From Paenibacillus tianjinensis (GTDB lineage: Bacteria; Bacillota; Bacilli; Paenibacillales; Paenibacillaceae): a stretch of DNA of 64,000 bases. The notes beneath the pieces are model-generated. The model saw only the letters and a program-made list of their open reading frames with translations, was not told where the DNA came from and ran no database searches. The DNA lies in assembly GCF_017086365.1 (NCBI RefSeq), contig NZ_CP070969.1:2170001-2234000 (forward strand). The letters run 5' to 3'. The translations under genes were made by a program, and so were the position numbers. Positions 1 to 64,000 of the stretch are shown one piece after another (position 1 is the stretch's first letter; the number at the start of each line of letters is the position of its first letter).

Positions 1-693
1 AGTGGTATCACAGAGCGTGCATTGGTGCTTCAGCAGGATGCCCTTACATCCACCGACAATGCCAAACGGATCTATGAATCCGTGCGGGTTGAAATGGAGA
101 AAGCCATCGAGCAGTCGGGGGCCATCAATGAAATTAACGTGCTCGCCGATACCATCCTCTCTATCACCAGCCAGACGAATCTGCTTGCGCTGAATGCAGC
201 CATTGAAGCCGCGCGGGCAGGAGAAGCAGGCCGGGGCTTCGCCGTCGTGGCGGGTGAAATCCGTAAGCTGGCGGAGAAATCCTCTGAGACGGCTGCGGGC
301 ATCCAGGGTGTTGTCAAAAATGTGTATTCTTCTGTGGAGCAGATGAAAGAGCATTCGGAGGCTATGCTAGAATTTATAGATCAGAATGTATTAAGCGACT
401 ATGAACGGTTAACCGAAGTTAGCCAGCAGTATAATGATGATGCCTCCACGATCAATCAGCTGATGGGGCAGTTCGAGGAAGCTGCCGATCATCTGAACGA
501 GACCGTGTCCAGTATTGCCATAGCGGTCAATGAGGTCGCGGCTACCGTGAATGAGGGAGCGATCGGTGTACAGGATATTGCAGAAAAAACTGCTGATATC
601 GTTGAGAAGACCTTCCATGAAGCAGCTATGGCTGACGAGAATACCCAGAGCGCCAAAGAGCTGCAGGGACTGGTGGAAAAGTTCAAAATATAA
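1..693 (+). CDS. Methyl-accepting chemotaxis protein, C-terminal part (5' end outside window)
   Basis: The frame is open from base 1, so only the last 230 residues of a chemoreceptor are present. They contain the highly conserved cytoplasmic hairpin tip ([20 protein letters not shown] followed by [18 protein letters not shown]), which contacts CheA and CheW. The rest is a long alpha-helical coiled coil with glutamine/glutamate-rich heptads typical of the adaptation region. The sensor domain and any membrane segments lie upstream of the window, so ligand and topology cannot be judged. A strong terminator follows directly, so this is the last gene of its transcript. Confidence 0.95.
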
Positions 694-702
694 GCAATTC
701 TT

Positions 703-731
703 AACCCCGCCGGGAATCCGGCGGGTTTTTT
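703..731 (+). terminator. Intrinsic terminator after the chemoreceptor gene
   Basis: An 8-bp GC-only stem (CCCGCCGG / CCGGCGGG) with a 4-base loop is followed by a run of T. It starts about 10 bases after the stop codon. Confidence 0.9.
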
Positions 732-873
732 CGCCTCTCTTGTCAAATTAATTTGGTTTTTGCGGGTTCTTCCTGTTTTTTTGGTCCATAATGATAGTAA
801 GGAATGCGTTTTCCGCCGGAACAAGGGAACAGAGAGGATTATTGCTGCTCCTGTTATAGGGGGTGATACTGCT

Positions 874-2115
874 ATGTTTGAGATCAGGCAGGTAGAGGAA
901 GAACCGCAGGGGAGCGACCAGATGCGGCAGCTTCAGGAGAGCTTTTTGCAGCAGATGGTCAAGGAGGATTGGCTCAGTACGGAACCGGTCAGAAACCGGC
1001 TGCGCCAGCTCAAGCTGACTGCGCTTGCAGGAGAGGGCTTGAAGCTGCGGTATGCTGCAATCGAACTGAAAGTGCCGTCAGAGCTCATGGCTTCCAGGCA
1101 CAAGGACCGGCTGTTAACACATACGCTATTTCAGCAAGTGTGCCGGGAGACGGCAGGCAGATGGAAGCATATTTACCCGTTCGGTGATGAAGCTGATCCG
1201 CTGCGGATGTATTTCCTGATTCCTTCGAAAGAGGGAGTGGAGCATGCAAACCGCGCTGAACGTTTCATAGAGGAGCTGTTACAGAAACTTAAGGATATGA
1301 TGGAGCTGGATTGCTCCTGTGCAGCCGGACTGGAAGTGAAAGGCCTGAAGCGGGTGGAAAATGCGTTTGCTTCCTGCCTGTGTGCCTTACACAGAACCAA
1401 TAGGACTGCCGCTGAAGGTTGGATAGAAGCCGGGACGAGTATGGTGATGATGACCTGGTTGTCCCCTGAGGAAGAGCGCAGGCTGGCGCGAATGATAGAA
1501 CTAACGGATTTAGCTATGTATGCGGGGGAACTGGATCTTCTTTTTGAGGTTGGTGAACGGGAACAAATACCGTTTGACATCTCCATGTATAAGTCCATGC
1601 GGCTGCTTCTGCTCCTAACAGCTATAGCCCGTAAATTTGAATGCAGCGGGACGGCCTTAGGGAAATTTATGTGGAATAGTCACAAGACACTGGCTGCCTG
1701 CACCTCACATGAGGCACTGAAGCAGCAGCTGCATGAACTGGGACTGCTGGTAATGGAAGAAGTTACGCTGGCACGTAATTCCCGCATAAGCGCTCTACCC
1801 GAAGCGGTCAGAAGATATATGGAAAGAAACTATGGCTGTGAGCTGTCGCTTGCTGCTGCAGCGCAGCTGTTCGGCTTGGAGGAACATAGCCTGTCCCGCC
1901 AGTTCAAACAGCATGTGGGCATTCCGCTGGCCGATTATGTTGCCAAGATTAGAATGGCCAAAGCGGAACAGCTGCTGCAGGCTGACAGTCTGAAGCTCCA
2001 GGAGCTGGCACTGCTCGTCGGCTATTCCAGTCTGAGCCATTTTGTCAGCGCCTTCAAAAAATTCAGCGGCAAAAGCCCCAAGGAGTATCGCGAGCGGCTC
2101 CAGAGAACCCGCTAA
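874..2115 (+). CDS. AraC-family transcriptional regulator
   Basis: The last 100 or so residues form a two-helix-turn-helix AraC DNA-binding domain (LSLAAAAQLFGLEEHSLSRQ, then LQELALLVGYSSLSHFVSAF and KFSGKSPKEYRERL). The first 300 residues match no effector domain I recognise; they are mainly helical and rich in Leu and Glu. The frame is open further upstream to 760, but ATG 874 is chosen because GGGGGTG lies 7 bases before it. It has its own terminator and no obvious operon partner. Target genes cannot be inferred; the neighbouring chemoreceptor is in a separate transcript. Confidence 0.9.
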   Translation: MFEIRQVEEEPQGSDQMRQLQESFLQQMVKEDWLSTEPVRNRLRQLKLTALAGEGLKLRYAAIELKVPSELMASRHKDRLLTHTLFQQVCRETAGRWKHIYPFGDEADPLRMYFLIPSKEGVEHANRAERFIEELLQKLKDMMELDCSCAAGLEVKGLKRVENAFASCLCALHRTNRTAAEGWIEAGTSMVMMTWLSPEEERRLARMIELTDLAMYAGELDLLFEVGEREQIPFDISMYKSMRLLLLLTAIARKFECSGTALGKFMWNSHKTLAACTSHEALKQQLHELGLLVMEEVTLARNSRISALPEAVRRYMERNYGCELSLAAAAQLFGLEEHSLSRQFKQHVGIPLADYVAKIRMAKAEQLLQADSLKLQELALLVGYSSLSHFVSAFKKFSGKSPKEYRERLQRTR

Positions 2116-2133
2116 CAGCAGCCAAAAAAGTAC

Positions 2134-2176
2134 TGAAAACACCGTATCAGACGAAGGTCTGATTACGGCTGTTTTT
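2134..2176 (+). terminator. Intrinsic terminator after the araC-type gene
   Basis: CCGTATCAGAC pairs with GTCTGATTACGG across a GAAG loop (one bulge), extended by AAAACA/TGTTTT and ending in T5. It lies between convergent genes and may also serve the minus strand. Confidence 0.8.
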
Positions 2177-2202
2177 GGGCGGACATCGTCCTGCGTTCAT
2201 GC

Positions 2203-2601
2203 TTACTGTGCGCGCGGATATTCAAAAGCATTCACCAGTTTCACAAACCCGATCTTCGGATAATAGTCCATGGCTGTGGGTGCAGATAAGAGCAGCAGCA
2301 TAACTTCTTCTCCCAGTTGTCCGCGCAGCACATGGATCAGCTCTTTGCCGATTCCCTGATGCTGGTATTCCTTGCGGACGGCCAGATCAGATAGATAACA
2401 GCAGAGAGAGAAGTCAGTAATTGCACGGGCCACGCCTACCAGGCGGTCGCCGTCCCAGGCTGTAATGAGGATGTCGGCATGCTCCAGCATCCGGCCGATC
2501 CGCCTCAGATCATCTACAGGACGGCGCAATCCGGCGCTGATGAAGAGCTCTGCAGCCTGCGACGCCTCAAGCGGGGCATTTATTGTGTAAGAAATAGTCA
2601 T
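2203..2601 (-). CDS. GNAT-family N-acetyltransferase
   Basis: The 132-residue protein has the GNAT acetyl-CoA-binding core: the beta4-alpha3 stretch around residues 70-95 (LSDLAVRKEYQHQGIGKELI) carries the Q-x-x-G-I-G pyrophosphate loop, and the C-terminus has the usual YYPKIGFVK motif. Substrate is unknown; the family acetylates amines of small molecules or proteins. A TTG start 18 bases upstream is possible in frame, but ATG 2601 is preferred because GAGGAG sits about 8 bases before it. It is probably monocistronic. Confidence 0.88.
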   Translation of the reverse strand: MTISYTINAPLEASQAAELFISAGLRRPVDDLRRIGRMLEHADILITAWDGDRLVGVARAITDFSLCCYLSDLAVRKEYQHQGIGKELIHVLRGQLGEEVMLLLLSAPTAMDYYPKIGFVKLVNAFEYPRAQ

Positions 2602-2733
2602 AACGGATACACTCCTCAAGGTTAGTTGGTGATTGTTTGAACTCAGTATGAGGAGTAATTGGACCAGAGAACAGAGCCAATTTGTTGAAAGTATTCTGGT
2701 TCAGACCTTGTGATCAGAGGTTTTCAGCCCGCC

Positions 2734-4008
2734 TTAACCAAAAATAATCTTCTGCGCTCCTTCAGCCGTTACTACCTGCTCCGTTTGCAGCGCCATGTCC
2801 TTCAGCCGCAGCTTGCCTTGCTCTGCTTCGCTTTCCCCGACCAGCAGACAATACCGGGTGCCCTTGGCAGAGGCTGATGCGAGCGTTTTTTTGAGCTTGC
2901 GTTTACCTGTGTCTACACTGACCCGGATGCCTGCATTTCGCAGTTCTGCTGCGGCGAGCAGTGCCTGCGGCATTGTCTCACCAATCGGAATGATCAGCAC
3001 TCCTGAATTCTCCTCCTGAACCGGGCGCTCCCCGAGCAGTGCCATAATAGACTCCATCCCGAATGAGATGCCCACTGTCGGATACGGGATATCATCCCGC
3101 CCCACCAGCCTGCCGATGATATCATCATACCGTCCGCCGCCGCCAAGGCTGGACGGATAGCTGCCTGTGGCATCGAAAATTTCATACACCGTTCCGGTGT
3201 AAAAGGACAGACCCCGCGAAAGGAACGGGTCGAATACGCAAGCAGCGGAGAGTCCCGTAGCATCAATCAGCTGCTGCAGGGCCAGTATTTCGAGTGTGCC
3301 GGGCTGACCAGTCAGACCATAGCGGTCTGCCAGACTTCCGAAGTCTGTATTGTCCGTCTCCAGCAGCTTGGTAATGGCGAGCAGCGCTTCCGCAGACAAG
3401 TCCTTCTGGCGGAGCTCTGCCAATACACCCTGGCTGCCAATTTTGGCAAGCTTATCTAAGGTCAGCATTACGGACAGGCCGTCAACCTCAGGAACGCCGA
3501 CCGCAGACAGAATTTCACCAAGGAACCGGCGGTTGTTCCATTTAAGGACGATGGGAATCTCCAGCCTGCGGAAGACTTCCACGGCCAGCTGCATCAGCTC
3601 GGCTTCGGCCTGCGGGCCGGCAATTCCGACCACATCGGCATCACATTGCAGGAACTCGCGCAGCCGGCCTTTTTTGACCGGGCCATCACGGAATACCTTC
3701 CCGATCTCATAACGTTTATAGGGAAACTCGATTCCCGGATTCAGCGCAATCACTTTGGCGAACGGGATCGTCAGATCATAGCGCAGTCCCAATGTGCGGC
3801 CGCCTTGGTCCGTCAGCTGATACATTTCGCGGAGAATTTCGTCACCGCCGGCATATTTGGAGGTCAGCAGCTCCAGTTCATTCAGCATGGTGGTCTCCAT
3901 CGGTTCAAAATCATACAGCCCGAACAGTTCGCGCAGCGTACCCTGTACCTTTTGTCTGATCGCCTGCTCCCGTCCGAAATAATCATAGGTTCCTTTAATA
4001 TTTTGCAT
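2734..4008 (-). CDS. hisS: Histidyl-tRNA synthetase, divergent (HisS2-like) type
   Basis: A 424-residue class II synthetase that would charge tRNA-His. Motif 2 is clear (RYEIGKVFRDGPVKKGRLRE then QCDADVVG), the histidine-binding segments are present as RGLSFYTGTVYEI and LGGGGRYDDIIG, and a C-terminal anticodon-binding domain (from about residue 335) separates it from HisZ, the regulatory paralogue. It is atypical: the usual GLDYYTGTVFE is changed, and motif 3 reads GISFGMESI, lacking the usual arginine. From memory this resembles the second HisRS of the Bacillus cereus group. ATG 4008 is chosen for its AAAGGAG Shine-Dalgarno site; the longer open frame upstream runs into the leader. Expression is probably controlled by the attenuator at 4142-4338. 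Confidence 0.88.
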   Translation of the reverse strand: MQNIKGTYDYFGREQAIRQKVQGTLRELFGLYDFEPMETTMLNELELLTSKYAGGDEILREMYQLTDQGGRTLGLRYDLTIPFAKVIALNPGIEFPYKRYEIGKVFRDGPVKKGRLREFLQCDADVVGIAGPQAEAELMQLAVEVFRRLEIPIVLKWNNRRFLGEILSAVGVPEVDGLSVMLTLDKLAKIGSQGVLAELRQKDLSAEALLAITKLLETDNTDFGSLADRYGLTGQPGTLEILALQQLIDATGLSAACVFDPFLSRGLSFYTGTVYEIFDATGSYPSSLGGGGRYDDIIGRLVGRDDIPYPTVGISFGMESIMALLGERPVQEENSGVLIIPIGETMPQALLAAAELRNAGIRVSVDTGKRKLKKTLASASAKGTRYCLLVGESEAEQGKLRLKDMALQTEQVVTAEGAQKIIFG

Positions 4009-4047
4009 CTTCAGCAGCTCCTTTTCATTAGCTATATCTAGGTTCCG

Positions 4048-4134
4048 GTAATTCCGGCAAAACAAAATAACCCCACAAAGTGGCGCTCTCACATGGAAGT
4101 TAACTCAAATACTTTGCGGGGACCCCGGAATTAC
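4048..4134. repeat. 87-bp nested inverted-repeat element between hisS and its attenuator
   Basis: The element is bounded by a perfect 10-bp inverted repeat (GTAATTCCGG at 4048-4057, CCGGAATTAC at 4125-4134). Inside lies a second 10-bp stem (4071-4080 with 4112-4121, one G-U pair on the minus-strand RNA) around a 31-base loop. In the hisS transcript the inner stem is followed by a U-rich stretch, so it could act as a second terminator. The nested symmetrical layout also fits a small dispersed repeat. Confidence 0.6.
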
Positions 4135-4146
4135 AGTTTTGAAATG

Positions 4147-4184
4147 AAAAAAAAACGCGTAGGACCTCGTGGTCCTGCGCGTTT
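4147..4184 (-). terminator. Attenuator terminator upstream of hisS
   Basis: A 14-bp stem (4153-4166 with 4171-4184, one G-U pair, 4-base loop) is followed on the minus strand by nine U residues. It stands about 145 bases before the hisS start codon, with no protein gene other than the leader peptide between the promoter and it. Confidence 0.9.
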
Positions 4185-4246
4185 CGTATCCCGCAGGGAG
4201 GTCAAACGCAAAATGCGTTAGCCCTCCCTGAACTCATTCAGGTGTG

Positions 4247-4309
4247 CTAACGCTGCTTGTGATGATGAAGCTGATTCTGTATGATGGAAATGCTGTTTAT
4301 AAGGTTCAC
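4247..4309 (-). CDS. His-rich leader peptide of hisS (20 aa)
   Basis: GTG start at 4309, stop TAG at 4247-4249; the product is MNLINSISIIQNQLHHHKQR. The three histidine codons are consecutive (CAT CAT CAC, 4259-4267) and lie six codons before the stop. An AAGGGAG ribosome binding site (4319-4325) lies 9 bases before the start. The stop codon falls inside the 5' strand of hairpin P2, which is what couples translation to RNA folding in classic attenuators. The peptide itself probably has no function beyond being translated. It is too short for coding statistics, so the case rests on position, codons and structure. Confidence 0.75.
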   Translation of the reverse strand: MNLINSISIIQNQLHHHKQR

Positions 4310-4344
4310 AGGAAAAAGCTCCCTTCAGCTTTAGATTACTGCAC

Positions 4345-4373
4345 ATTATAGACGATGAAGATCATCCATGCAA
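4345..4373 (-). promoter_or_regulatory. Sigma-A promoter of the hisS leader
   Basis: On the minus strand, TTGCAT (4368-4373) and a perfect TATAAT (4345-4350) are separated by 17 bases. Transcription would begin near 4338, about 30 bases before the leader-peptide start codon. Confidence 0.85.
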
Positions 4374-4425
4374 GCAGCATTTTCAGCATCAAACCGAATG
4401 GACTCATACGAAAAGGGGATTATTT

Positions 4426-5088
4426 ATGGATAATCAACAATGGATTGCAGCTGCCGAAGACTTTGCCAAAGCGCAGCTGGGCCGGGATACCACAGGCCAT
4501 GACTGGTTTCATACAGACCGTGTGCGCAATACGGCTGCGTTGATCGCCGGGATGGAGGGTGCGGATGTCCTAACCTGCACCATAGCCGCGCTGCTGCATG
4601 ATGTGGCTGACGAGAAGCTGAACTCTTCTAAGGAAGCGGGACTGCACAAAGTACATAACTGGCTGGTTGAGCATCTCGCAAATGAGGAGAGAATCAGACA
4701 TATAATGCTGATTATTGAGACGATGTCTTTCAGTGGCGGCGGAGGGACTCCCATGTCTACACTGGAAGGACAATGTGTACAGGATGCAGACCGGCTGGAT
4801 GCGCTTGGGGCAATAGGCATTGCGAGAACGATGGTTTTTTCGGGGGCAAAAGGGCGGCCGGTCTACGATCCGGATCTTACGCCGCGCGATGAATCGCTGC
4901 AGAAAGAATACCGTGATTATTCTAAGGGTACGGCGGTCAATCATTTTTATGAGAAGCTGCTGAAGCTGAAAGACCTGATGAATACACCCTATGGACGCAA
5001 GCTGGCCGAAGAACGGCATGATTTCATGCTGCTGTATCTGGAGCAATTTTATAAGGAATGGAATCAGGGCAGCCAGAAGCTGCTATAA
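4426..5088 (+). CDS. HD-domain phosphohydrolase (YedJ-like)
   Basis: The 220-residue protein has the HD metal-site signature: HDWFHTDRV near residue 24, ALLHDVADEK near 57, and DADRLDALGAIGIART near residue 125. This subfamily (YedJ in Bacillus and E. coli) consists of soluble metal-dependent phosphohydrolases of unsettled physiological substrate. ATG 4426 has AGGGG 8 bases upstream. The gene diverges from the hisS leader, with which it shares a short intergenic region, and is followed 33 bases later by the helicase gene in the same direction. Confidence 0.9.
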   Translation: MDNQQWIAAAEDFAKAQLGRDTTGHDWFHTDRVRNTAALIAGMEGADVLTCTIAALLHDVADEKLNSSKEAGLHKVHNWLVEHLANEERIRHIMLIIETMSFSGGGGTPMSTLEGQCVQDADRLDALGAIGIARTMVFSGAKGRPVYDPDLTPRDESLQKEYRDYSKGTAVNHFYEKLLKLKDLMNTPYGRKLAEERHDFMLLYLEQFYKEWNQGSQKLL

Positions 5089-5121
5089 TGAGACCATGCT
5101 TAACACGGAAGGAACAACTAC

Positions 5122-6567
5122 ATGAGTGAGTTACAGTTTAGAGATTATGATTTAAATGAAGAGATTATCAAGGCACTGGACGTTCTTGGCTATCATAGCC
5201 CGACCGAAGTACAGAGCAAGGTCATTCCGGCCGCTCTGAAGGGACAGGATCTGATCGTCAAATCACAGACCGGCAGCGGCAAAACGGCCTCGTTCGGCAT
5301 CCCGGTCTGTGAACTGGTGGATTGGGCGGAGAACAAACCGCAGGTCTTGGTGCTGACTCCGACAAGGGAATTAGCCGCACAGGTCAAGGAAGACATTACG
5401 AATATCGGACGCTTCAAGCGGATCAAAGCGGTGGCCTTATTCGGTAAGCAGCCGTTTGCCCCGCAGAAGATTGAGCTGACACAAAAAACGCATGTTGTAG
5501 TAGGCACGCCTGGACGGGTGTTTGACCATATCGAACGCGGCACACTGCCGCTGAACCGGATCAAGACGCTCGTCATTGACGAAGCGGATGAAATGCTCAG
5601 CATGGGCTTTATCGAGCAGATTGAGAAGATCATCCAGCAGCTTCCGCGGGAGCGGGTCACAATGCTGTTCTCGGCGACATTGCCGGAGGCTGTAAAGAAC
5701 CTGTGCCGTAAATATATGACTCAGCCGGTAGATATTGAGATCGAGGCTGCCGGGATGACTACTGCATCCATTGAGCATGCCCTGATTGAAGTGAGACAAG
5801 CGGCCAAGTTCGCGCTGCTGCTCGATTTGCTTACGGTAGAGAATCCGGACAGCTGCATTATTTTTTGCCGCACCCAGGATCAGGTGAATGCGTTGTTCCG
5901 CGGGATGGCCGATCAGGAGCTTCCGGTGGACAAAATCCACGGGGGGATGATGCAGGACGAGCGGTTTGAAGTGATGAACGCTTTTAAGCGAGGCCAGTTC
6001 CGCTATTTGATCGCTACGGATGTTGCTGCCCGCGGCATTGATATCGAGAACATTACCCATGTCATCAACTATGATATCCCGATGGAAAAAGAGAGCTATG
6101 TGCACCGCACCGGCCGGACGGCCCGCGCAGGCAAAAGCGGTAAAGCCATCACGTTTGTTACGCCAAATGAACACAAATGGGTGGCGGACATTGAAGGCTA
6201 TATCGGCTTCAGCATTCCGGTGATGAAGGCTCCCTCGGAGGATGCCGTAGCGTATGCCAAACCGGCTTTTGAGCAGAAGCTTGGCAAGCAGCAGGTGCGC
6301 AAGGTTGGTAAGACTGAGGTCATGAACCAGAACATCATGAAGCTGTATTTCAACGGCGGCAAGAAAAAGAAGCTCAGAGCAGTGGATTTCGTCGGCACCA
6401 TTGCGAAGCTTGAGGGAATCACCGCCGATGATATCGGGATCATTACCATTCAGGATAACGTAACCTATGTGGACATTCTGAACGGTAAAGGCGCACTGGT
6501 CTTGCAGGCGATGAGAGACACTACGGTAAAAGGCAAGCTGCTTAAGGTGCATATTGCAAAAAAGTGA
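5122..6567 (+). CDS. dbpA: DEAD-box ATP-dependent RNA helicase DbpA (YxiN)
   Basis: Two RecA-like domains carry the full DEAD-box motif set: Q-motif region, [12 protein letters not shown] (I), PTRELA (Ia), TPGRV (Ib), DEAD (II), SAT (III) and [10 protein letters not shown] (VI). The last 75 or so residues form the DbpA/YxiN RNA-binding domain ([19 protein letters not shown] to HIAKK), which in studied members recognises hairpin 92 of 23S rRNA and directs the helicase to late 50S assembly. At 481 residues it has the expected length. The start has a GGAAGGA-type ribosome site. It could be co-transcribed with the HD hydrolase gene; a terminator follows. Confidence 0.96.
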
Positions 6568-6585
6568 TGTGATGTAAAAGCTGAG

Positions 6586-6644
6586 AAAGTCTCATTTCTT
6601 CTATGAAGGGCACTCCGTTCATGGACTGAATAGAGGCTTTTTTT
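6586..6644 (+). terminator. Intrinsic terminator after dbpA
   Basis: The outer stem AAAGTCTC/GAGGCTTT encloses an inner CTATGAA/TTCATGG stem and is followed by a T-run. Confidence 0.8.
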
Positions 6645-6750
6645 GCGGCGGAAACCGGCCGCGACGTGACTTTTCCGGCTGCAAACCGCTCACGGATAGC
6701 GTACATTTCAACTTAAACTCAGGAATTATGCCTACCGGAGGGATGCAAGG

Positions 6751-7986
6751 ATGATGAATGTCAGAAGCAGGGAATTCGCGGTTCCCTTTTTGCAAAGCTT
6801 AATCCAGGTGGATACCTGCAATCCACCGGGGAATGAGCACTGTTTGTCACAGCTGCTGCAGGAATTTTTGTTGGAGGCTGGCCTTGATAGCCGTATCACC
6901 GGCATTGGTGGAATTGAGCAGCGGCGCAGCAATCTGGAGGCGGTGTTTCCAGGCGGCGGGGGCCGGAAGCTGATGTTCTGCGGCCATCTGGATACCGTCA
7001 GTCCTTGGACAGCTGAAGCGGGGAATTACCCGCCGCATGGTGCTGTAATTGAGAACGGCCGGATGTACGGCCGGGGCACCTCCGATATGAAAAGCGGACT
7101 CGCAGCCATGCTGCTTGCTGCAGTCTCGCTGCACCAGGACGGCATCCGGCTGGGCGGCGATCTGATCTTTCTGGCGACAGCCGGGGAAGAGGTCGACAGC
7201 TGCGGAGCACGGCAATATGCGGAGCAGCACAGCCTGGCAGAGCTGGATGGCCTGGTCATCGCTGAGCCGACGGACAGCCGCGTCGCTGTCGGCCATAAAG
7301 GTGCGCTATGGCTGCGGATTTCGCTCTTCGGGCGCAGCGCCCACGGCTCCATGCCACAGCTTGGCTTGAATGCCGTGGAGGGTATGATGGAAGTAATCGC
7401 GCTGCTTCACCGCCATGCGCTGGAGTGGCAGGCCCATGATCCGGTGCTGGGCTCAAGCAGCCTGTCGGTCAACAAGATTGATGGCGGCGTGCAGACCAAT
7501 GTGATTCCCGACCGCTGCACCATCGATGTGGACATCCGGACCGTTCCGCCGCTACGGCATGCTGAGCTGAGGGGCGAAATCACGGCCAAGCTGGAAGAAA
7601 TTCAGCGGCTGCACTCCGGCTACCGCTATCAGGTGGAGGAGCTCCTGGACCGGAGTGTTGTCTATACTGATCCCGGTGAGGAATTAATCCGAATTGCGCT
7701 GGAGCTCGCCGGAAGGACGGGCGGCGCAAGCGGACAAGTCGGCGCGGAAGAAGTGCAGGGGGAGGCTGCTGCAAACGCAGTCGATACTGCAGTACGCGGA
7801 GTATCTTATTATACGGATGCCTCTGTACTCCATGATCACGGGAGACTACCCGTGCTGATCTATGGCCCCGGTGATCCCGGGCTTGCTCATCAGCCGGATG
7901 AGTGGGTCGATATTGAAGCTTTTCTGGATTCGATTGATTTCTACCGTAAGCTGGCCGTCTCTTTCCTTGGAGTTACCGGGGATTAG
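6751..7986 (+). CDS. M20-family metallopeptidase (ArgE/DapE-like)
   Basis: A 411-residue zinc hydrolase of the acetylornithine deacetylase / succinyl-diaminopimelate desuccinylase group. Visible motifs are GHLDTV (first metal His), GRGTSDMKSG (bridging Asp), TAGEEVDS (catalytic Glu pair), AEPTD, the dimerisation-domain GRSAHGS, and GLAHQPDEW with the final metal His near the C-terminus. The fold is catalytic domain, inserted lid or dimerisation domain (about 180-290), then the rest of the catalytic domain. Substrate cannot be assigned from sequence because no arg or dap gene is nearby. GGAGG precedes ATG 6751 at good spacing. Confidence 0.9.
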   Translation: MMNVRSREFAVPFLQSLIQVDTCNPPGNEHCLSQLLQEFLLEAGLDSRITGIGGIEQRRSNLEAVFPGGGGRKLMFCGHLDTVSPWTAEAGNYPPHGAVIENGRMYGRGTSDMKSGLAAMLLAAVSLHQDGIRLGGDLIFLATAGEEVDSCGARQYAEQHSLAELDGLVIAEPTDSRVAVGHKGALWLRISLFGRSAHGSMPQLGLNAVEGMMEVIALLHRHALEWQAHDPVLGSSSLSVNKIDGGVQTNVIPDRCTIDVDIRTVPPLRHAELRGEITAKLEEIQRLHSGYRYQVEELLDRSVVYTDPGEELIRIALELAGRTGGASGQVGAEEVQGEAAANAVDTAVRGVSYYTDASVLHDHGRLPVLIYGPGDPGLAHQPDEWVDIEAFLDSIDFYRKLAVSFLGVTGD

Positions 7987-8005
7987 GCTGTGTCTGCTTA
8001 TCGCG

Positions 8006-8064
8006 CCAACAAACAACCTTCCACCAGCAGCTAATGAGCTGCGAAGCAGAAGGTTGTTTGTTGG
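8006..8064. terminator. Long perfect hairpin after the M20 gene
   Basis: A 15-bp perfect stem (8006-8020 with 8050-8064) encloses a second AGCAGCT/AGCTGC stem. No clean T-run follows, so it may act as a factor-assisted terminator or mRNA 3' stabiliser rather than a textbook intrinsic terminator. Confidence 0.6.
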
Positions 8065-8194
8065 TTCATCATGTATTTTTACAAATATTTGAAGACAATG
8101 TAGGGAATGAACAGCAATTGATGCCGTTTAACCCAGTCCAAGCTGGCTGTTTCCACATATTTTATCAGTATTCAGGTATAAAGGAGGAGATAAC

Positions 8195-8296
8195 ATGAGC
8201 GAAAATGTCGGCGGATACAGCCCGTTCACTTCGACTGGCGCGATTCTGGTATTGTTCATCCTGCTTGTAATCATCACTAAATCCCTCTGGGTATAA
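8195..8296 (+). CDS. YjcZ-like small spore membrane protein (33 aa)
   Basis: A 33-residue peptide (MSENVGGYSPFTSTGAILVL, then FILLVIITKSLWV) with a Gly/Ser/Tyr-rich head and one hydrophobic segment. This matches the layout of the YjcZ family of tiny sporulation-associated proteins of Bacillaceae and Paenibacillaceae. The ribosome binding site AAGGAGGAG (8181-8189) is as strong as any in the window and is followed by an ATG at ideal spacing; a terminator lies just downstream. It is monocistronic. A role in the spore is inferred from family membership only. Confidence 0.85.
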   Translation: MSENVGGYSPFTSTGAILVLFILLVIITKSLWV

Positions 8297-8316
8297 AGTT
8301 GGATGGTCTTGCGCCG

Positions 8317-8350
8317 AAGCTGCCGGTCCTTATAGGCCGGCAGTTTCTTT
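8317..8350 (+). terminator. Intrinsic terminator after the YjcZ-like gene
   Basis: CTGCCGG (8320-8326) pairs with CCGGCAG (8337-8343), with A and T runs on either side. Confidence 0.8.
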
Positions 8351-8500
8351 ACATAGGAGTGCCGGAAGAGAAGCTGAAATCTTATGCAATTGCAGTCATG
8401 TAAGGTTATAATGAAACAATGTGCATTACTTCAACTCGGCAATAACCCCTAAGAAGACTGGTTTTGACAGGGGATTTGCGCTGCAACCGGGAGGAACATC

Positions 8501-9730
8501 ATGACTGCAAGACCGCAAGACCCTGGTACACAGAAAACGGACTTGCCCCGTCCGGCCGCCGGATCCGGCGGGTTCCTGCTGGTGCTGGGAATCATTTTTG
8601 TTGCCGCTGCGCTGCGGGCTCCGTTCACTTCGGTCGGACCGCTGCTGGAGCAGATCCGTGACGGCCTCGGGTTATCGAACACACTCGCGGGGTTCATCAC
8701 TACACTGCCGCTGCTGGCATTTGCGTTATTGTCGCCGTTTGCGCCGCAGCTTGCCCGCAGGTATGGACTCGGGAATACTCTACTGTTAGCCATGCTGACG
8801 CTGTCGATGGGAATTCTGCTCCGCTCAGCGGCGGGGGTCGTTACTTTTTTTACAGGCACAGCGCTAATTGGACTGGCTATCGCCGTCTGTAATGTACTGT
8901 TACCCGGGCTGATTAAGGGCAGATTTCCTGCGCGGATTGGCCTTATGACCGGCATGTATACAGTCTCAATGAACCTTTGTGCGGCGGCTGCTTCAGGCTT
9001 AAGTGTGCCGCTTGCCGGTATTGCTGGCTTAGGGTGGCGGGGAACGCTCTCACTGTGGTTCATTGTCGCAGCTTTGGCTACAGTGTTCTGGATTCCCCAA
9101 ATGAAGAACCTGGTTCAAGGAAACGGGACCCGTCCAGCTGCTGCCTCTGTCAACATATGGCGTTCACCGCTTGCATGGCAGGTAACGCTGTTTATGGGAC
9201 TGCAATCCTTGCTCTACTATGTTCTGATTGCCTGGTTTTCGGTGATCTTAAATGAACGCGGCATGTCTTCCGGTCATGCCGGCTGGATTCTGTCGCTGAT
9301 GCAGCTGGCCCAGCTGCCGTTCACATTTTTTGTACCGCTATGGGCGGGAAGATTGAAGAATCAGCGGGGGCTTGTTCTGATCACATCCATGTTGTTCATT
9401 CTTGGTATTCTCGGAATCTGGCTAGGCGGCAACGGGTGGATGGCGCTGTGGGCAGTATGCATCGGTATCGCCGGCGGGTTCGCCTTCGGCCTAGCGATGA
9501 TGTTCTTCAGCCTACGAACCCGCACGACTCAGGAGGCCAGTGAGCTCTCAGGGATGGCCCAGTCTGTCGGATATCTGCTGGCTGCTGCAGGTCCGGCATT
9601 GTTCGGGCTGCTGCATGATGCAACGCATAGCTGGAATGCTCCGCTGGCCCTGCTGGCAGCAGCAAGCCTGCTGCTCTTCGTTGTAGGAATGGGAGCGGGA
9701 AGAGACAGGTATGTAGGAGAACAGACATAG
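8501..9730 (+). CDS. MFS transporter, CynX/NimT family
   Basis: A 409-residue membrane protein with about 12 hydrophobic helices and a central cytoplasmic loop (around residue 200). The N-terminal stretch AAALRAPFTSVGPLLEQI is the signature of the CynX/NimT (YycB) family, whose members transport cyanate, nitroimidazole-like or unknown small compounds. The substrate is not predictable here. ATG 8501 has GGGAGG 6 bases upstream. It has its own terminator and no regulator alongside. Confidence 0.9.
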   Translation: MTARPQDPGTQKTDLPRPAAGSGGFLLVLGIIFVAAALRAPFTSVGPLLEQIRDGLGLSNTLAGFITTLPLLAFALLSPFAPQLARRYGLGNTLLLAMLTLSMGILLRSAAGVVTFFTGTALIGLAIAVCNVLLPGLIKGRFPARIGLMTGMYTVSMNLCAAAASGLSVPLAGIAGLGWRGTLSLWFIVAALATVFWIPQMKNLVQGNGTRPAAASVNIWRSPLAWQVTLFMGLQSLLYYVLIAWFSVILNERGMSSGHAGWILSLMQLAQLPFTFFVPLWAGRLKNQRGLVLITSMLFILGILGIWLGGNGWMALWAVCIGIAGGFAFGLAMMFFSLRTRTTQEASELSGMAQSVGYLLAAAGPALFGLLHDATHSWNAPLALLAAASLLLFVVGMGAGRDRYVGEQT

Positions 9731-9756
9731 CAGTTTGCAACCCGTAATCATAAGAA

Positions 9757-9796
9757 GAGCGTACCGGAAGGAAATCTTCCGGTACGCTTTTTTTAT
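9757..9796. terminator. Bidirectional terminator between convergent genes
   Basis: A 13-bp stem (AGCGTACCGGAAG / CTTCCGGTACGCT) with a 5-base loop and a T-run on the plus strand, located between the MFS gene and the minus-strand methyltransferase gene. Confidence 0.88.
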
Positions 9797-9798
9797 TT

Positions 9799-10557
9799 TT
9801 AACGTTTCGTGGCCGATACACGGATTCTCCGGTAATCCATTACCCAGACTCCGTCAGAGAACAGCCGGTGCTTCAGCTCCTTTTCCAGGAATGCCAGCAC
9901 TTCTTCACGCTGCGGAGGCGTTAGCACACTGAGGATCCCATCGGCAAAAGTATTCAGCCAGCGTCCGAAGCCCTGCTCGCCGCCGGCGAGTGTGGTGGGA
10001 CGGTCATAGCAGAGCGCGAGGCTGGCGGTCAGCCCATGCTGCTCCAACAGTGTTGTGTATTCCGCGATGCCGGGGAAATACCAGGGCAGCACAAGCTTAT
10101 CGGCGCAGCCGATAGCCTCGAAGGCTGCCGGCAGTCCGCTAATGACCGAAGCAATATTGCCCTGACCTCCGAATTCAGCGATGAAGCGTCCGCCTGTGCG
10201 CAGGCTTGCAGCAATGCTCGCCGCAGCTCCTTCTGCATCCTTCAGCCAGTGCAGCGCTGCATTGCTGAAGATAGCATCGGCTGGCGGGTCGGCAGTATAA
10301 TCCTGGCCATCGGCGAGGATGAACGCCAGCTCCGGGTGCTTGCTGCGGGCCGCAGCGATCATCTCAGGTGAAGCATCGATCCCGGTGACGGCTGCACCAT
10401 AACCTGCGATGGCAGCAGCCAAATCCCCCGTGCCGCAGCCCCAGTCCAGGATTCGTTCGCCTGGCAGCGGCTTAAGCAGTTCAATAAGGGATTCGCCATA
10501 TTGTGAGACAAAAGCCATATCCGTATCATAGGTTCCGGTATTCCATTGCTGATTCAT
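9799..10557 (-). CDS. Class I SAM-dependent methyltransferase (trans-aconitate methyltransferase-like)
   Basis: The 252-residue protein has a Rossmann-type methyltransferase core: motif I ILDWGCGTGDLA (about residues 37-48), the acidic motif II GIDASPEM, motif III around LADGQDY and motif IV FSNAALHWL. The NAALHWL stretch is characteristic of the trans-aconitate 2-methyltransferase / malonyl-ACP methyltransferase-like group. The actual substrate is unknown. AAGGAG stands upstream of the ATG. Confidence 0.88.
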   Translation of the reverse strand: MNQQWNTGTYDTDMAFVSQYGESLIELLKPLPGERILDWGCGTGDLAAAIAGYGAAVTGIDASPEMIAAARSKHPELAFILADGQDYTADPPADAIFSNAALHWLKDAEGAAASIAASLRTGGRFIAEFGGQGNIASVISGLPAAFEAIGCADKLVLPWYFPGIAEYTTLLEQHGLTASLALCYDRPTTLAGGEQGFGRWLNTFADGILSVLTPPQREEVLAFLEKELKHRLFSDGVWVMDYRRIRVSATKR

Positions 10558-10701
10558 GCAGGAGCTCCTTTCGGGTTACACAGGAATACTATTGTTGTAA
10601 CACAGGATGCTCTTATAAGTGAAATATATAGATGTAATAGACTTTATTGTTTTTGCCTATCAGGTCCTTGTTCAACCTGCAGATACGCGTTGCAGTTCGG
10701 G

Positions 10702-11322
10702 TCATCCATTCCCCAGGCTGAATACAGCAGATATAATTCCGTATAAGCTGAACAGCATCAGGATTAGGGCTGAGGCCAAACTCAGGGTACGGGTGAAGGA
10801 CTCAGGCAGCCTGCTGCTTATCCATAATATGACCGAAGTCAGGAGCAGCCACCAGAAGAATGACCCGAAGGCAATTCCGGCCGGGAGCAGAATTGAACTG
10901 CCGATGGTGCTTCCGAGTGAAGCGGCGAGTGCTATAAAGCTTAGGATCGTCGCCGGATTAGCCATGGTCAGAAGAAAGGAAGAGATCACGCTATAAAGAA
11001 CTCCGCTGTGTCCGGTATCCGGCCGGGCCTCTATGGCCCCTTTCCGCAAGCCTCTGACTCCAAGGTAACCGATAAACAAGGAACCCAGCAGCTTGAGGGG
11101 GAATTCGAAATCAGAAGTGAATTCATTAACAATCCTGAAGCTTGTGACAGTTACCAGGGCATAGAAGGCATCGGCGAGAGCAATCCCTGCTCCGGTAGCG
11201 AGACCTCCGAGCAGGCCCTGTCGAAGTGTCCGGTTCATGCACAGAATACCCATAGGTCCGACAGGGGCGGCAATGATGAAGCCGAAGCTAAAGCCGCTGA
11301 TCAGTGCAGACCAGAGGGTCAT
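10702..11322 (-). CDS. LysE-family amino-acid exporter
   Basis: A 206-residue protein with six predicted hydrophobic helices and the LysE/RhtB N-terminal motif FIIAAPVGPMGILCMNRTL. This family exports amino acids or related compounds across the cytoplasmic membrane. Its start overlaps the stop of the upstream Lrp-type gene by four bases (ATGA), so the two are translationally coupled. The partner is likely its regulator, as in many LysE-Lrp/AsnC pairs. Confidence 0.93.
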   Translation of the reverse strand: MTLWSALISGFSFGFIIAAPVGPMGILCMNRTLRQGLLGGLATGAGIALADAFYALVTVTSFRIVNEFTSDFEFPLKLLGSLFIGYLGVRGLRKGAIEARPDTGHSGVLYSVISSFLLTMANPATILSFIALAASLGSTIGSSILLPAGIAFGSFFWWLLLTSVILWISSRLPESFTRTLSLASALILMLFSLYGIISAVFSLGNG

Positions 11323-11786
11323 ATCTCACGGTCCCCGGGCGGAAGAGGAACATTCGGTGTTTCTTTCACTGTACCCAAAATAATGGTTGTCCGGGTGCGT
11401 ACAATCCCCGGCAGACTCTTCAGCTCCTCGCTGATGATCCGGTCAAGGTCCCGCGTTCCGCGGCAGCGGATCTTCAGTATATAGTCGTCATCGCCTGCGG
11501 TGTGATGGCATTCCTGAATTTCCGGGAGCTTCTGTACCAGCGCCAGAAAAGCCTGCCGGTGTGCCGGGCGCTCAAGACTTACTGCAATAAGTGCAGCCAG
11601 CCCGTAACCAGCCGACTCTGCATCTATCAGTGCTGTATAGCCTTTGATAACGCCCTGTTCTTCCAGACGCCTTACGCGGTCAGCCGCTGCCGGTGAGGAG
11701 AGGCCCAGCAATCCGGCCAGCTCAGCCCAAGTTATTCTTCCGTTAGCCATCAGTGCCTTGATAATCTTGTGATCTGAAGAATCCAT
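11319..11786 (-). CDS. Lrp/AsnC-family transcriptional regulator
   Basis: A 155-residue protein: an N-terminal winged helix-turn-helix (DHKIIKALMANGRITWAELA, then LGLSSPAAADRVRRLEEQGV) followed by a RAM/AsnC ligand-binding ferredoxin-like domain (from about residue 60; IQECHHTAGDDDYILKI is typical). It probably senses an amino acid and controls the coupled exporter gene. Two ATGs lie close together; ATG 11786 is preferred because AAAGG is 9 bases upstream of it and abuts the earlier ATG (11795). Confidence 0.92.
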   Translation of the reverse strand: MDSSDHKIIKALMANGRITWAELAGLLGLSSPAAADRVRRLEEQGVIKGYTALIDAESAGYGLAALIAVSLERPAHRQAFLALVQKLPEIQECHHTAGDDDYILKIRCRGTRDLDRIISEELKSLPGIVRTRTTIILGTVKETPNVPLPPGDREI

Positions 11787-11927
11787 GCTTATCATCCTTT
11801 CTATAGTAAGTTTTTTGATAATATATCTTATTTAAATTCATATTACAAGGTGATTTTCTCCAAAAACCTTATAATTAACAGAATTATTCATCATTTATTA
11901 ATTAAAATAAAGTAACTAAAATACATG

Positions 11928-11956
11928 TTGCAATTATAATGGAAAGAGAGTATATT
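11928..11956 (+). promoter_or_regulatory. Promoter of tRNA-Leu
   Basis: TTGCAA (11928-11933) and TATATT (11951-11956) are separated by 17 bases; the predicted start lies about 30 bases before the tRNA. Confidence 0.75.
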
Positions 11957-11994
11957 CTTAATTACGGTGATTGAATCACTGAAGTACATAATAT

Positions 11995-12078
11995 GCGGTC
12001 GTGGCGGAATTGGCAGACGCGCACGGTTCAGGTCCGTGTGGTAGAAATATCGTGGAGGTTCGAGTCCTCTCGACCGCA
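11995..12078 (+). tRNA. tRNA-Leu (anticodon CAG)
   Basis: An 84-base class II tRNA. The acceptor stem GCGGTCG / CGACCGC ends in discriminator A; CCA is not encoded. The anticodon loop TTCAGGT sits on a perfect ACGG/CCGT stem, a long variable arm follows, and the T-loop reads GTTCGAGTC. It is a single tRNA transcript with its own promoter and terminator. Confidence 0.97.
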
Positions 12079-12094
12079 TCAAAAGTTTCAACTA

Positions 12095-12118
12095 AACCCT
12101 TCTGACGAAGGGTTTTTT
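12095..12118 (+). terminator. Terminator of tRNA-Leu
   Basis: AACCCTTC/GAAGGGTT stem with TGAC loop, ending in T6. Confidence 0.9.
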
Positions 12119-12138
12119 CATGTTTACTGGCATGTGAT

Positions 12139-12181
12139 AACCGCCTTTCAGTCATTCCAGTGACTAAGGAGCGGTTTTTTT
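12139..12181 (+). terminator. Second terminator-like hairpin before the hybrid kinase gene
   Basis: AACCGC/GCGGTT outer stem with inner AGTCA/TGACT and a T-run. It forms a tandem terminator with the preceding one. Confidence 0.75.
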
Positions 12182-12296
12182 CTGCGCCTCAGCAGCTGCA
12201 GTTTACAGGACTTCATATCTAGGGCGTGTTGGCCGAAAAAAAGGTATAATGTTTATAATTTAAGACCCCCCGACTTTTACAGAGGAGGCATTATCA

Positions 12297-15200
12297 TTGT
12301 CCGACACTCTTTATAAAACACTATATTTGCGCTCTTCTACAGGATTTGCCGTCGTTTCCCTGGAGGACGGGATGATCCGGCTGGCCAATCCTGCCTTATG
12401 CAAGATGTTCGGATATACGGAGGAGGAGTTTATAGGTCTCCGGTATATGGATATAGCTTGTGCAGAAGAAAAGGACCGGGCAGATCAGGACCGGGTGATG
12501 AAGCTTTTGCTGCAAAGCCCCGGTGCGGCTGTAGATAGCGAAGAACGGTTTTTGCGTAAAAACGGAGAAGTGTTCTGGGTATCGCTGCATTTATTTCTAA
12601 CCTTTGAGGAGAATGCGGAAGCCCCTACATATATGATTGCGGAATTGACCGATATTACGGAACGCAAACAGGCGGAAAAGAAGATCAGAGAGGAGCATAA
12701 CCTCTATAATCTGATTACGCAAAATACTCCGGATATGATCTCCCTGGCTTATCCTGACGGCACCATATTTTATGTATCCCCCTCTGTAGAGAGAATGCTG
12801 GGATATCCCGCCTCCGAAATGATCGGCAAAAAAAGGCCGGAGTACTATCATGAGGAAGACGCACATGAGATGAGGGAGCACGGGAAGCTCTATTCAGACA
12901 GCGATGTGTTTACCCGCAGAGTACGGCATAAAAATGGCGATTATTTGTGGATAGAGAGCTCTTTTCAGGTGATGCGTAATTCAAAGGGTGAAGTGGAGCA
13001 GGTGCTTACGGTTGCCCGGGATATTACTGTGCGGAAGAAGTATGAAGAGATGCTGGCCAACGCCCAGTTCCTGGCGAAGATGGGCTCCTGGGAGTGGGAT
13101 CATGCCGGCAAGCAGCTGACCGTTTCAAGGGAAATGCGCCATATTTTCGGACATACGGGTGATAACAGCAACCATTCTTTATATGACCCTAAGCTTATTA
13201 TGAGCTGCATTGACCCGGAGGATTTGCCCGGGGTAATTCAGGCGATGCTGGATTGTCTGGAGCATGGGGGAAGCGGAAGCAAGGTGCTCCGGATTACTTC
13301 AGCAGACGGTGTGAAGAAATTTATTGATGCCCATTGGAAAACTTCGCTGGATGCTTCAGGGAACATGCGTTATATCAGCGGGGTGATTCAGGATGTGACC
13401 GTACAGCTGATGATGGAGGCGCAGCTTCGGGAAAGCGAGCACAATTACCGGCTGATTTCGGAGAATACCCAGGATTTCATTACAAGGAATGCCTCGGATG
13501 AGGAGGCCACTTATCTGTATGCTTCCCCGGTATGCCAGCAGATGTTCGGATTTACCCCGGAAGAATTGATAGGTACCGCCGGGATGAGTTATGTTCATCC
13601 GGAGGATAAAGACAGAGTGCAGGCATATCGGATTGAAGGCGGGAACGGAAAGCAGCTTGAACCGATCGTTTTCCGTTTCCGGTGTAAGGACGGCACGTAT
13701 ATGTGGGTGGAGACAACGCTTCGCCATATCCCCTCTGGGACTGGCGGGGCACCTGAGATCATCGGCGTGACACGTAATGTTTCGGAGCGCAAGCAGTATG
13801 AGCTTAAAATGATGGAAAGTGAGAACCGTTACAAATCCCTGTTCGAATACAATCCCTCCGCGATTATTGCGATGGATCTGGAGGGCTGCATTCAATCGCT
13901 CAATGCCAGTCTGCAGTATCTGACCGGTTATTCCCGCGAGAGTCTGCTGCATTCATCCTATAGTGAGCTTATTGATTTGGATGAACTGGATTTTGTGTCA
14001 GACCGGTTCAAACTCGCTGCCAGCGGTGTGGCTCAGACCTTTGAGAGCCGGCTGATTCACAGGGACGGACATGCTGTTGAGGTAAGTATGATTTATGTAC
14101 CGATTCTGCTGGACTCCCGGGTTGTCGGGGTATTTGCCATCACGAGCGATATTACGGAGCGCAAGCGCCATCTGGAGCAGATCGAGAAGTTAAGCTATGA
14201 GCATGCGCTGATCCTGAATTCGGTCACCGAGGGTATTTTCGGGATGAGTCTTGAAGGTGAGACGGTGTTCATTAATCCTGCTGCCTCTGCGATGCTGGGC
14301 TATGGTCCGGGGGAGCTGGGAGGAAGCATTGCGCTGCACTCGATACAGCAGACCTGGCTGGACGGCGAGCCGTACCCGGGAGGCGGCAAGACACTGCCGG
14401 AATGGTTCTCCGAGCATCTGTCCTATGAAGAGAAGGAAGGGGTATTCTGGAGACGGGACGGGTCCAGCTTTCTCGTTAAATACCGGATGACCCCGCTGTT
14501 CGACAATGGGGAGCGCAAGGGAGTTGTTGTGGTATTCCGCGACATTACCGAGGAGAAGGCTATTGTGCGAGCCAAGGAGTCGGCGGAGCAGGCGGACCGG
14601 GCAAAATCGGAGTTTCTAGCGATCATGAGCCATGAGCTGCGTACACCGATGAACGGGATTATCGGGATGGCTGATTTGCTCGCCGGAACGGAACTGAGTG
14701 AAGAGCAGCAATATTATACGCAAATCATTAATAAAAGCGGTGCATCACTGCTGCATATTCTGAATGAGGTGCTTGATTTCAGTAAGATTGAGGCGGGGAT
14801 GATGTCCATCGAGCTGCAGGCGGTCGATCTCCGCCAGGTCGTTACCCATGTCACTGAAATTTTTTACCCCCGGGTAAAGGAAAAAGGCCTTAAACTGCAT
14901 GCAGACATTGACCCTGCGCTTCCGGAGCTTCTGGTAACCGATGAAGGGCGGCTGCGCCAGATTCTTATTAATCTCGTAGGGAATGCAGTGAAATTTACCG
15001 AAGAAGGGTCAGTCAGTCTTTCTGTGAAGCTGGAAGCGTTCAGGGAGCCTGGGCAGGCGATTCTCAAGTTCACTGTAAAGGATACTGGTATTGGTATTCC
15101 GCAAGCCAGCCAAGGACTGCTGTTCCAATCCTTCTCCCAGCTGCATCCATCTATTAACCGCAAGTATGGCGGGACAGGACTGGGGCTTGCGATCAGCAAA

Positions 15201-15761
15201 AAGCTGGTCGAGCTGCTGGGCGGAGCCATAGGGGTCGACAGCCAGGAGGATGAGGGATCGGAATTCTACTTCACTATTGAAGCATTAATCCCCCAGCAGT
15301 CTGCCCAGGGAATCCTTACTGCAGGCACCGGGGATAAACAGATAAAAGTAAAAAACAGACGTACAGAGTACTCTACAGGTGAATTTGGACCGCTCTCGAT
15401 TCTGATTGCCGAAGATCATCCGGTGAACCTGCAAATTTTACAGGTCTATCTGAAGAAGCGGGGATATGCCGCCGATGTGGCTCTGAATGGTCAGCAGGCT
15501 GTTGAGGCGGTACGCTCGAATCACTATGATCTGATCTTTATGGATATTCAAATGCCGCTGATGGACGGTATTGAGGCTACCGTGAAAATAAGGGAGGAGC
15601 ACGGGCTGTATCCGGTGATTGTAGCGGCTACGGCTTTTGCCCAAAAAGAAGACAGGGAGCTGTGCCTGAAAGTAGGCATGCAGGACTTCATTTCCAAACC
15701 GATTCGTACGGAGGAGCTGGACAGGGTGCTGCGGGAATGGTCGGCCCAAATCCGCAGATAG
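12297..15761 (+). CDS. Cytosolic hybrid sensor histidine kinase with six PAS domains
   Basis: A 1154-residue protein without membrane segments. Six PAS domains follow one another, starting near residues 5, 132, 251, 375, 504 and 633, several ending in the PAC signature DITERK. Then come a HisKA domain with the H-box SHELRTP (phospho-acceptor His779), a HATPase domain (N-box from about 889, G-boxes DTGIGIP and GGTGLGL), and a C-terminal receiver domain from about 1033 with phospho-acceptor Asp1083 in FMDIQMPLMDG. The start is TTG with GAGGAGG 8 bases upstream. No output regulator is adjacent, so the partner is unknown; a separate phosphotransfer protein would be expected. Confidence 0.94.
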   Translation: MSDTLYKTLYLRSSTGFAVVSLEDGMIRLANPALCKMFGYTEEEFIGLRYMDIACAEEKDRADQDRVMKLLLQSPGAAVDSEERFLRKNGEVFWVSLHLFLTFEENAEAPTYMIAELTDITERKQAEKKIREEHNLYNLITQNTPDMISLAYPDGTIFYVSPSVERMLGYPASEMIGKKRPEYYHEEDAHEMREHGKLYSDSDVFTRRVRHKNGDYLWIESSFQVMRNSKGEVEQVLTVARDITVRKKYEEMLANAQFLAKMGSWEWDHAGKQLTVSREMRHIFGHTGDNSNHSLYDPKLIMSCIDPEDLPGVIQAMLDCLEHGGSGSKVLRITSADGVKKFIDAHWKTSLDASGNMRYISGVIQDVTVQLMMEAQLRESEHNYRLISENTQDFITRNASDEEATYLYASPVCQQMFGFTPEELIGTAGMSYVHPEDKDRVQAYRIEGGNGKQLEPIVFRFRCKDGTYMWVETTLRHIPSGTGGAPEIIGVTRNVSERKQYELKMMESENRYKSLFEYNPSAIIAMDLEGCIQSLNASLQYLTGYSRESLLHSSYSELIDLDELDFVSDRFKLAASGVAQTFESRLIHRDGHAVEVSMIYVPILLDSRVVGVFAITSDITERKRHLEQIEKLSYEHALILNSVTEGIFGMSLEGETVFINPAASAMLGYGPGELGGSIALHSIQQTWLDGEPYPGGGKTLPEWFSEHLSYEEKEGVFWRRDGSSFLVKYRMTPLFDNGERKGVVVVFRDITEEKAIVRAKESAEQADRAKSEFLAIMSHELRTPMNGIIGMADLLAGTELSEEQQYYTQIINKSGASLLHILNEVLDFSKIEAGMMSIELQAVDLRQVVTHVTEIFYPRVKEKGLKLHADIDPALPELLVTDEGRLRQILINLVGNAVKFTEEGSVSLSVKLEAFREPGQAILKFTVKDTGIGIPQASQGLLFQSFSQLHPSINRKYGGTGLGLAISKKLVELLGGAIGVDSQEDEGSEFYFTIEALIPQQSAQGILTAGTGDKQIKVKNRRTEYSTGEFGPLSILIAEDHPVNLQILQVYLKKRGYAADVALNGQQAVEAVRSNHYDLIFMDIQMPLMDGIEATVKIREEHGLYPVIVAATAFAQKEDRELCLKVGMQDFISKPIRTEELDRVLREWSAQIRR

Positions 15762-15794
15762 GGTATACTACCCTTGTGAAGGGAGGGCCTCAAC

Positions 15795-15983
15795 ATGAAA
15801 TGGATCCTTTATATACTGTTCGCTCTGCTGTACCTGATCGTTACCTTTTTCGGGCTGGGACCGGTATTGTTCGCGGATGGTTCTACAGCAGAGCGGATGG
15901 TAACGCTGGTTGTGGTGCTGCTGGTCTATGTGCTGATCACGCTATGGCTGCGGAGTGTGCTGAAACGGCTGCGTCATCGTTGA
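15795..15983 (+). CDS. Small two-helix membrane protein
   Basis: 62 residues with two hydrophobic segments (about 4-26 and 36-52) and a basic tail (LKRLRHR). No family recognised. GGGAGG precedes ATG 15795 at good spacing, and the gene lies 33 bases after the kinase gene, so co-transcription is likely. Its last codons overlap the -35 box of the next, Zur-type promoter. Confidence 0.7.
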   Translation: MKWILYILFALLYLIVTFFGLGPVLFADGSTAERMVTLVVVLLVYVLITLWLRSVLKRLRHR

Positions 15984-16031
15984 CAAAGACGCCTTTGCTG
16001 ACTATATTTATATTATTCGTAATTATTACGA
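15980..16031 (+). promoter_or_regulatory. Promoter with perfect Zur box upstream of the NusG-II gene
   Basis: TTGACA (15980-15985), 17-base spacer, TATATT (16003-16008). The 15-base Zur-type palindrome TCGTAATTATTACGA occupies 16017-16031, covering the start of transcription, a position where a bound repressor would block RNA polymerase. Confidence 0.88.
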
Positions 16032-16063
16032 TATATAAATTCAGCCGGTGAGAGGGAATAGGT

Positions 16064-16468
16064 TTGCATACGATGAAACGCGGCGATTTTATGATCATTG
16101 TGCTAGTTTTGCTGCTGGCAGGCTCCATCTACGGGGTCAAATGGATGAATACCCGGGGTGAGCATTACGCACAGGGGGATTTGAAGGCTGTAATTACAGT
16201 GAACGGTAAAACCTATAAAACGATCGCACTGACCAAAGAAGAGCAAACGATCGAGATCAAGACCAAGTTTGGCCACAACACGCTGAAAGTATATGACTAT
16301 GGCATTCAGATGACTTATTCGGATGCGCCGCTGCCTATTGCTATGGAGATGGGGTTCATTTCCAGGCCGAAACAGCAGATTATCTGCATTCCGGCCCGCC
16401 TGATGGTTGAGGTGATCAATCCGCACAAATCGGTTGATGATGACGAAGAACTGGATGCCGTTATTTAG
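16064..16468 (+). CDS. NusG domain II-like membrane-anchored protein, Zur-type promoter
   Basis: 134 residues: one N-terminal membrane anchor (about residues 9-26, then KWMNTRGEHY), followed by a beta-rich NusG-domain-II fold (VITVNGKTYKTIALTKEEQ onward; then FISRPKQQIICIPARLMVEV, the usual end of this family). Function is unknown; the domain occurs in small secreted or anchored proteins of Firmicutes. TTG 16064 is placed 7 bases after GAGAGGG; ATG 16073 is an alternative. The 3' end overlaps the convergent gene by eight bases. The upstream Zur box suggests zinc-limited expression. Confidence 0.82.
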   Translation: MHTMKRGDFMIIVLVLLLAGSIYGVKWMNTRGEHYAQGDLKAVITVNGKTYKTIALTKEEQTIEIKTKFGHNTLKVYDYGIQMTYSDAPLPIAMEMGFISRPKQQIICIPARLMVEVINPHKSVDDDEELDAVI

Positions 16469-17339
16469 TCTCAATTTCTCCCGGGGTAGCCGGGAGCTGC
16501 TCCCAAACCGCTATGGAATCGGCGCTGGTGTACACATATGGTGTTGGAGGCTGAGGGATTGGCGTCAGACTATCCGGAGTAATCTGCATAATCTCCTCAC
16601 CTTCGAATACAGCAACATGAAGCTTGCCCCGTACCTCAATCCAGGTGTCGGCGGGCAGGCTTATTTGCGTTTGCGGGTCAAGCAGGATACCAAAAGGGGT
16701 CGCGTCTGCTGTACAGCACTGTACCAGAAAGCGGCTTACGGCATAGGTAACGCTGTCCGCCCGCCGCTCGCGGTAGAGGAAACCGGACACGCTAATCTCC
16801 TTGCCTTCGAACTGCTTCTTATACAGATCAATCGCGCCGAATGTCTCAGAGAAGATCTCTGGATGCACGGTGATTACCGGCTGCTTATACAGCTTGCCGG
16901 CCAGTTCGGCGAACTCAGTCTGATAAGGATTAACGGCGGTAAAACGTTCTTCTCTCCCGGTTTCAGGCAGGGCATAGGTTAGGGAGATCCCTTTCCTTGC
17001 AGCCGCTTCGCTGCCTAGCGCCCGGTCGGGAAGCAGAAAGCCCAGCAGCAGGGGAAACAGGAACAAGCCGTAGAGGGCACTGCTTCTCGTGAGGGAACGG
17101 GGCAGCTGGTGCTCGCAGTCGCAGAGTGCGCTGCTTTTGCCGAATAAAGCCTGCAGACCGAGACTTGCAGCCATCAGTGAGAGCGGCACCGGACAGAGCC
17201 TGATCCAGCGCGCCAGCTTGGGCGCAACATAATAATGCAGTGCATCCTGCTGGCTTAAATGTCCGATATACAATGCGAAACCGAGCAGAATGACCGCCCT
17301 GAGCAAATAATGAATGCGGATGCTTCGCGGGTCATTCAT
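16461..17339 (-). CDS. TIGR03943-family protein (YcgQ-like), permease partner
   Basis: 292 residues with about four hydrophobic helices in the first 125 residues and a soluble C-terminal half that ends near WEQLPATPGEIETK. This is the TIGR03943/YcgQ family, nearly always encoded beside a YcgR-type permease, as here. The two probably form a membrane complex; a role in metal transport is an inference from the neighbouring COG0523 GTPase and zinc genes. Start ATG 17339 has GGAGG at good spacing. It is the last gene of a three-gene minus-strand operon. Confidence 0.87.
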   Translation of the reverse strand: MNDPRSIRIHYLLRAVILLGFALYIGHLSQQDALHYYVAPKLARWIRLCPVPLSLMAASLGLQALFGKSSALCDCEHQLPRSLTRSSALYGLFLFPLLLGFLLPDRALGSEAAARKGISLTYALPETGREERFTAVNPYQTEFAELAGKLYKQPVITVHPEIFSETFGAIDLYKKQFEGKEISVSGFLYRERRADSVTYAVSRFLVQCCTADATPFGILLDPQTQISLPADTWIEVRGKLHVAVFEGEEIMQITPDSLTPIPQPPTPYVYTSADSIAVWEQLPATPGEIETK

Positions 17340-17401
17340 GTGGACCTCCTAAAAGTTAATAAGAATAAACCTCCCCGAGCTACTTCGGCACAACGAGGTC
17401 T

Positions 17402-18391
17402 TCACAGCCACAAGGAAGCGAGTACCGAACCGGTGAACACAGCGGAGAAGATGAGGAAGAACAGGTATACAGCAAATCGGGTTTTGAACAGCGACAGCAG
17501 CATAAGTGAATTCTTGAAATCAAGCATCGGACCAAGCACCATGAAGGCGAGCAGAGAACCGGCAGGAAACGTATGCAGGAAGGTAGCGGCGACAAAGGCA
17601 TCTGAAGTCGAGCACAAGGAGAGCACGAAGGCGAGTCCCATCATGAACAGGTAAGAGCCGAGCGGCTGTTCTCCGATGGTGGCCAGGCTGCCATGATTCA
17701 TAAAAGTCTGAATGCCGGAGGTCAGCAGGCAGCCGATGATTAAATATTTGCCCATTTCAAAAAACTCGTCCGAGGTATGTACGAGGACCGAGACCAGCCG
17801 GCCTCCGCTCGTACGGAGCTGATGGGGCTCGGCAGTCTCCCGTTTGATGGACAGGCGCAGCGGTGATTTTCGGACCGTGGCGTAAATGATGAATCCGATC
17901 CCTGCAGCCACGGCAAAAGCCAGTCCCATCCGTGCATAAGCCAGCCATGGATGAGAGCGGAAGGCGGTCAGTGTTGCCCCGTAGACGACAGGATTGAGAA
18001 TGGGGCCGGACAGAATGAACACGACGGCTACATATAGCGGCATCCCCTTGTGCATCAGGCGGCGGACGAGCGGGATCATCCCGCACTCGCAGACCGGGAA
18101 AATTATGCCGAGCAGACAGCCGAACAGAATCGCCGGAACCGGCCGCCGCGGAATCCACCGCGAGATCCATTCGTCCGGCACGAATACGCGAAGCAGCGAG
18201 GAGAGCAGCGCCCCCAGCAGCACAAACGGCAGGGCTTCCAGCAAAATGCCGATAAAGCCTGTTTTAAAGGTGTCGATATACGCATTGTCCAGCAGCTCCG
18301 GGTGATCCGGCAGCCAGACCATGCCGAAGATGATCAGGAAAACGGCGGGAACAAGCAGCGGCAATATTTTGAGCGGCAAAAAGGTTATCAA
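17402..18391 (-). CDS. YcgR-like permease (DUF318/ArsP-type)
   Basis: 329 residues, mostly hydrophobic, 8-10 membrane helices. The segment GIIFPVCECGMIPLVRRL (residues about 94-111) and a second conserved stretch LSLCSTSDAFVAATF near residue 255 are typical of the permease family that includes ArsP and YcgR. It is translated from a TTG start with AAGGAG upstream. It lies between a COG0523 GTPase and the YcgQ partner. The substrate is unknown; the zinc context makes a metal-linked role plausible but unproven. Confidence 0.87.
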   Translation of the reverse strand: MITFLPLKILPLLVPAVFLIIFGMVWLPDHPELLDNAYIDTFKTGFIGILLEALPFVLLGALLSSLLRVFVPDEWISRWIPRRPVPAILFGCLLGIIFPVCECGMIPLVRRLMHKGMPLYVAVVFILSGPILNPVVYGATLTAFRSHPWLAYARMGLAFAVAAGIGFIIYATVRKSPLRLSIKRETAEPHQLRTSGGRLVSVLVHTSDEFFEMGKYLIIGCLLTSGIQTFMNHGSLATIGEQPLGSYLFMMGLAFVLSLCSTSDAFVAATFLHTFPAGSLLAFMVLGPMLDFKNSLMLLSLFKTRFAVYLFFLIFSAVFTGSVLASLWL

Positions 18392-18421
18392 GGCTGGATT
18401 GGCTCCTTCCCGTTCTTTGCT

Positions 18422-19465
18422 TTAGGCGAACAGTGCATTCCAGCCCTCGGCCAGACGTTTCTCATTCAGATTAAGACCGATGAATACAATATAGGGCAAG
18501 CCGGGATAACGTGAGGTTTCCCAGGTTACACGGTTTCCGGCAAATTGGACCAGCTGAACGGGCTGGTGCTCTTGTTCCTGTCCGGATAGACGGACATGGC
18601 CTTTTGCCCTTACCAGGCTGCTGCCCCATTCTTGGAAAAAGGCTTCCAGCTCCCCTCTGCTGATACTCTGCCCCCCTGCCTGCGGGAAGGTTAGCGTAAC
18701 GGCAGTGACTTGTGAATAGGAGGCTTCCTCTTTTGTTTCGGGCTCCTGTACAGCAGTTGCTCCCCGGGAGTGTCCTGAATTCATGCGGGTAAGCGGAACT
18801 CCATGAATGCTGCGGGAACTGCGCTGTGCCGCGGCGCTGCGGGGGGCCAGAGGGGTGATTCCCGCCAGGAGCGGAGCCAGATTAATTTCGCTGTAATGGG
18901 TAAAGACGATTTCCGAGTCCGCGTTATACTTACGGACAGTCTTTTCAATTTTCCATAACGTTTCCGGCTCCACGAGATCGGATTTATTGACGATCAGGAG
19001 GTCGGCACCACTCAGCTGCTTGCGCAGGGTGCGGATCAGCTGCTTATCGGCTGAAAAACGGCTATTATACTCCAGCACATTCTCCGCATCCAGCACCGTA
19101 ACCGTATAATGCAGCATGAGACGCTCGCTTAGCGGAGGTGCCTGCAGCGATTTGGCAATTTCTTCGGGGTCGGCAACCCCGGTTAACTCAACAAAGATAA
19201 TATCCGGCCGCCGGGCCATCAGGGCATTCAGGCTCCTCGGCAGGTCCTCCTTACGGCTGCAGCAGACACAGCCGTCCAGCAGCTTTTCCACCGTTGTGCC
19301 TGTATGCTCCTGCAGAATGTATCCGTCCACATCGCGTTTCCCCAGCTCATTCATCACCACCCCCGGATTGAGCCCCCGTGCCTTGCTCTCCTTCAGCAGG
19401 GTGAGCAGGAGGGTTGTCTTCCCGCTCCCCAGAAAACCGCTCAATATCATCACCGGTATCTTCAT
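18422..19465 (-). CDS. COG0523 GTPase (CobW/ZNG1-type metallochaperone), copy 1
   Basis: 347 residues. The G1 loop is SGFLGSGKTTLL (residues about 9-20); the family metal-binding motif is Cys66-Val-Cys68-Cys69; NKSD (G4) follows near residue 160, and a CobW C-terminal domain starts near 235. Members use GTP hydrolysis to deliver zinc or another metal to target proteins. ATG 19465 has GGGAG at 8 bases. It heads the operon with the YcgR/YcgQ pair and diverges from the Zur-controlled rpmG transcript. It differs clearly from copy 2 at 19884 and lacks the latter's closeness to ZagA. Confidence 0.9.
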   Translation of the reverse strand: MKIPVMILSGFLGSGKTTLLLTLLKESKARGLNPGVVMNELGKRDVDGYILQEHTGTTVEKLLDGCVCCSRKEDLPRSLNALMARRPDIIFVELTGVADPEEIAKSLQAPPLSERLMLHYTVTVLDAENVLEYNSRFSADKQLIRTLRKQLSGADLLIVNKSDLVEPETLWKIEKTVRKYNADSEIVFTHYSEINLAPLLAGITPLAPRSAAAQRSSRSIHGVPLTRMNSGHSRGATAVQEPETKEEASYSQVTAVTLTFPQAGGQSISRGELEAFFQEWGSSLVRAKGHVRLSGQEQEHQPVQLVQFAGNRVTWETSRYPGLPYIVFIGLNLNEKRLAEGWNALFA

Positions 19466-19607
19466 GGTCCACACTCCCGCTTTTGTTTTTTTGTAACTGC
19501 AAGAATCATAGTTTCATAATTCCATCTATACGTCATTTGGCGGACAGAAAGACCACAATTCTAAGAGAGTTTCCGTGATGAACATTAGAATTTTCTGCCG
19601 TGGACGG

Positions 19608-19659
19608 TTGACATCCGGTTATTATTACCTGTATGATGTGTAAATCGTAATTATTACGA
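19608..19659 (+). promoter_or_regulatory. Zur-controlled promoter of rpmG-zagA
   Basis: TTGACA (19608-19613), 18-base spacer, TATGAT (19632-19637), then a perfect Zur palindrome TCGTAATTATTACGA (19645-19659) over the start of transcription. The intergenic region is shared with the divergent COG0523 operon, which might be under the same control. Confidence 0.9.
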
Positions 19660-19682
19660 TTAATTAAAAGGAGCTGAATCCG

Positions 19683-19832
19683 ATGAGAGTAATTGTAACT
19701 TTGGCTTGTACAGAAACAGGCGACCGCAACTATACCACTACCAAGAATAAGAGAAATAATCCGGAACGGCTGGAAATGAAGAAGTATTGTCCGCGTCTGA
19801 AGCGCGTTACGCTGCACCGTGAGACACGCTGA
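19683..19832 (+). CDS. rpmG: 50S ribosomal protein L33, zinc-independent (C-minus) form
   Basis: 49 residues, start [19 protein letters not shown]. Of the four cysteines in the two CXXC pairs of the zinc form, only one from each pair remains (LACTET, YCPRLK), so zinc cannot be bound in the normal way. Such C-minus paralogues replace the zinc form under zinc limitation and release zinc for reuse. Strong AAAAGGAG site. It is the first gene after a Zur-type promoter and 51 bases before the zagA-like gene. Confidence 0.95.
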
Positions 19833-19883
19833 GCGTTTCAGTGACGATCAGAATGAAAATACACTAAGGTAAGGAGCAAACTG

Positions 19884-21092
19884 ATGAAGAAAATACCTGT
19901 AACTGTGCTGAGCGGATACCTTGGATCCGGCAAAACCACACTGTTGAATCACATTTTGCATAACCGCGACGGCTTGAAGGTGGCGGTCATTGTTAATGAC
20001 ATGAGTGAGGTGAATGTGGATGCCAATCTGGTGAAATCCGGAAACACACTCTCCCGGACGGAAGAAAAGCTGGTGGAAATGTCTAACGGTTGCATTTGCT
20101 GCACCCTGCGGGATGATCTGCTGCGTGAAGTCAGCAATCTGGCCGCCGAAGGCCGGTTTGATTATATTCTGATCGAATCCTCCGGCATCAGCGAACCTGT
20201 TCCTGTGGCGCAGACCTTCACCTACGCCAATCCGGATCTGGATATTGACCTTACAGAGCTGGCCAGACTGGATACGATGGTCACCGTGGTTGATGCCAAC
20301 CGGTTCTGGCATGACTTTGCTTCGGGCGACAGTCTGATCGACCGTAACATGACCGCCGGAGAAGATGACTGCCGTGATATTGTCGATCTGCTGATCGACC
20401 AGATTGAGACCTGTGACGTGCTGCTGCTCAACAAATGTGATCTGGTGGAAGAGCAGGAGCTGAACAAGCTGGAGGCTGTGCTCCGCAGGCTTCAGCCGTC
20501 CGCCAAGATCATCCGCACGGTCCAAGGTATGGTGGATCCCAAGGAAATTTTGAATACGGGGCTGTTTGATTTTGAGACAACAAGCATGTCCTCCGGCTGG
20601 ATCGCCGAGCTGAATAAGGACGGCCATACGCCGGAAACAGAAGAATACGGTATCGGGTCCTTTGTCTACCGGCGCAGAACGCCGTTCCATCCGCAGAGAC
20701 TAAGCTTCTTTTTCAATAACTGGCCGGAAGAGGTTGTGCGTGCCAAAGGGCTAGTCTGGCTTGCGGCCAGTGGAGACCTTGCCGCGACATTAAGCCAGGC
20801 CGGACCTTCGATCCAGTTCGGGCCTGCCGGCTACTGGCTGGCCACATTGCCGGAAGCTCAGCAGCTTGAGGTGCTGGAGAACGAGCCGGATGTAAAAGCC
20901 AAATGGGACGGGCAGTGGGGTGACCGGATGAATGAGATCGTGTTCATTGGTGTTGGCATGGACCAAGCTGTCCTGGAAGCACAGCTCGACAGATGTCTGC
21001 TGACCATGGAAGAGATGCAGCAGGACTGGAAGCAGTTCAATAATCCTCTGCCATGGCCGGCAGAGGAGCTGCTCGCGGCAGCTCAGGATTAG
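19884..21092 (+). CDS. zagA: COG0523 GTPase ZagA/YciC-like zinc metallochaperone, copy 2
   Basis: 402 residues. GTPase motifs are SGYLGSGKTTLLNH (G1), Cys70-Ile-Cys72-Cys73 metal motif, ESSGISEP (G3 region), NKCD (G4). A CobW C-terminal domain follows with the FHPQRL and AKGLVWLA motifs. Bacillus YciC/ZagA is a Zur-repressed zinc chaperone that keeps GTP cyclohydrolase active when zinc is scarce. Length and motif order match that family better than copy 1 does. Co-transcribed with the L33 paralogue and followed by a terminator. Confidence 0.92.
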   Translation: MKKIPVTVLSGYLGSGKTTLLNHILHNRDGLKVAVIVNDMSEVNVDANLVKSGNTLSRTEEKLVEMSNGCICCTLRDDLLREVSNLAAEGRFDYILIESSGISEPVPVAQTFTYANPDLDIDLTELARLDTMVTVVDANRFWHDFASGDSLIDRNMTAGEDDCRDIVDLLIDQIETCDVLLLNKCDLVEEQELNKLEAVLRRLQPSAKIIRTVQGMVDPKEILNTGLFDFETTSMSSGWIAELNKDGHTPETEEYGIGSFVYRRRTPFHPQRLSFFFNNWPEEVVRAKGLVWLAASGDLAATLSQAGPSIQFGPAGYWLATLPEAQQLEVLENEPDVKAKWDGQWGDRMNEIVFIGVGMDQAVLEAQLDRCLLTMEEMQQDWKQFNNPLPWPAEELLAAAQD

Positions 21093-21123
21093 GAATGCTC
21101 GATCAGCAGGAAGTCAGAGTAGG

Positions 21124-21156
21124 GCCGGAATCGTTAGTATAGGATTCCGGCTTTTT
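21124..21156 (+). terminator. Intrinsic terminator after zagA
   Basis: GCCGGAATC/GATTCCGGC 9-bp perfect stem followed by T5. Confidence 0.9.
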
Positions 21157-21178
21157 GCTGTCTTAACCGACACGTTAA

Positions 21179-21268
21179 TTGTAAATATTACGATTAATAT
21201 CCGGTTACGGGTTTACAAATCGTAATTATTACGATAATATCAATGGAGTCAATGCGTAATAATTACGA
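21179..21268 (+). promoter_or_regulatory. Zur-controlled promoter of znuCBA with three Zur boxes
   Basis: TTTACA (21212-21217) and TAATAT (21235-21240) are 17 bases apart. A perfect Zur palindrome (TCGTAATTATTACGA, 21220-21234) fills the spacer. A second box with one mismatch lies at 21254-21268 and a third with two mismatches at 21179-21193, giving tandem sites before, within and after the promoter. Confidence 0.9.
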
Positions 21269-21288
21269 TTAAGTTCGGGGGCGACTCT

Positions 21289-21996
21289 ATGATTTTGTCA
21301 TCGATGCGGGATGTAGTGTTCGGTTACGGTGAGGAACCGGTCATCGACCGCCTTTCTCTGGATATTGAAGCCGGTCAGTTTATCGGGATCACTGGCCCAA
21401 ACGGGGCAGCGAAGACTACACTGCTAAAGCTGATGCTGGGACTGCTCCGGCCATGGAGCGGAACGGTCACCTTAAACATGGAGATGGCTGCGGAAGGAAG
21501 GCTTGAAATCGGCTATGTTCCGCAGCAGGTTGCAGCCTTTAATGCTGGATTTCCCAGCAAAGTCATTGAGCTGGTCCGTTCCGGCTGCTACGGGCGGCTG
21601 GGGCTGTTTCGGCGCTTTACGCAGCAGCAGAAGGCGCTTGTGGAGCGCTGTCTGCGGCAGGTGGACATGTGGGAATACCGCGACCGCAGAATTGGTGAAT
21701 TATCCGGCGGGCAGAAGCAGCGCATCTGTATTGCCCGGGCGCTGGCCCAGCAGCCGCAGGTACTGGTGCTGGACGAACCGGCAACCGGTATGGATCTGGA
21801 GAGCCGTACAGGCTTCTATGGACTCATGCGGCATTATGTAAATGTACACGGCTGGACGGTAATTATGGTCACTCATGGCCTGGAAGAATCAAGCCCCTTT
21901 CTCGATAGCATTATCAGTCTGGAGCGGAAGGAGCAGGAGGGCTGGACATGTTTAGTTACGAATTCATGCAGCGCGCATTTTGGGCCGGGGGCCTGA
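21289..21996 (+). CDS. znuC: Zinc ABC transporter ATP-binding protein ZnuC/AdcC
   Basis: 235 residues. Walker A reads GPNGAAKTTLL, the signature LSGGQKQR and Walker B VLVLDEP are intact, and a VTHG H-loop follows. The Ala in place of the usual second Gly of Walker A is shared, from memory, with streptococcal AdcC, as is the QQVAAFNAGFPS stretch, so it looks like a family trait rather than damage. ATG 21289 has GGGGG upstream. Its 3' end overlaps znuB by 49 bases. First gene of the Zur-controlled zinc importer operon. Confidence 0.93.
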   Translation: MILSSMRDVVFGYGEEPVIDRLSLDIEAGQFIGITGPNGAAKTTLLKLMLGLLRPWSGTVTLNMEMAAEGRLEIGYVPQQVAAFNAGFPSKVIELVRSGCYGRLGLFRRFTQQQKALVERCLRQVDMWEYRDRRIGELSGGQKQRICIARALAQQPQVLVLDEPATGMDLESRTGFYGLMRHYVNVHGWTVIMVTHGLEESSPFLDSIISLERKEQEGWTCLVTNSCSAHFGPGA

Positions 21997-22805
21997 TTGG
22001 CCTGATTGGTCCGCTGCTTGGTGTGTATCTGATGCTTCGCCGCCAGGTGCTGATGGCCGATACGCTGTCGCATGTATCGCTTGCCGGGGTAGCGCTGGGC
22101 ACGGTGCTGCAGCTGAATCCGGCGCTCAGCGGCTTTGCGGTTGCCGTTGCAGGCGGCATCGTCATCGAGCAGCTGCGCCGTTCTTACCGTACATACAGCG
22201 AGCTTCCGGTAGCAATCATCATGACCTCGGGGCTGGCGCTCGCGGTTGTACTGATGAGCCTGAAGCAGAATCTGAGCAAGAGCTTCAGCTCTTATCTGTT
22301 TGGTTCCATCGTCGCCGTCAGTGATACACAGCTTAAGCTTATCGCGGTTGTCGCTGCAGCCGGATTACTCTATTTCATCGTTTTACGCAGGCCGCTTTAC
22401 AGCCTGACCTTTGACGAAGAAACTGCCAGCATCAGCGGTGTACATACAGGGCTGCTATCCTTTTCGTTTGCCGTGCTTACGGGAATGACCGTTGCCGCAG
22501 CAATGCCGGTAGTCGGTGTACTGCTGGTGTCCGCACTGATTGTGCTCCCGGCATCGATCGCTCTGCGGATCGCTTCCGGCTTCACCGCCGCAATACTGAT
22601 TGCAGTGTCGACAGGGCTGATCGGCGTTTTCAGCGGTCTGACCGCATCCTATTACATCAATACGCCCCCGGGTGGCACGATTGCCCTTTTTCTGCTTTTA
22701 TTCCTGCTGACAGCAATCGGAATTCAGAAGCTGCTCAGGCTGAAGCGCCGCCGCAGCAAATATAGAAGGCCTTTGAAGCAACCTGAAATTCATTCCAAAG
22801 CATAG
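21948..22805 (+). CDS. znuB: Zinc ABC transporter permease ZnuB/AdcB
   Basis: 285 residues, about eight hydrophobic helices, ABC-3 permease family; ADTLSHVSLAGVALG (residues about 37-51) is the conserved cytoplasmic loop that docks to the ATPase. The tail is strongly basic (LKRRRSKYRR). ATG 21948 lies inside the end of znuC with GGAGG upstream, indicating translational coupling. Works with ZnuC and the lipoprotein ZnuA to import zinc. Confidence 0.93.
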   Translation: MFSYEFMQRAFWAGGLIGLIGPLLGVYLMLRRQVLMADTLSHVSLAGVALGTVLQLNPALSGFAVAVAGGIVIEQLRRSYRTYSELPVAIIMTSGLALAVVLMSLKQNLSKSFSSYLFGSIVAVSDTQLKLIAVVAAAGLLYFIVLRRPLYSLTFDEETASISGVHTGLLSFSFAVLTGMTVAAAMPVVGVLLVSALIVLPASIALRIASGFTAAILIAVSTGLIGVFSGLTASYYINTPPGGTIALFLLLFLLTAIGIQKLLRLKRRRSKYRRPLKQPEIHSKA

Positions 22806-22838
22806 TAATCACTAAAGAAAAAGGAGCTGTTATCCCTC

Positions 22839-23888
22839 ATGTTTACTTTTCGAATCCGTCATCTTGCTGTTCTGTCCCTGTCTGCCCTGCTGATTGCCGC
22901 CGGCTGCAGCAGCAACAGCAACTCTGCTAACAATGCCGGCAGTACAGCTGCTAACCCTAGCCCGTCTACAGTCGAGACCGGCTCTGCTGCCCCGGATAAG
23001 CTGAATATTAAAGTCAGCTTCTATCCGATGTACGAATTCACCAAAAACATCGTTGGCGATCTCGCCGACGTGGAGACGCTGGTCCCTGCCGGAATCGAGC
23101 CGCATGACTGGGAGCCGACAGCCCGGGACATGGCGGCAATTACCAGTGCCGATGTACTCATCTACAATGGAGCGGGCATGGAGAGCTGGGCTGAGCAGGT
23201 GCTGGACAGTGCCTCCGGCAGCAAGCTGGTCACGGTGGAAGCCAGCAAAGGGCTGGAGATTATGGAAGGCAGAGAGGAGGAAGAGGCGCATGCCGAAGAA
23301 GATCATGATCATGCGGGTGAAGCCCATGCCGAAGAAGAACCTGGCCATGATCATGACCATGGCGGACTTGATCCCCATGTCTGGCTGGCGCCTGCCCTGG
23401 CAATCAAAGAGGTCCGTACCATTGAAGCTGCATTGTCCGCTGCTTCTCCTGAGAATGCCGCTGCATTCCAAACCAATGCCGACAGCTATATCGCTAAGCT
23501 GGAACAACTTGATCAGGACTTCAAAGACGGACTGGGGGGTACGAAACGCACGGATTTCATTACCCAGCATACAGCCTTCGGTTATCTTGCTAAGGAATAT
23601 GGCTTAACACAAGTGCCGATTGGCGGCCTGTCGCCGGAACAGGAGCCTTCCGCCGCCCAAATGGCTGAAATCGTTGAGTTTGCGAAGGCACATGACGTAA
23701 AGACGATCTTTTTTGAAACCCTTGTCTCTTCCAGTGTAGCAGATACTATTGCCCAGGAAATTGGAGCCAAAACGGCTGTGCTGAATCCGATTGAGGGCTT
23801 AACGGATGAGGACCGCAGCAATCAGCTGGATTATGTGGCGATTATGCGCAAGAATCTTGAAGCACTGAAGTCGGCGTTAAATGAGTAG
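22839..23888 (+). CDS. znuA: Zinc-binding lipoprotein ZnuA/AdcA
   Basis: 349 residues. Signal peptide with lipobox LIAAGC (lipidated Cys23), a Ser/Asn-rich linker, then a cluster A-I (TroA/ZnuA) solute-binding domain. Zinc ligands are expected at GIEPHDWEPT, LDPHVWLAP and FITQHTAFGY. A His/Glu/Asp-rich loop (about residues 148-180, with HDHDH) is typical of zinc- as opposed to manganese-specific members. It follows znuB by 33 bases with an AAGGAG site. Exposed on the outer face of the membrane. Confidence 0.95.
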   Translation: MFTFRIRHLAVLSLSALLIAAGCSSNSNSANNAGSTAANPSPSTVETGSAAPDKLNIKVSFYPMYEFTKNIVGDLADVETLVPAGIEPHDWEPTARDMAAITSADVLIYNGAGMESWAEQVLDSASGSKLVTVEASKGLEIMEGREEEEAHAEEDHDHAGEAHAEEEPGHDHDHGGLDPHVWLAPALAIKEVRTIEAALSAASPENAAAFQTNADSYIAKLEQLDQDFKDGLGGTKRTDFITQHTAFGYLAKEYGLTQVPIGGLSPEQEPSAAQMAEIVEFAKAHDVKTIFFETLVSSSVADTIAQEIGAKTAVLNPIEGLTDEDRSNQLDYVAIMRKNLEALKSALNE

Positions 23889-23926
23889 GCATTACTTATA
23901 TTCAATAGGAAGGGTGGATACACGGC

Positions 23927-24196
23927 ATGGCAAAGAAATCCAAAGTAGTTAAGGAGCTCAAACGTCAGGAACTGGTCGCCAAATACGCGGGTAAACGCAG
24001 AGAACTGAAGGCGCGGGGGGATTATATGGCACTGCAGAAGCTCCCGCGCGATTCCTCAGCCACCCGGCAAAAGAACAGATGCGCCGTCTCGGGAAGACCC
24101 AGAGGCTATCTAAGCAAATTTAAGGTTTCGCGGATCGTCTTCCGTGACCTGGCACTGAAAGGACAAATTCCCGGTGTCACCAAATCTAGCTGGTAG
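23927..24196 (+). CDS. rpsN: 30S ribosomal protein S14, zinc-independent (C-minus) long form
   Basis: 89 residues, [14 protein letters not shown] start and C-terminal [16 protein letters not shown] motif. It lacks the CXXC pairs of the short zinc-binding S14 and has the longer 89-residue form that replaces it in zinc-starved Bacillus (RpsNB/YhzA). It follows znuA by 38 bases, so it is probably read from the same Zur-controlled promoter, which matches its role. Confidence 0.95.
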
Positions 24197-24230
24197 TCTG
24201 TTAGACAAGCTTCATATAAAAAACAGCAAG

Positions 24231-24270
24231 AGCGGCCAGCGTCCCGGGGTACCGGATACCGGCCGTTTTT
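24231..24270 (+). terminator. Terminator of the znu-rpsN operon
   Basis: CGGCC/GGCCG stem with an internal GC-rich arm and T5. Confidence 0.75.
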
Positions 24271-24361
24271 CGCTGTGCGTTAAAGTTTTGCGTGAATAAG
24301 CCCGGTGAATTAAGATAGTAGACAATACTATACAAGCTGTGCCGGAAGGAGGCAGAAGGAT

Positions 24362-24781
24362 ATGAGCTATATCAATACGTTTATTCGTGTCTCAGCAGAT
24401 TGCCCGGTGGAAACGGGAGTAGTTCCGGTGACTTCCCGGCCGCTGCCGCCTGCGCATGTCATCCAGTATGAGCTGCTTGCTGGTGCGCCATACAAGTACA
24501 CACACGAAGAGCTGCTGTATGAAATTCATGTGCGTCATAAACAAATTCCTGAGGAAGAACGGACCGCCCGTAAGAATGAGATATGGGCAGAACTGTTCTC
24601 CAAGAAGCATCCCTGTCTGCGGGCATCTATGCTGCCGAAGAGATTCGGCTGGGGCATCCATTATAACGAAGATGGCAAAATTGCGCTGTACGCCAAAGAA
24701 TCGCCGGAATATAACCAGTTTACTTCCGGAGCGGATGATGGGCTAACACTGCTTAATGCTATGCGGAGCAAACGAAACTGA
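24362..24781 (+). CDS. DUF6157 family protein
   Basis: 139 residues, soluble. The family hallmark near the C-terminus is clear: PCLRASMLPKRFGWGIHYNE followed by an ES.EY segment and a terminal AMRSKRN. The N-terminal part contains NTFIRVSADCPVETGVVP, also typical. Biochemical function of DUF6157 is unknown. GGAAGGAGG lies upstream of ATG 24362. The next gene begins 26 bases later in the same direction. Confidence 0.88.
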   Translation: MSYINTFIRVSADCPVETGVVPVTSRPLPPAHVIQYELLAGAPYKYTHEELLYEIHVRHKQIPEEERTARKNEIWAELFSKKHPCLRASMLPKRFGWGIHYNEDGKIALYAKESPEYNQFTSGADDGLTLLNAMRSKRN

Positions 24782-24807
24782 ATCTAAGGGAAGATGGGGA
24801 AACAGAA

Positions 24808-25434
24808 GTGTCACAATACTGGAGCGGACGCTTTGCCCGTGAAGGCATGATTTGGGGAAAAGAGCCCAGTCCCTCAGCGGAATGGGCCAGAGGTATTTTT
24901 GAGGATGCAGGCTTGAACTCTGTTCTGGTTCCAGGTGCAGGATACGGGCGCAATACCAAAGTATTCTCCGGCGCATTCACTACCTACGGGATTGAATTAA
25001 GCACCGAGGCACTAGAGCTTGCCGCAGAATGGGACCCTGCAACGGTATTCATTGCCGGTTCTGCACTGGAACGGCAGCTGGATGTTCTGGTTGACGCCGT
25101 ATACTGCTATGACGTGCTTCATTTGTTTCTGGAAGAGGAGCGCAAGAAATTGATTGCCGCCAGTCTTGCCCAGCTGCGTACCGGAGGGCTGCTTTATTTC
25201 ACGAGTTTCTCCGATGAAGACTGCAATAACGGCTGCGGCAGACGCCTCGAACCGGGGACATATGAATACAAGTCAGGGAAATATGCCCACTTTTTCAGTG
25301 AAGCTGATTTAAGAAGTCATTTCTCCGGGGCAGAGATCATCCAGACCGGATCATTCCCTGAGAGGCTGCAGAGTGAACAGGGAGGAATCCACGAATACAT
25401 ACTGAGATATATTGTTGCGCGTAAAGTAAAATGA
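24808..25434 (+). CDS. Class I SAM-dependent methyltransferase
   Basis: 208 residues with a methyltransferase core: motif I VLVPGAGYGRNTKVF (about residues 39-53), YGIELS (II), YDVLHLF (IV). The N-terminus, YWSGRFAREGMIWGKEPSPS, resembles thiopurine/tellurite-resistance-like methyltransferases, but the substrate cannot be assigned. Start is GTG 24808 with a weak GAAGATGGGG ribosome site. Probably co-transcribed with the DUF6157 gene. The insertion element begins 19 bases after its stop codon. Confidence 0.87.
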   Translation: MSQYWSGRFAREGMIWGKEPSPSAEWARGIFEDAGLNSVLVPGAGYGRNTKVFSGAFTTYGIELSTEALELAAEWDPATVFIAGSALERQLDVLVDAVYCYDVLHLFLEEERKKLIAASLAQLRTGGLLYFTSFSDEDCNNGCGRRLEPGTYEYKSGKYAHFFSEADLRSHFSGAEIIQTGSFPERLQSEQGGIHEYILRYIVARKVK

Positions 25435-25453
25435 TGCTAATTAGACGTCAATA

Positions 25454-25469
25454 GGGGCTGTCCCATAAG
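25454..25469 (+). repeat. Left terminal inverted repeat of the IS
   Basis: GGGGCTGTCCCATAAG. It is followed at once by a partial inverted copy of itself, so the left end can also fold into a hairpin ending in a T-run (25452-25506) that would terminate transcripts entering from the upstream gene. Confidence 0.85.
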
Positions 25470-25710
25470 CCATGAAATGGCTGCTTGGGATAGCCCCTGT
25501 TTTTTTAAGTAGGATCAACGTGAGCACTTGGGTGGACGCTCCGCGAACGGACCGTTGTTCCAATCGCTGTGCTCTCCAGATTTTTTTCATTCCCCTTAGC
25601 GGTGAAAATCTGGAGACCAAGGCGACCGCTGCCGCTTTTCCACAATCGTTCCGTCCTCTCCGCTGTTTAAGCGGGAAATGGATCTACAATCTTTAAAAAT
25701 CGCACAAAAA

Positions 25711-25769
25711 AGAAACCATCCTTTGGTAAAATGGAGTTACCACACAACCATTTCAAAGGAGAGGTTTCT
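25711..25769 (+). promoter_or_regulatory. Hairpin sequestering the transposase ribosome binding site
   Basis: AGAAACC (25711-25717) pairs with GGTTTCT (25763-25769) and CCTTTG (25720-25725) with CAAAGG (25754-25759). The Shine-Dalgarno site AAAGGAGAGG just before ATG 25771 lies inside this stem. Such masking limits transposase translation from read-through transcripts in other IS elements. Confidence 0.65.
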
Positions 25770-25770
25770 T

Positions 25771-27329
25771 ATGTACATTCAATATACTATGGACTAACTT
25801 TGCTTGCCAATGAATCTGGAAGAAGATATTCCCGAAAACCACCTCGTTTGTGTCGTTAACGCAGCCGTCAATCGGCTAGACGACACCATCTTTGACGCTG
25901 CCTATCCCGGTGGCGGCCGTGACAGCTACCACCCTAAAATGCTCACCAAAGTCATTATCTATGCCTATACGCAGCGCATTTATTCCTCCCGGCAAATCGC
26001 CAAAGCGGTCCGAGAAAACATTCTCTTCATGTGGCTAGCGGGACGACAACGCCCGGATTTCCGCACGCTCAACCGCTTTCGTTCTCAGCGGATGAAGGAC
26101 GTCCTAGAAATGGTATTTACCGCCGTGCTTCAGTTTCTGGCGGACGAGAAATACATCTCCTTCGAGCATTATTTTGTAGATGGCACAAAAATAGAGGCAA
26201 ATGCGAATCGCTATACCTTCGTGTGGGGTAAAGCCGTTAGTAAGCATAAAGCCAAGCTGCAAGAAAAGGTACATGCATTGTTTGCCGACATTGAGGCTGC
26301 AGAGAAACAAGAAGAACAGAACACCGCGGCCAGGACCTGAGCGAACTTGGCGAGTCCGCCGAGATCGACAGTGAGAAACTTGAACAAATGACCCAGTCGT
26401 TAGAGTCGCAACTGCTGAAGAAGCCCAAGAACAAGCCATTGAAAAAAGCGGTTCGGAGGCTCCGTAAGGATCTGTTTCCGAGACTGCTGAAATATGAGCG
26501 ATACCAAAACCTGCTCGGGGACCGAAACAGCTATAGTAAGACGGACCCGGATGCCACCTTCATGCGGATGAAGGAAGATCACATGCGAAACGGTCAACTC
26601 AAACCCGGCTACAATGTACAGATCGGCACCGAAAACCAGTTTATTTTGGCGTACAGTCTACACCAAAGACCGACGGATACGCGTTGTTTACAGCCGCACT
26701 TAGAAAAGGTGCGGCAGATCCTAGGGAGACTTCCGAGGGCGGTGATCGCGGATGCCGGCTACGGCAGTGAAGAAAATTATGCCTATTTGGAAAACGAACA
26801 CGTGAAGGCCGTGGTCAAATACGGCAGCTACCACAAAGAAAAGAGCAAAGCGTGGAAAGAGAATATCGGAAAGATTGAGAACTGGACGTACGACGAAGCC
26901 GTGGATACATGGACATGCCCCGCCGGACAAACGCTGCATTTTCGCAAAGAAAGCAAGGAAACGTTAGAGAGTGGATATGAAATCCGAAAACGTCATTACC
27001 GTAGCCAGAGCTGCGTGGGCTGTCCACTGAAGGAAAGATGTACGAAAGCCGAAGGAAATCGGGAAGTGGTTGTCAGTCTGGAACGACTGCGGTACCAGAA
27101 ACAAGCTCGGGCAATTTTGCAAAGCGAGGAAGGCTTCACTTTGGCCGTACGTCGAATGACAGAACCAGAAAGTGTATTTGGACAACTAAAGAACAACCGG
27201 GGTTTCCGGCGGTTTCTGCTTCGCGGCATGGAAAAAGTGACGCTTGAAGTCGGATGGCTTTCCCTTGCCCACAATCTACTGAAGCAAGCTGCAAACGACC
27301 AAAAACGCAGAGCAGCGATCCTCCAATAA
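25771..27329 (+). pseudogene. IS1182-family transposase, broken by a stop and a frameshift
   Basis: The frame starts at ATG 25771 (MYIQYTMD), hits TAA at codon 9 (25795-25797, where related copies probably have CAA), and resumes as an N-terminal DUF772-type domain to 26340. A missing base near 26319 shifts the rest into the next frame (26388-27329), which holds the DDE catalytic part (FVDGTKIEANANRYTF before the shift; ADAGYGSEENY and the C-terminal ESVFGQLKNNRGFRRF after it). Apart from these two lesions the sequence is intact, so the copy is recent but inactive by itself. Confidence 0.9.
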
Positions 27330-27405
27330 CAGGAGAATCGCTACATTGTTGACGTTTTTCGGTTTTGAATAATGAAAAGGGTCTGTCTCTACTCGAAAAA
27401 ATCTA

Positions 27406-27421
27406 CTTATGGGACAGCCTC
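27406..27421 (-). repeat. Right terminal inverted repeat of the IS
   Basis: CTTATGGGACAGCCTC, complementary to the left end with one mismatch. Confidence 0.85.
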
Positions 27422-27478
27422 TTAAGTATAGTTCGAACCGGGTTGTGGGGGATTGTTCATGTGAGACTTCGTGCCCGC

Positions 27479-28063
27479 CTATCTCAAATCGCAGTCAGCG
27501 AACAGAATATTCCGCGGAATACGGAAGAAGCTTTCGGCTTTTTCCTGCAGGGCTAAGGTTGGAAGATGGCATTGATGCAGCCATTTGCGGAATGTGCCGG
27601 GATGTACACCGATCCAGACGCTGACATCGGTTACAGAGAAGTCATACACCATGCATAACCCCGTCAAAATCACATTGTTCTGCGGTGAGTGGGCGAGTGT
27701 TCTTTTCATAAAACGTGAAGGTGTAGGCTGGCATACAATCGGACTTTGCCGCAGGAGAGCCTCGTTGAACAGGATATGGGACGGATAGCCTAGCAGGCGG
27801 CAGACCTTCTCCAGATTGTTCCTGGAAGGAATGCGTCCTTCGTATACCCAGGCGCTCACACTGCGCGAGGATACGGCGAGCTCTTCTGCAAGCTTGGATA
27901 ATTTGATGTCCTTAGCCATCAGGATAGCAAGCAGAACGCGGTTGCGGATCTGGCTGCGTTTAGGCCTCCGGAACCGTTTGACCCGTACGCCTTGTCCAAG
28001 ATATTTGCGGTTGATCAGAGACCAGGCCTGGATTTTATGAGATTCTTGTTGATTCTTAGGCAT
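27479..28063 (-). CDS. Helix-turn-helix protein with two HTH-like segments
   Basis: 194 residues, strongly basic N-terminus. A clear XRE-type HTH lies at about residues 55-100 (LSKLAEELAVSSRSVSAWVYEGRIPSRNNLEKVCRLLG is in this span), and a second, weaker repeat of the same design at about 140-190 (VTDVSVWIGVHPGTFRKWLH). It probably binds DNA; target unknown. GGAGG lies 4 bases before ATG 28063. The IS ends 57 bases beyond its stop codon, so any native terminator may have been displaced. Confidence 0.8.
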   Translation of the reverse strand: MPKNQQESHKIQAWSLINRKYLGQGVRVKRFRRPKRSQIRNRVLLAILMAKDIKLSKLAEELAVSSRSVSAWVYEGRIPSRNNLEKVCRLLGYPSHILFNEALLRQSPIVCQPTPSRFMKRTLAHSPQNNVILTGLCMVYDFSVTDVSVWIGVHPGTFRKWLHQCHLPTLALQEKAESFFRIPRNILFADCDLR

Positions 28064-28226
28064 ACTTCCTCCGAATTTTTAACGTTATACTACAATACTT
28101 TCGGGTACGCTGCAATGGTTAATGCTGTAATTGCTGACATGAGGTTTAAGTTTCTTTCAGAAGTCTTGCCGTTATGATATATTTTTAGTAAACAAATTAC
28201 AATAATCAGGGCAGGGAGCGAAATAG

Positions 28227-28514
28227 ATGATTAAGCATATCGTATTTTTCAAATTAAAAGACCGGACACCGGAAAGTATCGCTGCTACAGTAGCAGTTCT
28301 GCGGAATATGGAAGGGAAGATCCCCCAGCTGATTTCCATCGAGGTTGGTGCCGATGTCGTTCGTTCGGACCGTTCTTTTGACATTGCGCTGGTAACTGTA
28401 GTTGCATCACTGGAGGATTTGCAGGCATATCAGGTGCATCCCGCCCATAAGGAAGTAATAGCGCACATCAACGAGGTCAAGGAAGTGTCCTACGCCGTAG
28501 ACTACGAAATTTAA
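28227..28514 (+). CDS. Dabb-family (stress-responsive alpha/beta barrel) protein
   Basis: 95 residues, starting MIKHIVFFKLKDRTPES and containing FDIALVTVVASLEDLQAYQV and HPAHKEVIAHI, the signature of the dimeric ferredoxin-like Dabb family. Members are small soluble proteins, some linked to stress or to aromatic-compound enzymes; the activity here is unknown. GGGAG lies upstream of ATG 28227. Confidence 0.9.
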   Translation: MIKHIVFFKLKDRTPESIAATVAVLRNMEGKIPQLISIEVGADVVRSDRSFDIALVTVVASLEDLQAYQVHPAHKEVIAHINEVKEVSYAVDYEI

Positions 28515-28566
28515 GGCTGCCGGGAGCGGCAGGAGTTCCCAATCTATTCCGGAAGCGGTGATGTAA

Positions 28567-28677
28567 ATGCGTGAGCTTGAGTATCCGATGGAAGCGTTAA
28601 CCTACCTGATCGTTTTTCTGGCCGCCAGCTTCATCATGCTGTTCTGGCTGAAACGCCGCGGCAGGCGCGGCAAATAA
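28567..28677 (+). CDS. Small single-helix membrane protein (36 aa)
   Basis: MRELEYPMEALTYLIVFLAA followed by SFIMLFWL and a very basic tail (KRRGRRGK). One membrane helix with a positive-inside C-terminus. GCGGTGATG lies just upstream. It sits between the Dabb gene and the YutE-like gene in the same direction. No family recognised. Composition and position favour a real gene, but the length makes this uncertain. Confidence 0.6.
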   Translation: MRELEYPMEALTYLIVFLAASFIMLFWLKRRGRRGK

Positions 28678-28726
28678 ATTTTAATCATTGCCGTTCATTT
28701 AGACTACCAGACTTGGAGGGTCAGCT

Positions 28727-29167
28727 GTGTACTATGTTAACCGGAAGCAAATTGAAAATATACTGGGGCAGATTCCCGATATCGGGACCGGTCTGCGGGG
28801 CGCTGCGGATTCCTGGGATGGAAGCATTGTCATGGGTCTGGTGCAGGAACGCTGCCTACATCTGGCTATAGAGGTCGTTACCGACGTTGGGAGCTGTCTG
28901 ATCGACGGGTTCATTATGCGTGATGCCGGTAGTTATGAAGATATCATCTCGATTATTCATGAGGAGAAGGTGCTTGGAGACAGCGGGATCTACGATGTGC
29001 TCATTAGCCTGGTAGCACTCCGTAAGCCGCTTGTGCAGGATTATTATTCCTGGGATCGCAGCACGCTGCATCCGCTAACGAAGGTTCTTCCAGGCGTTCT
29101 GGAGCGTTTTGCCGCAGAGGTGCACCGGTATCTGGATCAGGAGCTGGGAGCGGAGCAGCCGGTTTAA
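28727..29167 (+). CDS. DUF86/HepT-like protein (YutE-like)
   Basis: 146 residues, all-helical, of the DUF86 family (YutE in Bacillus). The HepT RNase motif R-X4-H-X-Y is present as RKPLVQDY: the expected His is Gln, so RNase activity is doubtful. No MntA-type nucleotidyltransferase partner is adjacent, so this is a solitary chromosomal member and not a HepT/MntA toxin pair. GTG start with GGAGGG 6 bases upstream. Confidence 0.85.
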   Translation: MYYVNRKQIENILGQIPDIGTGLRGAADSWDGSIVMGLVQERCLHLAIEVVTDVGSCLIDGFIMRDAGSYEDIISIIHEEKVLGDSGIYDVLISLVALRKPLVQDYYSWDRSTLHPLTKVLPGVLERFAAEVHRYLDQELGAEQPV

Positions 29168-29236
29168 TAGAATGGTAATCAGGTAGACCGGAGGCATTAC
29201 ACGGACGGCAGCCGTAAGGAGAGGAGGTTCCAGAGC

Positions 29237-29908
29237 ATGAAGAAGGGTCAGGAGAGCGGATCGACAAGACGCAATATAATGACGCTGCTCAAAATGAAAG
29301 GGCCGCTGACGATCGGCGCGCTGGCAGAAGAGCTCGGGATTACCGAGATGGGCGTACGGCGTCATGTGCTGCAGCTGGAGCAGGAGTCGCTGGCCAAGAC
29401 CAAGGTAGTACGCCAGGCGATGGGCAGGCCATTGCATGTGTATTCGCTGACCGAGCGGGCGGAAGAGCATTTTCCCAAAACGTATCACAATCTGGCCTTG
29501 GAGCTGCTGCGGGAGCTCGATCACACCAGCGGGCTGGAGGCTGTGAATGTGTTGTTTGAAGGCCGGCGGAGGCGGATGCTTGCCCAATACACCCCGATGA
29601 TGGAGAACCGTAATCTGGAGGAGCGGGTAGCTGAGCTGTCCTCGATCCAGAACTCCGGGGGGTATATGGCTGAATGGAGTAAGGGGGATGACGGCTCATA
29701 TGTGATGCGGGAATATAATTGTCCCATCCGTCAGGTGGCTACCCAATACCGCAAAGCCTGCCAATGTGAACAGAGTCTTTTTGAGGAGCTGCTCGGGGCT
29801 AAGGTGACACGCACGGAATGTATGGCGGAGGGCGGACAATGCTGCCGGTATGCCATCACTCCTAACCCGACAAACAGACAGGACAATCCTCCTGAAAAAA
29901 CTTCCTGA
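29237..29908 (+). CDS. HTH regulator with C-terminal cysteine cluster (SufR-like)
   Basis: 223 residues. An N-terminal winged HTH (MTLLKMKGPLTIGALAEELG, then EMGVRRHVLQLEQE, and a wing RPLHVYSLTERAEE) is followed by a helical linker and a C-terminal domain with cysteines at NCPIRQVA, ACQCEQ, ECMAEG and QCCRY. Spacing recalls SufR-type regulators that hold a 4Fe-4S cluster (COG2345). Iron-sulphur or redox sensing is therefore a reasonable guess, not shown. ATG 29237 has GGAGG upstream. Confidence 0.85.
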   Translation: MKKGQESGSTRRNIMTLLKMKGPLTIGALAEELGITEMGVRRHVLQLEQESLAKTKVVRQAMGRPLHVYSLTERAEEHFPKTYHNLALELLRELDHTSGLEAVNVLFEGRRRRMLAQYTPMMENRNLEERVAELSSIQNSGGYMAEWSKGDDGSYVMREYNCPIRQVATQYRKACQCEQSLFEELLGAKVTRTECMAEGGQCCRYAITPNPTNRQDNPPEKTS

Positions 29909-30010
29909 AGTAATCACAGGACAAACTCTCTGCGCTTATGATATAGCAGAACTAGGCGATAGCCCGGATGGCCGGGCAGAGGCACTTTGAATCCAAAGGA
30001 GAGATGGACG

Positions 30011-30454
30011 ATGAAAAAGGATAGCAAAAGCTTGCTGTGGGGAATTCTGGCGGGTAGCGTAGTGGGTTCAGTGACGGCGCTGCTGCTGGCACCCAAGCCG
30101 GGAAAAGAACTGCGCAAGGATATTGTTGACGGAACGAATAGCGCAATTGATAAAGTGCAGGAAATTGCCGCCCAGGCAGGGGATAAAGGATCGGAGCTGT
30201 ACGGCAAAGCCAAGGACGCGGTAGAGTCTGTGGTGAGTGAAGTAAAGGAATGGAGCAAGCAGTATACCCATTCGGATACGGAAGAGGAGCTTGCCGTGGT
30301 CAGCGGAATCGCCGCAGAAGAAGCTCCGGTAAGCTTGGACGAAGCAGAAACGGCAGAAATTATTGCCGCAGCCATTGAGGATGCCCAGGATGTGGCGGAT
30401 GCCGGTATCGGTGAAGCAGGAAACAGCGCGGAAGCTGTTGTGGATAAAGAATGA
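30011..30454 (+). CDS. YtxH-domain protein
   Basis: 147 residues. The N-terminus (SLLWGILAGSVVGSVTALLL followed by APKPGKELRKDI) is the YtxH/GvpP-type signature: one membrane segment with glycine zipper, then a basic helix. The rest is an Ala/Glu-rich amphipathic tail. Members are general-stress or envelope proteins of unknown function. An upstream TTG (29987) is in frame, but ATG 30011 is preferred for the AAAGGAG site 10 bases before it. A terminator follows. Confidence 0.88.
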   Translation: MKKDSKSLLWGILAGSVVGSVTALLLAPKPGKELRKDIVDGTNSAIDKVQEIAAQAGDKGSELYGKAKDAVESVVSEVKEWSKQYTHSDTEEELAVVSGIAAEEAPVSLDEAETAEIIAAAIEDAQDVADAGIGEAGNSAEAVVDKE

Positions 30455-30487
30455 ATGGTGAATATATAAGGCTCTAGCAGGCATACA

Positions 30488-30521
30488 GCCGCTTTCCGCT
30501 TCCGGCGGGAGGCGGTTTTTT
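30488..30521 (+). terminator. Intrinsic terminator after ytxH-like gene
   Basis: GCCGC..CCGC / GCGG..GCGG interrupted stem ending in T6. Confidence 0.8.
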
Positions 30522-30638
30522 CAATACTTCCTTGAATTGGGGCCGCAAAAAGAGTAATATCTGCAATTGGGGCTCAAAGTCAGGTACACTTTGTTTTGAC
30601 CTTACATAAGCTACACAAAACAAGTTAAAGGAAGCGGT

Positions 30639-31451
30639 GTGTTCGTGCAGCAAGCTATAGCTATACTAGACTCAGGTGTGGGGGGACTTACGGTTGTCAA
30701 AGAGGTAATGAGACAGCTCCCCAGGGAGAAAATCATTTATTTTGGAGATACTGCCCGTGCCCCATACGGACCCCGTTCAACCGAAGAAGTGAAATTGTTC
30801 ACTGAACAGATTGTGGACTACTTAATTCAATTTAATCCTAAAATGATTGTTATTGCCTGCAACACCGCAACAGCGGCAGCGCTGGACTATATCTCCGCAA
30901 AGGTGTCCATCCCGGTAATCGGAGTCATCCATCCCGGTGCCCGCGCCGCCATCAGTGCTACCAAAACAGGCCGTGTCGGTGTCATCGGCACCATTGGAAC
31001 GATTAAGAGCGGAGCTTATACAGCGGCGCTGAAGCAGCTGTCCCCGTTTGTCGAGGTGGTCAGCCAGGCTTGTCCGGCGCTTGTCCCTTTTGTGGAGCAA
31101 GGCATGTTCCGCTCAGAGGAAAGCCATATCGCAGTGGCTGAATCGCTCAACGGAATCAAATATGAGCCCATCGATACTATGATTCTCGGATGTACACATT
31201 ATCCGTTTCTGGTAGAGCCGATAGGCAAAGTAATGGGGCCGGGAGTGAAGCTGATCAGCTCGGCGGATGAGACTGCGCGGGAAATTAGCACCATCCTCTA
31301 CGAGAAAGGCCAGCTGGCCAAGGGGGATGAAACCCCGATTCACCAGTTTTTCTGCAGCGGGGATGCCGAAATGTTCCAGCGGATCGCCCGCGACTGGCTT
31401 GGTGAGCAGCTTAAACGCACGCCTGTCGTCTGGCAGGTATCCTCGTTGTAG
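30639..31451 (+). CDS. racE: Glutamate racemase
   Basis: 270 residues of the aspartate/glutamate racemase family; makes D-glutamate for peptidoglycan. Both catalytic cysteines are visible, in IACNTATAAAL (near residue 72) and LGCTHYPFL (near residue 185), together with the N-terminal LDSGVGGLTV and FGDTARAPYG. Start is GTG 30639 after AAAGGAAG; a second GTG six bases on is possible. A strong terminator follows; no phage or morphogenesis neighbours. Confidence 0.95.
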   Translation: MFVQQAIAILDSGVGGLTVVKEVMRQLPREKIIYFGDTARAPYGPRSTEEVKLFTEQIVDYLIQFNPKMIVIACNTATAAALDYISAKVSIPVIGVIHPGARAAISATKTGRVGVIGTIGTIKSGAYTAALKQLSPFVEVVSQACPALVPFVEQGMFRSEESHIAVAESLNGIKYEPIDTMILGCTHYPFLVEPIGKVMGPGVKLISSADETAREISTILYEKGQLAKGDETPIHQFFCSGDAEMFQRIARDWLGEQLKRTPVVWQVSSL

Positions 31452-31504
31452 ATTTACTGTGGTGAGATGAATAGGGACAACCCCCGTAACGGGGATTGTC
31501 CGGG

Positions 31505-31537
31505 AACCGGGAGCGTTGCTCCTGGTTTCTTTTTTTA
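31505..31537 (+). terminator. Intrinsic terminator after racE
   Basis: AACCGGGAGC/GCTCCTGGTT stem, GTT loop, T-run. A second hairpin (ACAACCCCCG/CGGGGATTGT) precedes it. Confidence 0.9.
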
Positions 31538-31632
31538 TTAGGGGTATATTATGTAACTTGAATATGGTGATTCAAGCGCTGAGCGGGGTGGAGACCACGG
31601 AATCCGGCGTATGCATAATTAGAAAATCTCGG

Positions 31633-31965
31633 AATTAAAGGAAAAATCCGTTGGATTTGACGTAAATGAGTGAAGCTGTGAAATCAAAGGTAAATGTCCC
31701 GTTGAATTTGGCGTAAATGAGCAAAGTTGTAAGATCAAAGGGAAAAATCCCGTTGAATTTGGCGTAAATGAGCAAAGCTGTGAAATCAAAGGGAAAAATC
31801 CCGTTGAATTTGGTGTAAGTGAGCAAAGCTGTGAAATCAAAGGGAAAAGTCCCGTTGAATTTGGTGTAAGTGAGCAAAGCTGTGAAATCAAAGGGAAAAG
31901 TCCCGTTGAATTTCGCGTAAATGAGCAAAGCTGTGAAACCAAAGGGAAAAGTCCCGTTGGTTTTT
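31633..31965 (+). repeat. 51-bp tandem repeat, seven in-register copies
   Basis: The core CCGTTG recurs at 31648, 31699, 31750, 31801, 31852, 31903 and 31954, always exactly 51 bases apart; the first and last copies are degenerate or partial. Units beginning at 31666, 31717, 31768, 31819 and 31870 each read ATG or GTG, then 15 further codons, then TAA, and the next unit starts directly after the stop. The consensus micro-peptide is MSKAVKSKGKIPLNLA. No ribosome binding site precedes the starts. Because 51 is a multiple of three, two minus-strand frames are also open throughout. Nothing here is likely to be a conventional gene. Confidence 0.95.
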
Positions 31966-32157
31966 ACTCCACCTGTTGGGCCTCAGAATTCAAGCCTCAC
32001 TATACTTGTATGCGGTTACATTTTTTCGTGTAGTCAGGCATGGGCAGGCTCTTTTCGTTCATGCGGAGCAGTAGGGGCTGCATACAATAAGGTGAGGCTG
32101 TGTCCCGGAGTCTTGCAGGGGATGACGGCAACTAGAGGGTTTGAGAGGATGAGACAT
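31966..32157 (+). other. Region between the 51-bp repeat and the LysM-peptidase gene
   Basis: No gene of its own is seen. The peptidase frame is open across it from 31921, but without a ribosome binding site. A 7-bp GCCTCAC/GTGAGGC inverted repeat spans the middle. The true start of the peptidase has its own SD at the right edge. Confidence 0.5.
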
Positions 32158-33366
32158 ATGCAGCAATATATTACCCGCAGGGGAGACACTGTTAATCGCA
32201 TTGCCGCCAGGCATGGACTTACACCGGAGCATGTCATCCAAGGGAATCCGTGGGCAGGGAGACAGCCTTACCTGTACCCGGGGCAGATTCTTTTTCTGCC
32301 CTCTGCACCGCGCAAGCGTTACTCCGTGCAGCAGGGGGACGATGCAGCTTCCATCTCCGCTCTATTCGGAGTGAGCATTGAGGAGCTTGAAATTCTGAAT
32401 CCCGGCGTCACCTCCGCACGCCAATGTATCCCGGGTAAGGTGCTGGTCATCCCCCAGCCGTTGTCCAGCAGCAGGGTGGCTGTTAACAGTGAATACGGAC
32501 CGGCGGATATGGAGGAGGATATCAGGCAGCTAACGGATAAATACCCCTTCATTCAAAAAAACAGCATCGGAACCAGTGTGCTCGGCAAACCGCTGCATGT
32601 TCTGCGAATTGGGAGCGGCCCCCGGTATCTGCATGTGAACGCCGCTCTGCACGCCAATGAATGGCTGACATCACCTTGTCTGATGTCTTTTATAGAACAA
32701 TATGCCTCAGCTTACGCGGAGGGGAGAGACTGGAACGGACATGATCCTTCACTCTGGTACCGCAATTGGACAATGTTGGCGGTGCCGATGGCTAACCCCG
32801 ATGGTGTTGAACTGGTACAGGAAGGCGTACTGCCAGGGCATCCTTATTATGAAGAGCTCCTGAAATGGAACAGCGGCAGGCATAGCTTCCGGCATTGGAA
32901 GGCTAACGCCCGCGGTGTGGATCTCGGCGACCAGTTCCCGGCTCACTGGGAGGAGGAGGTTGCCCGGCGCAGAATAACCGGTCCGGCCCCCCGCGATTAC
33001 AGCGGCCCCTCCCCGCTAAGCGAGCCGGAAGCAGCAGCCCTCGCGGCGCTGGCTGAACAATATCCCGGGGAGGCAGCAGTGTCGCTGCACAGCCAGGGTG
33101 GTGAAATCTACTGGAACTACCGCGGGTATGAGCCGCCGGAGAGCAGAGAGCTGGCCGCCCGTATGGCGGCGGCCAGCGGCTACCGCGCGGTTGAGCTGAC
33201 CGGCAGTGACGCCGGGTATAAGGATTGGTTCATCCAGCGGTTCCGAAAGCCAGGCTTTACGGCAGAGCTGGGAATTGGCAAGAACCCGCTGCCGCTGGCT
33301 GATTATGAGGATATGGCCCTGGAAACAGGCTGGATTTTAGCAACGATTCTTTCGAATTTTAAATAA
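32158..33366 (+). CDS. LysM - M14 carboxypeptidase (gamma-D-Glu-mDAP peptidase-like)
   Basis: 402 residues. Two LysM peptidoglycan-binding domains (about 1-45, ITRRGDTVNRIAARHGL; and 50-100, YSVQQGDDAASISALFGVS) precede an M14 zinc peptidase domain. Zinc ligands are His and Glu of ALHANEW and the His of VSLHSQGGE; the catalytic Glu is in FTAELGIG. This architecture is that of endopeptidase I (ENP1 / YqgT), which cuts between D-Glu and diaminopimelate in spore or wall peptides. There is no signal peptide, as in YqgT. ATG 32158 lies 9 bases after GAGAGG; the frame is open back into the tandem repeat. Confidence 0.92.
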   Translation: MQQYITRRGDTVNRIAARHGLTPEHVIQGNPWAGRQPYLYPGQILFLPSAPRKRYSVQQGDDAASISALFGVSIEELEILNPGVTSARQCIPGKVLVIPQPLSSSRVAVNSEYGPADMEEDIRQLTDKYPFIQKNSIGTSVLGKPLHVLRIGSGPRYLHVNAALHANEWLTSPCLMSFIEQYASAYAEGRDWNGHDPSLWYRNWTMLAVPMANPDGVELVQEGVLPGHPYYEELLKWNSGRHSFRHWKANARGVDLGDQFPAHWEEEVARRRITGPAPRDYSGPSPLSEPEAAALAALAEQYPGEAAVSLHSQGGEIYWNYRGYEPPESRELAARMAAASGYRAVELTGSDAGYKDWFIQRFRKPGFTAELGIGKNPLPLADYEDMALETGWILATILSNFK

Positions 33367-33405
33367 AAATGAAACACATCCTGCAAATTTGCGTAATATA
33401 ACAGC

Positions 33406-33460
33406 AAAGGGTACGGCCGCAACCACAACTGCAATTGCTTCGCGGCTGTATCCTTTTCTT
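33406..33460 (+). terminator. Intrinsic terminator after the LysM-peptidase gene
   Basis: AAAGGGTACGGCCGC pairs with GCGGCTGTATCCTTT (with small mismatches) around a 20-base loop. Confidence 0.75.
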
Positions 33461-33480
33461 ATGTAAAGAGGAGGATACCT

Positions 33481-33732
33481 ATGAAACTAAGAAAATTGCT
33501 GTCGCTGAAGCGGTGGTCTCATATATTACGCAGCTCCTGGCAATATGTTATTTCACCTTCTGTAACGCTTGCGGACAAGCTGCTCTTTACCATTCCGGTG
33601 CTGCTGTACTGGGTATTGCCTGATATCATGCCTTTTATGCCTATTGACGATATTGGCTTTACGATGCTGCTGATGGGCTGGTTCGTGTCACGCATGGACC
33701 GCAAATATCCGGCACTGAAGAGCGGAAGTTGA
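33481..33732 (+). CDS. Small membrane protein, DUF1232-like
   Basis: 83 residues. The hydrophobic centre LLYWVLPDIMPFMPIDDIGF has the P-D-x-x-P ... D-D layout of DUF1232 (YkvA-like) proteins, followed by a second hydrophobic stretch TMLLMGWFVS and a basic tail. Function unknown. GAGGAGG stands just upstream of ATG 33481. Confidence 0.75.
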   Translation: MKLRKLLSLKRWSHILRSSWQYVISPSVTLADKLLFTIPVLLYWVLPDIMPFMPIDDIGFTMLLMGWFVSRMDRKYPALKSGS

Positions 33733-33860
33733 AAGTTTAAAGAATCTTTTGCACTTGATTCCAGATCTATTTATCCCAGGGTGGTTGCTTTTACATGCCA
33801 CTTTCCTTAAAATAAATTATTGAGGTTTTAAAATATAGATGCCTGGGAGATGGATGAGGA

Positions 33861-34163
33861 ATGAACGTCAAAATTACCCGCAATGCGGCTAAAGTGATAA
33901 AAAAAACCATGGAGCTTGAGGGAAACAGCGAACTGAAGCTGCGCGTAGCGATTACACATGCTCACGGCGACCATGCCCACTACGGTCTGGATTTGGACAC
34001 GCCTAAAGAAACTGATGTTGTAATCTCTACAGATAAAGATATCGATGTCATTCTTGATCCGAACCAGCCGCTGCTGGACGGTGTGAAGATCGACTACTTG
34101 TACTTCCCGGAAGAAGGCTTTGTCATTACTAATCCGTCAAAAGGTAATCATGGCGACCACTAA
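33861..34163 (+). CDS. HesB/IscA-like protein lacking the Fe-S cysteines
   Basis: 100 residues with the A-type carrier fold (MNVKITRNAAKVIKKTM start; GVKIDYLYFPEEGFVITNP late). IscA/ErpA proteins have one Cys in a GGCSG-like loop and a C-terminal CGC pair. Here the loop reads ITHAHGDHAHYGL and the end is NPSKGNHGDH, so all three cysteines are missing and histidines abound instead. It probably does not carry an ordinary cluster; metal binding through His is possible. Next gene is YuzB-like; in Bacillus, yutM (a HesB homologue) and yuzB are also neighbours. Confidence 0.85.
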   Translation: MNVKITRNAAKVIKKTMELEGNSELKLRVAITHAHGDHAHYGLDLDTPKETDVVISTDKDIDVILDPNQPLLDGVKIDYLYFPEEGFVITNPSKGNHGDH

Positions 34164-34204
34164 AAATTCGCCGATAACTAACGGACAAGAAGAAGGGTTG
34201 CTCC

Positions 34205-34444
34205 ATGGCTAACGAAATACAAATTTGTGATCAATGCAATCACACCCGAATGAAAACCATCCTGCCCAAGCTGCGCAAAATGGCGCCGGACGCCGAGATC
34301 AAAGTCGGCTGTAAGTCCTACTGCGGACCTTGCGGCAAACGGGCCTTTATCTATATTAATGGACGTTATGTCAGTGCTCCAACTGAGGATGAAGTGCTGG
34401 CGAAGGCGGAAGCTTTTGTAAAGCGGCCGGTGGCCAAAGACTAA
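34205..34444 (+). CDS. YuzB-like DUF1450 protein
   Basis: 79 residues with cysteines arranged as CDQC near the N-terminus and CKSYCGPCGK in the centre. This is the DUF1450 (YuzB) family, which resembles a thioredoxin-like ferredoxin module; biochemical role unknown. It follows the HesB-like gene by 41 bases and has an AAGAAGGG site. A terminator closes the unit. Confidence 0.9.
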   Translation: MANEIQICDQCNHTRMKTILPKLRKMAPDAEIKVGCKSYCGPCGKRAFIYINGRYVSAPTEDEVLAKAEAFVKRPVAKD

Positions 34445-34496
34445 ATCAGATACCTGGCAGCAGTATTCGCCAGTGTACCATATTAACGGGTTTAGC

Positions 34497-34526
34497 AGCC
34501 TCCGCACTTGTGTGGAGGCTTTTTTG
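34497..34526 (+). terminator. Intrinsic terminator after yuzB-like gene
   Basis: 11-bp stem AGCCTCCGCAC / GTGTGGAGGCT with T6. Confidence 0.9.
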
Positions 34527-34620
34527 CATGCCGCCATCCAGCAGGTTTGGGTCTGGCAATAGGGACATGGTATAATGTGCATATTGTTTCACCGTATACA
34601 TAGGCAGGAGGGAAAATGAG

Positions 34621-35445
34621 ATGAAGCATCTAACAGACACGGCGATATTGAATAACGGTGTGCATATGCCCTGGTTTGGTCTTGGGACCTACAAAGCGGA
34701 AGGGGCTGAAGTGGCCAAGGCGGTAGCAACCGCACTCGAGCTGGGGTACCGCAGCATCGACACCGCAGCCGTGTACGGCAATGAAGAAGAGGTCGGCCAG
34801 TCGATAGCCGCAAGCGGTGTAGCGCGGGACAGCCTGTTCGTGACTACCAAAGTGTGGAATACCGATCAGGGATATGATACAACTCTGCGGGCCTTTGAAA
34901 CCAGCTGCAAAAAGCTCGGGCTGGATGTCATTGATCTGTATTTGATCCATTGGCCGGGCCAGACCCTATATAAGGACACCTGGCGTGCCCTGGAGCGTTT
35001 GTACGAGGAAGGCCGTGTGCGGGCGATCGGGGTCAGCAATTTCCAGATCCATCATCTGGAGGAATTGAAAAAGGAGAGCAGTATTGTTCCAGCAGTCAAT
35101 CAGGTGGAGCTGCATCCGCGGTTTATCCAGAAGGAGCTGCATGACTACTGTGCACAGCATCAGATCCAGATTGAAGCGTGGGCACCCCTGATGAAGGGAA
35201 GACTGCAGGATAACGAGCTGCTGCAGGGCATCGCCGGGAAACACGGCAAGACGGTATCCCAGGTTATTCTGCGCTGGGGGCTGCAGAACTCCATCGTCAT
35301 CATTCCCAAGTCGGTTACGGCTTCGCGGATCAAAGAAAACAGCGAGATTTTTGATTTTGAGCTGTCAGCGGATGAAGTTAGCGCGATTAGCGGGCTGGAT
35401 GCCGGAGAGCGGATCGGCACGAATCCGGATAACCTGCTGTTCTAG
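34621..35445 (+). CDS. Aldo/keto reductase
   Basis: 274 residues, (beta/alpha)8 NADPH-dependent reductase of the YtbE/YvgN (AKR5) group. The catalytic tetrad is visible: Asp and Tyr in SIDTAAVYGNEE, Lys in TTKVWN, His in YLIHWP. NADPH-binding IPKSVTASRI is near the C-terminus. It probably detoxifies methylglyoxal-like aldehydes, as relatives do; the natural substrate is not known. GGAGGG precedes ATG 34621. Confidence 0.94.
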   Translation: MKHLTDTAILNNGVHMPWFGLGTYKAEGAEVAKAVATALELGYRSIDTAAVYGNEEEVGQSIAASGVARDSLFVTTKVWNTDQGYDTTLRAFETSCKKLGLDVIDLYLIHWPGQTLYKDTWRALERLYEEGRVRAIGVSNFQIHHLEELKKESSIVPAVNQVELHPRFIQKELHDYCAQHQIQIEAWAPLMKGRLQDNELLQGIAGKHGKTVSQVILRWGLQNSIVIIPKSVTASRIKENSEIFDFELSADEVSAISGLDAGERIGTNPDNLLF

Positions 35446-35460
35446 AACGTATAGACACAT

Positions 35461-35510
35461 AAATAGCCTTAAGCTCCTTACAGCGCTGCTGTATGGGCTT
35501 AAGGCTATTT
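35461..35510. terminator. Bidirectional terminator between convergent genes
   Basis: AAATAGCCTTAAGC pairs with GCTTAAGGCTATTT; the stem extends inward through TTACAGC/GCTGTA. A and T runs serve both directions. Confidence 0.88.
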
Positions 35511-35519
35511 GCATGCTGC

Positions 35520-36659
35520 TTATTGCGGATTACGCGGCGGGAGCGGGCCCAGATACTGATAATATTGGCATTCAATCCGGCCGTTGTACAGCTTGCGGCG
35601 CTTGTCTGCTTTGCGGCCGTAGTATTGCTCGAATTCTTTGTAGGGGCTGATCGCAAAAAAGGACCAGGTCGGCAAATACAGCATCATCTCGCCGAATTGG
35701 CGGGTCAGCTTTTCCACTTCCTTGTCATTGCTGATCCGCTCACCATAAGGCGGGTTCGTGATGATGCAGCCGTAATCGCCTTCAGGGCGGGCTTTGGCAG
35801 CCGCGAGATGCTTGAAGGTGATTTCTCCGGCCAGCCCAGCGCTTTTGGCAGCTGCTTCGGCAATTTCAATTGCTGCCGGATCAATATCGGTACCGGTCAA
35901 TTGCAGCGGATAATCGTCGCGTACGGCATCGAAGGCCTCGTCACGGGCTTCTTCCCACAGACGCTTCGGAATCTCCGGCCAATGTTCAGACGGGAACGAA
36001 CGCCGCAGTCCGGGCGCGATGTTCCAGGCAATCATTGCCGCTTCGATCAGGATGGTGCCGGAACCGCAGCACGGATCGAACAATGGGCGGTGGCCGTTCC
36101 AGCGGCTAAGCTGGATGAGGGCGGCAGCCATGGTTTCCTTCAGCGGCGCTTCTGTCGCCTGGCGGCGGTAGCCGCGTTTGTGCAGTGCAGGACCGGTGGT
36201 ATCCAGAGTAATCAGGGCGATGTCGTTCAGCAGAATCACTTCAACCACGTAGCGCGGGCCGTTCTCCGGGAACCACTCGGTGCGGTATGACTGCTTCAGC
36301 TTCTCAACAATCGCTTTCTTGACAATCCCCTGGCAGGCAGGTACGCTGGTAAGCTGGGATTTGTGGGACCGTCCTTCTACCGGAAACTCCCCGTTTTCGG
36401 GAATCCAGTCTTCCCAGTTGATCGCTTTGACGCCTTCGAACAGCTCATCAAAGGTTTTGGCCGGGAATTGGCCCATTTTGACCAGGACCCGGTCAGAGGT
36501 ACGCAGCCATAAATTGCAGCGGCAGATATCGATATAATCCCCGCTGAATAGGACCCGTCCGTTCTCGGTTGTGGTCTCATAACCCAGTTCGTTTAGTTCA
36601 CGTGCTACTACAGCCTCCAGTCCCATAGGGGCGGTGGCGATCAATTGTAATTTACCCAA
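35520..36659 (-). CDS. THUMP-domain 23S rRNA methyltransferase (RlmL/YpsC-like)
   Basis: 379 residues: an N-terminal ferredoxin-like/THUMP RNA-binding part (about 1-155) and a C-terminal class I methyltransferase. The SAM-binding motif is DPCCGSGTILIEAAMIA and the catalytic motif is NPPYGER, typical of N2-guanine methyltransferases of the RlmL/YpsC group. Expected to methylate 23S rRNA. It starts at TTG 36659 with GGAG 10 bases upstream. Confidence 0.92.
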   Translation of the reverse strand: MGKLQLIATAPMGLEAVVARELNELGYETTTENGRVLFSGDYIDICRCNLWLRTSDRVLVKMGQFPAKTFDELFEGVKAINWEDWIPENGEFPVEGRSHKSQLTSVPACQGIVKKAIVEKLKQSYRTEWFPENGPRYVVEVILLNDIALITLDTTGPALHKRGYRRQATEAPLKETMAAALIQLSRWNGHRPLFDPCCGSGTILIEAAMIAWNIAPGLRRSFPSEHWPEIPKRLWEEARDEAFDAVRDDYPLQLTGTDIDPAAIEIAEAAAKSAGLAGEITFKHLAAAKARPEGDYGCIITNPPYGERISNDKEVEKLTRQFGEMMLYLPTWSFFAISPYKEFEQYYGRKADKRRKLYNGRIECQYYQYLGPLPPRNPQ

Positions 36660-36845
36660 ATGCGCTCAACTCCGTTTAGCTTGTAGATGGTTGCTCCTAG
36701 CCAGTACAATAAGAAAAGCAGAGAAGTAACAACGACACTGTGCATCGCCTTCATTCTGTGCATGCGCTTAGTAAAGCTTGGCCTAGCCGATCCTTCTAAG
36801 TATAGGTGAATGCGCGGGACTTCACAATATCAAAGGAGAATACAT

Positions 36846-37475
36846 ATGCCTAATCAGGAAGAATACAGTGAAATGCTCTATACAGAGGATGAATTATTGC
36901 TTGAGGTCAAACAGGCGATTGCAGATCACGGGATGCCTGAGGTCTCCATCGCTCCGGGGTACGGGCGGCTGCTCTCGATGCTGGTCCGTCTGTCCCGCTC
37001 CACCCGCATTCTGGAGATTGGTGCGCTTGGGGGATACAGCGGTATATGCTTATGCCGCGGATTGGCCTCCGGCGGACAGCTGACCTCTCTTGAGCTGAAG
37101 GAAGAATACGCCGGACTGGCACATAGCCACTTAGCCAAAGCAGGCTTCGGCGAAGCCGTTGAATACAAAATCGGCCCTGCGCTGGACAGCCTGAAGGGGC
37201 TCGAAGCGGAGGGCCGGACATTTGATTTCTTTTTCATTGATGCGGACAAAGAGAATTATCCGAATTATCTGGAGTATGCAATCCGTCTGGCATCACCGGG
37301 GGCCATTATCGCCGGGGATAATATTTTCCTGCGCGGCCGCACCCTGAATACAGATAAGAACGGACCCGCAGTACAGGCGATGCGCCGGTTCAACGAGATG
37401 ATCGCCAGCGATGAGCGGCTGACCAGCACGCTGCTGCCAGCGTACGATGGACTGGCTTTAGCCATGGTGAAGTAA
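36846..37475 (+). CDS. O-methyltransferase (catechol-type)
   Basis: 209 residues. LEIGALGGYSGICL (motif I) and FFIDADKENYPNYLEYAI are characteristic of the metal-dependent COMT/CCoAOMT-like family, with GDNIFLRGR after it. Bacterial members methylate catechols, or tRNA hydroxyuridine in the TrmR group; the sequence does not decide. AAAGGAG lies upstream of ATG 36846. Confidence 0.92.
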   Translation: MPNQEEYSEMLYTEDELLLEVKQAIADHGMPEVSIAPGYGRLLSMLVRLSRSTRILEIGALGGYSGICLCRGLASGGQLTSLELKEEYAGLAHSHLAKAGFGEAVEYKIGPALDSLKGLEAEGRTFDFFFIDADKENYPNYLEYAIRLASPGAIIAGDNIFLRGRTLNTDKNGPAVQAMRRFNEMIASDERLTSTLLPAYDGLALAMVK

Positions 37476-37492
37476 GCTGGAGTCCCCGGGTG

Positions 37493-38713
37493 TCAGCGGA
37501 ACCAATGATGCCGCGTCGGCTTGTACAGCTTGAGCCGTACCCAGACTGTATTGATTAGCAGGAATCCGCCGGAAATAATGAACAAGCCTTCAATCCCGAT
37601 ATAACCCGATAAGAATCCGCCGATAACTGCTCCAAGCATATTACCCAGGGCCAGCGTGCTGCTGTTGAAGCCGAAGGCCCTGCTCTCTTTGCCGTCTGGA
37701 GTATAGGAACGGATGAGTGCGTTCACGCTTGGCAGGAGCCCTCCCATAAACACTCCCATCAGGAAACGGATGATGATCAGCTGCCAGACGCTTGTTACAA
37801 AGGCTTGCGGAATAAGGAACAGCGACGCGCCGATCAGTGCATAAGTCAAGATACGATGGGCGCCGACCTTGTCGCTCAGCCTGCCGAGAAGCGGAGAAGC
37901 CAGCATGTTGGATATACCGGTAACTGCGCTGACCATCCCTGCCCAGAATGCAATATTTACGGCTGAGCCATGCAGCTTCTCCACATACAGCGGCAGCAGG
38001 GACATCGGGCTGATCATCGCAAACTGCAGCAGGAAGGTCACACCGAACAGTGCCGGCAGCTGCGGTACCTTGGCCAGTTCTTTAAATCCTTCGAGGACGG
38101 AGACCTGAGGCACTTTTGCGGCTTCGACCCGGTTGAATTTCTCTTTCACGAGGAATAAAGCGAGCAGCGAAGCGACGAACAGCAGTGCACCGACGACATA
38201 AAAAATCGGGCGGAAGCCGATCCAGTCAGCCAGCGCCCCGCCGATCAGCGGTCCCAGAATCGTTCCGGCCACCGACCCGGATTGCATCAGCCCCATGGCA
38301 AAGCCCATACGGGGTTTGGGTGTTGTACCGGATACCAGCGCGATGGAGGCCGGGTTGAAGCCGGAAATCGTCCCGTTTAACAGACGCAGCAGCAGGAGCT
38401 GCATCGGTGACTGCGCGAAGCCCATCAGTACCATGACGATGGCCATACCGAAGCTGGAGCGCAGAAGCATGATTTTGCGGCCGTATTTGTCGGCGAGCTT
38501 GCCCCACAGCGGCTGGAATAAGAACGAGGTCAAAAAGTTTGCGGCAAAAATAAGGCCTGCCCACATTCCGATAGCGTGATCACCGGTTACACCCAGATCC
38601 TTGGCGAGATAAAGAGACAGGAACGGGGTAATCATCGTCATGCCGGCATTTACCAGAAATTGGCCAAACCAAAGCACCATGAGGTTGACCTTCCAAGTCT
38701 CCCAATTCTTCAA
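37493..38713 (-). CDS. MFS multidrug efflux transporter
   Basis: 406 residues, 12 predicted membrane helices. Motif A between helices 2 and 3 is GKLADKYGRKIML; the mid-protein loop (around residue 195) separates two halves, and a second motif-A-like LGRLSDKVGAHR opens the second half. The drug:H+ antiporter family (DHA1; TetA/NorA/YfmO group) is likely. Starts at TTG 38713 after AAGGAAG. The divergent region carries a possible TTGACA promoter near 38764. Confidence 0.9.
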   Translation of the reverse strand: MKNWETWKVNLMVLWFGQFLVNAGMTMITPFLSLYLAKDLGVTGDHAIGMWAGLIFAANFLTSFLFQPLWGKLADKYGRKIMLLRSSFGMAIVMVLMGFAQSPMQLLLLRLLNGTISGFNPASIALVSGTTPKPRMGFAMGLMQSGSVAGTILGPLIGGALADWIGFRPIFYVVGALLFVASLLALFLVKEKFNRVEAAKVPQVSVLEGFKELAKVPQLPALFGVTFLLQFAMISPMSLLPLYVEKLHGSAVNIAFWAGMVSAVTGISNMLASPLLGRLSDKVGAHRILTYALIGASLFLIPQAFVTSVWQLIIIRFLMGVFMGGLLPSVNALIRSYTPDGKESRAFGFNSSTLALGNMLGAVIGGFLSGYIGIEGLFIISGGFLLINTVWVRLKLYKPTRHHWFR

Positions 38714-38939
38714 AGTGCTTTCACTTCCTTTCAGAGATTTCTATTCTGAAAAATTCACGAAAAATTGACATTCTATCAGTATATCATATATTTTTGGCTG
38801 TCCGGTGCAACACTTGTCATAGTAATGTCATTGGATTGTCATTCCGTTGACCTGAGAACGGTTGTTACCATCTTTTAAAAGGGGCATAATAAGTTATATG
38901 CGTCAGCAACTATCCTATCAAACTAATGGAGATCTTATC

Positions 38940-39998
38940 ATGACCTACAATGATACTTTTATCCGCGCCTGCAGACAGCAGGACACGGACCACGTTCCCG
39001 TATGGTACATGCGGCAAGCCGGCCGTTATGATCCCGAGTACCGTAAAATCAAGGAAAAATATTCGCTGCTGGAAATTTGCAGCCAGCCGGAACTTGCAGC
39101 GGAAGTGACCTTGATGCCTGTGCGCAAGCTGGGTGTGGATGCGGCTATCCTGTATTCCGACATTATGAACCCGGTGGCTTCCATCGGTGTGAAGTTTGAC
39201 ATCGTGAAGAATATTGGCCCGGTTATCGAGAATAGGGTTGCGACAGCTGCCGATGTGGATCGGCTGAAACCGATTGATGTAGAAGGCGACCTCAGCCATG
39301 TGCTGGAGACTATCGCCATACTGGACAAGGAGCTGGATGTACCGCTGATTACATTCGCCGGTGCCCCGTTTACGATTGCCAGTTATTTAATTGAAGGCAG
39401 GCCTTCAAAGAGTTATCACCGTACCAAAGAAATGATGTTCAGCCAGCCCCGCGTATGGGAGAAGCTGATGGATAAGCTGGGCGATATGGTAATTGCTTAT
39501 CTGCGTGCCCATGTGAAGAGCGGCGGCAAAGCCTTTCAGCTGTTCGACAGCTGGGTGGGTGCACTGGCACCGCGTGACTTCGAACGGTATGTGCTGCCTA
39601 CGATTTCCCGTATTTTTGCCGAATTGTCGGACCTTGATGTACCGAAGATTTATTTCCCGGGCGTAAGCTCCGGGGAACTGCTGCCAAGCCTTACCAAATT
39701 GCAGGCTGATGTCATTGGACTGGACTGGCGCGTGAGTCTTACTGAAGGCAGACGCAGAACCGGCGGAGGTTTTGCCATTCAGGGCAATCTCGATCCTTAT
39801 CTGCTGACAGCGCCAATGGATCTGCTCAAGGAACGGGCGAAGGATTTGATTGATGAGGGCATTCAGGAGCCTGGATATATATTTAATCTGGGTCACGGCT
39901 TATTTCCGGAAGCTTCGCTGGACACGCTAAGAGAGCTGACGGAGTACATCCATGCGTATTCAGAGCAGGCTCTGAAACAAGCAGCTGCACAGAAATAA
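38940..39998 (+). CDS. hemE: Uroporphyrinogen decarboxylase
   Basis: 352 residues. The active-site stretch VPVWYMRQAGRYDPEYRKIK at the N-terminus binds the substrate through its arginines, and the conserved Asp lies in AILYSDIM. It converts uroporphyrinogen III to coproporphyrinogen III. ATG 38940 is chosen for GGAG 8 bases upstream; open sequence reaches back to 38862. First gene of a haem operon with hemH (51 bases later) and hemY. Confidence 0.96.
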   Translation: MTYNDTFIRACRQQDTDHVPVWYMRQAGRYDPEYRKIKEKYSLLEICSQPELAAEVTLMPVRKLGVDAAILYSDIMNPVASIGVKFDIVKNIGPVIENRVATAADVDRLKPIDVEGDLSHVLETIAILDKELDVPLITFAGAPFTIASYLIEGRPSKSYHRTKEMMFSQPRVWEKLMDKLGDMVIAYLRAHVKSGGKAFQLFDSWVGALAPRDFERYVLPTISRIFAELSDLDVPKIYFPGVSSGELLPSLTKLQADVIGLDWRVSLTEGRRRTGGGFAIQGNLDPYLLTAPMDLLKERAKDLIDEGIQEPGYIFNLGHGLFPEASLDTLRELTEYIHAYSEQALKQAAAQK

Positions 39999-40049
39999 TA
40001 ATACCGCAAGGACTGGTATGAACATTATTCACAAAAGGAGATGGATTCC

Positions 40050-41000
40050 GTGACAGCTAAAATTGGTGTACTTGTGATGTCTTACGGCACGCCTGAAAGT
40101 CTGGAGGGTGTGGAAGCCTATTACACTCATATCCGGCGCGGCAACGCGCCTTCCCCGGAGCAGCTTAAAGAGCTGAAGGACCGCTACGAAGCGATTGTCG
40201 GCGGCGTGTTCCCGCTCCGGGAGAATACGGACCATCAGGTGGAGGCTCTTCAGGAGATGCTGAACCGCAGCGGCGGGGATGTGGAATATGTGTGCTACCA
40301 GGGACTCAAGCATGCCCGGCCTTTTATTGAAGACGGCGTTGAAGCTATGGTGCGGGATGGCATTACCCAGGCGGTCGGCATTGTACTTGCCCCCCATTAT
40401 TCTGTAATGAGTGTAGGCACATACATCAAACGGGCAAAAGAAAAAGCGGATGCCAGCGGAATCCGGATGGAATTCGTGGAGAGCTACCACCTGCATCCGG
40501 AACTGATAGACGTGCTCAGCAGACGGGTATCAGCAAAGCTGGATCAATTTGAAGAGACCGGCGCAGCCCGCGGAGATGTGCAGGTCTTATTCAGCGCGCA
40601 TAGCCTGCCTGAACGGATTCTTGCCATGGGCGATCCTTACCGGGACCAGCTGCTCGAAACCTCCAAGGCAATCGCTGACAGGGCAGGAGTCACCTCCTGG
40701 CAGTTCACCTGGCAGAGTGCAGGCAGAACGGCTGAACCTTGGCTGGGCCCGGACATTCTGGATACACTGCGTGAGCTGTCCACAAGCCAGGTGAAGTATG
40801 TGCTGTCTGCTCCAATCGGATTCGTGTCCGACCATCTGGAAGTGCTGTACGATCTTGATATCGAAGCCCAGGCGCTTGCTTCCGAGCTGGATCTGCGGCT
40901 GATGCGGATTGATTCGTTAAATAGTGATCCGGCGTATATGTCTGTGCTAAGCGATGTAGTCCGCACCAAGTCAAGTCAGCTGAAGGTGATTCAGCCATGA
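40050..41000 (+). CDS. hemH: Coproporphyrin (ferro)chelatase
   Basis: 316 residues, monomeric Firmicute-type chelatase that inserts iron into coproporphyrin III. The metal-site His and Glu are in FSAHSLPERIL and near SAPIGFVSDHLEVLYDLD. ATG 40041 abuts the GGAG sequence, so GTG 40050 at 9-base spacing is taken as start. The stop codon overlaps the start of hemY (ATGA), indicating coupled translation. Gene order hemE-hemH-hemY is as in Bacillus subtilis. Confidence 0.95.
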   Translation: MTAKIGVLVMSYGTPESLEGVEAYYTHIRRGNAPSPEQLKELKDRYEAIVGGVFPLRENTDHQVEALQEMLNRSGGDVEYVCYQGLKHARPFIEDGVEAMVRDGITQAVGIVLAPHYSVMSVGTYIKRAKEKADASGIRMEFVESYHLHPELIDVLSRRVSAKLDQFEETGAARGDVQVLFSAHSLPERILAMGDPYRDQLLETSKAIADRAGVTSWQFTWQSAGRTAEPWLGPDILDTLRELSTSQVKYVLSAPIGFVSDHLEVLYDLDIEAQALASELDLRLMRIDSLNSDPAYMSVLSDVVRTKSSQLKVIQP

Positions 41001-42454
41001 CCGGTATGCCCCGGAAGATCGTTATTATCGGCGGAGGCCTCAGCGGCCTCAGCGCCGCGTTTTATGTCCGTAAATTTTACCGGGAAGTCGGATACCGGCC
41101 TGATATTGTGCTGATCGAGAAGGAAACTGCGCTCGGCGGCAAAATTGAAACTTTGCACCGCGACGGCTTCGTCATTGAGAAGGGGCCGGATTCCTTTCTG
41201 GCCCGCAAAACAGTGATGAGTGATCTGGCCAAGGAGCTTAAGCTGGATCATGAGCTGGTAACAACCAATCCGAATGCCAAGAAGACGTACATACTGCAGC
41301 GGGGCAAGCTTCACCCGATGCCGGCCGGGCTGGTTCTCGGCATTCCTACCGAGCTGAAGCCGTTCCTCAAGAGCGGCCTGGTATCCTTCAGCGGTAAAAT
41401 GCGGGCGATGCTCGATTTCGTGATTCCGTCGCGCCGGAGCAGCGAAGATGAGTCCCTCGGAGAGCTGATCGAGCGTCGCCTGGGAACAGAGGTCCTGGAG
41501 AATATGACAGAACCGCTGCTCGCCGGCATTTATGCGGGCGATATGCGTAAGATCAGCCTTCAGGCCACCTTTCCGCAATTCGGTGAAGTTGAGCGCAAGT
41601 ACGGCAGCCTGATCCGCGGAATGACTACCGGCCGCAAGCCCGTCGAGACGCATACGGGTACCAAGAAAAGTGCCTTCCTGACCTTCCGTAATGGTCTGCA
41701 AAGCCTTGTGGAGGCCTTAATCCGTGAACTGCATGATGTGGAGCAGCGGACTGGAACGGCAGCAGCGGGGATTACGGTGCTGAACAATACTGCCACTGAT
41801 GCCCCGCGGTATGAGGTGAAGCTGGAGACTGGTGAAATTCTGCAGGCGGATGATATTTATGTCACTGTACAGGATTTTGCTGCAGCGGAGCTGTTCCGTC
41901 CGTATGTTGATGTATCTCCGCTGGAGAACGTTAATTATGTATCGGTTGCGAATGTAGTGCTGGCTTTTGCCAAGAAGGACATCGTCACCGAGTATGACGG
42001 CTCCGGTTTTCTAGTTCCACGTAAGGAAGGACGCAATATTACAGCTTGCACGTGGACCTCCACGAAATGGCTGCACACCAGCCCTGATGACAAAGTACTG
42101 CTGCGCTGCTACGTCGGGCGTTCCGGTGATGAGCAGAATGTGGAGCTGCCGGATCAGGCGCTGACGGAACTGGTGCTGAAGGATCTGCGGGAAATCATGG
42201 GCATTACAGCTAAACCTCTGTTTGCCGAAATTACCCGGCTTAAGCATTCGATGCCGCAATATCCTGTCGGGCATCCGGCCAGAATAGCCGGTTTCCGCCG
42301 TGAGCTGGGACAGAAGCTGCCTGGCGTTTATGCTTTTGGCGCAGGCTATGATGCTATTGGCTTGCCGGACTGCATTAAGCAGGCTAAGGAAGCAGCCGAA
42401 AGCGCTGCGGCCGGCTTGAAGAAACAGCCGGAAGCTGAAGCTGTATTCATTTAA
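40997..42454 (+). CDS. hemY: Coproporphyrinogen III oxidase, FAD-dependent (HemY/CgoX)
   Basis: 485 residues. N-terminal FAD-binding GGGLSGLSAAFYV motif and the RDGFVIEKGPDSFLARK stretch define the PPO/HemY family; C-terminal YAFGAGYDAIGLPDCI binds the FAD isoalloxazine. In Gram-positive bacteria it oxidises coproporphyrinogen III to coproporphyrin III with oxygen, feeding HemH. Its start is coupled to hemH. hemQ, the last step, is not in the window. Confidence 0.95.
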   Translation: MTGMPRKIVIIGGGLSGLSAAFYVRKFYREVGYRPDIVLIEKETALGGKIETLHRDGFVIEKGPDSFLARKTVMSDLAKELKLDHELVTTNPNAKKTYILQRGKLHPMPAGLVLGIPTELKPFLKSGLVSFSGKMRAMLDFVIPSRRSSEDESLGELIERRLGTEVLENMTEPLLAGIYAGDMRKISLQATFPQFGEVERKYGSLIRGMTTGRKPVETHTGTKKSAFLTFRNGLQSLVEALIRELHDVEQRTGTAAAGITVLNNTATDAPRYEVKLETGEILQADDIYVTVQDFAAAELFRPYVDVSPLENVNYVSVANVVLAFAKKDIVTEYDGSGFLVPRKEGRNITACTWTSTKWLHTSPDDKVLLRCYVGRSGDEQNVELPDQALTELVLKDLREIMGITAKPLFAEITRLKHSMPQYPVGHPARIAGFRRELGQKLPGVYAFGAGYDAIGLPDCIKQAKEAAESAAAGLKKQPEAEAVFI

Positions 42455-42462
42455 TAAAAGAG

Positions 42463-42499
42463 CGGTGAGCCGGGATGATCCCGCTTCACCGTTTTTTTT
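42463..42499 (+). terminator. Terminator of the hemEHY operon
   Basis: CGGTGA-GCCGGGAT and ATCCCGC-TTCACCG form a long interrupted stem followed by T8. Confidence 0.92.
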
Positions 42500-42607
42500 G
42501 CCGGATAGTGAAGTTAACAGCAGCAATACTCCCTGCGGTTTGGAGGGGGGAGCGTGAGTTATGCTATAATAGAAACACTTTTAATACAAAGGAGATTCTT
42601 AGTACCC

Positions 42608-43975
42608 ATGTATCCGCCGCGATCACGCAAAAGAGAGAAGAATAAGCGCAGCAGTAAACGCCGACGCAGAACGGTATGGTCATGGATTAATGTAAGCTTA
42701 TTATTAATGATTACTGCCATGTTAACCTATTATTTTATTGGAGACTCTAGCGGCGGGCTGGCCTCGCAGCCACAGTTAACGGAGACAACAGGTTCGCCAT
42801 CCCCATCCCCGGAGACGGTTAATGCTGCCCAGCCTTCCGCAACGGTGACACCTGAGCCGGAAGCTACTGCTACACCTGAACCGTCGCCTTCCGCTACTCC
42901 TACTCCGGAGGTTTCACCAACACCTTCTCCATCTGAGGAGGCTGCTGTAGCCTCTTCGCCTGAGAGCAGCGGTACAGGTGATAACAGTTCAGAGGACGTT
43001 TCCGGCTTGCCCGGGGATGTTTCAGGGGCAACCGTTAAGCTCAATTTTGCCGGGGATGTCATTTTCTCGGGTAAAGTAGCCGATCTGCTTCAGAAGAAGG
43101 GCTATGATTACTCCTACTCTGCGCTGGACGGCATGTTCCAGAAGGATGATCTGACCGTAGTAAATCTGGAGACCCCGATTACCACTGGTGGCGTAGGTGC
43201 AGAGAACAAGCAGTATGTGTTCAAGGGAGCCCCGGAAGCGCTGGATGCGCTCAAGTCAGCAGGTGTGGATGCGGTCAATCTGGCCAACAATCATACGCTG
43301 GACCAGGGAGAGCAGGGGCTGCTGGATACACTGAGCAACCTGAACACACGGGGGATTCCTTATGTAGGCGCAGGTAAGAACAGCCGAGAAGCATACACCG
43401 CCCAATATTTTGAACGGAACGGGATCAAGATCGCACTCCTCGGCTTTACCCGTGTCATTCCGCACAGTGATTGGATGGCGGGGGCAAGCAAGCCGGGGGT
43501 AGCCAGCGTCTATGACAGTATGGAAGCGCTGAAGACCATTGCAGCCGCCAAGAAAAAAGCGGATCTGGTTGTCGTAGTTGTCCATTGGGGCAAAGAGCGG
43601 GTGGAACAGTATGACGCTTCCCAGCAGACCCTGGGCCGCAGCTTCATTGATGCCGGAGCAGATCTTGTCATGGGCGGTCATCCGCATGTACTGCAGGGGA
43701 TCGAACCTTACAAAGGCAAGTGGATTGCCTACAGCACTGGGAATTTCATTTTTACACGCTCAACGACTGCAGCCACCTGGGAGACGGCTGTCTTTCAGGC
43801 GGAATGCGGCATTACAGGCCAGTGTTCGCTTACTCTGCATCCGATGGATGCGGAATTAGGCCAGCCGGTGCCAATGAATGATGCTGACGGACAGCTTTTG
43901 CTGAACAAGGTTCAGTCCCTATCCTCCGGTTTAGTCAAGATCGGCAGTGACGGCCGCGTTACCGAAAGCCGGTAG
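42608..43975 (+). CDS. CapA-family protein, membrane-anchored with Pro/Thr/Ser linker
   Basis: 455 residues: a very basic cytoplasmic head (KREKNKRSSKRRRR), one membrane helix (about residues 27-47), a 100-residue low-complexity linker rich in Pro, Ser, Thr and Glu (SPSPSPE, ATPTPEVSPTPSPSEE), then a CapA metallophosphatase-like domain (LNFAGDVIFSGKV; LANNHTLDQGEQGL; VVHWGKE; GGHPHVLQGIE; STGNFIF). CapA/PgsA homologues take part in poly-gamma-glutamate export; with no capBC genes here the role is open. ATG 42608 lies 13 bases after AAAGGAG, rather far. Confidence 0.9.
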   Translation: MYPPRSRKREKNKRSSKRRRRTVWSWINVSLLLMITAMLTYYFIGDSSGGLASQPQLTETTGSPSPSPETVNAAQPSATVTPEPEATATPEPSPSATPTPEVSPTPSPSEEAAVASSPESSGTGDNSSEDVSGLPGDVSGATVKLNFAGDVIFSGKVADLLQKKGYDYSYSALDGMFQKDDLTVVNLETPITTGGVGAENKQYVFKGAPEALDALKSAGVDAVNLANNHTLDQGEQGLLDTLSNLNTRGIPYVGAGKNSREAYTAQYFERNGIKIALLGFTRVIPHSDWMAGASKPGVASVYDSMEALKTIAAAKKKADLVVVVVHWGKERVEQYDASQQTLGRSFIDAGADLVMGGHPHVLQGIEPYKGKWIAYSTGNFIFTRSTTAATWETAVFQAECGITGQCSLTLHPMDAELGQPVPMNDADGQLLLNKVQSLSSGLVKIGSDGRVTESR

Positions 43976-44046
43976 ATAAGCCGGAGCAGGGCTTTATAAT
44001 TGTAAGCAGCCCGAGACGGATCATACTTCTGCTGGAGGTGGTTATG

Positions 44047-44778
44047 ATGAGAAATATATGTGTTGCCCATCGCGGGTTTTCCGGTAAAGCCCCGGAGAAC
44101 ACACTCGCCGCCGTCCGGATGGCACTTGCGCTGCCCTATGTCCGCTGGATGGAAATCGATGTGCAGCTGACCAGGGACGGCGTGCCGGTTGTGATTCATG
44201 ATTTCACACTGGACCGGACAACCAACGGCCACGGGAAAGTGAAAAATATGGATTTTGAGCCTATGCGGCGCTTGGATGCGGGAGTCTGGAAGAGCCGTGC
44301 CTTCCGCGGGGAAAAGGTTCCTTCACTCGAAGAGGTGCTGGATCTTGCTTCCGGGAGACTGAAGCTGAATATTGAGCTGAAGACGAGCGGCGACATGTAT
44401 CCGGGTCTGGAGAAGGCGGTCATGGATCTGATCTCTGCCAAAGGCATGCGCGATGAGGTAGTGCTGACCTCCTTCGATGCAGGGGTGCTTCAACGGGTAA
44501 AAGAACTGGATGCCCGGTTTCGTACCGGGCTGATCTATGACTCCCGTTCAGGGGATCCTGCACGTAAGGTGAAGGAGCTGGACTGCTCCTTTCTGTCAAT
44601 CAGCTTTACTAGAATCAATGCGGGGCTGGCCAAGCTGCTGGCTGAACGCGGAGTGAAGACTATGGCCTGGACCGTAGATAAGGCGAAGGAGATGCGCCGC
44701 CTGGCTGAGATGCATTCGGATATCATGATCTGTACGAACCGCCCGGATATATGGGGTGACACTTTTTTGGAAGTCTGA
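44047..44778 (+). CDS. Glycerophosphodiester phosphodiesterase
   Basis: 243 residues, TIM-barrel GDPD family. HRGFSGKAPENTLAAV (catalytic His and Glu), EIDVQLTRDGVPVVIHD (metal Glu/Asp and second His) and NIELKT are intact. It splits glycerophosphodiesters to glycerol-3-phosphate and alcohol; no signal peptide, so cytoplasmic. ATG 44047 has GGAGG 8 bases upstream; ATG 44044 and GTG 44038 are less suitable. Confidence 0.93.
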   Translation: MRNICVAHRGFSGKAPENTLAAVRMALALPYVRWMEIDVQLTRDGVPVVIHDFTLDRTTNGHGKVKNMDFEPMRRLDAGVWKSRAFRGEKVPSLEEVLDLASGRLKLNIELKTSGDMYPGLEKAVMDLISAKGMRDEVVLTSFDAGVLQRVKELDARFRTGLIYDSRSGDPARKVKELDCSFLSISFTRINAGLAKLLAERGVKTMAWTVDKAKEMRRLAEMHSDIMICTNRPDIWGDTFLEV

Positions 44779-44790
44779 CTGCATTTAAAT

Positions 44791-45441
44791 ATGACGGGAA
44801 AGCGAGCTGAAGCTTCGATGTGTGCTGATGTAAATAATGTGTACTGTGTTGGACGTAATTATAGATTGCATGCGGAGGAACTGGGGAACAAGGTTCCTGC
44901 AGAACCGCTGATTTTTCTGAAGCCCTCCCATGCTGCTGTTCCGCTCGATAAAGCTATCATTCATCTTCCCCAGGACGCCGGGCTGATCCACTATGAGGGA
45001 GAACTTGTCCTGCGTATCGCCCGGGATTATGTGCCGGGCATGAGTGTCGATGAGCTGGTGGATGTCATGGCGCTGGGCCTCGATTTCACACTGCGGGATG
45101 TGCACAATGACCTGCAGAAGAAGGGGCTGCCCTGGACGCCGGCCAAAGGCTTCAAGAACGCCGCCCCGCTCACCCCTTATATTGCCTTTCCAGAAAAAGA
45201 AGAACTTGAGGCTACAGACTTCACTGTTCTCAAGAATGGTGTCGAGGTGCAGCGGGGGAATGTGAAGGATATGATCTTTTCACTGCAAAAAATCGTCGAA
45301 TTCATAGCTGCGCGGTATGGGCTTGGTAAAGATGATGTGATTTTTACCGGAACCCCGGCAGGGGTGGGGCCGGTCGTTTCAGGAGACTCCTTCGAGCTGT
45401 TCTGGGGCGACAAGCTTTTAGGCACCTGCCTCATCGGTTAA
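44791..45441 (+). CDS. Fumarylacetoacetate hydrolase-family protein
   Basis: 216 residues. VYCVGRNYRLHAEELGN, HYEGELVLRIAR (metal Glu pair) and FTGTPAGVGPV are typical of the FAH / YisK-type family. Members hydrolyse or decarboxylate acylpyruvate-like compounds; the exact substrate is unknown. ATG 44791 lacks a good ribosome site; ATG 44818 would still keep the whole domain. It begins 12 bases after the GDPD gene. Confidence 0.88.
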   Translation: MTGKRAEASMCADVNNVYCVGRNYRLHAEELGNKVPAEPLIFLKPSHAAVPLDKAIIHLPQDAGLIHYEGELVLRIARDYVPGMSVDELVDVMALGLDFTLRDVHNDLQKKGLPWTPAKGFKNAAPLTPYIAFPEKEELEATDFTVLKNGVEVQRGNVKDMIFSLQKIVEFIAARYGLGKDDVIFTGTPAGVGPVVSGDSFELFWGDKLLGTCLIG

Positions 45442-45456
45442 CGGGAGCTGAATGAT

Positions 45457-46257
45457 ATGCTGTGGATATTAGGCGCCTGCGGCGCCTTGCTGGTTGCCGG
45501 AGCAGCTTACCGGAAGCGTTCGCTGAGCTTCTCCGGGCTGATCGCGGCTTTTGTAATGGGTACCGTTTATTTTGGAGCAGGCAATGCTTTCTGGTTCGGT
45601 ATCCTTCTGCTTTTTTTTATTTCCTCAAGTCTCCTCTCGAAGCTCCATCACGAGAACAAAGCAGAGCTTGAACTGACGTATGATAAGACCGGCACGCGTG
45701 ATGCGGGGCAGGTCTTCGCGAACGGCGGAATGGGCATGCTGCTCGTCTTGCTGAACGCGGTTTATCCGCTGGAGCTTTGGGGATTTCTTTTCATTGGCGT
45801 AATGGCGACCGTAACCTCAGATACATGGGCCACGGAAATCGGCACCCTGGCGAAGAAACCGCCCCGTTCTGTGCTGACAGGCAAAGTGCTGCCGGCGGGA
45901 ACCTCGGGCGGCGTATCGCTGCCGGGCACACTTGCCGCTGCAGCGGGTGGAGCGCTGATCGGCGCTGCCTCCTGGCTGCTTCGGGCGCTTTCCGGAATGG
46001 AAGAACATTCCTTCCTGCTGCTGACGCTGGCCGGTCTTATCGGCGGACTCGCCGGCGCATTCGCCGACTCAATCCTTGGTGCTACGGTGCAGCGGATGAA
46101 CCGCTGCACCGTATGCGGCCGCGAGGTGGAGGCATCTCGGCACTGCGGTCAGCCTACGGCATTCGCAAGAGGCTGGCGCTGGATGGACAATGATGCCGTC
46201 AATGCGGTCAGTTCCATCATTGGCGGTGCAGCCGCCTTGCTGGTTAGCTTGCTGTAA
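45457..46257 (+). CDS. DUF92 integral membrane protein
   Basis: 266 residues, about seven hydrophobic helices. TRDAGQVFANGGMGMLL, TVTSDTWATEIGTL, GTSGGVSLPGT and FADSILGATVQ are hallmarks of DUF92, the family of plant phytyl-phosphate kinase VTE6. Near the C-terminus MNRCTVCGREVEASRHCGQP has a zinc-ribbon-like look. A prenyl-phosphate kinase role in bacteria is only a guess. The gene follows the FAH gene by 15 bases. Confidence 0.9.
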   Translation: MLWILGACGALLVAGAAYRKRSLSFSGLIAAFVMGTVYFGAGNAFWFGILLLFFISSSLLSKLHHENKAELELTYDKTGTRDAGQVFANGGMGMLLVLLNAVYPLELWGFLFIGVMATVTSDTWATEIGTLAKKPPRSVLTGKVLPAGTSGGVSLPGTLAAAAGGALIGAASWLLRALSGMEEHSFLLLTLAGLIGGLAGAFADSILGATVQRMNRCTVCGREVEASRHCGQPTAFARGWRWMDNDAVNAVSSIIGGAAALLVSLL

Positions 46258-46285
46258 GAAGGCGGCTGAGCCAATCAATCACATA

Positions 46286-46418
46286 ATTGAACTTGAAATA
46301 CACATTTAGGGAAAAGTGGCGGAGGGGAATTTTGGAACTGTAGGAGCGTTAGCGTCCGAAAGTCCAAACATTCTCTGTAGTCACGACCTATCCCAAAAAT
46401 AAGAATTACAAGTTCAAT
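46286..46418. repeat. 133-bp element with 10-bp inverted ends upstream of tetR
   Basis: ATTGAACTTG (46286-46295) and its exact complement CAAGTTCAAT (46409-46418) bound a non-coding stretch. The interior contains GCGGAGGGGAATTTTGGAAC and GGAGCGTTAGCG, which resemble on the opposite strand parts of the non-coding left end of the IS at 25507-25700. It looks like a small dispersed repeat; the ends could instead be operator half-sites. Confidence 0.5.
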
Positions 46419-46448
46419 ATATAGAGTCATTAATTGGAGGTGAACCGT

Positions 46449-47069
46449 TTGGGCGGCACAGTAAGTCACAAGCATACAGCCATTTTGGATGCCGCGTATG
46501 AACTTTTTGGTTCGGAAGGCTTCTACGAGACAAAGATGTCGGAAGTGGCAGAACGTGCGGGAATTGCCAAAGGCACGGTCTATTTATATTTCAAAAGCAA
46601 GGAAGAGCTGTTCATGGCTGTCACACGCCGTGACTGTGAGGACTTCCTCCAGCGGCTTGAAAACCTTCTGCAGGCTTGCAGCACCCTCGCGGATAAGCTG
46701 TCGGCCATTGCCGGACATCACCTGCTGTACTATTATGAGCGTAAGCAGCATACTAAACTGTTCTTCCGGGCCCCGAATAACAATCCGGAGCTGATGGCCT
46801 ACATGACCCGCTTCATGGAAGAATACATGCAGTCTGTAATGAAGGTTATGCAGGAGAGCGGTGCCGCCGAACCGGAGCTGCTGGCAGAGTCTTATATCGG
46901 CATGCTGGACAGGCTGAAGATGGATATTATGCTGCGTCCCGGTTTTTCGGAGGCGGATGCGCATAAGCGGGCAGAATTTGCTGCTGGACTCTTTATCCAC
47001 GGCGCATTAGGTAGCCAGAATGAGCAGGCGGTACATACTCTGCATGAAGATCATCAGGAAGAAGCGTAA
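46449..47069 (+). CDS. TetR-family transcriptional regulator
   Basis: 206 residues. N-terminal HTH (ILDAAYELFGSEGFYETKMS, then EVAERAGIAKGTVYLYFKSKEEL) and an all-helical ligand domain. Start is TTG 46449 with GGAGG 8 bases before it. It lies 36 bases upstream of an ABC-F gene in the same direction and may regulate it together with itself; the 133-bp inverted-repeat element occupies the promoter region. Confidence 0.9.
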   Translation: MGGTVSHKHTAILDAAYELFGSEGFYETKMSEVAERAGIAKGTVYLYFKSKEELFMAVTRRDCEDFLQRLENLLQACSTLADKLSAIAGHHLLYYYERKQHTKLFFRAPNNNPELMAYMTRFMEEYMQSVMKVMQESGAAEPELLAESYIGMLDRLKMDIMLRPGFSEADAHKRAEFAAGLFIHGALGSQNEQAVHTLHEDHQEEA

Positions 47070-47105
47070 CCCGCTATTAAAATATAAGGCAAGCGAGGAC
47101 AAAGC

Positions 47106-49037
47106 ATGAATATTATGACTGTGGAGCATCTATCCAAAAGCTACGGAGAGAAAACACTGTTCCAGGATGCATCGTTCGGGATGGATGACCGGGATAAGAT
47201 CGGCGTTATCGGTGTGAATGGAACAGGGAAATCTACCTTTTTGAAAATTATCGCAGGTCTGGATACTGCCGATGAAGGACAAATCGCCATCGGCAACGAT
47301 GTGCGGGTGCAGTACCTGGCGCAGAATCCGCCGTACGAGCCGGGCAATACCGTACTGCAGCAGGTATTTGCCGGGGATGATCCGGACCTTCGTACAATGC
47401 GTGAATATATGGAGATCCTGGCTGAGCTGGACAAGAGCCCGGGCAATGCAGAACTTGAAGCAGCAATGGTCCGGATCGGGCATAAGATTGACGCGGCCGG
47501 CATCTGGCATCTGGAGAGTGAAGCCAAAACGGTGCTGACTAAGCTCGGCATCACCCGCTTTGATGCACAAATGGGAACGCTATCGGGCGGTCAGCGCAAG
47601 CGTGTAGCGCTTGCGGCTGCACTTATTACGCCTTCTGAGCTGCTGATTCTGGACGAGCCTACCAACCATATTGATACCGATTCGGTGGCCTGGCTGGAAC
47701 AATATTTGCAGAAACGTCGTGGCGCTCTGCTGATGGTTACGCATGACCGCTACTTCCTGGAGCGGGTAGCCAGCGTGATGCTGGAGCTGGACGGCGGACG
47801 CCTTTATCGGTACGAAGCAAACTATTCTCGGTTCCTGGAACTGAAAGCCGACCGCGAAGAGCGTGAGGCCTCAGCGGAGCAGAAGCGCAAAAACCTGCTG
47901 CGCACCGAGCTGGCGTGGATTCGGCGCGGAGCCAAGGCCCGTTCGACCAAGCAGAAGGCCAGAATTGACCGCTTCGAGAAGCTCAAGGAAAGCACAGGAG
48001 GAAGCTCGGCGGGATCACTGGACATTTCGGTGGCTTCGACACGGCTGGGCCGTAAGATCATCGAGTTGAAGGACCTGACCAAATCCATGGACGGGCGGAC
48101 TCTGATTAAAGACCTGACCTATATCGCGGTACCACAGGACCGGGTGGGCATCGTCGGTCCGAACGGCAGCGGCAAATCCACGCTGCTTAATCTGATTGCC
48201 GGGAAGCTGCAGCCGGACAGCGGCGAAGTTCAGCTGGGTGCGACGGTCAAGCTGGGCTATTTCACCCAGGAGCATCAGGATATGGATGACAGTATGCGGG
48301 CGATTGAGTACGTTAAGGAAGAGGCAGAGGTGATCCGCACCGCTGACGGCAGTGTGATTACGGCAGGCCAGATGCTGGAACGCTTCCTGTTCCCTCCGGC
48401 CATGCAGTGGACGCCGATTTCCAAGCTGTCCGGCGGCGAGAAAAGACGTCTGTACCTGCTACGCGTCCTGATGGGCGCACCGAACGTGCTGCTGCTGGAT
48501 GAGCCGACCAATGACTTAGATATCGGCACACTGTCCGTACTCGAAGACTACCTCGATGAATTCCCTGGTGTCGTCTTTACCGTATCCCATGACCGCTATT
48601 TTCTGGATCGTACCATCGATAAGCTGATCGCATTTGAGAACGGCCAAATCCGGTTACATGTCGGGGATTACAGTGAATATGAAGAATGGCTGGCTAAGAA
48701 TGTAACTGCGCAGAGCAGCGCCGATAAAGAACTGAACAGTAAACAGAACTCCGTTCAGGAGCCGGCCGCGACTGCTGCGGCAGCCCCTCCGGCCAGAGAA
48801 AAGGTCAAATTCACCTTCAAGGAACAGCGTGAATATGAAACAATTGATGAGATGATCGGGCAGGCGGAACAGCATCTCGTGGATATTACTGCGCAGATGG
48901 AAGCGGCCTTTGCCGACTCGGGCAGACTGCAGGAGCTGGTCGAACAGCAGCGGCAGGGTGAAGCGGAGCTGGAACGTCTGATGGAGCGCTGGACGTATCT
49001 AAATGAGCTCGCAGAGAGGATTGCCGGCAAGGCTTAG
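47106..49037 (+). CDS. ABC-F family ATPase (YfmR/Uup type)
   Basis: 643 residues with two ABC ATPase domains and no membrane segments. Walker A GVNGTGKST and GPNGSGKST; signatures LSGGQRKR and LSGGEKRR; Walker B LLILDEPTNH and VLLLDEPTND. A charged helical interdomain linker (about 240-300) and a C-terminal coiled coil (about 565-640) match the YfmR/Uup subfamily, which acts on stalled ribosomes. Antibiotic resistance by ribosome protection is not implied by the sequence. Possibly co-transcribed with the tetR-type gene. Confidence 0.93.
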   Translation: MNIMTVEHLSKSYGEKTLFQDASFGMDDRDKIGVIGVNGTGKSTFLKIIAGLDTADEGQIAIGNDVRVQYLAQNPPYEPGNTVLQQVFAGDDPDLRTMREYMEILAELDKSPGNAELEAAMVRIGHKIDAAGIWHLESEAKTVLTKLGITRFDAQMGTLSGGQRKRVALAAALITPSELLILDEPTNHIDTDSVAWLEQYLQKRRGALLMVTHDRYFLERVASVMLELDGGRLYRYEANYSRFLELKADREEREASAEQKRKNLLRTELAWIRRGAKARSTKQKARIDRFEKLKESTGGSSAGSLDISVASTRLGRKIIELKDLTKSMDGRTLIKDLTYIAVPQDRVGIVGPNGSGKSTLLNLIAGKLQPDSGEVQLGATVKLGYFTQEHQDMDDSMRAIEYVKEEAEVIRTADGSVITAGQMLERFLFPPAMQWTPISKLSGGEKRRLYLLRVLMGAPNVLLLDEPTNDLDIGTLSVLEDYLDEFPGVVFTVSHDRYFLDRTIDKLIAFENGQIRLHVGDYSEYEEWLAKNVTAQSSADKELNSKQNSVQEPAATAAAAPPAREKVKFTFKEQREYETIDEMIGQAEQHLVDITAQMEAAFADSGRLQELVEQQRQGEAELERLMERWTYLNELAERIAGKA

Positions 49038-49081
49038 CTTTAATTGCATGAATTCAATCCATAGTCAGGAGGTGGCGGCCT

Positions 49082-49567
49082 TTGAAACATACCATGCAGG
49101 ATGCCGTAGCACTTCGCAGCGCGGGCCAAGCGGAAGAAGCGAGGGTAATACTGCTCAATCTGCTGACAGAGGACACGGAGAATGCAGAGCTGCTGTACCA
49201 GCTGGCTTGGACACATGATGTCCTGGGCCTTGAACGGGAGGCTGTTCCCTATTATGAACAGAGCCTTGCATTAGGGCTGCCTCAGGATCAGCGGGCGGGA
49301 GCGTTGCTAGGACTGGGAAGTACCTATAGAACGCTTGGAGAGTACTCCCGTTCCAGGGAGGTGCTCCAGCTAGGAGCCCGGGAATATCCGGAGCGCAAAG
49401 AGTTCCCGGCATTTCTCGCGATGGCACTGCACAATCTGGGAGCGCATCATGAAGCGATGGAGATTCTGCTCAAGCTGCTTGCTGAAACCTCTGCTGATCC
49501 GGGAATTAAAGATTACAGCAAAGCGATCTCGTTCTATTCGGATAAGCTGGATCAGATCTGGCCGTAA
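49082..49567 (+). CDS. TPR-repeat protein
   Basis: 161 residues, all-helical with about four tetratricopeptide-like repeats (AELLYQLAWTHDVLGLEREA; GALLGLGSTYRTLGEYSRS; FLAMALHNLGAHHEAMEI). Probably a protein-interaction module; partners unknown. TTG start with AGGAGG upstream, 44 bases after the ABC-F gene, followed by a terminator. Confidence 0.88.
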   Translation: MKHTMQDAVALRSAGQAEEARVILLNLLTEDTENAELLYQLAWTHDVLGLEREAVPYYEQSLALGLPQDQRAGALLGLGSTYRTLGEYSRSREVLQLGAREYPERKEFPAFLAMALHNLGAHHEAMEILLKLLAETSADPGIKDYSKAISFYSDKLDQIWP

Positions 49568-49588
49568 TGGTCTCTACCTTTCATTCAT

Positions 49589-49635
49589 AAGCAAGCTGAA
49601 ACCGGGCAATCCGGGAGTCGGCTTGCTTTTTTTAT
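49589..49635 (+). terminator. Terminator of the tetR / ABC-F / TPR cluster
   Basis: AAGCAAGC/GCTTGCTT stem with a GC-rich loop and T7. Confidence 0.82.
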
Positions 49636-49715
49636 TAAAAAAATCAACCTCCTAAATTATAGAAACTAATCCGGATATATAGAGTAAAACTTTTATACAG
49701 GAAAGAGGTGGGATT

Positions 49716-50657
49716 TTGAGAAAATTTATACTCGGCCTGCTATGCGGCCTGGTTATTGCCAGTTCATCCGTTGCCTTCGCATCAGGCTCTATCAAGGCTT
49801 TATTGTTCCCGGCAAGCTTCGAAATTAACGGCAGTACGGTGACGCCAAGCAGCAGTGTCCAGGCGCTTCATGTGAACGGCTCCACCTATGTGCCGCTGCG
49901 TTTTATCGCAGAGAATCTGGGTGCTACAGTGGGCTATGATGCGGAGCTGCAGAGAATTATTGTCAAGAACAGGGAGCTGAATCTTAAAGACCCGGATTAC
50001 GCAGGCATAAGAGCCGGTAATCTCATTGTGACCCCATCGGGCGGGAATTCCATAGTCACGGGCCAGCTAATATTTGCCGGGGTAGGCAACAGTAAGAATA
50101 AAATCTCTGCCACACTCTCATTTTACAATGACAGCAACAGGAAGATAGGTGAAGTTCTGATTAAAGGGAATCAGTTTGGAGTCGAAGCCCAAGCCTTTAC
50201 AGCCAAAGGAACGGGAGATTTCAGAGCCTATACCACGGCTATTCTGCATGTCGATGCTGTGAATGACAAGCCTGCTCTCAAGCCTGTCTCCTTCATCTAC
50301 AAGAATTCCAAATATAATTTTACGCTGCAGCTTCCAGCTTACTGGGAGGGGAGATACAAGGTAGAGTCTTCCGTAAACGCAGCTTCAGACCGGGAAAGCA
50401 TTCATTTTGTGACCAATCAGGGCGGAATTATATTTTCAATCCTGGTGTGGACTGAACAAGAATGGAAAGAGCAAGGCGCGATGACTCAGGAGGTTGCGCA
50501 AATCTGGAAACTCGGTGAGCAGGGAAACAAGGTGTTTACGATTATTCTTCCGGGCGATGTGCAATATGATCCGGAGAATGAAGAGCAGACAGCGGAGTAT
50601 CACAAACTGGTTTCGTACATTGATCTAATCAGAACAAGCTTTAAACTCCAGGAATAA
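49716..50657 (+). CDS. Secreted stalk-domain (copper amine oxidase N-like) protein
   Basis: 313 residues. A cleavable signal peptide (about 1-23, ending ASSSVAFA-SG) is followed by a stalk/copper-amine-oxidase-N domain (VNGSTYVPLRFIAENLGATV, then YDAELQRIIV), common in Paenibacillus surface proteins. The rest (from about 90) is beta-rich and unrecognised. Start is TTG 49716 after AGAGGTGGG. Likely secreted or wall-associated. Confidence 0.88.
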   Translation: MRKFILGLLCGLVIASSSVAFASGSIKALLFPASFEINGSTVTPSSSVQALHVNGSTYVPLRFIAENLGATVGYDAELQRIIVKNRELNLKDPDYAGIRAGNLIVTPSGGNSIVTGQLIFAGVGNSKNKISATLSFYNDSNRKIGEVLIKGNQFGVEAQAFTAKGTGDFRAYTTAILHVDAVNDKPALKPVSFIYKNSKYNFTLQLPAYWEGRYKVESSVNAASDRESIHFVTNQGGIIFSILVWTEQEWKEQGAMTQEVAQIWKLGEQGNKVFTIILPGDVQYDPENEEQTAEYHKLVSYIDLIRTSFKLQE

Positions 50658-50764
50658 CGCACTAAACTGAATCAAGTTAATGCTGCAAAAAAGTTCTCTC
50701 CCCGTGGACAATCACCCGGGCATTTATTGTCTGCCGCAATACGCTGTACGGAGGAGGCGAATAA

Positions 50765-51247
50765 ATGGCGCAAACAGGACAATCACCCGGTGAGCTAAAA
50801 GCTTTGATTGATGCAGCGGAAGGTGTCTGGTTCGAGGTGTTTTATTCCGGGGACTTAAATGAGGCGATTACCGTGGGCGATAGGGAGTATTATCTTCTGC
50901 CGTTCAAATTCAGTACAAAGGAAAAGGTGATCACTTACTTCAGGCGTTTCTGGGGAGTAACTATGAGCAATAGAATGTTCTGTAATTTGTATACGATTAA
51001 GCGAAATAACAGATTGTATGTTATTGCGGGCGATCCTGGTATATTTACCACGATCCCTAGAAGAGTAAGGGTGACCAGCCGTACGGCAACCAGAATTAGT
51101 GTTACAGCTGTCCTATCCATGAGTGAGGATTACGATGAGGAAACTATGGTGGTTCAATACCTGATCGGCAAAACCGGAACGGGGCTTCGCGTCCTGGACC
51201 GAAATAAGAAGGATGAGCGTTTTGCCAGATGCGGAAGGCCAGGATAA
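50765..51247 (+). CDS. Hypothetical protein, perhaps IseA-like fold
   Basis: 160 residues, no signal peptide or membrane helix. The middle (YYLLPFKFSTKEKVITYFRR, then WGVTMSNRMFCNLYTIKRNN and RLYVIAGDPG) vaguely resembles the IseA/YoeB DL-endopeptidase-inhibitor fold; the likeness is weak and from memory. GGAGGAGG stands before ATG 50765, so the gene is well supported even though the function is not. Confidence 0.75.
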   Translation: MAQTGQSPGELKALIDAAEGVWFEVFYSGDLNEAITVGDREYYLLPFKFSTKEKVITYFRRFWGVTMSNRMFCNLYTIKRNNRLYVIAGDPGIFTTIPRRVRVTSRTATRISVTAVLSMSEDYDEETMVVQYLIGKTGTGLRVLDRNKKDERFARCGRPG

Positions 51248-51257
51248 CATTCATATG

Positions 51258-51306
51258 AAAAAGAAGCAGAGCCAGCACGGGAATCCCGCTGATTCTGCTT
51301 CTTTTG
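51258..51306. terminator. Bidirectional terminator between convergent genes
   Basis: AAGAAGCAGA pairs with TCTGCTTCTT, with an inner CGGGA/TCCCG stem; A-run and T-run on the two sides. Confidence 0.85.
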
Positions 51307-51313
51307 TATTCGT

Positions 51314-52153
51314 TCATCTGCCACCTGCCACGGCAATCATCTGCACGACTGGGCGGGAGTCTCCGGTAAGGACAGCTTCGTCCGCATTCATCTGTGAGGA
51401 GCCGTCGCCGTCGAGGAAGATGCCCTCCCGTTCATTACCGGGAACGGTTTGCAATACAGCTGTACGGAACTCTTCTGCCGTACAAAGTGTTGGCGTGACA
51501 ATCAGCCACAGCTTCCCGGTTTCGTCATAGACTAGTCCGGAGCGCATCCGCTGCTCGTCTGCGTAAGGCAAATGCTCGGCAGCACTGGCGGCTGCCCACA
51601 GCCCGTCCTGCTGCAGATTCATGCTGATGCCGCCCTGGGCCCAGTAATGACTCCGGTCGCTGACAGACAGCTCATCGCCCGAGGAGACGATCTGCACCGA
51701 CAGCCTGCCGGCAGTTCCGTCCCAGACCAGCGTGCCGCGTGGATATTTGGCGTTGAACCAGCCGGAGCCATATGCGCCCTTGGCGCCATTAACCGGGACA
51801 TCGTTCATAACCGCCACCGACAGGAGATCTGTACCATAGAAGAAGCCGCCGTTAATACCGTAAGCGGGAACCTTGCGCAAATCAGAACCTGCGGTCCTTA
51901 GAATGATGTTTTCCGGAGCGACTGCCATCATATGCATCTGAACCTGACCGGGGCTTACTGCTTCGAGATATTCATATTCATGCGGGAGCCCGCTGAAGGC
52001 CTCACGCACTTGTTTCTCCGGCTTGTTCAGCAGAACTGCCGGTATCACGATCACCAGAACAAGCAGGACGAGCAGGGCAATGCTAAGCTGCCGTCGCTTG
52101 TGGATCCATATCCGCCGCAATTTACCGCTTCCGGCTTCAGTTTGCACCGACAT
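51314..52153 (-). CDS. Phosphodiester glycosidase-family (NAGPA-like) membrane protein
   Basis: 279 residues: basic N-terminus, one membrane helix (about 23-43), and an extracytoplasmic NAGPA-like domain (YGINGGFFYGTDLL; YWAQGGISMNLQQDGLW; FLDGDGSSQM). The DGDGSSQM motif is the family's usual active-site region; bacterial members are glycosidase-like envelope or spore enzymes. ATG 52153 lies inside the end of the upstream M42 peptidase gene (17-base overlap) without a clear ribosome site, so translation is probably coupled. Confidence 0.87.
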   Translation of the reverse strand: MSVQTEAGSGKLRRIWIHKRRQLSIALLVLLVLVIVIPAVLLNKPEKQVREAFSGLPHEYEYLEAVSPGQVQMHMMAVAPENIILRTAGSDLRKVPAYGINGGFFYGTDLLSVAVMNDVPVNGAKGAYGSGWFNAKYPRGTLVWDGTAGRLSVQIVSSGDELSVSDRSHYWAQGGISMNLQQDGLWAAASAAEHLPYADEQRMRSGLVYDETGKLWLIVTPTLCTAEEFRTAVLQTVPGNEREGIFLDGDGSSQMNADEAVLTGDSRPVVQMIAVAGGR

Positions 52154-53180
52154 AGGCGGCAAGCAGCTTGGCCGTATTCAGGACGGCCTGCTTATGTGTG
52201 CGCTCCATGGAGTGGGAGGCATGCACCCCCGGACCGATCAGTGCAGCACGGATGTTGTTGCCGCCGCGCAGCGCAGCTGAGGCATCTGAGCCATACTGCG
52301 GATAGATGTCAACCGCAAATGGAATCGCCAGGCTGTTCGCCAGATCGATCAAACGGCTGGTCATAGCATAGTCATAAGGGCCGGAGGAATCCTTGGCGCA
52401 GATCGATACATCTGTTTCCTTGCAGCTCAGGTCATCCCCCATGGCGCCCATGTCTACCGCTATGAATTCGCTGATTTCGCCTGGAATCCATGCTGTACCG
52501 TGGCCGACCTCTTCGAAGTTGGAGATCAGGAGGGACAGGTTATGAAGCGGCTTCCAGCCTTCACGCTTGATGCTTTCCAGCAGGCCGAGCAGGGCGGCTA
52601 CACTGGCTTTGTCATCCAGATGGCGTGACTTGATATAGCCGCTAGGAGTAATAACCGCGCGGGCGTCAAAGGAGATGAAATCACCGACAGCAATACCGAG
52701 CTTGAGCACATCATCTTTGGTAGAGACAAGCTCATCGATCCGGATTTCCATATTCTCCTCAGCCCGTTTGAAGTCACGCGCATCGGCATAGACATGCACC
52801 GAGGGATGACTGGTTAGAATGGTGCCGGTATAAGTCAGACCGCTGCGGGTATGAATGACACAGTATTCATTTTCGATGCTGTTCATTGTAAAACCGCCGA
52901 CAGAGGTCAGGCGGAGCGTGCCGTTTGGCTTAATGGAGCGGACCATCGCACCCAGCGTGTCCACATGCGCGCTAATGCCGATGGTGCGGGAAGGATCAAG
53001 CCCGGGTACGCTGAGAATGATGCCGCCTTTCTCGTTCCAGCTGAGCGGAACGTTCAGCGAAGCTGCTTCCTCGGCTACGAGCCGCATAGCCTTAGCGGTG
53101 AAGCCGCTGGGGCTGGGGGTATCGAGCAGTTTTTTGAGAACGGATAGAATATAGTCTTCATTTGGCTGAATTGTAAGCAA
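52137..53180 (-). CDS. M42-family metallo-aminopeptidase
   Basis: 347 residues. Two-zinc ligands are expected at ISAHVDTLG, HLDDKASVAALLG, FEEVGHGT (catalytic Glu) and the late GPGVHASHSMERTH. M42 enzymes are tetrahedral (TET-like) aminopeptidases or glucanase-like hydrolases acting on peptides in the cytoplasm. TTG start 53180 with GGAGGG 7 bases upstream. Confidence 0.93.
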   Translation of the reverse strand: MLTIQPNEDYILSVLKKLLDTPSPSGFTAKAMRLVAEEAASLNVPLSWNEKGGIILSVPGLDPSRTIGISAHVDTLGAMVRSIKPNGTLRLTSVGGFTMNSIENEYCVIHTRSGLTYTGTILTSHPSVHVYADARDFKRAEENMEIRIDELVSTKDDVLKLGIAVGDFISFDARAVITPSGYIKSRHLDDKASVAALLGLLESIKREGWKPLHNLSLLISNFEEVGHGTAWIPGEISEFIAVDMGAMGDDLSCKETDVSICAKDSSGPYDYAMTSRLIDLANSLAIPFAVDIYPQYGSDASAALRGGNNIRAALIGPGVHASHSMERTHKQAVLNTAKLLAAYVGAN

Positions 53181-53228
53181 GATTAAGCCCTCCAGTTCAT
53201 ACTTGGTTTAGAATAGGTGGTAAAAAAC

Positions 53229-53555
53229 TTAGCGCTCCATATTCGGTTCCTCAGCCAGGCTGTCATGCTGGGCTTGAGGAGATAAGGGATCGAACGCGTT
53301 TCCCGCATCCCGCAGCTTGGACAGCTCTGCGTTCAGTACTTTAATTTGCTTCTGCAGCTTGTACTGGCGGAAAATACCGTAGGAGCCGACGATGACCCCG
53401 CCGATAACCGCGCAGCCCAGAATAACAAGAATAAGCGGGAGCTCGATCTGATCGAAGCCGAAATTCACCTGAACCGGATCTACGTTGATCACTGCGAATA
53501 CAGCTGTAAGCAGCGCAAAGATTAAACCTAAAATTAGCGACCATTGCAGTTTCAT
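53229..53555 (-). CDS. LapA-domain (DUF1049) membrane protein
   Basis: 108 residues with two membrane helices (about 4-24 and 42-63) separated by VDPVQVNFGFDQIELPL, then a coiled-coil tail (KLQKQIKVLNAELSKL). This is the LapA/DUF1049 (YrvD-like) layout; function unknown, perhaps envelope assembly. ATG 53555 lies 7 bases after GGGAGG. Confidence 0.9.
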   Translation of the reverse strand: MKLQWSLILGLIFALLTAVFAVINVDPVQVNFGFDQIELPLILVILGCAVIGGVIVGSYGIFRQYKLQKQIKVLNAELSKLRDAGNAFDPLSPQAQHDSLAEEPNMER

Positions 53556-53642
53556 ATAATATCCTCCCACTTTGACAGTGTAACAGTATAAATCCCCTGC
53601 CCGCGAGGGGCAAGGGATTACCTCAATCCTAAGCTGTCTATT

Positions 53643-55433
53643 TTATTTGGTCAACTGTTCCATCTGCTCAATAACGCTCTCGAAGACACTCATTGCTTCA
53701 CGGATCGGTTCCGGAGAAGACATGTCTACACCGGCTTTGGCCAGGATATTGATCGAATAATCACTGCCGCCGCTCTTCAGGAAGCCGAGGTAGCGGTCCA
53801 CCGCCGGTTTGCCTTCCTCCAGAATCTGTTTGGAGAAGCTGGTTGCTGCAGAGAAGCCGGTAGCATATTTATAAACATAGAAGCTGTTGTAGAAATGAGG
53901 GATCCGTGCCCATTCCATTTCGATATCTTTATCAACCACCATGTCCTTGCCGTAGTACTTCACATTAAGGTCATAGTAGATGGCCGACAGATCCTGCGGA
54001 GTCAGCGATTCGCCGTCTTCTGCACGCTGGTGGATCATTTTTTCGAACTCGGCGAACATGGTCTGGCGGAATACCGTTGTACGGAACTGGTCAGCGTAGT
54101 AGGTGAGCAGATACATTTTCTCCTTCGGATCGGTTGACTTCTTTAACAGATAGTCCATCAGCAGCGCTTCATTCGTTGTAGACGCCACTTCTGCGAGGAA
54201 AATCGTGTACTGTGCATCACGGTACTTCAGCGCGTTATCCGAATAGTACGAATGCAGGGCGTGACCCATTTCATGCGCTAGTGTAAACATGCTGTTCAGG
54301 TTGTCGTTATGGTTCAGCAGCACATACGGATGGGTGCCGTAGGCTCCCCAGCTGTAAGCTCCGGTGCGTTTGTTCTCATTCTCGTAGACATCGATCCAGC
54401 CCTTGTCGTAACCTTCCTGCAGCACACTGAGGTAGTCTTCTCCGAGCGGCTTAAGACCTTCTTTGGTAATCTTTTTTGCTTCTTCAAAAGTAATATCCAG
54501 CTTATATTCATCTACCAGAGGAGCGAACAGGTCATACATATGTAGTTCATCAACGCCAAGCAGCTTCTGGCGAAGCTTCATGTAACGGTGCATGAGCGGC
54601 AGACTCTCGTGAATGGTGTCGATCAGGTTTGTGTAGACTTCCTTGGGAATATTATCGCCGTAGAGCGACATTTCCAGCACGGACGGATACTTGCGGACCC
54701 GTGAGTAGAAAACATTTTTGTTTACATTTGCGCTAAGTGTAGCGGCGATGGTATTTTTTTGCTTGGCATAAGTCTCGTAGACGGCTTTAAAAGCGTTCTT
54801 GCGCACTTCGCGGTCCGGACTCTCCAGGAACTGAATATAACTCCCGTGAGTCAATTCCACTTCCTTGCCTTCCTCATTTTTGATCTTGGGGAACTTGAGA
54901 TCGGCGTTGTTCAGCATGCCAAAAATATTCTGCGGTGCCTGGGAGATGTTTCCCACCTGAGCGAGCAGAGCTTCCTCCGCTTTGGAGAGGACATGCGCCT
55001 TTTCACGCTTCATTTCTGTTAAGGTAAAGGTATAGGCGGAAAGGGCAGGGTCAGCGATGAACTGATCCAGCTTCTCCACAGGCAAAGCCAGAATTTCAGG
55101 GGTTACAAAAGAAAGAGCTTCACCAGCTTCGACACTCAGCTTTTTCGCTTTTTGCGTAAGTGCCTGATAGGTCGGTGCGGCAGTGTCCTCATCCTGGCGC
55201 ATATGTGCGTAGACATAGAGTCGTTCTGTCAGCAGCGACAATTGGTCATCCAGCTCAAAGCAAGCTTTAAGCTCTTCCGGCGTATCCAGCTTGCCCTGGA
55301 ATGCGGCGGCTTTTTTAATCAGCTCTTTGACTTCGCTGTATTCAGAATCCCATTCCGCCTGCGATGCAAACATATCTTCAAGCTTCCAGCGGTTTTCGGC
55401 GGGCACTTCACTTCTCTTCAATAATTGTTCCAT
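53643..55433 (-). CDS. pepF: Oligoendopeptidase F
   Basis: 596 residues from ATG 55433, the usual length of the family. M3B zinc peptidase with HEMGH (His387 in this form) in FTLAHEMGHALHSYYS, and the downstream LAEVASTTNEALL holding the third ligand Glu. It degrades oligopeptides of about 7-17 residues. AAGGAGG lies 6 bases before this ATG. A second in-frame ATG at 55556, also with AGGAGG at ideal spacing, adds 41 residues that look like a signal peptide (see next entry), so two products are possible. Confidence 0.94.
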   Translation of the reverse strand: MEQLLKRSEVPAENRWKLEDMFASQAEWDSEYSEVKELIKKAAAFQGKLDTPEELKACFELDDQLSLLTERLYVYAHMRQDEDTAAPTYQALTQKAKKLSVEAGEALSFVTPEILALPVEKLDQFIADPALSAYTFTLTEMKREKAHVLSKAEEALLAQVGNISQAPQNIFGMLNNADLKFPKIKNEEGKEVELTHGSYIQFLESPDREVRKNAFKAVYETYAKQKNTIAATLSANVNKNVFYSRVRKYPSVLEMSLYGDNIPKEVYTNLIDTIHESLPLMHRYMKLRQKLLGVDELHMYDLFAPLVDEYKLDITFEEAKKITKEGLKPLGEDYLSVLQEGYDKGWIDVYENENKRTGAYSWGAYGTHPYVLLNHNDNLNSMFTLAHEMGHALHSYYSDNALKYRDAQYTIFLAEVASTTNEALLMDYLLKKSTDPKEKMYLLTYYADQFRTTVFRQTMFAEFEKMIHQRAEDGESLTPQDLSAIYYDLNVKYYGKDMVVDKDIEMEWARIPHFYNSFYVYKYATGFSAATSFSKQILEEGKPAVDRYLGFLKSGGSDYSINILAKAGVDMSSPEPIREAMSVFESVIEQMEQLTK

Positions 55434-55556
55434 AGAAATCCTCCTTAAATGATGAGATGTAGCAGGCATATTGTTCTGTGCTGCAGCGCTTGCGAAATCA
55501 CCCGGAAGCAGGCACAGCGCTAATAGAAGCGATAGAGATTTGACGGTTAAGGACAT
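55434..55556 (-). other. In-frame N-terminal extension of pepF with its own start
   Basis: 41 codons from ATG 55556: MSLTVKSLSLLLALCLL, then PGDFASAAAQ and a polar link to the internal start. It has a basic residue, an uninterrupted hydrophobic core and an ASAAA-type cleavage region, the layout of a Sec signal peptide. No stop separates it from pepF. AGGAGG lies 8 bases upstream. Confidence 0.7.
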
Positions 55557-55630
55557 GACCTGTGCCTCCTGGATCTTAAAGTCGGCTTAGTATGCCCTGC
55601 CAAATTCTGATGTATGAGCTTCTTAGAGAG

Positions 55631-55801
55631 TTATGCCAGCAAGCTATAAATAATGAAGATAAAAGCTAGAGCAATCAGAATTACAGCGGTTAGCGCCATG
55701 CCGCGCTTGAGGCGCGGCGGCACTTTTTCCTTGCCCATAATGAGCACGGCACCAAGACAGAGGACTACTATAACGAATATGACCAGACTCTCGTTATCCA
55801 T
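55631..55801 (-). CDS. Small two-helix membrane protein (56 aa)
   Basis: Two hydrophobic segments (LVIFVIVVLCLGAVLIM and ALTAVILIALAFIFIIYSLL) joined by a basic loop (GKEKVPPRLKRG). No family recognised. Its ATG lies six bases after the stop codon of the upstream gene, so it is probably translated by coupling; the nearby GAGGGG is too close for a normal ribosome site. Same-strand neighbours are the hypothetical gene above and pepF below. Confidence 0.65.
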   Translation of the reverse strand: MDNESLVIFVIVVLCLGAVLIMGKEKVPPRLKRGMALTAVILIALAFIFIIYSLLA

Positions 55802-55807
55802 GCCCCT

Positions 55808-56041
55808 CTATACCTGTTTGAACGCTGCGATGATATTCTTGTATTCTTCTTCGTTATCTTTATAGGATTCTTTGTTAAACCGGTTATTGACCCATTGCAT
55901 CATGGCCGGCCGGCTCATAAAAGTATGCGTTTCTTCTCCCCATTGATCGGAAATTTCCCGGAGGATAATGTAGCGTCCCTGAACCTCAACGGTCATCATA
56001 TTCCATTTGTCTGTTTTGTATATTTCATGTTTTTTGATCAT
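55808..56041 (-). CDS. Small hypothetical protein
   Basis: 77 residues, soluble, charged: KTDKWNMMTVEVQGRYIILR followed by HTFMSRPAMMQWVNNRF and a lysine/glutamate-rich end. No family recognised. Three ATGs lie near the 5' end; 56041 is taken because AGGGTGG is 8 bases upstream of it. Transcribed with the 56-residue membrane protein gene. Confidence 0.7.
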   Translation of the reverse strand: MIKKHEIYKTDKWNMMTVEVQGRYIILREISDQWGEETHTFMSRPAMMQWVNNRFNKESYKDNEEEYKNIIAAFKQV

Positions 56042-56139
56042 TGTCATTACCACCCTGGCGATTTTTGGCTTTTGGGTCAATGATAACGCACCGGGTAAGT
56101 GAAAAGCAAATTAATTCATTAATAAAGGGAAATGATGGA

Positions 56140-56199
56140 TTGCTTTGCAGAATTAGCTGGAGTATAATGTAAGCATACGCCATATATGGCGGTATTTTT
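56140..56199 (+). promoter_or_regulatory. Promoter and 5'-terminal hairpin of the cold-shock gene
   Basis: TTGCTT (56140-56145), 17 bases, TATAAT (56163-56168). The predicted transcript starts at about 56175, exactly where a hairpin begins: ATACGCC (56175-56181) pairs with GGC-GTAT (56188-56195, one bulged G), followed by T5 directly before the Shine-Dalgarno site. Confidence 0.75.
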
Positions 56200-56213
56200 A
56201 GGAGGTTGTTCAT

Positions 56214-56411
56214 TTGAAAGGTACAGTAAAATGGTTTAACGCAGAAAAAGGTTATGGTTTCCTTCAAGTAGAAGGCGGCGAAGATGTATTCGTTCACTTC
56301 TCAGCTATTCAGGGCGACGGATTCAAAACATTGGATGAAGGCCAAGCGGTTGAATTCGATATCACTGACGGTAACCGCGGTCCACAAGCAGCTAACGTAG
56401 TTAAATTATAA
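56214..56411 (+). CDS. csp: Cold-shock protein, CspA/CspB family
   Basis: 65 residues, single OB-fold. RNP1 is KGYGFLQV and RNP2 is DVFVHFSAI, with the leading [13 protein letters not shown]. It binds single-stranded RNA and DNA and melts mRNA structure. Start is TTG 56214, with AGGAGG 9 bases upstream; csp genes usually use ATG. Monocistronic. Confidence 0.96.
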
Positions 56412-56501
56412 GACACGGCTGGACAGATCATCTGTCGGCTGCAATATATATTTGATTTATGGCAGGCACTTGCAAGAGTGGTAACCAGCAACTTACACAG
56501 C

Positions 56502-56531
56502 ACACAGTTCTTTCGGGAACTGTGTTTTTTT
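56502..56531 (+). terminator. Terminator of the csp gene
   Basis: CACAGTTC/GAACTGTG perfect 8-bp stem, TTTCGG loop, T7. Confidence 0.92.
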
Positions 56532-56542
56532 GTACTTGAATA

Positions 56543-56587
56543 AAGACCTGCACCGCCCCGTAAGGAGCAGTGCAGGTCTTATTTTGT
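56543..56587. terminator. Terminator of the minus-strand MFS gene
   Basis: AAGACCTGCAC/GTGCAGGTCTT 11-bp perfect stem with a 16-base loop, T-rich flank on both strands. Confidence 0.82.
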
Positions 56588-56605
56588 TAATCTGTCAGCT
56601 AAGAA

Positions 56606-57871
56606 TTAGAGCGAAGCCTTTTCTGCAGGAGCCGCCTCCGGGAGTGACTTTTTCTTAAAATAACGGCTTGAAGATCCGCCGATATCCATCAGATGCTTAA
56701 TGAGAAAACCGATGAATGCGAATACCGAAAAGCCCATGGCGACCAGATAAAAGACACTCCGTCCGGAATCCTCATATATAAGCCCTCCGAAGGTACCGCT
56801 TAGCAATCCTGACACACTGGACCAGACTACTGTGAAAATCGCCAACCCGGTCGCGCGGAGATGGTCGGGAATAATACGCGTGATATACCTGACGGCTGTT
56901 ACATAAAAAATGCCGAACGAAATGCTGTGCATGGCCTGGATGGCAATAATGGCACCGGGCACATCCGCAAGCGACATGAAGAGAAAACGAAGACCATACA
57001 TCAGGCTGGCAAAAGCGAGCAGAGGAAGCTCCTTGAACCGTTCCCCGTATTTGCTAAGCAGAAAGAAAATTGGGATTTCGCTTAGCGCAGAAGCAAGCAG
57101 TGCCCAGCCGATGATCTCATCACCTGCATTCATGCTCTTTAGACTAAGCGTAAGAAAGGCTTCATTCATCCGGTGGCCAAGTGCCAGTACAAAGACGCAG
57201 CTAAAGAACCACAGCACTTCTTTTTGCAGCAGAATTTCTTTAAGCCCGCCGCCCTTTGCGCTTATTTTGGCAGAACCCTTACTGTTGTCCGGTTCTCCTT
57301 CGGTCCGCTTTACATCTTTCAGTCCGAGGGTGATGAAAAGTGCAGCTACTACTATTACAATACATACACCAATACTGTAAGAAGAGCCGAGTGCTCTCAG
57401 CACATATCCGATCGTAAGCGCAAAAAAGGAATATCCCAGCGAGCCAAACACACGAATTGCAATAAAGTTCCGCCCATGACGCTGTGCAATTTTGATGGCC
57501 ATCGTGTCTGCGAGAGGAAAAACAGGGTAATAGAAGAAGTAGAAAAGGGTTAAAATAAGCATAACCAACCCAAAGTCCGTGGCTTTAGCCAGCATAATTG
57601 CGGTAACAAGCTGACCTGCAAGCAGAATAGCCATAATCTTTTTGATGGTTCCCAGCCGGTCGCTCATCATGCTCCAGAACAGATTGGACAGAATTGAGAT
57701 CAGTGGTCCAAGGGAATACAACAGGCCTACCTGAGGGCTGCTAAAGCCGAGATGGGTATAAAATAACGGGAAATAAGAAACTACCAGCACACTTGTGCCA
57801 TATAGCGTAAACATAAAGGAACGCAGCCAGTTTTGATCACTATACTGCCCGCCGGTCCGTACGGATTCCAT
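56606..57871 (-). CDS. MFS transporter (PPP/LacY-like group)
   Basis: 421 residues, 12 predicted helices. N-terminal YGTSVLVVSYFPLFYTHLGF and the motif-A-like MSDRLGTIKKIM, plus a central charged loop (KRTEGEPDNSKGSAKISAKG), resemble the phenyl-propionate-permease / nucleoside:H+ symporter-like group (MFS_1_like). The substrate is unknown. ATG 57871 has AAGGAG 9 bases upstream. Confidence 0.88.
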   Translation of the reverse strand: MESVRTGGQYSDQNWLRSFMFTLYGTSVLVVSYFPLFYTHLGFSSPQVGLLYSLGPLISILSNLFWSMMSDRLGTIKKIMAILLAGQLVTAIMLAKATDFGLVMLILTLFYFFYYPVFPLADTMAIKIAQRHGRNFIAIRVFGSLGYSFFALTIGYVLRALGSSYSIGVCIVIVVAALFITLGLKDVKRTEGEPDNSKGSAKISAKGGGLKEILLQKEVLWFFSCVFVLALGHRMNEAFLTLSLKSMNAGDEIIGWALLASALSEIPIFFLLSKYGERFKELPLLAFASLMYGLRFLFMSLADVPGAIIAIQAMHSISFGIFYVTAVRYITRIIPDHLRATGLAIFTVVWSSVSGLLSGTFGGLIYEDSGRSVFYLVAMGFSVFAFIGFLIKHLMDIGGSSSRYFKKKSLPEAAPAEKASL

Positions 57872-58000
57872 GAAATTGCACTCCTTAAGTTTCAAATACG
57901 AGTAGTATATCATAAAGGAAAGTCACGGTGTTTGTTAAAAGCTTGTTAAAAATATGCTATTTCTGAATCTTTCAACGATTTGCGAAAGTGATTTTGTTGT

Positions 58001-58029
58001 TTGTACAAATACGCTCTGCATATTATAAT
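58001..58029 (+). promoter_or_regulatory. Promoter of the ytpB-like gene
   Basis: TTGTAC (58001-58006), 17-base spacer, TATAAT (58024-58029). Confidence 0.75.
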
Positions 58030-58058
58030 AATGATGATTTGGATAAGGAGACAACAAT

Positions 58059-59156
58059 GTGGAGGCACTGTCATTGAATGAATTTGAGCAAGGCCGTTAC
58101 CTAAGCCCCAGAAGCCCGATAGGGCTCATGAGCAGGGTCTATAAGTACGTGCTGCCGGAAGTGCGGGAATGTCTTCACTTTTGGCGCCAAGATGCGGAAG
58201 GGATTCCCGATCCCGAACTCCGGAAACAAGCGCTTGCCAGCATTGAGACCAAACAGTTTCATTGTGAAGGCGGCGGTATTTATGCTGCCGGCAATTTGTC
58301 GATGAGACATATACTGATTCCGCTTATTGTCGCTTATCAAACGATCAGTGATTATCTGGACAATCTGTGTGACCGCAGTACCTCACTAGATCCGGCCGAT
58401 TTCAGGCTGCTGCATCAATCCATGCTGGACGCCATTAATCCTAAGGCTGAACCCGTCAATTATTATGCATTGCGCAGTGAGCAGAATGACGGCGGATATC
58501 TTCACAGGCTTGTCCGCAAATGCCAGGAGATGACTGCGCGCTTACCAGGCTATGCTGCGGCAGCTGCGGAGATTCATGATCTTGCCGTACTGTATACGGA
58601 TTTGCAGGTGTACAAGCACATCCGCCCCGAACTCAGGGAAGCTGCCCTGAAGGAATGGTGGGCGGTGGAAGGAAAGCGTGCTCCGCATCTTCACTGGAAT
58701 GAATTTGCTGCGGCTACCGGTTCTACACTGGGAGTGTTCATGCTTTTCCTGGCCTCTTGCGACCCCCGGCTAAGCACTTCGAAAGCGGCTTCGATTCGTG
58801 CAGCGTACTTTCCGCATCTTTGCGGATTGCACATCATGCTCGATTATCTGATTGATCAGGACGAAGACCGGGCCGGCGGTGACCTCAATTTCTGCAATTA
58901 TTATGACAATACTGATACCATGCTGAATCGGATCGCTTCCATCGTGGAGTGGGCCCGCAAGGATGTCCAGAACTTACCTGAGACCTCAATGCATCGTATG
59001 GTCATCGAGGGGCTTCTGGCACTTTATTTATCCGATCCAAAAGTCAGCGAACAGCGGGAAGTTCGTTCGGTATCCAAGCGTTTAATGAGAAGAAGTCCGC
59101 TGACCAGACTGTTCTTCTTCGTTAACAGCCGCTGGATACGCAAACACATGTATTAA
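58059..59156 (+). CDS. ytpB: YtpB-like tetraprenyl-beta-curcumene synthase (DUF2600)
   Basis: 365 residues, all-helical. The acidic SDYLDNLCD (residues about 101-109) and MLDYLIDQDEDRAGGDLNFC (about 265-284) are the metal-diphosphate motifs of this unusual terpene-synthase family (DUF2600). In Bacillus, YtpB cyclises or eliminates heptaprenyl diphosphate to C35 terpenes (sesquarterpenes). GTG start after AAGGAG. No partner cyclase is in the window. Confidence 0.92.
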   Translation: MEALSLNEFEQGRYLSPRSPIGLMSRVYKYVLPEVRECLHFWRQDAEGIPDPELRKQALASIETKQFHCEGGGIYAAGNLSMRHILIPLIVAYQTISDYLDNLCDRSTSLDPADFRLLHQSMLDAINPKAEPVNYYALRSEQNDGGYLHRLVRKCQEMTARLPGYAAAAAEIHDLAVLYTDLQVYKHIRPELREAALKEWWAVEGKRAPHLHWNEFAAATGSTLGVFMLFLASCDPRLSTSKAASIRAAYFPHLCGLHIMLDYLIDQDEDRAGGDLNFCNYYDNTDTMLNRIASIVEWARKDVQNLPETSMHRMVIEGLLALYLSDPKVSEQREVRSVSKRLMRRSPLTRLFFFVNSRWIRKHMY

Positions 59157-59225
59157 ATGCTGTGAAGCGGCTATTCCATTTCCGGAACCCTAAGCTTCAC
59201 ACAATTTTAAGGAGGAACTAACAGG

Positions 59226-60197
59226 ATGGCAAATGTAAAAAGAATCGCAGTATTAACCAGCGGAGGAGACTCCCAGGGCATGAACGCGGCCGTTCGCGCG
59301 GTTGTGCGCAGTGCAATCTATTACGGTATTGAAGTATTCGGTATTCAACGCGGCTACCAAGGCCTCTTGAACCGTGATATTTTCCCGATGGATCTGCGTA
59401 GCGTGGGCGATATTATCCAGCGCGGAGGAACCATCCTGCAGTCTGCAAGATGTCTTGAATTCGTGAAACCGGAAGGACAGCAGAAGGGCGCAGATATCCT
59501 GAATGAAATGGGAATCGACGGCCTGGTAGTTATCGGCGGTGACGGCTCTTACAAAGGAGCTAACAAACTCAGCAAGCTAGGTATCAAGACGATGGCTTTG
59601 CCGGGAACGATTGATAATGATATCTCTTTCACAGACTATACTATCGGCTTTGATACAGCTGTAGGTGTGGTTGTAGATGCAATCAATAAGCTCCGTGACA
59701 CGATGTCCTCCCATGAGCGTTCTTCCATTGTCGAAGTAATGGGACGCCACTGCGGAGATATCGCACTGCACGCAGGACTGGCTTCCGGCGCGGAAACGAT
59801 TCTGGTGCCGGAAATGCCATACGATCTTAACGAAGTGGCAGACCGGATGAAAGACAATTTTGCCAGAGGCAAACGCCACAGTATCGTAATTGTTGCTGAA
59901 GGCGTAGGCAAAGGTGAAGATGTAGCGCAAGCCCTCAAAGACCGTCACTCGACACTCGATGCACGCGTAACCGTTCTTGGTCACATCCAGCGCGGAGGTA
60001 CGCCAACTCCAGCAGACCGTAACCTGGCCAGCCGTTTAGGTGACTTCGCGGTACGCAAACTGATTGAAGGCGAATCCGATAAAGCTTGCGGAATCATCAA
60101 AGGCGAATTAACGCTTACTGATATCGATACGGTTGTTAACACGAAGAAGGGCTTCGATATTGAATTGTACGAGCTGGCTTCCCGCCTGTCCCAATAA
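59226..60197 (+). CDS. pfkA: ATP-dependent 6-phosphofructokinase
   Basis: 323 residues. LTSGGDSQGMNAAVRAVVR (ATP site), IGGDGSYKGA, PGTIDNDI with the catalytic Asp (TIDND), EVMGRHCGDIAL and GHIQRGGTPTP are all present. Phosphorylates fructose-6-phosphate in glycolysis; the bacterial allosteric form. GGAGG site upstream. Single gene here, without pyk or accA adjacent, unlike Bacillus. Confidence 0.97.
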   Translation: MANVKRIAVLTSGGDSQGMNAAVRAVVRSAIYYGIEVFGIQRGYQGLLNRDIFPMDLRSVGDIIQRGGTILQSARCLEFVKPEGQQKGADILNEMGIDGLVVIGGDGSYKGANKLSKLGIKTMALPGTIDNDISFTDYTIGFDTAVGVVVDAINKLRDTMSSHERSSIVEVMGRHCGDIALHAGLASGAETILVPEMPYDLNEVADRMKDNFARGKRHSIVIVAEGVGKGEDVAQALKDRHSTLDARVTVLGHIQRGGTPTPADRNLASRLGDFAVRKLIEGESDKACGIIKGELTLTDIDTVVNTKKGFDIELYELASRLSQ

Positions 60198-60216
60198 AAT
60201 AAGTTCTGAACCGCAG

Positions 60217-60240
60217 CCGCCTAGAAATAGGCGGTTTTTT
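60217..60240 (+). terminator. Intrinsic terminator after pfkA
   Basis: CCGCCT/AGGCGG stem, AGAAAT loop, T6. Confidence 0.88.
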
Positions 60241-60244
60241 ACAT

Positions 60245-60290
60245 TTGACAATATACCCCCACCGGTATACTATAAACCCCATAGGGTATA
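60245..60290 (+). promoter_or_regulatory. Promoter with CsoR/CstR-like operators
   Basis: TTGACA (60245-60250) with a TACTAT or TATACT -10 about 17 bases on. A palindrome TATACCCCCACCGGTATA (60252-60269) fills the spacer, and a second, less perfect one (ACCCCATAGGGTATA) lies just downstream (60276-60290). ATACC..GGTAT with C/G runs is the operator style of CsoR-family repressors; given the gene, the persulfide sensor CstR is the likely regulator. Confidence 0.7.
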
Positions 60291-60307
60291 TAACTAGGAG
60301 GGTAAAC

Positions 60308-62806
60308 ATGAACAGAAAAATTGTCATTATAGGTGGAGTAGCGGGAGGAGCTTCTGCTGCTGCGAGATTGCGCAGACTGAATGAGCAGGATGAGATTGTG
60401 ATGTTGGAGCGTGGTGAGCATGTATCCTTTGCCAATTGCGGCCTGCCTTATTATATTGGGGAATCCATTAATTCACGCGAGAAATTGTTTCTTCAGACAC
60501 CTGAGGGAATTAGAGCACGGTTTAACATCGATGTGAGAGTATTTCATGAAGTGACTGAGATTGTCCGTGACCAGAAGCTTGTACGGTTCCGGAATGTGCG
60601 TACTGGAGAAGCAGGGGAAGTCTCTTATGATATTCTGATCTTGTCACCGGGTGCCAGACCGGTAGTTCCGACCATTCCGGGTATCGCTGAAGCCGGGAAT
60701 TTGTTCACCTTAAGAAATATCCCGGATACTGACCGGATCAAAGCCTATGTAGACGATAAGCAGCCCAAGCATGCAACTGTTATCGGCGGCGGCTTTATCG
60801 GGCTGGAAATGGCGGAGAATCTGCGGGAGAGAGGGCTTGAGGTAACGCTGATTGACCGGGGGAGACAGCTCCTGAACCCGCTTGATCCGGAAATGGCACG
60901 GCTAATAGAGGATCACTTTAAGCTGAATGGGGTAGAGCTCAGACTGAACGAAGGGGTTGAGGCCTTTGAGCAGGCAGGGGAATTACTGCGGTTGTCATCA
61001 GGCGGCGAGCTCAGAACCGATATGATTATCCTGGCAATCGGAGTAACCCCGGAGAACGGATTGGCCCGGGATTGCGGCCTCGATCTTGGATTCGCCGGAG
61101 CAATTAAGGTAAATGCATCGCTGCAGACGAGCGATCCTCATATTTATGCAGTTGGTGATGCTATCGAGGTGAAGGACCGTAACCATGGTTTTGCCACTAT
61201 GGTCTCTCTGGCCTGGGGAGCAAACCGCCAAGGCCGGCTGGCAGCCGATCATATCAATGGCAGAGCAATCTCTTATGACGGGGCGTTAGGCAGCGCGATT
61301 ATCAAGACGTTTGCCCTAACCGCTGCTGTTACAGGTAATAATGAAAAGACGCTCAAATCGATTAACGTTCCGTATGAGGCGGTTCATATTCACCCGAATT
61401 CACATGCCGGGTATTACCCGGGAGCCACTCCAATTGCCATGAAGCTGCTGTTTAATCCGCACACAGGAGCAATCTACGGTGCTCAAGCTGTGGGGGCAGC
61501 CGGTGTAGACAAGCGAATTGATGTCATAGCGACCGCCATTCGCGGAAATCTGCTGGTGAACGAGCTGGCAGATATAGAACTGACATATGCTCCGCCATAT
61601 TCTTCGGCTAAAGACCCCGTCAATATGGCCGGATATGTAGCATCTAATGTGATGGATGGACTGGTCTCTCTTATGCAATGGCATGAGGTGGATAAGTTCA
61701 CTGCCGGAGGGGGACTTTTAATTGATGTCAGAGATGCGGTAGAGCTGCTGGCCGGAACTATTCCCGGTTCCGTGAATATTCCGCTTCCGGAGCTTAGAGA
61801 GCGGCTGGATGAGATTCCCCGGGACCGGGAACTGGCTGTATCCTGCCAGGTAGGCTTGAGAGGTTATATTGCTGCAAGAATGTTAACCCAGCTTGGTTAT
61901 AAGGTGAAGAATGTGGACGGAGGCTACAAAACGTATTCTGTAATGGCAGCAGACAGCAGTGGGACTAATTCAAAGCCAAAAGCATCAGGGGAAACTGCAA
62001 AAGCAGCAGATACTGAAGCAACGGACACTCTTACAGCTGTCGGTGGCAATGAGAATTATAGTGCAGCGAGTCAGCTTTTTGTGGATGCCTGCGGTTTGCA
62101 GTGCCCCGGTCCTATACGCAAGGTCTATGAGACTGTGAGTTCCATGCAGGAGGGACAGCAGCTGGAGATCGAAGCGACGGATTTCGGGTTTGCCGCGGAT
62201 ATTAAGCAGTGGTGTCTTTCTACGGACAACACCCTGGAATCAGTTGATGTCTCCGAAGGCAAAGTGAGGGCGCTGCTCCGCAAAGGTTTAGGCCAACAAA
62301 CTGGCGAAAAACCCTCCGCTCCGGCATCTGCCGACAAGGACGGTACGACGATGATCGTGTTTAGCGGTGATCTGGACAAAACGATTGCCTCATTTATTAT
62401 TGCCTCCGGTGCAGCCGCTATGGGCAAGCAGGTCACGATGTTCTTTACTTTCTGGGGGTTAAATGTTTTGCGCAAGGGAGAGGCTTCAGGAGTGAAGAAA
62501 AAGGGTTTCGACAAGATGTTCGGAATGATGATGCCGCAAGGCACCCGGAAGCTGCCGTTATCCAGAATGAATATGGGCGGCTTAGGAGCCAGATTGATCC
62601 GTCATACGATGGGCCGTAAAAATGTGGACTCTCTTGAGGTGCTCATGAATGAGGCGCTGAAAGCCGGCGTAAAGCTGATTGCCTGTACGATGAGTATGGA
62701 TATCATGGGAATCAAACAGGAAGAGCTGATCACAGGCGTTGATTATGGCGGAGTGGCAAGTTATCTTGGAGCCGCTGAAGATTCCGGAGTTAATTTATTT
62801 ATCTAA
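60308..62806 (+). CDS. CoA-disulfide reductase - rhodanese - TusA - DsrE-like fusion
   Basis: 832 residues with four modules. (1) FAD/NADH disulfide reductase, 1-445: IIGGVAGGASAAARLR and active-site Cys44 in SFANCGLPYY. (2) Rhodanese, about 465-560: LLIDVRDAVEL and Cys513 in VSCQVGLRG. (3) TusA-like, about 590-665: DACGLQCPGP with Cys595 and Cys599. (4) DsrE/DsrF-like, about 680-832. The combination points to reduction and transfer of CoA- or thiol-bound persulfide sulfur. ATG 60308 follows AGGAGGG. A low-complexity linker (about 562-585) joins modules 2 and 3. Confidence 0.94.
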   Translation: MNRKIVIIGGVAGGASAAARLRRLNEQDEIVMLERGEHVSFANCGLPYYIGESINSREKLFLQTPEGIRARFNIDVRVFHEVTEIVRDQKLVRFRNVRTGEAGEVSYDILILSPGARPVVPTIPGIAEAGNLFTLRNIPDTDRIKAYVDDKQPKHATVIGGGFIGLEMAENLRERGLEVTLIDRGRQLLNPLDPEMARLIEDHFKLNGVELRLNEGVEAFEQAGELLRLSSGGELRTDMIILAIGVTPENGLARDCGLDLGFAGAIKVNASLQTSDPHIYAVGDAIEVKDRNHGFATMVSLAWGANRQGRLAADHINGRAISYDGALGSAIIKTFALTAAVTGNNEKTLKSINVPYEAVHIHPNSHAGYYPGATPIAMKLLFNPHTGAIYGAQAVGAAGVDKRIDVIATAIRGNLLVNELADIELTYAPPYSSAKDPVNMAGYVASNVMDGLVSLMQWHEVDKFTAGGGLLIDVRDAVELLAGTIPGSVNIPLPELRERLDEIPRDRELAVSCQVGLRGYIAARMLTQLGYKVKNVDGGYKTYSVMAADSSGTNSKPKASGETAKAADTEATDTLTAVGGNENYSAASQLFVDACGLQCPGPIRKVYETVSSMQEGQQLEIEATDFGFAADIKQWCLSTDNTLESVDVSEGKVRALLRKGLGQQTGEKPSAPASADKDGTTMIVFSGDLDKTIASFIIASGAAAMGKQVTMFFTFWGLNVLRKGEASGVKKKGFDKMFGMMMPQGTRKLPLSRMNMGGLGARLIRHTMGRKNVDSLEVLMNEALKAGVKLIACTMSMDIMGIKQEELITGVDYGGVASYLGAAEDSGVNLFI

Positions 62807-62822
62807 GCCGCTGATTCTAAAA

Positions 62823-62871
62823 AGGACCCGCTTTCCACAATACTTAGTGTGGAGAGCGGGTCCGTTTTTTT
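62823..62871 (+). terminator. Terminator after the CoA-disulfide-reductase fusion
   Basis: GGACCCGCT/AGCGGGTCC stem with inner CCAC/GTGG and T7. It may also serve the convergent exporter gene. Confidence 0.92.
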
Positions 62872-62893
62872 GGGAGATATGAAGTAAAGGTAT

Positions 62894-64000
62894 TTATCCT
62901 GTCATATCAACGGACTGAACAGTAAAGCTCCGCTGAACCTTAACCAGCCGTGAGAGAAGCAGGATCGCTCCGATAGCCAGACCTGTAATCAGTCCGACCC
63001 AGTAACCGTAAGCCCCCATATCCGTATAGGTAGCCAGCAGATAGCCGGTAGGGAGTCCAATAACCCAGTATGCCGCGAAGCAGATGATAAACGCCGGGTT
63101 GACATCCTTATAGCCTCTGAGCACCCCTTGGGTAGGCGTAGCAATAGCATCTGATATTTGGAAAAAGATTGCATAGATCAGGAAATGTTGAATGAGTGTG
63201 ATCACCTCAGATTCATCCGAGTACAATCTTGCAACAGAATTGCCGGCGAACAGCAGGACCAGAGCTGTCAAAAGCGAAAGTGCCGCCGCGGAACCGATGC
63301 CCATGATGCTGTACTGGCGGGCATCCTTCAATCTGCCTGATCCGCTCTCAAATCCGACGAGAATCGTTAGGCTCATGCAAATACTAAGCGGAATCATATA
63401 GAGAGTGGACGCAAAGTTGATAGCCGCCTGATGCGCTGCGATCGTCACCGTATCGAAGCGGCTCATTAGCAGCGTCACCGCCGAGAATACAGCCGTCTCA
63501 AAAAAGATGGAAAAGCCGATCGGTACGCCTATCTTAAGCAGTTCTTTAAAGCTGGATAACGACACGGAGTAGAACTTGCGGAACAGCTGAAGGCTCTTGA
63601 ACGGCTCAAACCGGTAGATGAAGGACAGGGCAATCCCAAAAATCACCCAGTAGGTAATCGCAGAAGCTACCCCTGCGCCTACACCACCGAGCCGGGGAAA
63701 TCCGAAGTTCCCGAAAATCAGCAAATAGTTCAGACCGACATTGACCGGAAGGGCGATTAAGGTAATCAGCATCGAGATGCGGGTCTGGCCCAAGGCATCG
63801 ATACAGCTGCGCAATACCGTATAACCGAACAGCGGAATAATACCGAACGAAATCGCACAAAGGAACCGGAAAGCAATGTTACGCACCTGCGGCTCCAAAT
63901 TCATGAAATTCAGCACCGGAGACAGAATCAGGCTGCCGATGGATAGCACCAGAACAGAAATGAACAGGGAAAGCCACATGCCCTGGGTAACCTGGTAGGC
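62894..64000 (-). CDS. MATE-family efflux transporter (5' end outside window)
   Basis: At least 368 residues of a multi-helix exporter; the frame stays open to the window edge (AYQVTQGMWLSL), so roughly the first 80-90 residues are missing. GVPIGFSIFFETAVFSAVTL and AAHQAAINFASTLYMIPLSI are standard MatE-domain motifs, and the second half ends with the usual GWRG-like region (GVLRGYKDVNPAFI). Na+- or H+-coupled drug or metabolite export is expected. Confidence 0.92.
   Translation of the reverse strand, partial: AYQVTQGMWLSLFISVLVLSIGSLILSPVLNFMNLEPQVRNIAFRFLCAISFGIIPLFGYTVLRSCIDALGQTRISMLITLIALPVNVGLNYLLIFGNFGFPRLGGVGAGVASAITYWVIFGIALSFIYRFEPFKSLQLFRKFYSVSLSSFKELLKIGVPIGFSIFFETAVFSAVTLLMSRFDTVTIAAHQAAINFASTLYMIPLSICMSLTILVGFESGSGRLKDARQYSIMGIGSAAALSLLTALVLLFAGNSVARLYSDESEVITLIQHFLIYAIFFQISDAIATPTQGVLRGYKDVNPAFIICFAAYWVIGLPTGYLLATYTDMGAYGYWVGLITGLAIGAILLLSRLVKVQRSFTVQSVDMTG

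Follow-up and report, generated by a model that had tools for sequence, protein, structure and literature searches.

In the enterobacterial his and trp leaders (RF00514 and kin), the position of the ribosome selects between alternative hairpins, and a stalled ribosome leads to read-through. The common control of synthetase genes in Firmicutes is the T-box, which reads tRNA directly and without translation. Leader peptides in bacilli were treated in an earlier survey that we take to be the work of Naville and Gautheret. Published in Genome Biol. in 2010 (PMC2965389), it predicted for the hisS* and hisZ of bacilli a His leader peptide, with a His-codon uORF and a premature terminator before the hisS paralogue and a T-box on the housekeeping hisS. 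The locus described here has the same composition, a His-codon uORF and a predicted terminator before a hisS paralogue, and this type of attenuator is thus already known. The passages of PMC2965389 on hisS*/hisZ describe a His-codon uORF and sequence clustering; Tyr codons, a replaced tyrS T-box or copies ahead of Nudix and other genes are not mentioned there, and 'Paenibacillus' occurs 0 times in the main text. His-rich attenuators before his operons have been described in the B. cereus group, Peptostreptococcaceae and Erysipelotrichales (Ashniev et al. 2022, PMC9413887). Like the present leader, these Firmicute elements have several His codons (3-5) ahead of attenuator, antiterminator and terminator hairpins, but they stand before biosynthetic operons instead of hisS2, and the word 'hisS' is absent from the main text. 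Another leader-peptide attenuator on an aminoacyl-tRNA synthetase gene is uORFC-8-2, which the accessible text of its report (PMC8632094, 2021) places exclusively upstream of cysS in Rhodobacterales; it differs in its Cys codons and in belonging to alphaproteobacteria. The accessible text of PMC11109978 makes no mention of hisS, Paenibacillus, Brevibacillus, histid, nudix or tyrS, and the titles and abstract openings surveyed in the open-licence PMC literature give no account of a Paenibacillales family, of Tyr codons or of a T-box-to-leader-peptide replacement. The family in Paenibacillales, its His/Tyr switches and a single putative T-box replacement, all computational, thus appear to be new, in that we have not seen them in this literature.

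We analysed a window of 64,000 nucleotides, the whole stretch of Paenibacillus tianjinensis DNA given above, in which a gene for a second histidyl-tRNA synthetase, hisS2, is preceded by the following leader.

4368..4373, minus strand: -35 hexamer TTGCAT, weak (3/6 against TTGACA)
17 nt, minus strand: spacer between the -35 and -10 hexamers
4345..4350, minus strand: -10 hexamer, exact TATAAT
4319..4325, minus strand: ribosome-binding site AAGGGAG of the leader frame, upstream of the uORF
4247..4309, minus strand: leader uORF VNLINSISIIQNQLHHHKQR, GTG start, 20 codons plus TAG
4259..4267, minus strand: His control codons CAT CAT CAC (-18, -15 and -12 from the stop)
4246..4253, minus strand: P2 5' arm GCGTTAGC, overlapping the stop codon
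4215..4222, minus strand: P2 3' arm GCTAACGC, pairing kept in both alignments (A1 and A2, below)
4227..4242, minus strand: P2b hairpin CCTGAA/TTCAGG, inside P2
4223..4230, minus strand: P3 5' arm CAGGGAGG
4194..4201, minus strand: P3 3' arm CCTCCCTG
4192..4203, minus strand: antiterminator 5' arm GACCTCCCTGCG, containing the P3 3' arm
4163..4179, minus strand: antiterminator 3' arms CGCAGG ... GAGGTC, overlapping the terminator 5' arm and loop
4153..4184, minus strand: predicted intrinsic terminator hairpin (folding against shuffles)
4147..4155, minus strand: U9 tract of the terminator (nine T)
4024-4018, minus strand: ribosome-binding site AAAGGAG of hisS2
2734..4011, minus strand: hisS2, second histidyl-tRNA synthetase, 425 aa (NF009085, TIGR00442)

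The ribosome-binding site, the 20-codon frame with its three His codons, the four stems and the U9 tract all lie where the original prediction had placed them (4147-4373, minus strand), with the correction that the start codon of the frame is GTG. The promoter, which it had called near-consensus, deserves that description for its -10 hexamer but not for its -35 hexamer, and the TTGCAT/TATAAT pair is absent from the list of a promoter scan of the window. Relative to shuffles, the folding z-score was -4.5 for the 196-nt leader and -7.7 for the terminator fragment. The promoter scan also listed part of the leader terminator, but its 3 terminator-like sites, against a shuffle mean of 3.8, are no excess. 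Eight weak Rfam matches near the leader, several of which lie on the terminator hairpin, were all below the gathering score (lowest E-values 0.005 and 0.017) and were taken as chance.

The gene behind the leader encodes a histidyl-tRNA synthetase, as had been predicted, but it is not the housekeeping hisS. It is of the PRK12420 type, with 559.7 bits for NF009085 (cut-off 540) and 310.9 bits for TIGR00442 (cut-off 286.75). The P. tianjinensis genome (6.27 Mb, one contig) contains three HisRS-like genes, and the gene in the window is named hisS2 because a canonical hisS (C1:4848397-4847183; TIGR00442, 503.1 bits) and hisZ (near 155776; PRK12292.2-4, 492.3 bits, cut-off 447, with TIGR00443 also over its cut-off) were found elsewhere in the same genome. 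Directly 5' of the canonical hisS lies a T-box match (C1:4848837-4848523) of 68.7 bits, below the gathering score, with an E-value of 1.9e-14; the region upstream of hisZ gave no Rfam match at E<=0.01. T-box matches across the genome number 23 at E<=0.001, ten of them over the cut-off, and both tyrS genes have a T-box upstream that exceeds it. The two devices therefore coexist in P. tianjinensis, with the T-box on hisS and both tyrS genes and the putative leader peptide on hisS2.

We propose, with a probability of roughly 0.85, that the hisS2 leader is a ribosome-mediated transcription attenuator that monitors tRNA-His charging and governs a second HisRS, inducible by starvation. Its parts are those of such a device: a putative translatable short ORF with tandem His codons between promoter and hisS2, a predicted intrinsic terminator ahead of the gene, and a mutually exclusive antiterminator with compensatory changes, the last being weaker in the more diverse alignment A2. 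With ample His-tRNA, the ribosome would reach the stop codon and cover the 5' arms of P2 and P2b; P2 would be blocked, P3 would form and sequester the antiterminator 5' arm, and the terminator would then form and switch hisS2 off. A ribosome stalled at the His codons would instead allow P2 to form and exclude P3, and the antiterminator would capture the 5' arm and loop of the terminator, so that hisS2 would be read through. We infer this chain from stalled ribosome through P2 and the antiterminator to read-through from the anatomy of the leader, covariation and folding. The order of synthesis further leads us to predict read-through for a transcript that remains untranslated.

To place the leader among its relatives, hisS2 was searched for in the genus, where 62/100 genomes contained it (E<=1e-100), and 47 loci of a contig collection (mostly Paenibacillus, with 3 Saccharibacillus, 1 Cohnella and 3 Bacillus-labelled records) were added. 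Among the resulting 109 loci, 87 upstream regions differed from one another over their last 300 nt, and a homologous leader was present 5' of hisS2 in 87/87: 83 were found via a pattern, 3 were placed manually, and the last is L045. In this locus (L045/L340; G055, Paenibacillus sp. HW567) the attenuator is intact and lies ~750 nt from hisS2, against a spacing of 25-153 nt among those measured. In the 86 leaders analysed together, a -10 box with no more than one mismatch occurs 82-106 nt 5' of the uORF stop in 86/86 and is an exact TATAAT in 83, and the best -35 matches at least 4/6 positions in just 23/86. The conservation that the original prediction called for was thus observed, with His codons and paired bases kept in relatives, although for the terminator, and for P3 in the hisS2 leaders, pairing is kept without clear covariation.

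Stem pairing was assessed in two alignments, A1 with 80 distinct hisS2-leader elements and A2 with 73 more diverse elements that include paralogous copies. In A1, 99.8% of P2 cells are paired and 3/8 P2 pairs carry double changes; in A2 the paired share of P2 is 99.3%, and one pair shows 16 GC-to-AU double changes. P2b is paired in 85.4% of A1 cells, with double changes at 4/6 pairs. The outer helix of P3 is 89.7% paired in A1, its middle position being unpaired in 39/80 sequences, and the count of co-varying pairs there is not above shuffles. In A2, P3 is 87.2% paired and two pairs vary as GC50/AU14 and UA16/AU12, giving 33 double-change cells where shuffles give 17.6. For the antiterminator, 97.1% of A1 cells are paired, and double changes occur at pair 80-114 (UA63/UG14/CG3) and pair 81-113 (CG76/AU1/UA1, 2 cells unpaired). 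The 3' side of these two pairs is the terminator loop, and they are therefore not explained by terminator pairing; two such pairs were reached in 21/500 shuffles and five double-change cells in 0/500. The A2 signal is weaker: 89.8% of antiterminator cells are paired, four pairs changed on both sides (39/500 shuffles equal that), and the covariation score is not above shuffles (290/500 reach it). Misalignment around indels may account for part of this. The terminator is 91.7% paired in A1 and carries no covariation signal in that alignment. Of the predicted alternation of P2, P3, antiterminator and terminator, the pairing of P2 and the antiterminator is thus kept in relatives via compensatory changes.

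Folding calculations agree with the proposed direction of the switch. When the window RNA was freed from P2 onward, the lowest-energy fold contained P2 and the antiterminator (-49.6 kcal/mol), and when it was freed only from +13 past the stop, as with a ribosome at the stop codon, it contained P3 and the terminator (-44.7 kcal/mol). Over the 86 leaders, the mean terminator probability rose from 0.64 (A site at codon -18) to 0.90 (-15) and was 1.0 for -12 and all later codons; the leader of the window itself gave 0.21 at -18 and 0.75 from -15 on. The terminator exceeded 0.5 in 59% of the 86 leaders with the ribosome at -18 and in 73/86 with the whole transcript free, and those leaders would therefore need kinetic control. 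In a second setup, with the RNA ending before the terminator 3' arm, the antiterminator exceeded 0.5 in 86/86 leaders for stalls from -24 to -6, in 61/86 at -3 and in 58/86 at the stop. Thus, the sensing codon is left unfixed by folding, and this second setup does not give a clear-cut off state. Both setups treat the RNA at equilibrium and assume where the ribosome edge lies; their direction agrees, but not the codon that matters, and since they yield different codon ranges we rejected such folding as proof of which codon is sensed.

The leader had also been described as following the classic enterobacterial his/trp logic. The proposed choice of hairpins by ribosome position is indeed shared, but there is no stem-for-stem match, no match to the proteobacterial His leader RF00514 in 3800-4500 even at E<=10, and no conserved strand that blocks P2. 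An upstream 'protector' strand as in trp/his is possible in the fold of the window's own leader and was rejected as a general feature, the pairing of an upstream strand with the P2 5' arm exceeding a probability of 0.5 in just 2/86 leaders. With the whole transcript free from its presumed start, the P2 5' arm pairs downstream with a mean probability of 0.72 over the 86 leaders. Because no conserved upstream strand blocks P2, an untranslated transcript may default to read-through, and the default may thus be reversed relative to the enterobacterial leaders.

The control codons bear most directly on what the leader would sense. All three are His in the window, as the original prediction stated, but this is not so throughout the family: codon -18 is His in 72 and Tyr in 14 of the 86 leaders, with no other residue; codon -15 is His in 70 and Tyr in 16; and codon -12 is His in 69, Phe in 9, Tyr in 6, and Leu and Arg in 1 each. 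Wider sets contain Arg (L288) and Cys (L192) at -15. The combinations HYYH, FYYH, YYHH, HYHY, HHYY and HHFT all occur ahead of hisS2. Among the 107 HisS2 proteins used for a tree made by a quick method, 92 have leaders with His at codon -18 and 15 have leaders with Tyr there; this codon changes at least 7 times on the tree, 5 of these changes being forced by starred branches (shuffled mean 14.3). The tree contains 81 proteins from the 86 leaders, 26 from secondary sets and three outgroup rows, with identical proteins merged; 35/107 of its inner branches are open, and several of the Tyr rows have long branches. Absent from the tree are L020 and L076, for which no complete ORF was obtained, L112, L123 and L141, and the secondary loci L157 and L246. 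Since Tyr at -18 stands before a HisRS, a His-only sensor does not explain those leaders: either both amino acids are sensed, or a simple ribosome-edge picture overstates the weight of the first codon. These codons, their repeated exchange and mixed combinations, and an antiterminator that is favoured for all stalls from -24 to -6 would fit a uORF that senses a broader signal than His, either several charged tRNAs (His and Tyr, perhaps Phe) or a general slowing of translation. We regard this as unlikely, though it is the most serious of the alternatives. His occupies -18, -15 and -12 in most leaders, and a sensor of general slowing would need no particular codon, yet -18 and -15 are exclusively His or Tyr in the 86. 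The sensing codon of each leader is the weakest step in the argument for attenuation by tRNA-His charging.

That the codons act through translation at all is suggested by the reading frame. Frame 0 has a start codon and a ribosome-binding site in 86/86 leaders, against 0 and 6/86 for the other two frames under a lenient criterion for the binding site. The uORF is 15-20 codons long in 86/86 leaders, starts with ATG in 70 and GTG in 16, and encodes a peptide with the C-terminal consensus QLHHHKQR; L046 is the sole leader of the 86 without TAG, its uORF stopping at a later TGA. Similar uORFs reach beyond Paenibacillales. In a sample of the class, hisS2 was found in 33/398 genomes (E<=1e-90), and 23 of the 33 upstream regions contained a run of His/Tyr codons in a short uORF, which the pattern detected in 22 and inspection by eye in L318 (HVHQH); the remaining ten loci had already been included among the Paenibacillales. 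The RNA of families f32 and f13 is very different, and the uORF (e.g. LQQHHHG, TKHHHHH) is followed, by eye, by a hairpin with a U-tract. His uORFs with a different RNA sequence thus precede hisS2 in families f13, f26 and f32; by eye, L299-L316 (family f32) and L317-L319 have the same layout in outline. Since such unlike RNAs carry His uORFs before hisS2, the association between hisS2 and a His leader would be old or recurrent. It could be argued that the His-codon stretch is kept as RNA, either as an unpaired YAYYAYYAC or by P2 pairing, with an incidental uORF and a terminator that is constitutive or otherwise controlled; the last codons before the stop overlap the P2 5' arm, and their conservation therefore need not be coding. 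We consider this very improbable in view of the in-frame start and binding site, of the many Nudix copies (below) that stop at TAA instead, with P2 co-varying, and of the His-rich uORFs that persist ahead of hisS2 in Bacilli families with very different RNA.

A T-box leader too divergent for Rfam has a negligible probability: P. tianjinensis is rich in T-boxes, one of them sub-threshold before the canonical hisS, but RF00230 gave no match in 3800-4500 even at E<=10, in keeping with the claim that no T-box motif is visible at hisS2, and the attenuator stems account for the conserved leader; a T-box concealed in it was therefore rejected. What the T-box and the proposed tRNA-His attenuator have in common is a tie to tRNA charging upstream of Firmicute synthetase genes.

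Further copies of the attenuator were found before other genes. The covariance model R1 has one strong copy in the P. tianjinensis genome (136.4 bits), its other three matches being weak or antisense, and it matched in 149/394 genomes of the family (E<=1e-5) and 168/392 of the order (E<=1e-3), two samples that overlap and in which part of the matches are weak. R2, a model that includes secondary copies, matched in 28/398 genomes of the class sample. At least two matches occurred in 29/40 genomes, which had been picked for having matches, some of them weak, partial or antisense. The 142 loci examined (L194, L197 and L202 had been left out beforehand, having no intact uORF pattern or a partial element) yielded 133 with an nhmmer match and 126 distinct elements; the nine without a match (L262-L270) are all of family f32, and the hisS2 loci of these nine genomes were read as L300-L307 and L316. 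Because secondary and weaker copies were sought on purpose, the 126 are a selected set and the following counts, with genes assigned via representatives, are not frequencies. HisS2 follows 70 elements, a Nudix hydrolase 27, a short HisS-remnant-like protein 8, a small protein of no known family 7 and a degenerate HisS 5; four are without assignment, and Peptidase_S66, arylamine N-acetyltransferase, a HAD hydrolase, an 858-aa protein without NCBIfam match and TyrRS are single cases. The representatives of Nudix, S66, Acetyltransf_2 and TyrRS exceed their cut-offs. The labels of the short HisS-remnant-like protein (HGTP_anticodon, 20.6 bits, cut-off 21) and of the degenerate HisS (a weak PRK12420 match of 18.9 bits) are tentative.

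The His-codon copies before a 156-aa Nudix hydrolase include L188, L190, L195 and L196. At L205-L208, L242, L243, L247, L291, L204, L219, L220, L286 and L287 the attenuator is kept before hisS2-remnant-like genes, which encode either a short anticodon-domain-like protein or a degenerate HisS followed by a methyltransferase-like gene. A small protein of 120-140 aa follows it at L185, L186, L189, L210, L217, L274 and L281; two representatives tested in each of Pfam and NCBIfam gave no match, and among its 82 relatives the named ones are hypothetical or uncharacterized. Of the four elements without assignment, L174 starts with a cut-short hisS2, and L248 precedes what by eye is an ABC ATPase-like ORF. 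A tree of the elements (73 rows, 122 columns) was too poorly resolved for counting recruitments, giving 6 his/non-his changes with 1 forced, and the idea that the family confers resistance to synthetase inhibitors found no support beyond the assorted downstream genes.

Taken together, the predicted attenuator is a lineage-wide module in Paenibacillales that stands before other genes too and has changeable control codons. We further think it somewhat more probable than the opposite that this modular family has moved onto new genes and been re-tuned via codon swaps, with His codons on hisS2, the Nudix hydrolase and the small protein, His/Tyr exchanges that arose repeatedly, and the replacement of a tyrS T-box in one genome by a copy with Tyr-Tyr codons. 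Why a Nudix hydrolase and uncharacterized proteins should answer to histidine-tRNA is a puzzle that the family poses.

The tyrS case is L209/L341 (G469:C17), where a copy of the attenuator lies 5' of a tyrS gene (TyrRS, TIGR00234, 405.9 bits). Its peptide ends in INQLHYYKRR, that is, H-Y-Y at -18/-15/-12, and that of the hisS2 copy in the same genome (L179) in LNQLHHYKQR. Orthologues of this tyrS occur in 8/13 genomes of its genus, itself included (E<=1e-100). An Rfam T-box precedes 7/8 of them, four over the gathering score and three at 85 to 91.7 of 93 bits; the tyrS of L209 has no Rfam T-box upstream, and among the 8 orthologues the attenuator was found before this one only. In this one case, the T-box of tyrS appears to have been replaced by the leader-peptide attenuator. 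If so, a sensor read by translation has displaced a sensor that reads tRNA on the same gene. A rule that the control codon matches the synthetase was not established: there is a single tyrS case, and the leader of a hisS2 (L051; L156 is the same sequence) is also H-Y-Y, so codon matching is suggestive only. Such T-box/leader pairs form a natural series for asking how control codons re-tune and whether codon identity sets the response.

The surroundings of hisS2 in the window contain the following genes.

2619-2203, minus strand: GNAT acetyltransferase gene, downstream of hisS2
4426-5088, plus strand: phosphohydrolase-like gene, divergent
5122-6567, plus strand: DEAD-box helicase gene, divergent
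11995-12078, plus strand: tRNA gene, the sole Rfam match over gathering in the window

The phosphohydrolase-like and helicase genes are each neighbours in 19/47 named loci. The GNAT gene lies 3' of hisS2 in only 1/47, and an operon of the two, with a microcin-C-like immunity, was dropped as an idea on this account. Between the terminator and hisS2 (4049-4133, minus strand) lies a palindrome, TAATTCCGG...CCGGAATTA around CCCCGCAAAGT...ACTTTGTGGGG, whose inner stem is followed by TTATTTTGTTTT. It has five partial matches elsewhere in the genome, at 72-82% identity, and is perhaps a small mobile repeat.
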